From Deltaproteobacteria bacterium (GTDB lineage: Bacteria; Desulfobacterota; Syntrophia; Syntrophales; UBA6807): 36,048 bases of DNA. Each line of letters starts with the position of its first letter. Within the stretch, counting starts at the first letter, position 1. The notes beneath the pieces are model-generated. The model was not told where the DNA came from. It saw only the letters and a list, made by a program, of their open reading frames with translations, and made no database searches. The position numbers and the translations under genes were made by a program. Of the stretch, positions 1 to 36,048 are shown in pieces. The stretch lies in the NCBI GenBank assembly GCA_011056835.1, contig DSDU01000204.1, forward strand, positions 1-36,048, read 5' to 3'.

Positions 1-13
1 CATTTTCAGCTTT

Positions 14-1138
14 GTGCCGCTACCGATGTATAGATATCCAAAGAAAATAATTACGCTGAACAGAAGAAACTCTTCGGAAGAAAAAAAGCCGCTCAACATT
101 AAAGCAAAAATCACAAAATACCTGACCGAAAATAAAGCCTTTGCAGAATCGTTTATTTTTATCGGTACCAACGGGCGGTTTCATAGTCTTATACATAGCA
201 TTATAGAAAAGGAATGCTATCATGCCGATTATCAAGTTTATGATCTTCAAATCACACACACGGGCACATGCATTTCGAGAGTGAAAGGTCGAGACAAATC
301 TTCCCCGGCACTGATAATTAAAATCCCTGTGAACGATTTTGCAAGGTTCAGATTAAGAAACAATTTCAGGAATATGGAAGAATTAAGGACACGTTTCCCA
401 ATTATAAGGGGAACTACACCTATTCCAATTACATTCGGATGTTTCAACAACCAAGACTATTGGGTTGAAAGTTATATCCAGGGTTTAAGCGGCGAAACTA
501 TAGGCAGAGAAAGAAAGCAACAGATTATTTTTAATTCATTCAATAAATTGATGGATATTCATATAGACTCCCGTATCTCTGCTAGTATTGAGAAGATTAA
601 CGATAAAATCGAGAAGACATATTGTGCCTTTCAAGGTTCAGATATTCTATGGGATGCATCAGAAAAGAGTATCATTGCCAAGGCATTTACATTTTTAAAG
701 CATAATATTCCAGAACAAACCTTTTTTGTCTTAGGGCATAATGATTATCATCTGGGCAACATCCTCTTTGATTCACCTTCTATGAACGTTGCGGGAATCT
801 TGGACTGGGATCTCGCTTCAAAATATGAATTTGCCCTTTTGGATGCATTGCACCTTATTGTCAGGTCGAATAAAGCTGATAATACAATAATAACTTCTCT
901 TGAAAAAAACATTATTTCACCATCAGCCGCAGACAACAAATTACTTGCACACTATATGAAAATTCTGAGTATTCCTTCTAAGGACTTTACATTTTATTTA
1001 ATGATATATCTTTTTGAATTATTGAAGAAAGATCTGTCGGCATGGCAAATGGGACTAGGGGGGGTCGAAAAACTTTATTTTTCCATGACAATAGAGGAAA
1101 TTCACAATCTTATAAAATTAATGAGAACAATACTCTAA
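14..1138 (+). CDS. APH-fold phosphotransferase of a polysaccharide locus, possibly 5'-truncated
   Basis: The protein resembles the aminoglycoside phosphotransferase / choline kinase-like fold. The sequence shows the catalytic loop HNDYHLGNILF (His242, Asp244, Asn249) and the metal-binding Asp of GILDWD (about Asp264). A candidate nucleotide-binding Lys lies in LIIKIP (about Lys103), and a hinge-like VESYIQG follows near 151. In surface-polysaccharide clusters such proteins are usually called phosphotransferases and probably phosphorylate a sugar or lipid-linked intermediate, not an antibiotic; the substrate cannot be read from sequence. The GTG at 14 is the first possible start in the window, but the frame is open to base 2, so the gene may begin upstream. 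It lies 9 bases before the flippase gene, so the two are probably co-transcribed. The DNA is AT-rich compared with the core genes downstream. Confidence 0.75.
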   Translation: MPLPMYRYPKKIITLNRRNSSEEKKPLNIKAKITKYLTENKAFAESFIFIGTNGRFHSLIHSIIEKECYHADYQVYDLQITHTGTCISRVKGRDKSSPALIIKIPVNDFARFRLRNNFRNMEELRTRFPIIRGTTPIPITFGCFNNQDYWVESYIQGLSGETIGRERKQQIIFNSFNKLMDIHIDSRISASIEKINDKIEKTYCAFQGSDILWDASEKSIIAKAFTFLKHNIPEQTFFVLGHNDYHLGNILFDSPSMNVAGILDWDLASKYEFALLDALHLIVRSNKADNTIITSLEKNIISPSAADNKLLAHYMKILSIPSKDFTFYLMIYLFELLKKDLSAWQMGLGGVEKLYFSMTIEEIHNLIKLMRTIL

Positions 1139-1147
1139 AGATATCTG

Positions 1148-2488
1148 ATGGGAACATTTGCAAAACATACACTTATCACAATTGCCACGCAATGCATGAA
1201 CATTCTGCTTGTGCTCGCAAGCTCTATCGTTATTGCTCGAATATTGGGTCCCGAAGGACAGGGGATCTATTCAATTGCATTTCTGCTACCGACTTTTTTA
1301 GTTATCTTTATGAACCTCGGAATCGGACCCGCGTCCGTCTTCTATATTGGCAAAAAGAAGTATCCATTGCAGAGTATAGCAGGCATTAATATTATTTTCT
1401 CACTGGCGATAAGCAGTGGGGCTATAATAGTTGGGTTAATAGCAATATTCTTATGGGGAGACCATCTTTTCCCGGGAATTAAGATAACATATTTATTGTT
1501 AGGGCTTATCATAGTTCCCTTTCAAGTGTTTTTATCTCTTCTGATCAACATCCTCCTGGGACTCCAGAATATAAAAAAATATAATGCTGTCTATCTCTTG
1601 CGAGATGCCAGTTTCTTATGTTTCATCATAATACTTCTTCTGTGGTTTCGTCTTGGCATCTCGGCGGCTATTATCTGTCTCGTATTGTCAGTGTGCTTTG
1701 CTTCTGTCCTTGCTTTTTGTGAATCCGTAAAAGAAGCGGAGGGAGTGGTTTTTGTTTTTGACAAGCCCATGTTTAAAGATTTTTTAAACTACGGAAGTAA
1801 AGTTTTTTTGAATAATGTAATTTCGTTCCTGCATTTGAGATTGGATGTATTCTTGATCAATCTTTTATTGAATCCTGTTGCGGTTGGATATTATGCAATC
1901 GCTGTTGGTCTGTCCGAAAGAATATGGCTTATTTCCCAATCTGCCGGCACTGTCTTATTTCCAAGAGTGACAGCAGAGACAGATGAAAAAAAATTGAGAG
2001 ATTTTACCCCCATAGTGTGTCGCAATATCCTGCTGTTTACTTCGATTATTGCCGTTCTTCTTTTTTTCATGTCTCGGTGGCTGATCATAATGTTTTTTTC
2101 GGAACAATATTCAAGCTCGGTTTTGCCATTTCAAATACTGTTGATCGGAACGATTGCAATAAGCGGGAGCAGAATATTGGCCAATGATCTTGCCGGCAGG
2201 GGAAGGCTTATAGAAAATATATATCTCAGCGCTTTTTCCGTAGTCATAAATATTATATTCAATATCATCCTGATTCCTCGAATCGGTATACCAGGTGCGG
2301 CTCTTGCCACTACAATTTCCTACATAATTACATTTGCGGGACGGGCGATTATCTATAGTAAGATATCAGGAAATAGAATGAGAGATGTTCTTTTTATCAA
2401 AAAGTCCGACTGTCGATTATATCTTGGTATTTTATGTGAATATCCGGGATTTAAAAAAAACAATTATGGTCAGTGTAGTGTTAAGTGA
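1148..2488 (+). CDS. Wzx-type oligosaccharide flippase (MATE/MOP superfamily)
   Basis: This is a 446-residue polytopic inner-membrane protein with roughly 12 to 14 hydrophobic segments. The N-terminus is typical of the polysaccharide transporter family: a TLITIATQCMNI first helix, then ARILGPEGQGIYSIAFLLP. The C-terminal half has the conserved pattern IPRIGIPGAALATTISYI. Family members flip undecaprenyl-linked repeat units across the inner membrane for O-antigen, capsule or exopolysaccharide assembly. The ATG at 1148 directly follows the phosphotransferase stop, and the next gene begins within 8 bases of the stop codon, so this is one transcription unit with the glycosyltransferases. The last 20 or so residues are polar and may extend beyond the usual end. 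No wzy-like polymerase is visible in the window. The exact substrate is unknown. Confidence 0.88.
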   Translation: MGTFAKHTLITIATQCMNILLVLASSIVIARILGPEGQGIYSIAFLLPTFLVIFMNLGIGPASVFYIGKKKYPLQSIAGINIIFSLAISSGAIIVGLIAIFLWGDHLFPGIKITYLLLGLIIVPFQVFLSLLINILLGLQNIKKYNAVYLLRDASFLCFIIILLLWFRLGISAAIICLVLSVCFASVLAFCESVKEAEGVVFVFDKPMFKDFLNYGSKVFLNNVISFLHLRLDVFLINLLLNPVAVGYYAIAVGLSERIWLISQSAGTVLFPRVTAETDEKKLRDFTPIVCRNILLFTSIIAVLLFFMSRWLIIMFFSEQYSSSVLPFQILLIGTIAISGSRILANDLAGRGRLIENIYLSAFSVVINIIFNIILIPRIGIPGAALATTISYIITFAGRAIIYSKISGNRMRDVLFIKKSDCRLYLGILCEYPGFKKNNYGQCSVK

Positions 2489-2495
2489 AGTGAAA

Positions 2496-3476
2496 ATGAA
2501 TTTATCTAAAGGCAAACAATTGGTCAGTGTCATTATCCCGACCCACAACAGACCTCAACTCTTGATGAAAGCCGTTAAAAGCGTTATCTGTCAGACATAT
2601 CGACCAATAGAAATCATCATAATTGATGATGGTTCAAACGAACCGGTAACAAGTGAATGGTTTAAAAAAGTAGATAAAAACGTTTCTATTTGTATTAAAC
2701 GAAATGAATCCGGTACGGGAGTAGCGGCTGCGAGAAATGTCGGGATCAGAAGTGCAAAAGGTGAAATGATAGCATTTTTGGATGATGACGACCGCTGGAT
2801 GCCAGCTAAACTGGAGCGACAAGTAGAGGCATTAAACAGACACAGGTCGTTTTACATCCGTGGTGTATACTGCCAGATGATATTTGAAGACGAGAGCGGA
2901 AAGGAGATATCTCGAACATGTTTTCCGTCTATGGGTCACATGGTACGGAGGCGCATGATCTATACTGACGGAAACATACCTCCTCCATCAGTCCTGGTTG
3001 ATCGCGATGCACTTTTTAACATCGGGTTGTTTGATGAGAGCATGCCTGCTTTTGAGGACAGACACTGGGCTCTCCGTTTCTTGACTCAATACGACATGAT
3101 TTGTGTTGATGAATACCTGGTAAGAATCCTTGAACATACCGGCTCTCGGTTATCGTCTTACGCAGGTTCCATGCTGGTCGGCGAAAGGGCCTATACGCAT
3201 TTTATTCAAAACTACCTAAAGGAACAGGGCGTGGGCGACATCAGCAAGGCAATGGGCTATCGATATGCAAAGTTGGCAAATGAATACATGCTTTCCGGAG
3301 ATACTCGTTCAGGTATGAAAACGTTTTTGAGGTCGATGGCAATTAATCCATTTGAAAAACGTGCTTATATCGGTTTCATATTGGGGTTGGGAGGGGCACA
3401 GTTGTACAAGAGAATCATGGCCCGACGTATGCTGAGAGTCCGTCTAGCTGCGGTATCTATAAATTCAACACAGTGA
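2496..3476 (+). CDS. Family 2 glycosyltransferase
   Basis: This is a GT-A fold enzyme of the GT2 family. The nucleotide-sugar site is visible as VSVIIPTHNRPQLL and IIIIDDGS. The ARNVGIRSAKGEMIAFLDDDD stretch carries the DxD metal site, and FDESMPAFEDRHWALR looks like the catalytic ED segment. The frame is open from 2385, overlapping the flippase by 104 bases, but the ATG at 2496 starts just after the flippase stop and is the simplest start (326 residues); an ATG at 2466 is the alternative. The C-terminal 60 residues are basic and may contact the membrane. It probably adds one sugar to the lipid-linked repeat unit. The GT4 gene follows after 8 bases. Donor and acceptor cannot be predicted. Confidence 0.85.
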   Translation: MNLSKGKQLVSVIIPTHNRPQLLMKAVKSVICQTYRPIEIIIIDDGSNEPVTSEWFKKVDKNVSICIKRNESGTGVAAARNVGIRSAKGEMIAFLDDDDRWMPAKLERQVEALNRHRSFYIRGVYCQMIFEDESGKEISRTCFPSMGHMVRRRMIYTDGNIPPPSVLVDRDALFNIGLFDESMPAFEDRHWALRFLTQYDMICVDEYLVRILEHTGSRLSSYAGSMLVGERAYTHFIQNYLKEQGVGDISKAMGYRYAKLANEYMLSGDTRSGMKTFLRSMAINPFEKRAYIGFILGLGGAQLYKRIMARRMLRVRLAAVSINSTQ

Positions 3477-3484
3477 TTTGATTT

Positions 3485-4816
3485 ATGAAGATCCTTATGA
3501 TTTCATATGCATATGACACATTTCCAATCCATATATTCACCGGTTCCCAAAGAGCATTTTCGTTTACAAAGTATATGACACGAGAGGGGGTCGATGTACA
3601 TGTTATGTCCTTTCGTGACCGAATGTCTGAATTCAAAAAAACGGGGGGATATGGGGAACCGGTTTATCGAACCCTTGACATGTTGGGCATGATCAGCCGC
3701 ATAATTGGGAAGCCCGCATCCCCCGTTATAAAGCAAAAACCTATGTTATTCCGGACTAGGCAGAATGTTGAACCTACATATTCAAGGGGATGGGTTAAGA
3801 GACTGTTTTATATACCAGATAGACAGTGGCTGTGGGCTTTGAACGCGTTTCGAGCAGCCGCCACATTACATAAAAATGAGCACTATGATGTCGTATTGAC
3901 ATCATCGCCGCCGGAGTCATCCCATATTGCCGGAATGCTTTTAAAAAAGTGGTGTCACATACCGTGGGTAGCTGACATGCGAGACGGGTGGATGTTTGAA
4001 CCGTATTTGTATTTTCGAAGTCTCAGGGGATTTCGAAGATGGCTTGAATGTGAAATTGAGAGATTTCTTTTATCAAAGGCCGATGCAATAACGGCAGTGA
4101 CGCAACCGATTATTGATGATCTCATCAGTCGTTTAAAAGTGACTCACTATAAGGCCGCCATCATACCTAACGGATTCGATCCGGAAGAATGGTACACAAT
4201 GAATGAAGGTGCTTATGGAAGGAAATCCTTCTTATCATATGAGAAAGGAAAAATGTGTATTGTTCATGTGGGTCGTTTGTCCGAGGCGCGGGGTGATAGG
4301 AAAGCCGATCATTTCTTCAGAGCCTTGTATGAATTGAAAAAGGCTAACCCGACATTATCCGATGAATTGTCGGTTTTTCTCGTCGGTGTTGAACGAGGTG
4401 CTGAAGTTGATATGATACGCTCATTATCATTAAATGATATCGTACATAGTCATCATTATGTGCCGAAGTCCGAAGCAGCGACTATAATGAGAGATGCAGA
4501 TGTTCTGCTCCTCGTAACGTCTGTTGGACAGAAATCCATTGCGACGAGTAAACTCTTCGATTATATGGCGGCCGAGAGACCTGTTATGGCTTTAGCTGAT
4601 GCTAATGCAGCCGCTGAGATTGTTCGGCAGGCTGGTATCGGTCTGTGTGTAAATCCGATGAAAACCAATGAGATAAAAGATGCATTATTGAATTTTATGA
4701 AATGGTGGAAACAGGACAATTATCCTTTCAGGAGGAATGAAGACATCATAAGAAATTTCAGTCGCCGAAACCAAGCAGAGGAAATGGTTAAAATTCTGTC
4801 AGCAGTTGCAAAATAA
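3485..4816 (+). CDS. GT4-like (GT-B fold) glycosyltransferase
   Basis: This 443-residue protein has the two-domain GT-B plan. The N-terminal acceptor domain begins KILMISYAYDTFPIH and contains DVVLTSSPPESSHIAGMLL and WVADMRDGW, a segment pattern seen in WbuB-like enzymes. The C-terminal donor domain contains IPNGFDPEEW, HVGRLSEARGDRKADHF, and then SKLFDYMAAERPVMAL in place of the classical EGFGL stretch. It is probably a soluble or peripheral inner-membrane enzyme that extends the repeat unit. It is translationally close to the preceding GT2 gene and ends the tightly packed part of this operon. A 384-base gap with gene debris follows. The sugar donor is not predictable. Confidence 0.85.
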   Translation: MKILMISYAYDTFPIHIFTGSQRAFSFTKYMTREGVDVHVMSFRDRMSEFKKTGGYGEPVYRTLDMLGMISRIIGKPASPVIKQKPMLFRTRQNVEPTYSRGWVKRLFYIPDRQWLWALNAFRAAATLHKNEHYDVVLTSSPPESSHIAGMLLKKWCHIPWVADMRDGWMFEPYLYFRSLRGFRRWLECEIERFLLSKADAITAVTQPIIDDLISRLKVTHYKAAIIPNGFDPEEWYTMNEGAYGRKSFLSYEKGKMCIVHVGRLSEARGDRKADHFFRALYELKKANPTLSDELSVFLVGVERGAEVDMIRSLSLNDIVHSHHYVPKSEAATIMRDADVLLLVTSVGQKSIATSKLFDYMAAERPVMALADANAAAEIVRQAGIGLCVNPMKTNEIKDALLNFMKWWKQDNYPFRRNEDIIRNFSRRNQAEEMVKILSAVAK

Positions 4817-5200
4817 GTAGTCATTCCATGAATGACAGTATTAGAGAAAGAGAGAGATACTCGTGAATGTGCAAGCAAAATGACGAGGCGAGGTGCGGAC
4901 GAAATGAATGTCGAGAAGGAATTATTATTGTGATATGTTGCTGATGTTATTGATGTATTGCCTGTATACGCCCGTTAATATAGTGATCAAAAATCAAAGT
5001 AAATTTTTCGAGTATTCAAGTGCTTTACCTTTTTTACTAAAGCCTGTTGGCACATCTGAAGGAGGCTATTAAAAAAGGGAATCTTGGCATTGTTGCTCCG
5101 CCCTACGATATAGATTCAATACAACAGCTATGAAGTCGGCAGTCCTCATGCAGGAACGCACACAGAACGTTGCCATGAATACGAATCAGACTTCTTTGAA
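4817..5200 (+). other. Non-coding stretch with possible glycosyltransferase debris
   Basis: This 384-base gap holds no intact gene. A short open stretch at 4956-5070 translates into SKFFEYSSALPFLLKPVGTS and nearby residues, which resemble the KFFEYLASGLPVVATPVG segment of GT4 donor domains. An overlapping frame (about 5046-5132) gives HLKEAIKKGNLGIVAPPYD, also GT-like, but the two frames cannot both be real. An ATG-initiated 24-codon frame (5130-5204) overlaps the next gene's start by ATGA and could be a leader or chance. The stretch 4875-4946 shares spaced blocks with 6199-6273 on the other strand. I read the gap as decayed DNA plus a possible repeat. Confidence 0.35.
4820..4836. repeat. Small perfect hairpin after the GT4 gene
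   Basis: GTCATTC (4820-4826) and GAATGAC (4830-4836) form a 7-bp stem around a 3-base loop immediately after the GT4 stop codon. There is no T-run behind it, so it is a poor intrinsic terminator. It may stabilise the mRNA 3' end or belong to a dispersed repeat. Confidence 0.45.
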
Positions 5201-6172
5201 ATGACACAGCGAAAACAAGTGATGCCTAAAAAGCAAATAAATGAACCGTCTGTGATTGATATTGTGATTCCCGCCTATAACGCACGGCACATAATTCACA
5301 AATCAGTACAATCGACGCTAATGCAAGAGCTTCCGGCCGGTTGGAGGAAAAGTGTCATCATTATCGATGACGGGTCTTCGGATGATACTGTAAAGCACTG
5401 CCGGGAAGTGTTTAAAGAAAAAGTTTATCTTATTTCACACAGAGAAAATCGGGGACGTTCCGCTACCCGTAATACAGGCTGGCGTGTTGGAAGGGGTTGC
5501 TATGTAGTGTTTTTGGATGCAGACTGTGAATGGCTTGCTTCAAGTTCATTAAGTGCCCATATTGAAAAGCTTCAGACTGGTGTTGATGTGAGTATGGGCC
5601 CTATCATTGCTGATGACGAAAGCTTTTGGGGCCTCTATCAAAACATGCTTCAATCATCACGTGAGAAATCTTTTGCTACGGGTAACCATGCTGCCTTTAC
5701 AAGTGCAAACTTCGCGATCAGTCGTTCATGTTTGGAGGCGACAGGTGGATTCGATGAAGGTTATCGTCACTATGGTTTCGAAGATCGTGATTATCTCCTT
5801 CGTTTGGTATCGATAGGTGCAAAATTAGCTTTGTGTCAAAAGGCCGCAGTGAGGCATGTTCCGGATTTATCCCTTATAGAAGTCTGTAGAAAAATGTTCG
5901 AATCTGCTCATTATTCTTCTCCCCGCTTTCAAGAGGCACATCCTGAATATTATGCCCTATCCATTTACGGAAAAATCGATTGCAGACTTCATAAGTTTCC
6001 CTTGACCGTCCTTGGATCAATTTTTAATCCTCTGGTACCCGCACTCTCCAGGTTGGGAGATATGATCATCAGGATACCCGGCATACCATTTAAAATAAAA
6101 TGGGTACTGGTAAAGCTAATGTCGAGCATTGCCTATCTTACAGGTACCTATATAGGGTACAAGGGTGTATGA
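5201..6172 (+). CDS. Family 2 glycosyltransferase (chondroitin polymerase-like domain order)
   Basis: This is a 323-residue GT-A enzyme. The N-terminal half has IDIVIPAYNARHII, VIIIDDGSSDDT and ARNTGWRVGRG-like residues (here SATRNTGWRVGRG), followed by the DxD-type site FLDADCEW. The C-terminal half has ANFAISRSCLEATGGFDE and YGFEDRDYLLRL, the catalytic GFDE...ED arrangement of the galactosyl/GalNAc-transferase C-terminal domain. The last 60 residues contain hydrophobic stretches that could anchor it to the membrane. It is separated from neighbours by decayed DNA on both sides, unlike the packed genes upstream, so it may have entered separately or survived deletions. An ATG at 5222 is an alternative start; neither has a clear Shine-Dalgarno sequence. 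Confidence 0.85.
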   Translation: MTQRKQVMPKKQINEPSVIDIVIPAYNARHIIHKSVQSTLMQELPAGWRKSVIIIDDGSSDDTVKHCREVFKEKVYLISHRENRGRSATRNTGWRVGRGCYVVFLDADCEWLASSSLSAHIEKLQTGVDVSMGPIIADDESFWGLYQNMLQSSREKSFATGNHAAFTSANFAISRSCLEATGGFDEGYRHYGFEDRDYLLRLVSIGAKLALCQKAAVRHVPDLSLIEVCRKMFESAHYSSPRFQEAHPEYYALSIYGKIDCRLHKFPLTVLGSIFNPLVPALSRLGDMIIRIPGIPFKIKWVLVKLMSSIAYLTGTYIGYKGV

Positions 6173-6179
6173 ACTTTCA

Positions 6180-6193
6180 TCATGAATTCATGA
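6180..6193. repeat. 14-bp perfect palindrome
   Basis: TCATGAATTCATGA reads the same on both strands and lies 8 bases after the GT2 stop codon. It could be a protein-binding site or one end of the adjacent repeat-like element at 6199-6273. There is no evidence for a specific regulator. Confidence 0.4.
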
Positions 6194-6198
6194 AGCTA

Positions 6199-6273
6199 CG
6201 TCAGCATTTCGTATAATCTGCTGTATTCCTTCACCAGACCCCCTGGTCAAACATTTGTTCCTCGTCACTTTGC
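6199..6273 (-). repeat. Possible diverged copy of an intergenic element, inverted relative to 4875-4946
   Basis: On the minus strand this stretch has three blocks in the same order as 4875-4946 on the plus strand. The first is GCAAAGTGACGAGG versus GCAAAATGACGAGG (13 of 14 identical). The second is GAAGGAAT in both. The third is TGCTGACG versus TGCTGATG. Spacings are almost equal (41 versus 40, then 26 versus 24). Between blocks the similarity is poor. On the minus strand it also contains ACCAG and CTGGT as a small stem. The pair flanks the GT2 gene in opposite orientation. Homology is an inference from spaced short matches and could be chance. Confidence 0.3.
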
Positions 6274-6357
6274 GACCTTCGCTGGTGAAAATTTTCAGTG
6301 TAAATTTTGATCATCAGGTACCTTGGTTATTTATATTCCATTGTTTGTTAATCTCAA

Positions 6358-6588
6358 ATGATTGCAAGCAATTGCTCTGCGATTCCTGAATTAGTTGTTG
6401 AAGGAAAAGGAGGATTCCTTTGTCCTGTCGGAGACGTCGATGCCTTTGCTGAGAAAATTAATTTCCTGGCTGAGAATGCCGAACTGCGCCGCGAGATGGG
6501 AGCATTTAATCGAGCACGGATTGAAGATAATTTTACACTTGAACTAATGCTACGGAAGTATCAGGAATTGTTTGAAGAAACATCATGA
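6358..6588 (+). pseudogene. C-terminal remnant of a GT4 glycosyltransferase
   Basis: The 76 codons encode only the last quarter of a GT4 enzyme. They begin at the IASNCSAIPELV strand that normally follows the EAMACGxPV segment, then show GGFLCPVGDVDAFAEKI and a terminal helix MLRKYQELF. The Rossmann domains, the nucleotide-binding E-x7-E motif and the acceptor domain are all missing, and a stop codon lies two codons before the ATG. The fragment is therefore almost certainly a non-functional leftover of a gene truncated by deletion or recombination. Its last 28 bases overlap the 3' end of the convergent GT4 gene. It resembles, but does not duplicate, the equivalent part of that neighbour. Confidence 0.7.
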
Positions 6589-7784
6589 TGAGAAGACACA
6601 TCAAGCCCTTCAATAAGTAAAGCATAGCGGTCAGCAATGATCTTCCAGTCGTACCGTCCACATACGTAGTTCCTGCCTGAATGACCTAAATCGTGTCTGA
6701 TTTCGTCATTATCCAGCAGGTAAGTGATCTTATCGGCAAGGTCAGTAGCACTTTTCGGTCGGAACAAAAGGCCGGTCTTGCCGTCCTTAACGATATCTCG
6801 AATTGCCGGCAAATCAGTCGCTATAACCGGACATTCGCAACCCATTGCCTCTACAAGGACGAGTCCAAAGCCTTCCGATAATGAGGGGAGGACGAATACC
6901 GTAGAAAATTGATACAACTCAGGCAGTGCACCATGTTTCAAGGGACCGAGAAAGGTGACACAATGATCGACTTTCAATGCCGTCGCTTCTTCTTGAAGTG
7001 CCGTTTCGTAAGGACCAGTTCCTACGATTATCAGGGAAATATCCGGATGAATACGAATGAGCTCAGGCAGGGCTCTGATTAAGTACTGAACACCCTTCTC
7101 TTGGATAAGCCGACCCACAAAAAGGATCTGCCCATTCTGCCGAGGGGCATCGGACGGTACAAATTCATGCTCAAGGGCAACGCCCATGGGTATTATTTCC
7201 GTTTTGGGGAAATGCCCGAGTGATGAAAGGGCTTTCTCCCGGAGAGCATGGCTTACAAAGGTTACTATATCGGTACGTGTGAGCACGAAACGGCGTACCG
7301 CATCGAATATTCCACCTTTGAGTGCAAAGATGTCACTTCCGTGAGAAGTGCAAACGACAGGTACGGATGAACGCAGTAAAAGGCGCGCCACTACTGCAAC
7401 AAAACCTTGGGGTATCAACCAGTGGGCATGAATCGCGCAATAATCATGTTTTTTCAGCAAACGAAGTGCGGTTGTCAATTGTCCGAGAATGAAAAAGGGG
7501 ATAAGGAGATACCTCCAGGGATGAAGGGACAGGCTTGGCAAAATGCCGCTGGTTCCGATCAGTTGTTGATACTTCGTGAAAGAATATCGGAATCGAGTGA
7601 TATGAATTCCGGCTATTTCTTCTTCACGTTTCGCACCTGCTGAATGTGGCATAACGACATGAATGTCGAAGCTGTCGGTCAATCGGCGACATAGTTCGAA
7701 CACAAAAGACGGGCTGCCGTCATTGATTCCTCTCGAAAAAGTAGACGTAAGAACAAGCAGTTTCGGTTTCTTGCGAATCGTCAT
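6561..7784 (-). CDS. GT4 family glycosyltransferase
   Basis: This is a full-length 407-residue GT-B enzyme on the minus strand. It starts KPKLLVLTSTFSRGINDGSP with the glycine-rich acceptor loop. It continues with HAHWLIPQGFVAVV and CTSHGSDIF, then the linker IIPMGVALEHEF, the donor-domain entry ILFVGRLIQEKGVQYLI, and the E-x7-E retaining motif in EGFGLVLVEAMG. Such proteins transfer a sugar from a nucleotide donor with retention of configuration and act at the inner face of the inner membrane. The serine/histidine-rich tail after about residue 395 is unusual but short. It is the only minus-strand gene of the polysaccharide region and converges on a GT4 remnant, which suggests rearrangement at this end of the locus. 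Confidence 0.9.
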   Translation of the reverse strand: MTIRKKPKLLVLTSTFSRGINDGSPSFVFELCRRLTDSFDIHVVMPHSAGAKREEEIAGIHITRFRYSFTKYQQLIGTSGILPSLSLHPWRYLLIPFFILGQLTTALRLLKKHDYCAIHAHWLIPQGFVAVVARLLLRSSVPVVCTSHGSDIFALKGGIFDAVRRFVLTRTDIVTFVSHALREKALSSLGHFPKTEIIPMGVALEHEFVPSDAPRQNGQILFVGRLIQEKGVQYLIRALPELIRIHPDISLIIVGTGPYETALQEEATALKVDHCVTFLGPLKHGALPELYQFSTVFVLPSLSEGFGLVLVEAMGCECPVIATDLPAIRDIVKDGKTGLLFRPKSATDLADKITYLLDNDEIRHDLGHSGRNYVCGRYDWKIIADRYALLIEGLDVSSHHDVSSNNS

Positions 7785-8061
7785 GTTTCTTCCCGGCCAG
7801 CACCTGTGACGTTTATGGATTTCTTAATACCTGTCGGCTGAAACGATTACCAGACTGTATCGGTTTTGTCCACTTTTCTCGAATATGGAATAATGATTCC
7901 TGCTGCCTGTATAATTCACATGGCGAAGGATTATGTGAACGGCGCACATCTTTCTTGCATTCCACCGCAGTATTACATAGAATTCCAGCATTGTCATCAC
8001 GAAGACGGAGACGGCGCCGTGGCGCCTTCACGTGATAACTGTTCGGAGAGACGGGAAAAAC
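7785..8061. other. Divergent intergenic region between the GT4 gene and xerD
   Basis: This 277-base spacer must hold promoters for both directions. On the plus strand there is a perfect TATAAT at 7910-7915 but no convincing -35 box at the right distance. A compact GC hairpin, GGCGCC-GT-GGCGCC (8013-8026), lies just before xerD and might affect xerD translation. No gene could be supported here. It also marks the change from AT-rich accessory DNA to the more balanced core DNA. Confidence 0.35.
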
Positions 8062-8949
8062 GTGGATGCCCTGGTTGATGAATACCTTAATTTCCTGGCA
8101 ATAGAGAAAGGGGTGTCACTTAATACCCTTGAGGCGTATAGTCGTGATTTGAACCGATACACGGGATTTATGCAAGAGCGGGGAATGTCCGGCATAACAG
8201 GGATCACATCGACAGATGTTATCGCATTTCTGGGAAGCTTAAGAAATAACGGACTGACGCCGAATTCCGTAAACAGAACCCTTGCCGCGCTGAGGGGGTT
8301 TTACAAATATCTCCTCAGGGATAAAGTGATTGAAAGCAACCCCATCGCCAATATCGAACTGGCCAAGGTCTGGATGCGGCTTCCCGACACGTTGAGCAGG
8401 GCCGAGATGGACCAGCTGCTCGAACAGGCGGCCGCGGAATCACCGCTGGGCATGAGAGATCGGGCCATGCTGGAATTGATGTATGCCACGGGAATCCGAG
8501 TAGCGGAATTGATAACCGTTTCGATGAACAGCATTAACTGGCAGGTGGGATTCCTTATTGTTATCGGGAAGGGAGATAAAGAACGAATCGTTCCGGTGGG
8601 GCGTCCGGCGCTTGCCTTTATCACACGATACATCAACGAGGGAAGGCCGAAGCTCCTGAAACGCACCATGACAAATGTATTATTTGTCAATCGATCCGGC
8701 ACCGGTTTGACGCGCCAGGGGTTCTGGAAGATTGTGAAGAAATATGCTAGGAAAGCAGGTCTTGAGAATAAGGTGCATCCTCACACGTTCCGGCACTCGT
8801 TTGCAACGCATCTCCTTGAAGGAGGGGCCGACTTGCGGTCGGTTCAAGTCATGCTGGGGCATTCGGACATATCGACGACGCAGATTTATACGCATGTAAC
8901 AAGGGAGCTTTTGAAGGACATTCATAAGAAGTATCATCCGCGAGGATAG
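8062..8949 (+). CDS. xerD: Site-specific tyrosine recombinase XerD
   Basis: With XerC and FtsK this recombinase resolves chromosome dimers at dif. The protein is 295 residues long from this start, against 298 in E. coli. The N-terminal SAM-like core-binding domain is YLNFLAIEKGVSLNTLEAYSRDL. The catalytic set is complete: Arg146 (ATGIRVAEL), Lys170 (GKGDKER), His241 and Arg244 (HPHTFRHSFATHLLEGG), His267 (MLGHSDISTTQIYTH) and the nucleophile Tyr276. I chose the GTG at 8062, behind GGAGAG (8045-8050), because known XerD proteins begin at VDALVDEYL. The in-frame GTG at 8032 would add ten residues not typical of the family. The TPR gene follows after 8 bases. The residue pattern is XerD-like, but XerC cannot be fully excluded without a tree. 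Confidence 0.9.
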   Translation: MDALVDEYLNFLAIEKGVSLNTLEAYSRDLNRYTGFMQERGMSGITGITSTDVIAFLGSLRNNGLTPNSVNRTLAALRGFYKYLLRDKVIESNPIANIELAKVWMRLPDTLSRAEMDQLLEQAAAESPLGMRDRAMLELMYATGIRVAELITVSMNSINWQVGFLIVIGKGDKERIVPVGRPALAFITRYINEGRPKLLKRTMTNVLFVNRSGTGLTRQGFWKIVKKYARKAGLENKVHPHTFRHSFATHLLEGGADLRSVQVMLGHSDISTTQIYTHVTRELLKDIHKKYHPRG

Positions 8950-8957
8950 TTGATTGC

Positions 8958-10967
8958 ATGGTTGATCGTTACAGAAGCATAAAGGAAACGAAACAGGCGA
9001 AAAAGCAACACGCAGGCGTATCGATTCCCCTCTGGATCATAGTTGTCGGGGTGATTGTCTCCTTTGCCGCCGGCTTATTTTTTTATCACTATATGGGCGA
9101 GCGGCACCAGGCGGTCACATCAGCCTTATCGCGCATCAAACATTCGGTTCTCACGTCCGTTGCCGGAAAGACCCCGAAATTTTATTACATGGATGTGGAA
9201 AAAAACGGGGAGGATTATCGATTAACCCCTGGTGATGTGTTCGAACTCTCATACCGTGATGAATTCGTCATAAAGAAAATTTCCACCGATATGGTATTCG
9301 GCAAAGGGATTACCGCAGATATCGAGGGTATGGGTGATGAGAATGATTTCAAGAAGTTGCTGAACGGCAGGGAACTCATTGATAGAATCATCAGCGGCGG
9401 AAAGAACGAAGGCAAGGAGACGTACCACGTTCTCATAAAGTATAGAGATGAGGTTATTGCATCCATTCCGGTGAAGGCGGAGATTACTCCACAGGACTGG
9501 TTCAGGCTTGCAAAAAGCTCCGACAGTGAAAGTTCACAGATAACCTACCTTGAGAGAGCTCTGAAAATGAAGCCTGATGATGCGGTTACGCGAAAGATGC
9601 TTGCGCAGCTGTACGTGAAAACGGGCAAACATATGCAGGGTATTTCGGAGTATGAAGCTGTCCTGAAACAGAATCCCCGTGATCTCGGGACGCTGACCGA
9701 TATGGCGGCGCTGTATATGAAAAGAAAAGAGTACGGGAAGGCAATACCGATCCTTCGAACAATATTAAGGATTTCACCGAAGGACGGTGCAGCCTATGCG
9801 AACATTGCCTATGCATATTCACAAACGGGTAGCTGGTCTCGGGCCGCGGCGAATTATGACGTAGCCTTTAAACTGAACCCTGACGATGTGCAGACCCGGT
9901 TTCGTCTCGCAGAAGCATACGAAAAAACGGGCAATTCTTCCAATGCGATTGAACACTACACCGTTGTTCACGAGAAAATGCCCCAGGATGTCAACGTGAT
10001 GAGTGCTCTGGCGGATGCTTATCTCAGTGCTCAGCGGTACAAGGAAGCGATATCGTTATACAGAAAGATCATCAGCAAACAGCCGGATAACGCTACGGCA
10101 TATGCCAATATAGGTCTTGCTGCCGGAGCGACGGGAGACTGGGAACGTGAGATTGCCAATTATAGGAAGGCTCTTGAACTTAATCCGCAAGACCCCGTCG
10201 TACATTTCAATCTTGCTGTTGCATACGAAAAGCGAAAACGATACAAGGATGCTGCATCGCAATACGAGAAGGTGTTGTCACTGAATCCGAATGATGCCGA
10301 TGCGCTGGCACGGTTGGCCGACTATCTGCTGAGAAGGAAAGATTATAAGAATGCTGAGGCGCGTTACAAGAAAATTCTGGAAATTTCACCGAAGAATGCC
10401 GTGGCATGCGCACGCCTCGGGTTTATATCGGATGAGCGGAAAAGTTACAGACAGGCTGCGCAATATTATGAGAAGGCGATCGAAAACGGCATTAAAGATG
10501 CTCAGATTCGGTATGCTCTGGCAACAGTTTACAGCAAAATCGGTGAATACGACAAGGCGGCTCTGCAATACGAGCAGTATGCATCGGCGCATCCCACCAT
10601 GGAAGTCCTGTCGATTATTGCCGATCATTATGTAAAGGCAAAGAAATATGATTCGGCGATTAAAACGTACGGCAGAATGATAAAAATATCGCCGAAAAAA
10701 GCTGAATTATATTCCAGTCTTGGCTATGTCTTCGGGCTGAAGGGAGATTATGATCAGGCAATAAAGAATTACAACATCTCGCTCGGTTATGATGATGAGG
10801 ATGATGTTGTTTACCTGAACCTTGCGGAGGCCTATGAGAAAAAGAAAAAGTATGACGATGCGCTGAAGGCATACACATCAGCCTATCAGTTAAATCCCGC
10901 ATCGTCACAGGCAGCCGCGAAAATACCGGAAATGAAAATAAAAATCCTCCAAGAAAAACACAGGTGA
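8958..10967 (+). CDS. Membrane-anchored TPR-repeat protein
   Basis: The 669-residue protein has a short basic cytoplasmic N-terminus, one transmembrane segment (about 24-43, PLWIIVVGVIVSFAAG) and a poorly recognisable domain at about 75-175. From about residue 208 to 649 there are roughly 13 consecutive 34-residue TPR units, with repeated AxxxY...A...Y..AL...P signatures such as AYEKTGNSSNAIEHY and LADAYLSAQRYKEAI. By topology the repeats should lie in the periplasm. TPR solenoids bind peptides and assemble complexes; no specific partner is visible. The position between xerD and the Kdo/LPS transport genes suggests an envelope-assembly role, but that is inference. The repeats are diverged from one another, so this is an old array and not a recent expansion. 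Confidence 0.85.
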   Translation: MVDRYRSIKETKQAKKQHAGVSIPLWIIVVGVIVSFAAGLFFYHYMGERHQAVTSALSRIKHSVLTSVAGKTPKFYYMDVEKNGEDYRLTPGDVFELSYRDEFVIKKISTDMVFGKGITADIEGMGDENDFKKLLNGRELIDRIISGGKNEGKETYHVLIKYRDEVIASIPVKAEITPQDWFRLAKSSDSESSQITYLERALKMKPDDAVTRKMLAQLYVKTGKHMQGISEYEAVLKQNPRDLGTLTDMAALYMKRKEYGKAIPILRTILRISPKDGAAYANIAYAYSQTGSWSRAAANYDVAFKLNPDDVQTRFRLAEAYEKTGNSSNAIEHYTVVHEKMPQDVNVMSALADAYLSAQRYKEAISLYRKIISKQPDNATAYANIGLAAGATGDWEREIANYRKALELNPQDPVVHFNLAVAYEKRKRYKDAASQYEKVLSLNPNDADALARLADYLLRRKDYKNAEARYKKILEISPKNAVACARLGFISDERKSYRQAAQYYEKAIENGIKDAQIRYALATVYSKIGEYDKAALQYEQYASAHPTMEVLSIIADHYVKAKKYDSAIKTYGRMIKISPKKAELYSSLGYVFGLKGDYDQAIKNYNISLGYDDEDDVVYLNLAEAYEKKKKYDDALKAYTSAYQLNPASSQAAAKIPEMKIKILQEKHR

Positions 10968-10971
10968 GATT

Positions 10972-11034
10972 ATGCCGATCAAAAAAACAGGTAGCCGGCC
11001 TTTGACCATGCGCGTCTGCGGCACTGCGGCATGA
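10972..11034 (+). other. Possible 20-codon leader frame before kdsA
   Basis: An ATG at 10972 lies 4 bases behind AGGTGAG and opens a 20-codon frame ending at the TGA at 11032-11034. This is 11 bases before the kdsA start and overlaps the kdsA ribosome binding region. It might couple translation of the TPR gene to kdsA. The encoded peptide is not recognised, and the frame may be chance. Confidence 0.2.
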
Positions 11035-11045
11035 GGGAAAGAACC

Positions 11046-11870
11046 ATGAAAGAAATTACACTCGGTGATTTTGTTATCGGTGGTCATAACCCGTTTATTC
11101 TGATTGCCGGACCCTGTGTCATTGAAAATGAAGAGACGACTCGGGAAGTCGCAGCTTATCTAAAGGAAATTACGGATCAACTGTCCGTTCCTTTCGTGTT
11201 CAAGGCATCATACGACAAGGCGAACAGAACGTCGCTCAATTCGTACCGCGGACCGGGGGCGCGGCAGGGGTTAAACATTCTGAAGAAGATAAAGGAGGAA
11301 TTTTCCCTGCCGATACTCTCGGACGTTCATCGGTTTGAAGAAATTGATGAGGCGGCGGAAGTGCTGGATGTTCTTCAAATCCCGGCATTTCTATGCCGAC
11401 AGACCGACTTTGTCACCGCCGTTGCTGCGACGGGTCTTGCAGTGAATGTTAAAAAGGGACAATTCCTTGCACCGTGGGATATATGGAATGTGGTAGAAAA
11501 GGTGCTCGCTTCGGGAAACGATAAGGTCATGATTACAGAGCGAGGGGTTAGCTTCGGGTACAATAACCTTGTTGCAGACATGTGCTCTCTCCCCATAATA
11601 AGAAAAATGGGCTATCCCGTCATCTTTGATGCCACCCACAGCGTTCAGCTTCCGGGAGGTGCGGGAACATCGTCGGGAGGGCGGAGAGATATGGCGGTGT
11701 ATCTGTCGCGGGCGGCGGTTGCCACCGGCATTGACGGTCTGTTTGTTGAAGTACATCCGGATCCTGACCGGGCGCTGTGTGACGGTCCCAACTCGCTCGA
11801 CATGAGGACGTTGCCGGAACTGCTGGCGGTTCTCAAAGAAATTGACGGAATCGTGAAAAAGATCGATTGA
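11046..11870 (+). CDS. kdsA: 3-deoxy-D-manno-octulosonate 8-phosphate synthase
   Basis: KdsA condenses phosphoenolpyruvate with arabinose 5-phosphate to give Kdo 8-phosphate, the committed step of Kdo synthesis for the LPS inner core. The 274-residue TIM-barrel carries FKASYDKANRTS, the GARQGL-type phosphate site, and the ITERGVSFGYNNLV strand. Cys24 in IAGPCVIENEE, His in DATHSVQ, Glu in FVEVHPDP and Asp in ALCDGPNS match the four metal ligands of the metal-dependent (Aquifex-type) class. The E. coli type has Asn at the Cys position. I chose the ATG at 11046 because GAGGG lies 8 bases upstream; the ATG at 11031 adds five non-conserved residues. In related genomes pyrG precedes and kdsD follows; neither is next to it here. 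Confidence 0.97.
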   Translation: MKEITLGDFVIGGHNPFILIAGPCVIENEETTREVAAYLKEITDQLSVPFVFKASYDKANRTSLNSYRGPGARQGLNILKKIKEEFSLPILSDVHRFEEIDEAAEVLDVLQIPAFLCRQTDFVTAVAATGLAVNVKKGQFLAPWDIWNVVEKVLASGNDKVMITERGVSFGYNNLVADMCSLPIIRKMGYPVIFDATHSVQLPGGAGTSSGGRRDMAVYLSRAAVATGIDGLFVEVHPDPDRALCDGPNSLDMRTLPELLAVLKEIDGIVKKID

Positions 11871-12053
11871 ACGAACATGAAAACAGGGGGCGCTTTCGCT
11901 GAGATTTATTCACGAAAAGCTCCATGATGACCTGCTCAGATGAATGTTCGTTTGGGCAACAGCCCGTCGAGAATCGCCGTGTGCCGCGGGTCATTGCGGC
12001 GAGGGCGAGGCCGCTTTCTAAAAAAGATGCAATCAAACGAAAGAAAGGTGACT
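11871..12053 (+). other. Spacer between kdsA and kdsC where kdsD would normally lie
   Basis: This 183-base gap interrupts a normally packed operon. It contains a 9-bp perfect inverted repeat, AACGAACAT (11870-11878, overlapping the kdsA stop) and ATGTTCGTT (11944-11952). A frame open from 11940 runs into kdsC, but its translation is Arg-rich and unlike any KdsD end. The kdsC ribosome binding site AAAGGTGA sits at its end. It may be what remains after loss of kdsD or another gene. Confidence 0.35.
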
Positions 12054-12596
12054 ATGAATACATCGATCGACCAGAGCATGGCTGAAAAGATTAAGCCAGT
12101 TTCATTTCTCATACTCGATGTGGACGGGGTATTGACCGATGGAATGATCATTATTGACGATCTGGGAAATGAGACGAAACAGTTTCATGTCCGCGATGGT
12201 CATGGATTGAAACTCCTGATGCGGGTTGGAATCGAGGTGATTCTCATAACGGGACGAACGTCAAAAGTTGTAGAGCACCGTGCGCGGGAACTGGGGATAC
12301 AGGAAGTACATCAGGGGGCAAAAAACAAGATCGAGATCCTTCGGAAGATCATGACGAAGCGGAGTATTACGGCGGAACATATAGCTTATATCGGTGATGA
12401 TATTGTGGATATTCCCGTTTTCCGTGAGGTCGGTTTTGCCGTTGCCGTTGCCGATGCTTCGGAAGATGCCAAAGAAGCCGCCGACTTCATTACAGGGAAT
12501 GGCGGCGGCAGGGGCGCCGTGCGGGAGATATGTGAATTAATTCTCAAAGTTCAGAATAAATGGGATACGGTCGTATCACCATATTATTCTGCTTAA
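12054..12596 (+). CDS. kdsC: 3-deoxy-D-manno-octulosonate 8-phosphate phosphatase (HAD family)
   Basis: KdsC removes phosphate from Kdo 8-phosphate to free Kdo for activation by KdsB. It is a small HAD protein (180 residues) of the C0 type without a cap domain. The nucleophile/acid pair Asp22 and Asp24 lies in LILDVDGVLTDG. FHVRDGHGLKLL and the motif II Thr of LITGRTS follow, then the motif III Lys in GAKNKIEIL and the motif IV acids in YIGDDIVDIPVF. The ATG at 12054 has an AAAGGTGA ribosome binding site, whereas the longer frame from 11940 adds 38 Arg-rich residues foreign to the family. It lies between kdsA and the lpt genes, as in many Gram-negative genomes. Confidence 0.95.
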   Translation: MNTSIDQSMAEKIKPVSFLILDVDGVLTDGMIIIDDLGNETKQFHVRDGHGLKLLMRVGIEVILITGRTSKVVEHRARELGIQEVHQGAKNKIEILRKIMTKRSITAEHIAYIGDDIVDIPVFREVGFAVAVADASEDAKEAADFITGNGGGRGAVREICELILKVQNKWDTVVSPYYSA

Positions 12597-12628
12597 CATC
12601 CTGTAATATAAGGTAGAATTGATTCATC

Positions 12629-12657
12629 TTTACATCTCTGAGAGGGGGTGCTATAGT
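12629..12657 (+). promoter_or_regulatory. Sigma-70-like promoter ahead of lptC
   Basis: TTTACA (12629-12634) and TATAGT (12652-12657) are separated by 17 bases, and TG at 12649-12650 adds an extended -10 element. Each hexamer matches the consensus at five of six positions. Transcription would start near 12664, about 20 bases before the lptC ATG at 12685. This would let lptC-lptA-lptB be made independently of kdsA-kdsC. Confidence 0.6.
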
Positions 12658-12684
12658 CGATTGTAAGCACGGCATGCAAGAAAT

Positions 12685-13242
12685 ATGAAAAGAAGAAGAA
12701 TCATCATAGGATTACTGACGAGCTTGATCATAATAACAGTTTTGTTTATCTTTCTTCAGGCAAAGGATAAAAATGAAACGGGCGTTTTAAAAGTCATTGC
12801 CGATAAAGCGGATCTGTATGTAAGAGATTTTCAATTTACCGAAGTAGGTGATCCCGACACCGTATGGAATATAAAAGCGGATTCCGCGAGGTATATGAGA
12901 AATGAAAATATCGTCGTCTTGGATCGTGTCATGGTCGAGATGATCAGATCGGACGGAACCATTTACTATCTTAAGGGGGATGAGGGCCGATTTCATACTG
13001 ATTCAAAAGATATGTTTATTTCGGGGAATGTGGAGATATTGTCCGAGCATGGCGACCAGGTCACAACGGACTACCTGATGTATTCCGATGCCGAAAAAAA
13101 AGCCTCAACCGACGCTATGGTTACGATGAAAAATGATTACGTGACGTTGCGAGGCGTCGGATTGACCATTCTAATGAACCGGAATCATCTGGCCCTTTTA
13201 TCGGAAGTGGATGCATTGATTGATAGTCGAGTCTTAAAATAA
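12685..13242 (+). CDS. lptC: LPS export system protein LptC
   Basis: LptC is the bitopic inner-membrane protein that passes LPS from the LptBFG extractor to periplasmic LptA. The 185-residue protein has a basic start (KRRR), one transmembrane helix at about 6-25 (IIIGLLTSLIIITVLFIFLQ) and a periplasmic beta-jellyroll. The jellyroll shows WNIKADSARYM, YLKGDEGRFHTDSKDMFISG and VTTDYLMYSDAEKKASTD, the typical DUF1239/LptC repeats. It is followed after 20 bases by lptA and then lptB. Sequence conservation of this family is low, so the assignment rests on topology, length, strand pattern and the operon. Confidence 0.92.
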   Translation: MKRRRIIIGLLTSLIIITVLFIFLQAKDKNETGVLKVIADKADLYVRDFQFTEVGDPDTVWNIKADSARYMRNENIVVLDRVMVEMIRSDGTIYYLKGDEGRFHTDSKDMFISGNVEILSEHGDQVTTDYLMYSDAEKKASTDAMVTMKNDYVTLRGVGLTILMNRNHLALLSEVDALIDSRVLK

Positions 13243-13262
13243 TCAGGAAATCGGCATACGGA

Positions 13263-13802
13263 ATGAAACGTTTTTTTGTAGTACTTGTCATAATAATCGT
13301 GGGTATACCGCTTGTGCAGGTGTCGGCTCAACCCGCATCGGACGAGGATAATAAGCCGATACACATCACCTCCGATCGCTTTGACGCATACACGGAACAG
13401 CGAATGGCGGTTTTCTCCGGAAATGTCGTCGTTACACAAGGAGACACAACCATCAATTCCGATGAGTTCCGACTTTATTACAAAAAGGAGGTTGAGGGGG
13501 GCAGAAAATCGAATCAGTTTATGCGCCCCGGAGGTGCACAGTCGGGAGACATTGAAAAGATCGAAGCGAAAGGAAACGTTACGATCAGACAACAGGAGAA
13601 GATCGTAACGGGTGGGCTCGCGGTGTTTTATAATGATGAGCAGAAAGTCATCGTTACGGAAAATCCCGTCATGAAAGACGGCGATAATGTAATCAGGGGC
13701 GATACCATAATATTCTTTATGGCGGAAAATAAAGGTATGGTAAAGGGCTCGCCGAACCAACGGGTTACCGCAACGATCTATCCGGAAGAAAAGAAACAGT
13801 AA
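13263..13802 (+). CDS. lptA: LPS transport periplasmic protein LptA (OstA-like)
   Basis: LptA forms the periplasmic bridge that carries LPS from LptC to LptD at the outer membrane. The 179-residue precursor has a clear Sec signal peptide (KRFFVVLVIIIVGIPLVQVSA, cleavage likely before QPAS). The mature part is one OstA-like jellyroll: PIHITSDRFDAYTEQRMAVFSGNV-type strands, then TINSDEFRLYYKKE, EKIEAKGNVTIRQQEKIVTGG and DNVIRGDTIIFF. Length and strand order match the family. The gene lies between lptC and lptB with 20- and 22-base spacers, so co-expression from the promoter before lptC is expected. Confidence 0.93.
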   Translation: MKRFFVVLVIIIVGIPLVQVSAQPASDEDNKPIHITSDRFDAYTEQRMAVFSGNVVVTQGDTTINSDEFRLYYKKEVEGGRKSNQFMRPGGAQSGDIEKIEAKGNVTIRQQEKIVTGGLAVFYNDEQKVIVTENPVMKDGDNVIRGDTIIFFMAENKGMVKGSPNQRVTATIYPEEKKQ

Positions 13803-13824
13803 TCTCGGGATATGACGCGAGCAC

Positions 13825-14547
13825 ATGGGAAAATTGCAAGCTGAAGCGTTGGTCAAAGCTTATGACGGAAGGAGAGTAGTCGATCACGTTGATCTCTCAA
13901 TCAACAGGGGTGAAGTTGTCGGGCTCCTGGGCCCGAATGGAGCCGGGAAGACAACCACCTTTTATATTATCGTGGGCCTTATTCATCCTGATGGAGGGAG
14001 CATTCTGCTGAATAATGAAGATATCAGCGTGTATCCCATGTATCTGAGAGCCCGCAGGGGAATAAGTTATCTTCCCCAGGAGCCGTCGATATTCAGAAAA
14101 TTGACGGTCGAACAAAATATTCTGGCAATTCTGGAGACCCTTGATATAACGGGTGCTGAGAGGAAAACGAGGTTGGATGAACTGCTGAGTGAGCTTGATC
14201 TGACGCATCTGGCAAAGAGCAAGGCATATTCGCTGTCCGGGGGAGAACGACGGCGAGTGGAGATAACGAGAGCGCTCGTGACGTCTCCTCGATATATACT
14301 CCTTGATGAACCCTTTGCCGGTATAGATCCTCTTGCAGTGGCAGATATTCAAATGATAATCAGAAAACTGAAATCCAAGGGGATCGGCGTTGTAATCTCG
14401 GATCATAATGTCAGGGAAACCCTGACCGTATGCGACAGAGCGTATATATTGAATGAGGGTAAGATTCTTGTTGAGGGTCATCCGGATGAAATAGCCGGCA
14501 GCGACGTCGCTCGGAAGTTTTACCTCGGGGAGAATTTTGACCTGTAG
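13825..14547 (+). CDS. lptB: LPS export ABC transporter ATP-binding protein LptB
   Basis: LptB is the cytoplasmic ATPase that powers LPS extraction by LptF and LptG. The 240-residue protein has all ABC motifs: Walker [10 protein letters not shown] (36-44), Q-loop Gln85 in [18 protein letters not shown], signature [11 protein letters not shown] (137-147), Walker [14 protein letters not shown] (157-169) and the switch His194 in [10 protein letters not shown]. The [11 protein letters not shown] end and the [11 protein letters not shown]-loop are characteristic of LptB among ABC proteins. lptF and lptG are not in this window, as is common when they form a separate operon. A 240-base gap follows before rpoN. 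Confidence 0.97.
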
Positions 14548-14575
14548 TTGATGGTGAATCAAAAAACCGTGTCAA

Positions 14576-14791
14576 ATGATACATAATATAAGAGAGGTGT
14601 TTCAGGGGATGCTGTGGGCAACTCAAGCTGGGAAGGAAATGGAAATTCAAAAATCATCATTAGACTGCGGTGAGTCTTTTGACCTGAAAGATGAAAGGCG
14701 ATGCATAAAAGATGTTCGGTTTTGTTGCCCGTGCGGTTTGACCGCATTCGATGGTGATGTGAGAATCGACTGGTGGACGGATAAACAATGA
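14576..14791 (+). CDS. Possible small Cys-rich protein overlapping the rpoN start
   Basis: A 71-codon frame fills most of the lptB-rpoN gap and ends in a TGA that overlaps the rpoN ATG (ATGA), an arrangement that would couple translation. The product has five cysteines, three of them in FCCPCG followed by LTAFDGDVRIDWW. This could be part of a metal-binding site but has no clear ribbon spacing. The ATG at 14576 lacks a convincing ribosome binding site. I do not recognise the family. Against a real gene: the first half is unremarkable, and rpoN often has an untranslated leader. It may be spurious. Confidence 0.3.
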   Translation: MIHNIREVFQGMLWATQAGKEMEIQKSSLDCGESFDLKDERRCIKDVRFCCPCGLTAFDGDVRIDWWTDKQ

Positions 14792-16227
14792 CCCTTGAAC
14801 TGAAACAGAGCTTAAAACTTACACAGCAGCTTATCATGACCCCACAACTGCAGCAGGCCATCAAGCTGCTGCAATTATCGAGGATTGAACTGGTTGATGC
14901 GATTAATGAAGAATTAAAGGAAAATCCACTTCTTGAGGAAACACCCCTTGAGGATGAACCGGAACGTGAAACGGTAACAGAAATTGATAATTCAAGTACG
15001 ACGACAGGCACGAAGGAAATTACCGGAGAAGGAGACGGAAGAGAGGAATTCGATTGGGACAGCTATTTGGAGGACTACGGACCCATGGGAGTCACCTACG
15101 CCCGGGAGGACGTGGAGCTTCCGTCGTATGAGAATCTCTTGACCAAACAAGGTTCCTTAACGGATCATCTTATGTGGCAGCTCAATCTCTCCCATTTTTC
15201 GGAGAGAGAAAAAAGAGTGGGTGAACAGATAATAGGAAATCTTGATGCCTCGGGATACTTGAAGGCAAGCTCGGAGGAGATCTCAACCCTCGAGCAGGTC
15301 GAGGATCATATTGTTGAACAGGTACTGAAAAAAATTCAGGAATTCGATCCACCGGGCGTTGCGGCGCGGGATCTGAAAGAATGCCTGATGCTTCAGGTTA
15401 GATTTCTTGGTTGTGAGAATCCCCTCATCGAGATAATTCTGGAGGAACATCTCAAAGATCTCGAAACGAAAAACTACAACAACATTGCAAAAAGACAGAA
15501 GGTTTCTCTTGAAGAAGTCTTCGAAGCCGTTTCTGTGATAAACACACTGGATCCCCGGCCGGGACTTCTCTATAATGAGGATCGTCCGCATTATATTGTA
15601 CCTGATGTCTATGTGTTTAAGGCGGGAAATGAATATCGAATCGTGCTGAATGAAGACGGATTGCCCAAGCTGAGAGTGAGCAATTTCTACAGGGACATCC
15701 TGACCGGTTCAACGGAAAATACAGGGGATCGAACGTGCAAGGAGTATATCAAGGAACGTCTCCAGTCAGCCACATGGATGATAAAGAGTATACAGCAGAG
15801 GCAGAAAACCATCTATCGGGTAACGGAAAGTCTCGTCAAATTTCAGAGAGATTTCTTTGATCAAGGTATTAATTACTTGAAACCGATGGTGTTGAAGGAT
15901 ATCGCCGATGACGTGGAGATGCATGAATCAACCATCAGCCGCGTCACAACCAATAAATATGTTCATACGCCGCGAGGGATTTTTGAATTGAAATATTTCT
16001 TCAACAGCGGCATCAACAGAACCGATGGTGATTCAATCGCATCCGAAAGTGTAAAGGAACAGATCAGGCGGATCATAACCGACGAAAACCCTCAAAAACC
16101 GTACAATGACAGTCAGCTTGTGGCGATTCTCAAAGAATCGGGAATATCTATTGCGAGACGGACCGTGGCGAAATACAGAGAGATGATCGGCATACTTCCT
16201 TCTTCAAAACGAAAGAAATACTTTTAA
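14788..16227 (+). CDS. rpoN: RNA polymerase sigma-54 factor
   Basis: This sigma factor directs RNA polymerase to -24/-12 promoters that need AAA+ enhancer-binding proteins. The 479-residue protein has the Gln/Leu-rich region I (LELKQSLKLTQQLIMTPQLQQ to ENPLLEE), an acidic region II, and the core-binding domain (LMWQLNLSHFSEREKRVGEQI, FDPPGVAARDLKECL). The helix-turn-helix (ADDVEMHESTISRVTTNKY) is followed by GIFELKYFF. The RpoN box ARRTVAKYRE sits at 456-465, close to the C-terminus. Length matches the family. It follows the lpt genes and precedes hpf/ptsN, the conserved order in Proteobacteria and Desulfobacterota. No activator for it is encoded in the window. Confidence 0.98.
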   Translation: MTLELKQSLKLTQQLIMTPQLQQAIKLLQLSRIELVDAINEELKENPLLEETPLEDEPERETVTEIDNSSTTTGTKEITGEGDGREEFDWDSYLEDYGPMGVTYAREDVELPSYENLLTKQGSLTDHLMWQLNLSHFSEREKRVGEQIIGNLDASGYLKASSEEISTLEQVEDHIVEQVLKKIQEFDPPGVAARDLKECLMLQVRFLGCENPLIEIILEEHLKDLETKNYNNIAKRQKVSLEEVFEAVSVINTLDPRPGLLYNEDRPHYIVPDVYVFKAGNEYRIVLNEDGLPKLRVSNFYRDILTGSTENTGDRTCKEYIKERLQSATWMIKSIQQRQKTIYRVTESLVKFQRDFFDQGINYLKPMVLKDIADDVEMHESTISRVTTNKYVHTPRGIFELKYFFNSGINRTDGDSIASESVKEQIRRIITDENPQKPYNDSQLVAILKESGISIARRTVAKYREMIGILPSSKRKKYF

Positions 16228-16247
16228 TTGTAGCTGTGAAATAGGGG

Positions 16248-16276
16248 TTGACATTTCCGGTTGACTTAACTATAAG
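16248..16276 (+). promoter_or_regulatory. Strong sigma-70-like promoter for hpf
   Basis: TTGACA (16248-16253) is a perfect -35 box, followed by a 17-base spacer and TATAAG (16271-16276), five of six matches to the -10 consensus. It begins 21 bases after the rpoN stop codon. The implied start near 16283 leaves a leader of about 147 bases before hpf, long enough to fold. This would separate hpf-ptsN-hprK-rapZ expression from rpoN. Confidence 0.65.
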
Positions 16277-16367
16277 TTCGAACTTTAGCATTATCGGGTA
16301 TGATTCCGTGGCCGTCCGGGCTTACGGGCGGGGCCTGATTACCCAACATTGCAGAAGGATAAGCACT

Positions 16368-16424
16368 TGCCTCTCAAGGGAGGCACTTTCTATAGTCAGC
16401 ACATAATACATGCGCGAGGAGGCA
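16368..16424 (+). promoter_or_regulatory. hpf leader with alternative pairing of the ribosome binding site
   Basis: TGCCTC (16368-16373) can pair with GAGGCA at 16380-16385, forming a hairpin with a 6-base loop, or with the same GAGGCA inside the hpf ribosome binding site GGAGGCA (16418-16424). The two downstream copies share GGAGGCACT. One fold would leave the hpf site free and the other would cover it. A further GC-rich stem is possible at about 16308-16335. Whether the switch operates, and in response to what, is unknown. Confidence 0.4.
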
Positions 16425-16429
16425 CTGCT

Positions 16430-16972
16430 ATGCAGATTTCTTTGACCTTTCGGAATACCGATGCTGAAGAATGGTTGAAAGAACATGTCAATAAAAGGCT
16501 ACAGAAGCTTGCACGCTATATAGATAAGCCTGTTGAGGCCCATGTGATCCTTTCCGTTGAAAAATTCAGAAATGTTGCTGAAGTAAATTTGTCAAGCAAG
16601 GGCGTTAAGGTCAATGGAAAAGAGGAAGAGAAAGAAATGATCACTGCCGTCGACAACGTTATCGATAAGATAGAACGACAGCTGAAGAAACATAAAGAGA
16701 AAATTCGTAACCGTAAAGAGAATTCTTCTTTTAATGAGATTGCCGCGATGGCAACCGAATCGGTCGAGGTTTTCGATGACGATGAAGGTCAGCCGAAAGT
16801 TGTTGAAGTGAGGCGTATTGTTCTTCAGCCGATGTCCGTCGACGATGCAATCCTTGAAATGGAGGATTCCAGAAACAGGTTTGTAATGTACAGAGATTCA
16901 TCATCCGAGAGGGTTAATGTCATTTACCGTCGTGATGATGGCAACTATGTGCTGATCGAGGCGAATAGCTGA
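16430..16972 (+). CDS. hpf: Long-form ribosome hibernation promoting factor
   Basis: HPF binds the 30S decoding region and promotes formation of inactive ribosome dimers under stress or in stationary phase. The 180-residue protein has the S30AE domain at the N-terminus (QISLTFRNTDAEEWLKEHV to DNVIDKIERQLKKHKEKIR) and a C-terminal dimerisation domain, separated by an acidic linker. The C-terminal domain runs RRIVLQPMSVDDAILEMED, NRFVMYRDSSSERVNVIYRR and DDGNYVLIE. That makes it the long type, which forms 100S particles without RMF. The ATG at 16430 has an excellent ribosome binding site, GGAGG, 7 bases upstream; the longer frame from 16349 is rejected. The gene position after rpoN is the usual one. 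Confidence 0.96.
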   Translation: MQISLTFRNTDAEEWLKEHVNKRLQKLARYIDKPVEAHVILSVEKFRNVAEVNLSSKGVKVNGKEEEKEMITAVDNVIDKIERQLKKHKEKIRNRKENSSFNEIAAMATESVEVFDDDEGQPKVVEVRRIVLQPMSVDDAILEMEDSRNRFVMYRDSSSERVNVIYRRDDGNYVLIEANS

Positions 16973-16988
16973 AACTCGAGGTATGATG

Positions 16989-17456
16989 ATGATGAATATT
17001 ACCGATTTGCTCCAAAAGGAATTCATAATAGAAGAATTAAAGTCGAAGTCGAAGAAAGAAGTTCTATATGAATTATCGGAGACTTTTCTCAGGGGCAATA
17101 TCACCATAGATTTGGATGCCATGGTCGAAGTATTGCTTGAGAGAGAAAAGCTTGGTAGTACCGGTATCGGTGATGGTATTGCTATACCGCACGGCAAACT
17201 ACCGGGGCTTGAAAACCTCATCGTTTCTTTTGGGAGATCTCATACGGGGATAGACTTTGATTCTTTAGATGGCAAGCCTGTTCATATTTTCTTTCTACTC
17301 ATGGCGCCGGAAAATTCCGCAGGCCAGCATCTCAAGGCCCTGGCGAAGATATCCCGTATGCTGAAAGAAGAAGAATTCAGAAAAAAGCTCATGAATACGG
17401 CGACACTTGACGACATTTATCACGTAATAGAGAATAAAGACGCAGCATATATTTGA
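16989..17456 (+). CDS. ptsN: PTS nitrogen regulatory protein EIIA-Ntr
   Basis: EIIA-Ntr is the last phosphocarrier of the regulatory PTS, receiving phosphate from NPr/HPr and controlling potassium and nitrogen-linked processes by protein contact. The protein of about 155 residues shows MNITDLLQKEFIIEEL, the phosphorylated His in GIAIPHGKLPGL, and the following VSFGRSHTGIDFDSLDG and VHIFFLLMAPENSAGQHLKAL segments of the mannitol/fructose EIIA fold. Four ATG codons in a row occur at 16983-16994. GAGG at 16978-16981 best fits the third (16989), but the first two are possible. It follows hpf by a short gap and precedes hprK. EI and HPr/NPr genes are not in the window. Confidence 0.95.
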   Translation: MMNITDLLQKEFIIEELKSKSKKEVLYELSETFLRGNITIDLDAMVEVLLEREKLGSTGIGDGIAIPHGKLPGLENLIVSFGRSHTGIDFDSLDGKPVHIFFLLMAPENSAGQHLKALAKISRMLKEEEFRKKLMNTATLDDIYHVIENKDAAYI

Positions 17457-17482
17457 TAGAATAAGGCATTCATATAGCGCGC

Positions 17483-18427
17483 ATGGGTCCTTTTGCCGTT
17501 AAAGATCTGCTGACACATGGAAAAGAGAGACTGAACCTCTCGCTTATTGGAGGGTATTCCGGAACAGGGAGGACGATCAACAGTCCGTCAATCAAAATAT
17601 TCGATATGGACCAGGCCTCGGCAGACGAAAACTTCGGCAGGGGATCTGTGGTCATTATCACTCATGATGTGTTGTCACGATGTGAGGCCGACCCGCCGTG
17701 TATCGTAAGCCTCCTCCTTCCCGCTCTTAGCGCCTCTTCGCCCCCTCTCATTGTCTGCTCACAAGCAGGAACAATTCCTCCTTTTCTCATTGAGTTTTCA
17801 AATAAAGAGTCAATTCCGCTGTGCGCGTCGGGTCTCGACGTCTTTCCCCTGCAAAGCCGTCTCATCGGATTACTCAGAGAGAAGATCGAGAATATTGTTA
17901 TCATCAATGGCGTGTTGGTCGAAGTGCTTGGAATCGGAGTTGTTATTATCGGTGAAAGCGGGATCGGCAAAAGCGAATGCGGACTTGAGCTCGTGACACG
18001 CGGTCACAAGCTGATCGCCGATGATATCATCGAGATAAGGAAGGGGAATGAAGGTGTCCTTGCCGGTTTAAGTATGGAATTAACCAAGTTCTTCATGGAA
18101 ATCAGAGGACTGGGGATCATCAACGTCAAACGGTTGTTCGGTGTGGCCGCCGTCAGTGACGAGACGACCATACACATAATGGTTGAGTTTATCCGATGGA
18201 AGAGGGATGCTGAATTTGACAGGATTGAATCCGAGGAACACTATAGAACCGTCATGGGAGTCAAGATTCCCCTTATCAGGGTTCCCGTCAGATCAGGCGG
18301 GAACATGGCAACAATCGTTGAGATCGTTGCGAGAAATGAAATCCTCAGGAAAGATGAATACAGTGCGTCGAGAGATCTGAAGGACCGGATTTTCAATAGG
18401 ATACAAAAGGAGCGACCTCATCGATAA
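17483..18427 (+). CDS. hprK: HPr kinase/phosphorylase with altered active-site residues
   Basis: HprK phosphorylates and dephosphorylates a serine of HPr. The 314-residue protein has the N-terminal domain (AVKDLLTHGKERLNLSLIGG) and the P-loop kinase domain. The P-loop is GESGIGKSE (157-165), followed by GHKLIADDIIEI, and the second family signature is MEIRGLGIINV (205-215). Two differences from the usual sequence stand out. The HGVLV motif before the P-loop reads INGVLVEV, with Asn142 in place of the conserved catalytic His, and the usual PVRPGRN reads PVRSGGN, losing an Arg. Activity, especially phosphorylase activity, may be changed. The gene lies between ptsN and rapZ, but no HPr gene is nearby. 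Confidence 0.93.
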   Translation: MGPFAVKDLLTHGKERLNLSLIGGYSGTGRTINSPSIKIFDMDQASADENFGRGSVVIITHDVLSRCEADPPCIVSLLLPALSASSPPLIVCSQAGTIPPFLIEFSNKESIPLCASGLDVFPLQSRLIGLLREKIENIVIINGVLVEVLGIGVVIIGESGIGKSECGLELVTRGHKLIADDIIEIRKGNEGVLAGLSMELTKFFMEIRGLGIINVKRLFGVAAVSDETTIHIMVEFIRWKRDAEFDRIESEEHYRTVMGVKIPLIRVPVRSGGNMATIVEIVARNEILRKDEYSASRDLKDRIFNRIQKERPHR

Positions 18428-18434
18428 GAACAGA

Positions 18435-19298
18435 ATGCAAGAAACCCGTACTGTTATCGTTACCGGTCTTTCAGGATCCGGAAAGAGTACCGCACTGCGG
18501 GCGCTTGAGGATATAGGATTCTTCTGTATCGATAACCTGCCGATGCGACTCCTGCCGTCATTGCTGGAGATTCATACTGAGACGGAGCGAGAGGTGAGGA
18601 ATATCGCTCTCGTTATGGATGTGCGGGGAAAATACTTTCTTGAGCAGCACATGGAAATCATCCCGGATCTGAAGAGACAGGGGTACAATATTGAGATACT
18701 GTTTCTCGATGCCAGTGACGAATCATTGCTGCACAGGTTCAGTGAAACAAGAAGATCGCATCCTCTTTCGGAAGCGGGAACGATGCTTGAAAGTATCAGA
18801 CTGGAACGGGAGAAATTGCTTGATCTGAGACAGATGGCAGATAATGTGGTCGACACGTCTCTCTACAACGTACATGAATTGAAGGATCACATCCAGCAAT
18901 ACTACCTGTCCCCGGCGACGGGGAAAAGACTTATCATCAATTTGATATCCTTTGGATATCGGTACGGCATCCCCCCCGACGCTGATATCGTACTCGATGT
19001 CAGATTTCTGCCCAACCCCTATTTCGTGAATGAGTTGAAGGAACTGGACGGCAATACTGCAGGTGTGAGTGAGTATGTCATGAAGGCGGATGGAACGAAA
19101 AGCTTTCTTCGCGAGCTGTTCCGGCTTGCGGCGTTCCTTACCCCTCTCTATGAGAAGGAGGGGAAAGCCTATCTCAATGTTGCCCTTGGATGTACCGGGG
19201 GAAAACACCGGTCGGTTGTCATGGTGAACAAACTAGCCGAGTATTATAAGGATAAGAATTATAGGGTGAATGTCAGCCACCGCGACGTAAAAAGATAA
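18435..19298 (+). CDS. rapZ: RNase adapter protein RapZ / YvcJ-family nucleotide-binding protein
   Basis: The 287-residue protein has a Walker A motif near the N-terminus (VTGLSGSGKSTALRALED) and the RapZ-typical GFFCIDNLP. The C-terminal domain has the pattern DVRFLPNPYFVNELKELDG and ends VALGCTGGKHRSVVMVNKLAE. In enterics RapZ binds the small RNA GlmZ and delivers it to RNase E, tuning glucosamine 6-phosphate and so envelope precursor synthesis; in other bacteria the role is less clear. No GlmY/GlmZ-like RNA is recognisable here. The start lies 7 bases after the hprK stop, so translation is probably coupled. The downstream PTS genes often found after rapZ in this group are absent. Confidence 0.95.
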   Translation: MQETRTVIVTGLSGSGKSTALRALEDIGFFCIDNLPMRLLPSLLEIHTETEREVRNIALVMDVRGKYFLEQHMEIIPDLKRQGYNIEILFLDASDESLLHRFSETRRSHPLSEAGTMLESIRLEREKLLDLRQMADNVVDTSLYNVHELKDHIQQYYLSPATGKRLIINLISFGYRYGIPPDADIVLDVRFLPNPYFVNELKELDGNTAGVSEYVMKADGTKSFLRELFRLAAFLTPLYEKEGKAYLNVALGCTGGKHRSVVMVNKLAEYYKDKNYRVNVSHRDVKR

Positions 19299-19385
19299 AC
19301 TCCCACCCGTCAATCATAACATTCATAATACATTGCGTGACAGAGGATGAAGATACTCGGAATGTGGTAATGACGCATTCATTAT

Positions 19386-20717
19386 CTAGGAGGCGACGTC
19401 GAGCTTTATATCAACATTGTCCTGTATCCAGTGAGGGTCCCACCATTCCTGAGGATCGACAAATTGAATGCCGACAAAGATGCCGAAATGGAGATGATCG
19501 CCGCCGGCCCACCCAGATGTACCCGTTCGCCCAATCGGCATTCCTTTATTAACCAACTGTTTCTCTGTCACATCAATTGTTTCCAGATGAGCATAGAAAC
19601 TGAATAATCCAAGTCCGTGATCAATGAGTATACTGTTACCATAAATGCCGAGATATCCGGTGAAAGCGATCGTTCCACTGTTCGCTGCGTGAACAGTGGC
19701 ATTTCTGACGGAAGCAAGATCCACACCGTCATGAATGCTCGTTCCGATCTTCTGTCCTTCGAAGACATATGTTCTCTTATCACCGAACATGGCCATGGTG
19801 GCCGCATTTTTCATTCTGATAAATGATCCTTTCCAGAGTTGTCGGTCTGCCGATTGTTGACATATAGAACGTATCTTTTCATTGTTTTCGGCTCTCATGC
19901 GATCGTTGATGTATCGAAAGGCCTCGATGGGAGACTCGTATTTTATCATGTTGTTATATTGCTCCAAATCCGGAATTTTCCGTTCCAGAAAGCCTTTGCT
20001 GATAGTCATCGTGCGGTCTCGAAAACTTTTTTGTCTCATGTGTATGGGAAGGGAGCTTTTAGCAAGATTGCCTGCTTTGTCCTTCGCTGCAATGCCGATC
20101 ATGCCGTCCTTTATGCCGGTACTGTCCATCGGGAGTGCGAAATAGCAGACGTAACATGACTTACCGGCAAGCGTGATGGGATAGGATGGGAAGATATTGT
20201 CACCCACATAGACGTATGTTTCAGCAATCTCTTCCGGTATCGAGTAGACCGTAACTGCCGAGCCGCCGGGATTTGCGTAGTGGAGAGGATTCAACTGAAT
20301 GATGCGGGGCGGTACGGTATCTATCGTTACGGTGAACGTCTTGCTTGCCGTATTTTTCCGCAGAGATTGATCGGTGACCGAAATGTCAAGAGTTGCTTGA
20401 CCGTCATGAAGCTTAAGGTCTTTCGGATGTATCAAGACGGGAATGACCTGTTCGGTAATACCACGATGCGGTATGCTGACAGTCTCAAGTTGATACTTCT
20501 TTTCGTCCTGAGTGATGCTCACAGAAACAAGACGAATTCCGCTTTTTCTATCTGAACAATGTATCTCCAGCATCTTTTCCCTACCGATCATATCGGGAAC
20601 GCTACTGATTGCAATGACGGGTTGTTCTCCTTCGTAGCAGGTAAAGAAAAAGAAAATGCCGGCGCTTATGAGCATCAAAATCATAAATACAAAAAATGTA
20701 GTAACGTATCTGTTCAT
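19386..20717 (-). CDS. Membrane-anchored M23 family (LytM-like) metallopeptidase
   Basis: This 443-residue protein begins with a transmembrane anchor (YVTTFFVFMILMLISAGIFF), then has a long periplasmic part with Ig-like strand patterns (about 30-230). The C-terminal LytM/lysostaphin domain carries the zinc ligands His329 and Asp333 in HDGVDLAS and the HLH motif at 408-410, with SFYAHLETIDV and GRTGTSGWAGGDHLHFG between. All catalytic residues are present, so it is probably an active peptidoglycan endopeptidase. I chose the ATG at 20717 because GGAG precedes it on the minus strand; the GTG at 20732 would place that site inside the gene. It faces away from the LysE gene and converges on rapZ. 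Confidence 0.92.
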   Translation of the reverse strand: MNRYVTTFFVFMILMLISAGIFFFFTCYEGEQPVIAISSVPDMIGREKMLEIHCSDRKSGIRLVSVSITQDEKKYQLETVSIPHRGITEQVIPVLIHPKDLKLHDGQATLDISVTDQSLRKNTASKTFTVTIDTVPPRIIQLNPLHYANPGGSAVTVYSIPEEIAETYVYVGDNIFPSYPITLAGKSCYVCYFALPMDSTGIKDGMIGIAAKDKAGNLAKSSLPIHMRQKSFRDRTMTISKGFLERKIPDLEQYNNMIKYESPIEAFRYINDRMRAENNEKIRSICQQSADRQLWKGSFIRMKNAATMAMFGDKRTYVFEGQKIGTSIHDGVDLASVRNATVHAANSGTIAFTGYLGIYGNSILIDHGLGLFSFYAHLETIDVTEKQLVNKGMPIGRTGTSGWAGGDHLHFGIFVGIQFVDPQEWWDPHWIQDNVDIKLDVAS

Positions 20718-20970
20718 AGGGTATATCTCCACTTTCAGCGTTAAAGGCGGGAAGTATACCTATTGAAAGTCTAAAATGCAAGGATCGATGTTCATCCGTT
20801 ACCTTGACAGGGCAGGGGTGCTGATAGTGAATGCACGGCAGGAGCTGCTAAAAAACGCGGCATTTCAGTTTTATTCGAGAGTGTTGTTTTGTTTGATCCT
20901 GTTCCTTGGGACTGCGCCATTTAGAAATAAATCTTCCTGATACAAGCAATCTTGCCGAAGCGTAAGATCG

Positions 20971-21014
20971 GCAATTCCAATTGTCTGAAACGGAAGGATG
21001 AGTTTTGGAATTGC
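20971..21014. repeat. 10-bp perfect inverted repeat
   Basis: GCAATTCCAA (20971-20980) and TTGGAATTGC (21005-21014) are exact reverse complements with a 24-base loop. No T-run follows on either strand, so it is not an obvious terminator. It may be an operator or an RNA hairpin in the divergent region. Confidence 0.5.
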
Positions 21015-21090
21015 TTGGAGCCTGTTGTCGATTCATCAGAAAATGGAATTGACCAAGTAAAAATGAATGAGATTAACACCCCCTAAAGCA

Positions 21091-21119
21091 TTGACCAAGG
21101 ATATGATACCTGTTATATC
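21091..21119 (+). promoter_or_regulatory. Candidate promoter for the lysE-like gene
   Basis: TTGACC (21091-21096) is followed after 17 bases by TATATC (21114-21119). The -35 match is five of six and the -10 match four of six. The -35 box is part of the second copy of the direct repeat ATTGACCAAG; the first copy lies exactly 42 bases upstream, about four helical turns. That placement would suit a regulator binding both copies. Confidence 0.45.
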
Positions 21120-21161
21120 TCTGAAAACTTCAAACATAATATAGGATTACAGGAACAGTAC

Positions 21162-21806
21162 ATGAAGGCGCTTGCCGGGATTTTCATATCTTCGTTTCTT
21201 ATTTCTCTTTCGGGAGCCATGGTTCCCGGACCGGTTCTTTCGGTAACGATTACGGAGAGTGTAAAAAGAGGCGTTTGGGCCGGACCTATGATAATTGCCG
21301 GTCATGGTATGTTGGAAGTCGTTTTCATTCTTTTGCTGCTGGGCGGCTTTGCCGAATTTCTCAATAACAGGATTTTCATAAGTACAGTCGGCATGCTCGG
21401 CGGATGTTATCTGATATGGATGTCTGTAATGATGGCGAAGGATATCAAACGAATGACCATCAATTTTCATGGCGGAAGAAATGTCTGGGGAGGACCGGTT
21501 GTAGCTGGTGTCATGACCAGTCTGGCAAACCCATACTGGATTATATGGTGGGCGACAATCGGCCTTGGATATGTCATCGTTTCAATGCGATATGGTATAA
21601 ACGGAGTTGTTATTTTTTTCATGGGGCACATTTTGGCGGATTTTTCATGGTATAGTATGATATCATTTGCAGTATCTAAGGGTAAGCGATTCCTCAATGA
21701 CGGTCTCTACCGAAACATAATGGGAATATGCGCTTTTATGCTTTTGTTCTTTGGGTCGCTGTTCTTCCTGTGGGGAGTGCGAAATCTTATCGCGCCGACA
21801 ACTTAA
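21162..21806 (+). CDS. LysE family amino-acid exporter (RhtB-like)
   Basis: The 214-residue inner-membrane protein has about six hydrophobic segments. It shows the LysE/RhtB start pattern: ISSFLISLSGAMVPGPVLSV, where the PGP motif is the family hallmark, and then VKRGVWAGPMIIAGHGMLE. The second half has GGPVVAGVMTSLANPYWIIWW, matching the conserved NPK/NPYW loop of the family. These proteins export amino acids such as lysine, threonine or homoserine by proton exchange; the substrate here is unknown. It stands alone with its own candidate promoter, and a 244-base gap follows before coaBC. Confidence 0.87.
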   Translation: MKALAGIFISSFLISLSGAMVPGPVLSVTITESVKRGVWAGPMIIAGHGMLEVVFILLLLGGFAEFLNNRIFISTVGMLGGCYLIWMSVMMAKDIKRMTINFHGGRNVWGGPVVAGVMTSLANPYWIIWWATIGLGYVIVSMRYGINGVVIFFMGHILADFSWYSMISFAVSKGKRFLNDGLYRNIMGICAFMLLFFGSLFFLWGVRNLIAPTT

Positions 21807-22050
21807 GGCAAAGAGGTAAGACCAGAGAGGTAGGTGAAAAATTCCAATCGACGGCGTTTCTCTTATCCTTGGTTGTTGCGACGTGGTATTAAATGGACTG
21901 AGGCCTGGGGCTCAAGGCTAAGGGTTTTTCAGCTGTTGAGCTGTTAAGAGCTCACGAGCGAGCTTCAATTCATGCCTTACTCCCGACCCTGAGGATTTCC
22001 GGCGCCGTGCTCCGTGGAGCGTGAATATTCAAACAAGAGGTTATTTTCTC
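21807..22050. other. Intergenic gap before coaBC
   Basis: No gene is seen in these 244 bases. They include several GAGCT/AGCTC words around 21930-21965 that could form short stems. The ribosome binding region AAGAGG lies just before the coaBC start. No clear promoter was recognised. Confidence 0.3.
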
Positions 22051-23262
22051 ATGCTGGAAGGTAAAAAAATCGTTCTTGGAATAACCGGCGGCATTGCTGC
22101 GTATAAATCAGCTGAATTAACGAGAGCCTTCGTAAAACAAAGAGCGGATGTTTCCGTCATTATGTCTCGGAATGCAACGGAATTCATCACCCCGCTGACA
22201 CTGCAAACCCTCTCGGGGAACCCGGTGTATACCGATACCTTTTCGTTGACCGGAGATTGGGAGATGGAGCATATATCGCTGGCTGAAACGGCACACATCT
22301 TTGTCCTGGCCCCGGCGACTGCCAACATCATCGGGAAGATTGCTTCGGGGATTGCCGACGACCTGCTTTCAACAACGGTAATGGCAACGAAAGCACCGGT
22401 ACTTATATGCCCCGCCATGAATACGAATATGTACACAAATTCGCTTGTCCAAGCAAATATTCAAAAGTTATCGAATCTCGGCTACTGTTTTGTTGATCCG
22501 ACGTGTGGAGAATTAGCCTGTGGAACAGAAGGGCAGGGACGGCTGGCACCATTGGATAATATTCTTGAAGAGGTGATAACGATTTTAACGCCGAAGGATC
22601 TGAGAGGACAAAATGTATTGATAACGGCAGGACCAACGAGAGAACCCTTTGATCCGGTAAGGTTTATCTCGAATTATTCGTCGGGTAAGATGGGATATGC
22701 CTTCGCAATAATGGCAAAACGCCGGGGAGCAGCCGTGACGCTGATCAGTGGTCCGACCTCGGTGACTGCTCCATCCGGTGTGACATTCGTCGCGGTTTCC
22801 AGCGCCGTTGAAATGAGGGATGCCGTTATGAAACATGTAGACGAATCAACAGTCATTATCAAGGTTGCGGCAGTAGCAGATTACCGTCCCGCCAGCATGG
22901 CCGATTCCAAGATAAAGAAGGAAAAGGGTGAATTTACCATTACCCTTGAGCAAAATCCCGATATAATCGCCGAGATCGGCAAAATAAAGGGAGACCGCGT
23001 TCTGGTGGGCTTTGCCATGGAAACGGAAGATCTGCTCAAGAACGCATACAACAAGCTCATGGCAAAAAATATGGACCTCATCGTTGCAAACGACCTGAGC
23101 AGACCCGGTTCGGGTTTTCAATACGATACGAATAGCGTCAGGGTGATCGATCGATCCGGTGACGTTCGGAAGTTCCCCCTCATGAGCAAGATTAATGTTG
23201 CCGACAGGGTTCTCGACCGTGTTAAAAAGTTGTGTGACGAACGAGGATTGCCCCGGCCATAA
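22051..23262 (+). CDS. coaBC: Bifunctional phosphopantothenoylcysteine decarboxylase / phosphopantothenate-cysteine ligase
   Basis: This enzyme performs two steps of coenzyme A synthesis: cysteine addition to 4'-phosphopantothenate (CoaB) and decarboxylation of the product (CoaC, FMN-dependent). The CoaC part shows GITGGIAAYKSAELTR, the catalytic His74 in EHISLAE, PAMNTNMY (Asn124) and Cys157 in ELACGTEGQGRL. The CoaB part starts near 189 with NVLITAGPTREPFDPVRFISNYSSGKMG-type residues and includes KVAAVADYRP. Numbering is within one residue of E. coli Dfp. I chose the ATG at 22051, where the family's LEGKKIVLGITGG begins; the GTG at 22021 adds ten unrelated residues. The UDG gene follows after 11 bases. 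Confidence 0.96.
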   Translation: MLEGKKIVLGITGGIAAYKSAELTRAFVKQRADVSVIMSRNATEFITPLTLQTLSGNPVYTDTFSLTGDWEMEHISLAETAHIFVLAPATANIIGKIASGIADDLLSTTVMATKAPVLICPAMNTNMYTNSLVQANIQKLSNLGYCFVDPTCGELACGTEGQGRLAPLDNILEEVITILTPKDLRGQNVLITAGPTREPFDPVRFISNYSSGKMGYAFAIMAKRRGAAVTLISGPTSVTAPSGVTFVAVSSAVEMRDAVMKHVDESTVIIKVAAVADYRPASMADSKIKKEKGEFTITLEQNPDIIAEIGKIKGDRVLVGFAMETEDLLKNAYNKLMAKNMDLIVANDLSRPGSGFQYDTNSVRVIDRSGDVRKFPLMSKINVADRVLDRVKKLCDERGLPRP

Positions 23263-23273
23263 AAAAGGTACCG

Positions 23274-24029
23274 ATGGAGTTCAACGAAGAAATCAGGCAA
23301 GAACTGGCAGCGATCGTCGAAGCATTGAAGAGTCGTGTCATTCACGAAAGGGATTACGGCGGAACGTATCGTGTCTTTTCGATGAGCGACGGCGCAACGA
23401 CTGTTGATCAGCCGGTCTTCGAGATTGATGCGAAGGTTGATGAAGCCGGCATTGAAGATCTGACGACACTTGACACTATACATGAGAAGATCGCTGATTG
23501 TCGCAAGTGTGGACTGGGTTCGATGCGGACCAATCTTGTTTTTGGAGAAGGGAATCCACATGCGGATCTCGTTTTTGTAGGAGAGGCGCCGGGTGAGCAG
23601 GAGGACAGACAGGGAAGACCCTTCGTCGGTCGCGCCGGACAACTTCTGACACGAATAATCGAAGCCATGGGGTTGAAACGACATGATGTGTATATCTGCA
23701 ATATCCTTAAGTGTCGTCCGCCCGGAAACAGGAACCCGAAACCCGCAGAAATCAGGGCCTGTGAGCCTTTTTTGTTACAGCAACTCGATGTGATTCGACC
23801 GAAGGTTATTTGTGCTCTGGGGACCTTTGCAGCGAAAACTCTGCTTGACACGGATGTTCCCATATCGCTGCTTCGAGGGAAATTCCACGCATATCACGGT
23901 ATCAAGCTTATGCCGACGTACCATCCGGCGTATCTCCTGAGGAATCCGGGGTCGAAGAAACAGGTATGGGAGGATGTGCAGGTGATCATGAAAGAGCTGA
24001 ATATACAAGTCAGACCCGGTGAATCGTAA
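23274..24029 (+). CDS. Family 4 uracil-DNA glycosylase
   Basis: This enzyme removes uracil from DNA and holds a 4Fe-4S cluster. The 251-residue protein has an N-terminal extension of about 65 residues, then four cysteines that fit the cluster: Cys76 and Cys79 (CRKCGLG), Cys147 (NILKCRPPGNRNP) and Cys163 (EIRACEPFL). Motif A is GEAPGEQED (103-111) and the DNA-binding motif is HPAYLLRNP (217-225). The combination is diagnostic for family 4, common in anaerobes, archaea and Desulfobacterota, and distinct from Ung (family 1). It shares a probable operon with coaBC. The N-terminal extension is seen in some relatives, and its role is unclear. Confidence 0.95.
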   Translation: MEFNEEIRQELAAIVEALKSRVIHERDYGGTYRVFSMSDGATTVDQPVFEIDAKVDEAGIEDLTTLDTIHEKIADCRKCGLGSMRTNLVFGEGNPHADLVFVGEAPGEQEDRQGRPFVGRAGQLLTRIIEAMGLKRHDVYICNILKCRPPGNRNPKPAEIRACEPFLLQQLDVIRPKVICALGTFAAKTLLDTDVPISLLRGKFHAYHGIKLMPTYHPAYLLRNPGSKKQVWEDVQVIMKELNIQVRPGES

Positions 24030-24126
24030 TTCGGATCGGCGTTCGAAAAAAAGGGAGGCATGACAGTGGATATTCGTCCGTCGTAAGTGTGTTCGTTAAC
24101 GATACGATACAGAATACGGAGTTATA

Positions 24127-25437
24127 ATGAAAAACAGAGCAACACAGAGTTTATTTATATTCATGATAATAGCGGTGTGTGTCATTGTTAATGGACACCG
24201 AGCACTGGGAAGTACGAACAGCCCTGTCTTTGACGTGATTACCGTTAGTTCCGCCATTACACCGGCTGTTGCAAAATACATCATTCAGAGCATAGATGCG
24301 TCTCATGATCAGCGTTCTGAAGGTCTGATTATCTTGCTTGATACGCCGGGTGGACTTGATCTGGCCATGCGGGATATCGTGAAGGAACTGCTGAATGCAC
24401 CGATACCGATAATCGTATATGTGTCGCCGTCCGGTGCCCGCGCTGCTTCCGCGGGAGTCATGATTACCATGGCGGCCCATGTGGCGGCAATGGCGCCCGG
24501 CACGAACATCGGAGCTGCCCATCCGGTGGCGATGGGGGTGGGGGGCAAGATGGATGAGACTATGGCTGAAAAAGTGATAAATGACGCTGTGGCGTATGTG
24601 CAGGGCATTGCCCAGAAGAGAAACAGAAATGCCGAGTGGGCGGAGAAGGCGGTGAGAAAGAGTGAATCCATAACGGCTGATGAGGCGAAACGTCTCAACG
24701 TCATAGACATTGTTGCAAACGACATCCAGGATTTGCTCGCACAGATCGAAGGCAGAAAGATCGACATTAACTCGGGATCGGTGACCCTGAAGACAAAGGA
24801 TGCGGTCATCAATGAGAAAGAGATGGGGATTCGCGCAAGGATATTGACAGCGTTGAGTGACCCCAATATAGCGTATCTCCTGTTAATGATCGGCCTTGCC
24901 GGACTCTATTTTGAATTCTCGCATCCCGGGGCCATTCTTCCGGGAGTCGTCGGTGGCATATCATTGATTCTTGCATTCTTTGCAATGCAGACATTGCCAG
25001 TAAATTTTGCGGGCATTCTTTTGATAATCTTCGGTGTCATTCTTTTCATTGCCGAGATCAAGATCGTCAGTCATGGGATGCTGACTGTTGCTGGTGTTAT
25101 TTCACTGGCGCTGGGATCGCTGTTGCTCTTTGAATCACCCATACCGGCCCTGAGAGTTTCGTTGAAGGTTATGATTCCCACTGTCGTAATTGTATCGTTG
25201 TTTTTTGCCGCGGTAGTAAGCCTTGCTGTGAAGGCTCAGATGAGAAAGCCGAAGACAGGTCGTGAAGGCATGATCGGTGAAGAAGGCACTACGGTGACTC
25301 CCGTGCATGAGCGTGGCAAGGTGTTAATCAGAGGAGAATATTGGAATGCCTGCAGTAAAGAGCCTATCGAGGAGGGAGAGCGGGTAAAGGTTACAGGATT
25401 GAAAGGTCTTATCCTGGAAGTTGAACGAATCAATTAA
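24127..25437 (+). CDS. NfeD-family membrane-bound serine protease (ClpP class)
   Basis: The 436-residue protein has a signal or anchor segment (about 8-28), a ClpP-like protease domain, several transmembrane helices (about 245-375) and a C-terminal OB-fold NfeD domain. In the protease domain the catalytic dyad of the PH1510 type is recognisable. Ser108 lies in PSGARAASAGVMITMA and Lys149 follows exactly 41 residues later in AEKVINDAV, the same spacing as in the archaeal enzyme. LLDTPGG gives the oxyanion loop. Such long NfeD proteins are encoded with stomatin-like proteins and cleave hydrophobic C-termini of their partner. The slipin gene follows after 17 bases with a good ribosome binding site (AAGGAGG). 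Confidence 0.94.
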   Translation: MKNRATQSLFIFMIIAVCVIVNGHRALGSTNSPVFDVITVSSAITPAVAKYIIQSIDASHDQRSEGLIILLDTPGGLDLAMRDIVKELLNAPIPIIVYVSPSGARAASAGVMITMAAHVAAMAPGTNIGAAHPVAMGVGGKMDETMAEKVINDAVAYVQGIAQKRNRNAEWAEKAVRKSESITADEAKRLNVIDIVANDIQDLLAQIEGRKIDINSGSVTLKTKDAVINEKEMGIRARILTALSDPNIAYLLLMIGLAGLYFEFSHPGAILPGVVGGISLILAFFAMQTLPVNFAGILLIIFGVILFIAEIKIVSHGMLTVAGVISLALGSLLLFESPIPALRVSLKVMIPTVVIVSLFFAAVVSLAVKAQMRKPKTGREGMIGEEGTTVTPVHERGKVLIRGEYWNACSKEPIEEGERVKVTGLKGLILEVERIN

Positions 25438-25454
25438 AATAAGGAGGGCGAACT

Positions 25455-26234
25455 ATGTTTTATACGGTTGGTGCCATAGTCATTTTAGTTGTTATGTTCC
25501 TGGCGGCGGCGATCAGGATTCTTAATGAATATGAACGGGGTGTCATTTTCAGATTGGGAAGAATTATCGGGGCAAAAGGCCCCGGGCTGATCATTTTGAT
25601 ACCCGTTATCGATAGAATGGTGAAAGTCGATATGAGAATCATCACCATGGACGTGCCGGCGCAGGATGTCATAACCCGCGATAATGTTTCAGTCAAGGTC
25701 AATGCGGTTTTGTATTTCAGAGTTATGGATTCAAACAATGCCGTTATCGAAGTGGAAAATTATCTTTACGCCACCTCACAGCTTGCCCAGACGACGCTGC
25801 GAAGTGTCTGTGGTCAGGTTGAGCTGGACGAATTGCTGGCGGAGCGGGAAAAGATAAACAATCACCTCCAGGATATACTGGATAAAAGCACCGATCCATG
25901 GGGAATCAAAGTGACGAATGTTGAGGTAAAGCATATCGACCTGCCCCAGGAAATGCAGAGAGCCATGGCCAAACAGGCGGAAGCCGAGCGCGAACGACGG
26001 GCGAAAGTCATTAATGCGGAAGGAGAGTATCAGGCCGCGCAGAAACTGGCGGATGCAGGCAAGGTTATTTCAGAACAGCCGATTGCCCTGCAACTGCGAT
26101 ATCTTCAGACTCTGGTTCAGGTCGCGTCGGAAAACAATTCAACGACCCTTTTCCCCATTCCCATTGATTTGTTCAGGCCATTCACAAAATTAATAGATGT
26201 GATATCGGAAAAGGATAAAACGACGCAGCCGTAA
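25455..26234 (+). CDS. Slipin / stomatin-like SPFH-domain membrane protein
   Basis: The 259-residue protein has one N-terminal hydrophobic hairpin or helix (about 2-21) followed by the SPFH core ([60 protein letters not shown]). A coiled coil then carries [24 protein letters not shown], and the tail includes the hydrophobic [20 protein letters not shown]. This is the typical prokaryotic stomatin, which oligomerises in the membrane and organises membrane domains. The adjacent NfeD protease is the expected partner and is probably co-transcribed. The C-terminal hydrophobic stretch is the type of site cleaved by the archaeal partner protease; cleavage here is inferred. Confidence 0.95.
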
Positions 26235-26281
26235 TAACACCATTTCATCGATAAAAACCTCATAACGGAAAGGAGTCCGCC

Positions 26282-26617
26282 GTGGAACGGATGTACGGAA
26301 AGATCGTATTGACCGGGGCCCTCATACTTATCGCATTGGGAGTGCTTATTCTTTTGAACAGCGCCAGACTGTACGGCTTCGATGAAAGCTGGCCCGTGCT
26401 GCTGATTGTTGTTGCCGTAGGGTTGCTTGTTCAGCATATGGAAAATGTCAGTGGATGGCTGGTCGGTGCCGTTGGTGTTTTTTTTCTCGCACTGAAAAGA
26501 TTCTACCCGGGGAGCATGGAGTGGGCTAAATATGTCGTTCCTGCAATTATGATTCTCACTGGGGCATTCCTTGTTTATGAGTGGTTTAAAAAACGTCGGG
26601 GAGAGAAAAAATCATAA
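26282..26617 (+). CDS. Small membrane protein, LiaF-transmembrane-like (DUF5668-like)
   Basis: The 111-residue protein has four hydrophobic segments (about 8-25, 36-51, 57-70 and 82-98), separated by short loops that include RLYGFDESWPVLLIVV. That W-P-x-x-(I/L)-(I/L) loop is typical of the small DUF5668/LiaF-like membrane module, a scaffold with no known enzymatic activity. The GTG at 26282 has AAGGAG six bases upstream and is preferred to the ATG at 26291. It follows the slipin gene by 47 bases and precedes the HAD gene by 6 bases. A role in the same membrane-stress system as NfeD/slipin is possible but not shown. Confidence 0.6.
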   Translation: MERMYGKIVLTGALILIALGVLILLNSARLYGFDESWPVLLIVVAVGLLVQHMENVSGWLVGAVGVFFLALKRFYPGSMEWAKYVVPAIMILTGAFLVYEWFKKRRGEKKS

Positions 26618-26623
26618 CACAAC

Positions 26624-27301
26624 ATGACAATGATAACTAAGACGATCAATATACCACTGGATGCAACGACATTGATTATTACCGATTTCGACGGCACCGT
26701 GAGTACAATGGATATAGGATTCGAGATTATTAAGAAATTCGCCGGTGACGGCTGGGATAAAATCGACCGTGCGTATTGTGAGGGCAAAATCGGTTCGAAA
26801 GAAGCGTACACTCAGATCGCAGCGCTGTTCAGTGCTACCAGGGAGGAAATGGTCTCATTTGTATTGGAAAACGGTCGACTCGATCCGTATTTCGAAGAAT
26901 TTCATCAATTCTGTGCGGCCCGTGACCTGGCGCTTAAGATTGTTTCCGACGGTCTGGATTTTTATATCCATGAACTGTTGAAAAAGTACAGCCTGTCTCA
27001 TATTGATTTTTACGCAAATGTTGTTCGCTTTAATGATGGGGGCGAGGTCATTATTGAATTTCCGCAAAGTAACAATGACTGCGATTTGTGTGGAAATTGC
27101 AAAACCAATATCCTGGAACAATATCGCTTGACTTATGAGAACATCATATATATTGGAGACGGTTATTCCGATGTATGTCCGGCTCAAAAAGCCGATATAG
27201 TGTTTGCAAAGGATATCCTCTATGAAAAATGCATGAAAAATGGTAGAGACTGCATGTACTATGCTGATTTTCGTGATATCGGGAGGTATTTAAAAGGATA
27301 A
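26624..27301 (+). CDS. MtnX-like HAD-IB phosphatase
   Basis: The 225-residue protein is a HAD hydrolase of the phosphoserine phosphatase / MtnX type. The nucleophile and acid are Asp21 and Asp23 in ITDFDGTVSTMD. Motif II Ser is in LKIVSDGLDFYI, motif III Lys in NCKTNIL, and motif IV acids in YIGDGYSDVCPAQKAD. A cysteine cluster, CDLCGNC, directly precedes the motif III Lys, comparable to Cys-rich segments at the same position in MtnX proteins and possibly metal-binding. The substrate is likely a small phosphorylated metabolite; the methionine salvage role of MtnX is not supported by neighbours here. The stop codon lies within the terminator at 27292-27314, so this is the end of the transcription unit. 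Confidence 0.85.
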   Translation: MTMITKTINIPLDATTLIITDFDGTVSTMDIGFEIIKKFAGDGWDKIDRAYCEGKIGSKEAYTQIAALFSATREEMVSFVLENGRLDPYFEEFHQFCAARDLALKIVSDGLDFYIHELLKKYSLSHIDFYANVVRFNDGGEVIIEFPQSNNDCDLCGNCKTNILEQYRLTYENIIYIGDGYSDVCPAQKADIVFAKDILYEKCMKNGRDCMYYADFRDIGRYLKG

Positions 27302-27314
27302 GATCCTTTTTTTT
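27292..27314 (+). terminator. Intrinsic terminator overlapping the HAD gene stop codon
   Basis: AAAAGGAT (27292-27299), a 3-base loop and ATCCTTTT (27303-27310) form a perfect 8-bp stem followed by four more T residues. The TAA stop (27299-27301) lies inside the hairpin. The stem is AT-rich, so strength may be moderate. It closes the transcription unit that starts upstream of nfeD. Confidence 0.7.
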
Positions 27315-27378
27315 GCGTGGGGGCGCAATGTAATACTCTTTGAAAATATTTAAAAATTAAAAAGGAGAGGACGTCTTC

Positions 27379-28863
27379 ATGGAGATGATCGTTTCGATTA
27401 AGCCGCTTGTGGCGATACTGGTATCTCTCTTTGGTTCACTGCTGATTGTTTCTGCCGGTAAAACCCCTAACCTCAGAGAATCATGTACATTTCTTATCGC
27501 CTTCATCAAATTGGGAATTATTGTTTCAATGCTTCCCGTCATTCTCGATGGTAAGACAATACATTATAACCTCGTGGAAGTGCTTCCAGGAGTGGGCATT
27601 GCATTTAAAGTAGATCCGCTGGGAATGCTCTTTGCGCTGGTGGCGGCTTCGCTCTGGATCGTGACGACATTCTATTCCATCGGTTACATGCGCCCCCTCA
27701 AGGAACATTCACAGACGAGATTTTTTGCTTTTTTCGCTGTGGCGCTCTCGTCGGCGGTTGGTGTCGCCTTCTCCGGCAATATTCTCACATTGTATCTCTT
27801 CTATGAGATGTTGTCGTTGTCAACGTACTCGCTCGTGACCCATCATCAGGATGAAGACGCACGTTATGCCGGACGCAAGTATCTGACATATCTTATGGGT
27901 ACATCAATCGGGTTTTTCCTCCCCGCACTCATACTGACCTACGTGTATACGGGAACACTCAATTTCGCGGACCAGGGGATACTTGCCGGGAAAGCGTCAG
28001 ATACGATGCTGATCGTAACCTTTGTCCTGTATATTGCCGGCATCGGTAAATCGGCAATTATGCCCATCCATTCGTGGTTGCCCTCGGCCATGGTGGCTCC
28101 CACACCGGTGAGCGCTCTCCTCCATGCCGTGGCTGTCGTAAAAGTCGGCGTGTTCTCCGTGTTGCGAATATGTTTTAATGTCTTCGGCATCAATCTTATG
28201 CACGCACTTTCACTGGATGTGTTTCTCATTTATTTCATATCGGTCACGATTATTATCGGTTCGCTCTTCGCCTTGCGTCAGGATGATCTGAAAGCGAGAC
28301 TGGCGTATTCGACGGTGAGCCAGTTATCCTATATTGTCATGGGCGGTGGGTTACTCAGTGTAATCGGCATGTCCGGAGGTGTCGTTCATATCGTCATGCA
28401 CGCATTCGGTAAAATAACGCTCTTCTTCTGTGCCGGGGCGATTCTCGTCAATACGGGTCTAAAAAAAATCAGCGACATGAAGGGAATCGGGAAAAAAATG
28501 CCGATTACAATGGCCGCCTTTTTCTTCGGGTCTCTCAGCGTTATCGGAGTTCCACCGTTCGGCGGATTCATCAGCAAATGGTATCTTGCACTCGGAGCAA
28601 TTGATATCCATCAGATACCGATACTGGTCGTACTCCTGACAAGTTCACTTTTGAATGCGGCGTATTTTTTGCCGATCGCGTATAATGCTTTTTTCTCGAC
28701 CGGCAATAATTTTAATGAATCAACGACCATGAGTGAAGCGCCGTTTCTCGCCGTAGCGCCCGCCGTGTTCACCGCTTTTGTGTCATTTCTACTCTTTGTC
28801 TTTCCAAGCTTTTTCCTTGAACTGGCAAAGATGGCGGCTCATCTGGCGCTGGGCGGCGGCTGA
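27379..28863 (+). CDS. MrpD/NuoN-type proton-translocating antiporter subunit, standalone
   Basis: The 494-residue protein has about 14 transmembrane helices and belongs to the proton-conducting membrane transporter family shared by complex I (NuoL/M/N) and Mrp antiporters. Key charged residues are present: Glu143 in LFYEMLSLSTYSLV, Lys224 in GIGKSAIMPIHSWLPSAM and Lys255 in HAVAVVKVGVF. The APTPVSALLHA loop and the GVPPFGGFISKW segment are also present. Length and the HSWLPSAMVAPTPVSALLH region fit MrpD best. No other Mrp or Nuo subunit is next to it; the kinase gene follows 63 bases later. It could work with subunits encoded elsewhere, or as a single subunit linked to the adjacent sensor. 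An AAGGAG ribosome binding site lies somewhat far (about 12 bases) from the ATG. Confidence 0.9.
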   Translation: MEMIVSIKPLVAILVSLFGSLLIVSAGKTPNLRESCTFLIAFIKLGIIVSMLPVILDGKTIHYNLVEVLPGVGIAFKVDPLGMLFALVAASLWIVTTFYSIGYMRPLKEHSQTRFFAFFAVALSSAVGVAFSGNILTLYLFYEMLSLSTYSLVTHHQDEDARYAGRKYLTYLMGTSIGFFLPALILTYVYTGTLNFADQGILAGKASDTMLIVTFVLYIAGIGKSAIMPIHSWLPSAMVAPTPVSALLHAVAVVKVGVFSVLRICFNVFGINLMHALSLDVFLIYFISVTIIIGSLFALRQDDLKARLAYSTVSQLSYIVMGGGLLSVIGMSGGVVHIVMHAFGKITLFFCAGAILVNTGLKKISDMKGIGKKMPITMAAFFFGSLSVIGVPPFGGFISKWYLALGAIDIHQIPILVVLLTSSLLNAAYFLPIAYNAFFSTGNNFNESTTMSEAPFLAVAPAVFTAFVSFLLFVFPSFFLELAKMAAHLALGGG

Positions 28864-28926
28864 TACGGATCGTAAGCCGCGAAACCATATTATTTTCGTG
28901 CTTCCGGCTATTATCTGAGGAGAGCC

Positions 28927-31900
28927 ATGAGAAACATCCTGACCAATCTGCATGTTGCTGTTATCGGAGGCGGAAGAGTCTGCAAGGCCATTCTCGAGAT
29001 TGTTCTGGACCCGTCCTTCAGTGGTGGAAAACCTATCATTATCGGGGTTGCGGATGTTAATGATCGGGCGGAGGGGTTGTCGTATGCCCGTGAGAAGGGT
29101 GTGTACACTACCAATGATTATCACGATCTTTTTGCGCTAACGAACTTGGATGCGATCATCGAGTTGACAGGCGACAATAACCTGTTGACGGTCGTGAGTA
29201 ATGAAAAACCCGCCCATGTTACACTGGTTGATCATTTCGATGCCATGTCCCTCTGGGATTATCTTCTGATTGAGCAGAAACGGGAGGATGCTCATAAAAG
29301 GCTCATACGAAATATTCAGGAAGTCTATCAACTGGGTAATGATGTTTATGAGTCGATAGGAAATGAATTCGACGAATTCTCAAAGTATCTTTTGGGCATT
29401 ATAAGCGAAAGAACCAGCCATCTTCAGGATGTGGAACGCGATCTGGTAAGGCGTGATCGGACCATATCTCAGATCATCGAAGGAAATACCATACCCACGT
29501 TTGTTATCGATCAAAACCATGTGGTTACGCACTGGAATAAGGCGATTGAAAAAGTGACGGGGTACCGGGCACGGGACATCGTCGGGACGAAGAATCACTG
29601 GAAGGCGTTTTATCCAGAGCAGAAGGCCTGCATGGCGGATCTTATCGTTGATGGAACCGACGGCGATACGATTAAAGAGTTCTTTAACGGTCGGTCACGT
29701 CCATCAAAACTGATCAAGGGAGCTTACCAGGCTGAAGATTTCTTTCCTCATATGGGAGACTCCGGACGATGGCTTTTCTTCACGGCGGCCCCACTGATCG
29801 GGATTAACGGCGAAACCGTGGGCTCAATTGAAACACTCTGGGATACAACGGAGCAGAAAGAAGCGAAACGCAAGCTCGAAGAACTGGAGGCCTTGGAAGC
29901 CTCCATTCTGGACTCGATTCATATTGCTGTTTTGGTTCTCCGGGAGCGTCGCATTATTTTTGCCAATGGTGCCGTTGAAACGGTCTTTGGGTGGAAACCG
30001 GATGAATTGATTGGCAAGGGGACGGAGGTTATTTACCGGACCCCTGAAGATTACCAGAAGATAGGGGCTATCTTTTATGAAGCCCTGACGGAACACCGTT
30101 CTTTTCGATATGAGTTCCCCTGCCGGCGGAAGGATGGACGAGATATTATCTGCATGATACGAACGTCGAGGGTCGGTGAACACCTGAAAGAGCGAACCAT
30201 TGTTGCCAGTTATGAGGACATCACCGAACGGCGGGAAGCGGAAAAGGAACGAGTCCGAAGAGAAAGAACCCTTTCGCAGATCATCCAGGGTAGCACCATC
30301 CCCACGTTTGTTATCGATAAAAACCATTGCGTTACGCACTGGAACAAGGCTCTGGAGCGGCTGACCGGTTACAAGGCAAAGGATATGATCGGTACCAATC
30401 GGCACTGGAAGGCGTTTTATGCAGACGAAAAACCAATCATGGCCGATTTGATTGTCGACAAGAAACCGCTGCTGGATTTAAAACGATATTACGGCGAACG
30501 GGGACGTGAATCGCCGTTGATAGAAGAAGCCTACGAGGCAGAGGTTTTTTATCCTCACATGGGGACAGGAGGAAAATGGCTTTACTTTACTGCTGCTCCC
30601 ATTAAAGACCCCGACGGGGATATTATCGCCGCGATAGAAACCATTTGGGACACGACCGATTCAAAGCTTTTACAGGAGGAACGGGAAAACCACATCAGGC
30701 AACTTTCAAGCCTGTGTGAAATCACTACTGCGCTCAGTGACACGCTGGATCTTGATGCTCGTCTTCGATCTGCAATGGATGGAATTATTTCCAAACTCGA
30801 TGTCGACAGTGTTGGAATTTATTTGCGGGAAGACAAAGGTGAATTCCGTGTTGCCTGTTCACGGGGATATTATGAGAATAGTCTAAGAAAGGGTGAAAGC
30901 GCCCAGATCGATAAGGTGGTGGGCGAAGTCGCCCGTGCGGCGGTGACAATGATCCTGGAAGACATATCTGTCAACAACGCTGACTGTTCCGACATTCTTT
31001 TAAAAGAAGGGTTGAGGTTCGCCGCTTACATGCCGCTTGCATCGAAAGAGGGGGTGTTCGGCGTGATCAGGATTTCAAGCCACATGCCTCATGAATTTTC
31101 CGATGAGGACAAGAACCTTCTCGCCATCATCAGTAACCGTATCGCCGTAGCGATTGAGAATGCACGTCTGCACCAGGAAATTAAGATGTACGGCCAGAGC
31201 CTCGAACAAAAAGTTCAGGAAAAAACGGTGAGGTTGCAACAATCCTATCGTGAGATCAGCCTTTCCGAAGAGAAATACCGAACCATGTTTGATGCGGATC
31301 CCACCCCCATTATTGTTGCAGATAGGGAGACCTTCCGAATCCTCGATGTGAATGCCACAGCTCTCGACAGTTACGGATATTCACGGAAAGATTTTTTGAA
31401 AATGTCGTTTCTTGATCTTTTCTATCAAACCGACAAGGAACTCATTGACGGTCTGAAAGCAACAAAATTGAATCAATCGAGCTTTTTCCCGAAGCGATTA
31501 CATAAGAAAAAAAGCGGACCGCCGTTCTTTGTCAATGTTCATGTCCGGTCCGTCCTCTTTATGGGGAGGGACTCGCTTATCGCGACGACACCCGACATTA
31601 CGGAAAATGTGGAAAAAGAAGCGCAACTCATACAGGCGAGCAAGATGGCGACGCTTGGAACAATGGCGTCTGGAATCGCCCATGAGATTAATCAGCCGTT
31701 GAATGTTATTCAGGTTTGTTCGGATTTCTTCAAGAAAATGATCGATCGAGGGGAACGAATCAACGATGAAGATCTCTCTATGATGGCTGAAGAGATCAGT
31801 AAGAATGTAGAACGGGCGGCCCAGACGATTAATCATATGAGAGATTTTTCACGACAGTCTGAAGTGAAAAGCGTAAAGCTTGATATAAATAAACCCATAA

Positions 31901-32349
31901 CGGATGTATTTAAAATACTGGGACAACAATTGCGAGTTCATCGAATCGAGGTCGATATGGACCTGGCCCAGCATCTCCCTCTTGTCAATGGAGACCACAA
32001 CAGACTTGAGCAGGTTTTTATCAATGTTATAACAAACGCAAAAGATGCCCTTGACGAAAAAGAAGGGAAGTATGAGGACCGTGCGTGGAAGAAAGTCCTT
32101 AAGATTCGGTCTTTCCATAAAAATGGAAGCGTCATAGTAACGGTGAGTGATAATGGGGTCGGAATTCCCGAAGATATCAAAGACAAAATATTTGAGCCGT
32201 TCTTTACAACAAAAGATGTCGGAAAGGGCACCGGATTGGGTATGAGTATCAGCTACGGCATTATTCATGATTATGGCGGAACAATAGACGTGGAGAGCAA
32301 GGTCGACGAAGGAACGACCTTTACCCTGACGTTCCCATCAGTTGAATAG
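28927..32349 (+). CDS. Hybrid-architecture sensor histidine kinase: Rossmann-PAS-PAS-PAS-GAF-PAS-HisKA-HATPase
   Basis: This is a 1140-residue soluble sensor kinase without predicted transmembrane helices. Domains in order are: a Rossmann-like NAD(P)-binding-type fold (8-105, [15 protein letters not shown] then [19 protein letters not shown]); a helical linker (115-175); PAS A (178-312); PAS B (322-436); PAS C (447-580), very similar to PAS A; GAF (595-748); coiled coil; PAS D (781-895); and the kinase core. His919 lies in [12 protein letters not shown], with the N box at [10 protein letters not shown] (1033-1042), G1 DNGVGIPED and G2 [13 protein letters not shown]. The kinase core looks active. 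It has a GAGGAG ribosome binding site and lies between the antiporter gene and a receiver-kinase gene. A Rossmann domain on a kinase suggests sensing NAD(H) or a related metabolite; this is inference. Confidence 0.92.
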
Positions 32350-32362
32350 ACGGGTGTCAACG

Positions 32363-33886
32363 ATGAATGAGAAAAAACTCCTGTTAGTTGACGATGAAGA
32401 AGCCATTGTCCGCGTACTGAGTATATCTCTGAAGAGCGATGGTTACAATGTGATACCTGCGCACAGTGGTCAGGAAGGGCTCGAATTATTCGAAAAGAAT
32501 ATTCCACCAATCGTTCTGACGGATATAAAAATGCCCGGGATGGATGGACTCGAACTGTTACGGCGAATCAAAAATACGAATCCTGACACGGAAGTTATCG
32601 TGATTACGGGACACGGCGATATGGATTCGGCTATTGAAGCTCTCCGATACGGTGCATCCGATTTCATCAACAAACCCGTCAGAGATGAGGCTCTGGCAAT
32701 AGCGCTCAAGCGGGCGCGGGAAAAAATAGCGATCAGAAACCAACTCACAGCATATACAAATGACCTCGAACATATGTGCCAGATAGCAACGGAGGAGGTC
32801 CGGAGAAAGTCGGATTTCCAGGATAAGCTGATCACGAGCTCAAATGATGGTATTGTTGCCACTGATGAAAATGGAGACATTGTTACGTTCAATCCGGGAG
32901 CTGAGATGATATTCGGTTATTCCCGACTTGAAGTGGTTCGAAAGATGAAGTTTGATGACTTGTATCCCGAAGAAATCGCTGAAGAATTCAGAAGTGGTTT
33001 TCGCAGGAAGCGGGATATGAAGGGATGGGGCTGGAAGGAAGTCGCCATTCTCAATAAAAACGGTATGAAGGTTCCGGTAAGATTCTCGGGAACTCTGTTA
33101 TATGAGAAAGATACTGTTATCGGAAGTGTCGGTTTTTTCCAGGATCTCCGTGAAATTAAACGCCTGCAGCAGGAGCTGGTAAATTCGGAGCGACTGGCCG
33201 CGATCGGACAGACGGTTGCGCGCCTGGCCCACTACATAAAGAATATCCTGACGGGACTCAAGGGCGGAACATATATCGTAAATATTGGTCTTGACAAAAA
33301 TGATGAAGATAAGCTAAGAACGGGCTGGAGCATGGTGCAGAGGAATATCGAGCGGGTTTCGTATCTCGTGATGGATCTGCTCACCTACTCGAAAGAGCGC
33401 GATCCTGACTATCAGAATTGTTACCCGAACGATATTGCAGAGGATGTCTGTGAACTCATGGAAGGGAAGGCGACACAGAATCAGATATCGTTGATCCGGG
33501 ATTTTGACCATGCAATCGGGGAGCTCTGCATGGACCCGGATGCAATTCATCGTTGCCTTCTTAATTTTGTATCGAATGCGATCGACGCCTGCCTTTTTGA
33601 TCTTGATTTGGAGAAGAAATGGGAGGTGCGCGTTAAAACGGAATATGTCAATGATAGTGCCGTCAAGTTTGAAGTATCCGATAACGGCAGCGGCATGACA
33701 AGCGAAGTGAAAGAGAAGCTTTTTACCGCCTTCTTCAGCACTAAGGGAGGAAAAGGCACCGGTCTCGGACTTCTCGTTACTCAGAAACTTGTTCATGAAC
33801 ATGGCGGGAAGATTGAAGTAACCTCGGAACCAGGCAGAGGTTCGACATTCACGATGATCCTTCCATTTCGTAAGAATGCAAAATAG
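32363..33886 (+). CDS. Receiver-PAS-histidine kinase
   Basis: The 507-residue protein starts with a receiver domain (1-120; acidic pocket VDDEEA, phosphorylated Asp54 in VLTDIKMPGMDG, Lys104 in INKPV). A coiled linker (to about 150) and one PAS domain (about 153-265, GIVATDENGDIVTFNPGAE) follow. The kinase core has the phosphorylated His290 in ARLAHYIKNILTGLKGG, N box LNFVSNAIDA (Asn405), G1 DNGSGM and G2 GKGTGLGL. The order receiver first, kinase last, suits a kinase controlled by phosphate from another kinase, most simply the upstream protein. The ATG at 32363 is preferred to the TTG at 32342, which overlaps the upstream stop. The short 13-base gap indicates coupled translation with the upstream kinase. 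Confidence 0.94.
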   Translation: MNEKKLLLVDDEEAIVRVLSISLKSDGYNVIPAHSGQEGLELFEKNIPPIVLTDIKMPGMDGLELLRRIKNTNPDTEVIVITGHGDMDSAIEALRYGASDFINKPVRDEALAIALKRAREKIAIRNQLTAYTNDLEHMCQIATEEVRRKSDFQDKLITSSNDGIVATDENGDIVTFNPGAEMIFGYSRLEVVRKMKFDDLYPEEIAEEFRSGFRRKRDMKGWGWKEVAILNKNGMKVPVRFSGTLLYEKDTVIGSVGFFQDLREIKRLQQELVNSERLAAIGQTVARLAHYIKNILTGLKGGTYIVNIGLDKNDEDKLRTGWSMVQRNIERVSYLVMDLLTYSKERDPDYQNCYPNDIAEDVCELMEGKATQNQISLIRDFDHAIGELCMDPDAIHRCLLNFVSNAIDACLFDLDLEKKWEVRVKTEYVNDSAVKFEVSDNGSGMTSEVKEKLFTAFFSTKGGKGTGLGLLVTQKLVHEHGGKIEVTSEPGRGSTFTMILPFRKNAK

Positions 33887-33947
33887 AGAACAGACTTGCC
33901 GGATTGCCGAGCAGGATTAAATATTTCAAGTGAAGGGGGGGTCCGTT

Positions 33948-34340
33948 ATGGCGAAGAAAATACTGACCGTTGACGATGATCCTGATATCATTGCGTTTGT
34001 TAAAACTGTTCTGGAAGAGAATGGTTATGCCCCGATTATTGCCAGGAATGGAGAGGCGGGTTTGGCTATGGTCAGGCAGGAAAAGCCTGCCCTGGTTATC
34101 CTTGATGTCTTGATGCCGAAACAAAGCGGTATCAGAATGTACCGGGAGATGAGATACGACGAAGAATTAAAAAACATACCGGTGGTTGTGCTCTCCGGTA
34201 TTGCAAAGAGAACGTTCCTGCGTTCACAGGAAGCTCTTACTGAATTCGGCGATCAGCCTGTTCCGGAACCTGATGCATATATAGAAAAACCGGTAGAGCC
34301 TGAAGAACTGGCTGAGGTCATAAAAAAGTTTGTCAGCTGA
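33948..34340 (+). CDS. Single-domain response regulator
   Basis: The protein of 130 residues is only a CheY-like receiver: acidic pocket TVDDDPD (Asp9-Asp11 region), phosphorylated Asp53 in VILDVLMPKQSG, a Ser in VVLSGIA at the Thr/Ser position and Lys114 in YIEKPVEPEE. There is no output domain. The segment at 86-106 (KRTFLRSQEALTEFGDQP) is longer and more charged than in CheY and may be the contact surface for a partner. The ATG at 33948 has AAGGGGGG upstream; the GTG at 33930 is not needed. It follows the receiver-kinase gene by 61 bases and probably takes phosphate from one of the two kinases and acts by protein contact. Confidence 0.93.
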   Translation: MAKKILTVDDDPDIIAFVKTVLEENGYAPIIARNGEAGLAMVRQEKPALVILDVLMPKQSGIRMYREMRYDEELKNIPVVVLSGIAKRTFLRSQEALTEFGDQPVPEPDAYIEKPVEPEELAEVIKKFVS

Positions 34341-34393
34341 TATGTCGTGTGACGGCATTGCAATGAATAGAGTGGAGTCGTGATAATTCTATT

Positions 34394-35296
34394 ATGATGA
34401 AAACGAATGAGATGAAGAAAATGCTCTTCGTAACACAATTCGAGGAGCTGTGGTTCGATGCATTAGAGTCACTCATGGATCTGCGAAAAGCCGGTTTCAA
34501 TCATGTTGTGTTTCTCCATATAATAGAACGTGATAAAGTTGCCATGCGGCGCGGCAAGGGCTATCTCAAAGATGAAGAGGTACGATTGCGGGAAATGGCC
34601 AATGTTCGCTTTATCGACTGGGCGGAAAACCTCTTCGAACAGGGTATGGAAGTCGGAGCATATATCGTTGTCGGGAATGTTCTACCGAAGATTATTTCGA
34701 CTGCAAAGGAAGAGGGCGTTGACTTGATCGTAACCGGCCGTCACCGGAGACCCAAGCTCGAGGAACTGTATGCAGGCTCGGAAACCCTGGAACTTCTCAG
34801 CAGGACATCAACCCCTGTCCTTATTCATAAATATATGTTGCCGTCAGGGAAGATCAATGAGAAACCGTTCGAAAGGCCTCTCCTGGCGCTGGACTGGTCC
34901 GATGCAAGTGAAAATGCGGTCAAGTATCTCCTCGGTTTTGCCGGTGTCATAAAAAAGGTGGTGGCGATTCATGTAGCCAGTGAAAAACTGTTCAAGAGCG
35001 ACTCTTCCATGGAGATTCAGGCGATCAGAAAAGATAACCGGCAGAAGCTCGATGCAGTATGTGATAGATTTCGAGATGTGGGGATTGATGCGGAATCTCA
35101 TCTCTATGTGGGAGCGACATGCGAACAGATTGAAAAAGCGGCACAGGAACGGGAAGCGACCATGATCGTGGGCGGGACAACCGGCAGTAAACCGTTGAAA
35201 GAAATATTTCTTGGAAGCACTGCGAGAAAGTTGGCGGAACGATCATCTTTCCCCACCTTATTGATTCCTGCAACTGCAAAGTCAGAAGAAAGTTAG
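34394..35296 (+). CDS. Double universal stress protein (two UspA domains)
   Basis: The 300-residue protein has two UspA-type domains in tandem. The first (about 7-147) has KKMLFVTQFEELWFDALES and ends DLIVTGRHRRPKLEELYAGS, where the second Gly of the ATP motif is Arg. The second (about 160-293) starts PLLALDWSDASENAVKYLL and ends with a complete G-x2-G-x9-G-S nucleotide motif in VGGTTGSKPLKEIFLGSTA. Tandem Usp proteins bind ATP or regulators and support survival under starvation or energy stress. The protein follows the receiver gene by 53 bases, which suggests joint expression with the kinases. The ATG at 34394 is followed by possible in-frame starts at 34412 and 34421; the ribosome binding site is unclear. 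Confidence 0.9.
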   Translation: MMKTNEMKKMLFVTQFEELWFDALESLMDLRKAGFNHVVFLHIIERDKVAMRRGKGYLKDEEVRLREMANVRFIDWAENLFEQGMEVGAYIVVGNVLPKIISTAKEEGVDLIVTGRHRRPKLEELYAGSETLELLSRTSTPVLIHKYMLPSGKINEKPFERPLLALDWSDASENAVKYLLGFAGVIKKVVAIHVASEKLFKSDSSMEIQAIRKDNRQKLDAVCDRFRDVGIDAESHLYVGATCEQIEKAAQEREATMIVGGTTGSKPLKEIFLGSTARKLAERSSFPTLLIPATAKSEES

Positions 35297-35318
35297 TTAC
35301 CGTGGAGTATGCTGAGTA

Positions 35319-36048
35319 ATGAAAGTAAGTAAATTACTTTACGTTACTGACAGGAACGTATGTGATCTGTCATCATGTGTTATGGATCGGATATCCTTCT
35401 TCAACGGAAAAGGATGCAACCAGATCATATTCTTCAAAGTCAATCCCTCTCAGGAGCAGGTTAAAACGTTGTCACAGCTATCGATCAATGCAAAGGTTTT
35501 GACGGATCATGAGCTCTCGCCTGAAGACATTGTAGCGGCTGCCGGGCGTGAAAACGTATCACTTATCATGATCAACACCGATGATGATCCGGAGCAATCC
35601 GCCTTTGCTTCCGTTATCAAGCGGCTTATGCAGATATCGCCTATTCCGCTGCTGGTAACGAAAAAGAGCGACAGCGCTGAAACGGTCGATAAAAGACTGT
35701 TTACTCATACCATCTTTGCGACTGACTGGTCTCCATCGTCACAGAAGGCCCTCCGGTATCTTCTTGGCTATAAAGAGGCGATGAAAACGCTGGAAGTCGT
35801 ACATGTTATAAATGATAAGCTGACGGTCAAGGATATGAGGGAACTGAAGGAACGGCTTGTGGAAACGAGAAAGATCTGCCTGGACGAGGGAATCGACGCA
35901 GAAGCTCATATTTACGCAGGCAAAACATGTGAGGAGATCGTCAGGGCTGCCCGGGAATACAGAGGCACGATCATTACCCTGGGAACGGGGGGCAAGAAAT
36001 CGTTCTGGAAGACATTATTTAAGGAGCATCCATTACTCAATATAATAC
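35319..36048 (+). CDS. Second double universal stress protein, cut by the window end
   Basis: An ATG at 35319, 22 bases after the previous stop, opens a frame of 243 codons that runs off the window. The product parallels the protein just upstream: KVSKLLYVTDRNVCDLSSC at the start, an intermediate LLVTKKSD, then a second UspA domain beginning HTIFATDWSPSSQKALRYLL and containing AEAHIYAGKTCEEIVRAARE. The first domain is strongly shortened and diverged. The ATP-binding loop in the second reads LGTGGKKSFWKTLFKEHP, with Lys-Glu where the usual Gly-Ser belongs, so nucleotide binding may be lost. It is probably an old duplicate of its neighbour, co-transcribed with it. The C-terminus is not in the window. 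Confidence 0.85.
   Translation, partial: MKVSKLLYVTDRNVCDLSSCVMDRISFFNGKGCNQIIFFKVNPSQEQVKTLSQLSINAKVLTDHELSPEDIVAAAGRENVSLIMINTDDDPEQSAFASVIKRLMQISPIPLLVTKKSDSAETVDKRLFTHTIFATDWSPSSQKALRYLLGYKEAMKTLEVVHVINDKLTVKDMRELKERLVETRKICLDEGIDAEAHIYAGKTCEEIVRAAREYRGTIITLGTGGKKSFWKTLFKEHPLLNII

Follow-up and report, generated by a model that had tools for sequence, protein, structure and literature searches.

A predicted sensory Rossmann module at the N-terminus of a histidine kinase from Desulfobacterota

The gene at 28927–32349 (forward strand) raises the question of what a histidine kinase may sense through an N-terminal region that carries no recognised domain. It lies in a stretch of 36,048 nucleotides from a Deltaproteobacteria bacterium (contig DSDU01000204.1), the whole of which is called the window here. 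The open reading frame (ORF) starts with ATG and encodes 1140 amino acids. Pfam detected the two domains of a sensor histidine kinase, HisKA at residues 910–977 (31654–31857; E 5.2e-9) and HATPase_c at residues 1022–1138 (31990–32340; E 2.6e-24), each over its cut-off. Four PAS stretches and one GAF domain precede them, and no Pfam domain was found in the N-terminal 165 residues of the protein. The initial annotation had placed a dehydrogenase-type Rossmann domain at this end and had proposed that, if the site binds NAD(H) or a similar ligand, the kinase reads redox state directly in the cytoplasm. The motifs quoted there were present in the translation, namely GGGRV (residues 14–18), a ten-residue stretch around the second strand (37–46), and IIELTGDNN (77–85). 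With this domain included, the order is Rossmann, helical linker, PAS, PAS, PAS, GAF, PAS, HisKA, and HATPase_c. Since the PAS and GAF domains intervene between the Rossmann module and the kinase core, the module is one input among several in the window kinase. In a crude hydropathy scan of the ORF, no membrane segment stood out clearly; the top mean over 19 residues was 1.63, at residue 320, close to the second PAS. A cytoplasmic location is consistent with this result.

The AlphaFold2 model of residues 1–121, built on a 10-sequence alignment, had a mean pLDDT of 90.0 and a pTM of 0.84. The first half of the model comprised strand 9–13, helix 17–26, strand 37–42, helix 49–56, and strand 60–62, and the second half comprised helix 65–70, strand 76–79, helix 84–93, strand 99–101, and helix 103–120. 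The five strands form a parallel sheet and alternate with helices, which is the arrangement of the Rossmann superfamily, in line with the fold matches. Foldseek placed the acylating acetaldehyde dehydrogenase 1nvm first (E 1.6e-4), followed by enzymes of the Gfo/Idh type. VIA-align gave a Z score of 11.1 for 4lrs_B (rmsd 3.3, 106 residues aligned), about 9–10 for Gfo/Idh enzymes, and 9 for homoserine dehydrogenase. A profile of 71 relatives, compared with solved structures, matched 1nvm (E 3.1e-7), Gfo/Idh (3.7e-4), homoserine dehydrogenase (1.5e-3), and weakly Rex (5.7e-3). Two de novo designed proteins also appeared in this search at about 2e-3, so profile E values near 1e-3 carry little weight. 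The window domain alone matched no Pfam family at E ≤ 1, and as a single sequence it gave chance matches only in the PDB; the Rossmann case therefore rests on the relatives and the model. No regulatory family of the RCK, SAM, or FAD type was prominent in the Foldseek, VIA-align, or 71-domain Pfam results, an observation that excludes none of them.

Residues 8–121 (28948–29289) are confidently predicted to be a complete Rossmann domain. The Rossmann-like domain of the initial annotation was borne out by structure prediction with AlphaFold2, by fold search with Foldseek and VIA-align, and by the 71-relative profile, which matched all four Rossmann families named above. Its range, given as residues 8–105, was close except at the C-terminal end, where the final helix, starting at 103, passes on into the linker. 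A chance resemblance to the fold was ruled out by the model, Foldseek, and the profile.

Relatives of the module were found in 113 of the 395 sampled genomes of the phylum (profile, E ≤ 1e-5), and the distribution across the phylum is patchy. The window's own genome has one copy, and a 70%-identical copy occurs in another genome of the same genus. The order to which it belongs is mostly without the module (5/60 genomes with a match to a single-sequence query, the window's own included). The copy in the same genus and the spread over the phylum ruled out a one-off fusion or an assembly error. Sampling covered one phylum and one clostridial record, that of Acetoanaerobium noterae (Bacillota, Clostridia), which matched at E 5e-5. 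Its domain was over the Pfam cut-offs for both GFO_IDH_MocA and DapB_N, and an MCP signalling domain lies C-terminal to it. Phage records gave no match to the module. A related kinase with identical downstream domain order was seen in the same genome family as the window (L004); its Rossmann domain has partly lost the consensus, with LSEV instead of LTGD at the end of strand 4. This kinase offers a natural test of whether a degenerate Rossmann copy keeps ligand binding.

Assigned with a small reference-domain set, the 72 module-bearing ORFs comprised 50 kinases, 2 hybrid kinases with receivers, 4 sigma-54 activators, and 16 unassigned frames, 5 of which were at contig or stretch ends. Pfam was run on 10 proteins, namely 9 of these 16 and the Acetoanaerobium protein. 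GGDEF was found in 6, a HisKA_3 kinase in 1, MCPsignal in 2 (below the Pfam cut-off in L005), and no domain in 1. One of the six GGDEF proteins also had HD, five had GGDEF behind GAF, and three had an N-terminal LuxR-type helix-turn-helix (below the cut-off in L101). The frames of L095, L099, and L101 read LuxR-type helix-turn-helix, Rossmann, GAF, and GGDEF, so that DNA binding and c-di-GMP synthesis are predicted in one frame. Two copies of the module in tandem precede the kinase in L081–L084, where the first copy has a divergent loop and also reads NATG instead of ELTG.

Several unrelated outputs carry the module, as they carry sensory inputs of the PAS/GAF kind. The similar fusions that had been suspected in related bacteria do exist, and they reach more widely, over 113 of 395 genomes and to many outputs beyond kinases. 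Sensing is favoured over catalysis because the nearest enzymes have a catalytic second domain that is lacking here, because the relatives are fused to different signalling outputs, and because the module is the sole recognised input in seven kinases; on this point the initial annotation held. A catalytic dehydrogenase fused to a kinase was ruled out by Pfam and the model, in which the second catalytic domain is missing. Overall, we are highly confident of the fold and sensory role of the module, which probably acts in the cytoplasm as a so far unrecognised sensor of the redox or energy state of the cell.

How such a module may reach the kinase is suggested by seven minimal kinases (L060, L062, L066, L071, L074, L077, and L078), in which the Rossmann module is joined directly to the kinase core and is the only recognised input domain. 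The distance from the strand-5 Asp to the phosphorylated His was 42 residues (six heptads) in 7/7, a spacing that does not count as seven independent facts because the kinases are partly related. The monomer model of L062 showed a single helix at 107–165 that spans the junction and includes His148, with moderate confidence there (block means of 66–74 pLDDT; pTM 0.56). From the spacing and this model, the helix after strand 5 is likely a lever to the kinase. The putative output helix of the window protein and its linker occupy residues 104–205 (29236–29541), the modelled helix beginning at 103 and the first PAS at about 206.

The genes next to the kinase gene, from the antiporter to the second Usp gene, are on the forward strand. 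The upstream gene encodes an orphan membrane protein similar to antiporter subunit D (Proton_antipo_M; 27379–28863), and its score of 665.2 bits exceeded the cut-off, which is 663. Downstream, according to ORF reading and Pfam, the kinase gene overlaps at its end with the gene of a receiver–PAS–kinase protein (32342–33886). The latter is followed by a stand-alone response regulator receiver (33930–34340; Pfam), a universal stress protein with two Usp stretches (34394–35296; Pfam), and a second Usp protein (35319–36047; ORF reading and Pfam) that runs off the window. Elsewhere in the window, genes for a sigma-54 factor and for a protein of the HPr kinase type (14788–18427) form the usual rpoN neighbourhood. 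The stretch 24127–27301, which ends shortly before the antiporter gene, contains an NfeD and Band_7/SPFH membrane-protein pair and then genes for a LiaF-like membrane protein and for a phosphatase of the HAD-IB type.

Among the 64 loci whose neighbours could be read, a two-component protein was encoded within four genes of the module in 43, and in 38 it was directly adjacent on the same strand. Both Usp and a two-component partner were near in 13 of the 64, and 8 of these 13 also had a Proton_antipo_M or CitMHS_2 gene within four genes. The former was found in the window, L007, L009, and L044, and the latter in L008, L048, L080, and L088 (in L008 by similarity to the others only). Since matches per genome numbered 0 to 2 for CitMHS_2 (13 genomes examined) and 0 to 9 for Proton_antipo_M, the proximity to transporters appears well above chance, with the reservation that the loci share ancestry. 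Two kinds of transporter in the equivalent place suggest a functional tie with ion transport.

Other members had HdrA-, HdrB-, HdrC-, VhuD/MvhD-, MetF-, and NfnAB-like genes nearby, where NfnAB-like denotes matches to the sulfide/dihydroorotate dehydrogenase-like and NADPH-dependent glutamate synthase models. By a conservative count, HdrA-like neighbours were observed at 8 loci against 2.5–3.0 expected for 60 loci (P 0.004–0.011), an estimate that treats each match as a separate place and ignores kinship and the after-the-fact choice of family. The observed 8 came from the neighbour list without L089, L092, and L093, and the genome of L089 is outside the genome count. HdrA-like matches were very common in the examined genomes. 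The enrichment of HdrA-like redox genes near the module genes is modest and suggestive only. In many genomes, the HdrA-like matches often contained a single TGA in frame, perhaps coding for selenocysteine.

The conserved positions of the 71 relatives fall in the loops that grip the dinucleotide in Rossmann enzymes. In the glycine-rich loop after strand 1 (G14-G-G16-R-V-C19; 28966–28983), the first two glycines of the GxGxxG pattern were kept in 71/71 (G14) and 68/71 (G16). The third, at position 19, was Cys in 51/71, as in the window, Gly in 15/71, and other residues in the remainder. D43 after strand 2 (29053–29055) was Asp in 68/71 and Glu in 3/71. NAD-type Rossmann domains usually recognise the ribose through an acid after strand 2, and D43 presumably corresponds to the position that grips the adenosine ribose in such enzymes; it points to NAD rather than NADP. 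E79-L-T-G82 at the end of strand 4 (29161–29172) had T81 in 66/71 and G82 in 62/71, and A54 was invariant. D102-H103, at the end of strand 5 and the start of the putative output helix (29230–29235), was kept in 48/71 (Asp) and 43/71 (His) and was invariant in the seven minimal kinases. The conservation of G14, G16, D43, T81, and G82 suggests a ligand pocket, for which NAD(H) is the most likely occupant. The Cys in place of the third glycine in 51/71 is a point against NAD(H). We give NAD(H) as the ligand about an even chance, and the direct reading of NAD(H) redox state by the window kinase is plausible.

The same pocket may instead hold another adenine nucleotide, either ADP/ATP/AMP in an RCK-like manner or CoA or acyl-CoA, so that the module would report energy charge or acyl-CoA supply. 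When the 71 domains were searched singly against Pfam at E ≤ 0.01, GFO_IDH_MocA matched 21, NAD_binding_3 13, DapB_N 9, and CoA_binding 5, the best CoA_binding match reaching 4.9e-7. Acylating acetaldehyde dehydrogenase, the nearest solved relative, uses CoA and handles acyl-CoA beside NAD, and a sensor of energy charge would fit with the antiporters and Usp proteins encoded nearby. However, the NAD-domain families match more members than CoA_binding does, and the acid after strand 2, present in 71/71, is an NAD-type mark. We consider another nucleotide rather unlikely.

Cys19 suggests a further possibility, a thiol or persulfide switch in which this residue, in the nucleotide loop where helix 1 begins, would be oxidised or modified and the Rossmann domain would be a scaffold. 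The members with Cys19 come from lineages that include the Desulfobacterales, which have sulfur metabolism. This switch would leave the conservation of D43, T81, and G82 unexplained, and position 19 is not Cys in every member, some GxGxxG copies also sitting on signalling outputs; it is improbable. Equally improbable is a relic, in which a captured dehydrogenase domain would now be a ligand-free dimerisation or docking part, as the one divergent copy of the tandem forms and the degenerate L004 might suggest, because the loop residues are nearly invariant over 71 diverse members and the module is the only recognised input of seven kinases.

We return to the dinucleotide-binding sensor and propose the following mechanism. 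The ligand, NAD(H) or an adenine dinucleotide close to it, would be held in the loops after strands 1, 2, 4, and 5, and its occupancy or redox state would shift the cap that D-H forms on the helix after strand 5. In the minimal kinases, this helix would be the output lever, continuous into the dimerisation helix of the kinase. In the window protein, it would feed the linker before the PAS domains, and the ligand state would set autophosphorylation. The phosphate may then pass to two acceptors, the stand-alone receiver and the receiver of the neighbouring receiver–PAS–kinase protein. To judge by the adjacent antiporter and Usp genes, ion transport and stress would be the subject of the response. 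Our best explanation of the whole, a still unnamed family of Rossmann modules with a sensory role in the cytoplasm, predicted NAD(H) binding, and a helix lever, is one that we favour slightly. A broader statement is more tentative and falls a little short of an even chance. It holds that the modules are a widespread class of predicted pyridine-nucleotide sensors that read NAD(H) in Desulfobacterota and some other anaerobes, act on kinases, sigma-54 activators, c-di-GMP enzymes, and chemotaxis-type domains through a rigid six-heptad helix, and are tied here to ion antiport and Usp.

The sensing of internal redox or energy balance in anaerobes, for example sulfate reducers, is poorly known. If NAD(H) is bound, one domain would explain how redox state directly reaches several signalling outputs, and it would give a name to the unannotated N-terminal region of proteins in which only PAS and kinase domains are recognised. 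Since the minimal kinases are only about 360 residues long, are apparently soluble, and have a single recognised input, they allow the question to be tested directly in vitro.

In the literature covered on Rossmann or NAD-binding sensory domains, which leaves out most subscription journals, no title or opening of an abstract pointed to such a signalling protein. The word Rossmann was not found in PMC8846402, and its redox table as shown contains heme, flavin, hemerythrin, and disulfide sensors. NAD is among the cofactors of redox transducers in PMC12540587, in which the word Rossmann was not found either.

The NAD domains of Gfo/Idh/MocA enzymes, homoserine dehydrogenase, and acylating acetaldehyde dehydrogenase share with the module the Rossmann order, the glycine-rich loop, the acid after strand 2, and profile similarity. 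In contrast to these enzymes, the module has no catalytic second domain, its third glycine is mostly Cys, and its helix after strand 5 continues into a signalling linker or a kinase. The window domain was below the Pfam GFO_IDH_MocA cut-off, and in the Pfam results and the model the C-terminal catalytic alpha/beta domain of that family is absent, the helix, linker, and PAS domains following from residue 104. Rex senses NADH/NAD+ and couples its Rossmann domain to a winged-helix DNA-binding domain. The module resembles Rex, its weak profile match, in the use of a Rossmann domain for sensing, whereas its outputs are kinases, sigma-54 ATPases, GGDEF, and MCP domains. In the window protein, the Rossmann domain starts at residue 8, and Pfam found no DNA-binding domain in the ORF. 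Its fold and loops make the module a Rossmann domain of the NAD-binding type, but by architecture the window protein is neither a Gfo/Idh enzyme nor Rex. RCK/KTN (TrkA_N) domains are likewise regulatory Rossmann domains; they read adenine nucleotides and are known from ion channels and transporters. They were not among the Pfam matches of the 71 domains at E ≤ 0.01, which excludes nothing. The module is like PAS and GAF as a promiscuous cytoplasmic input on the main outputs, often in series with PAS or GAF, and differs from them in fold. It looks like a general sensor module, so far unnamed, whose significance goes beyond the single protein.
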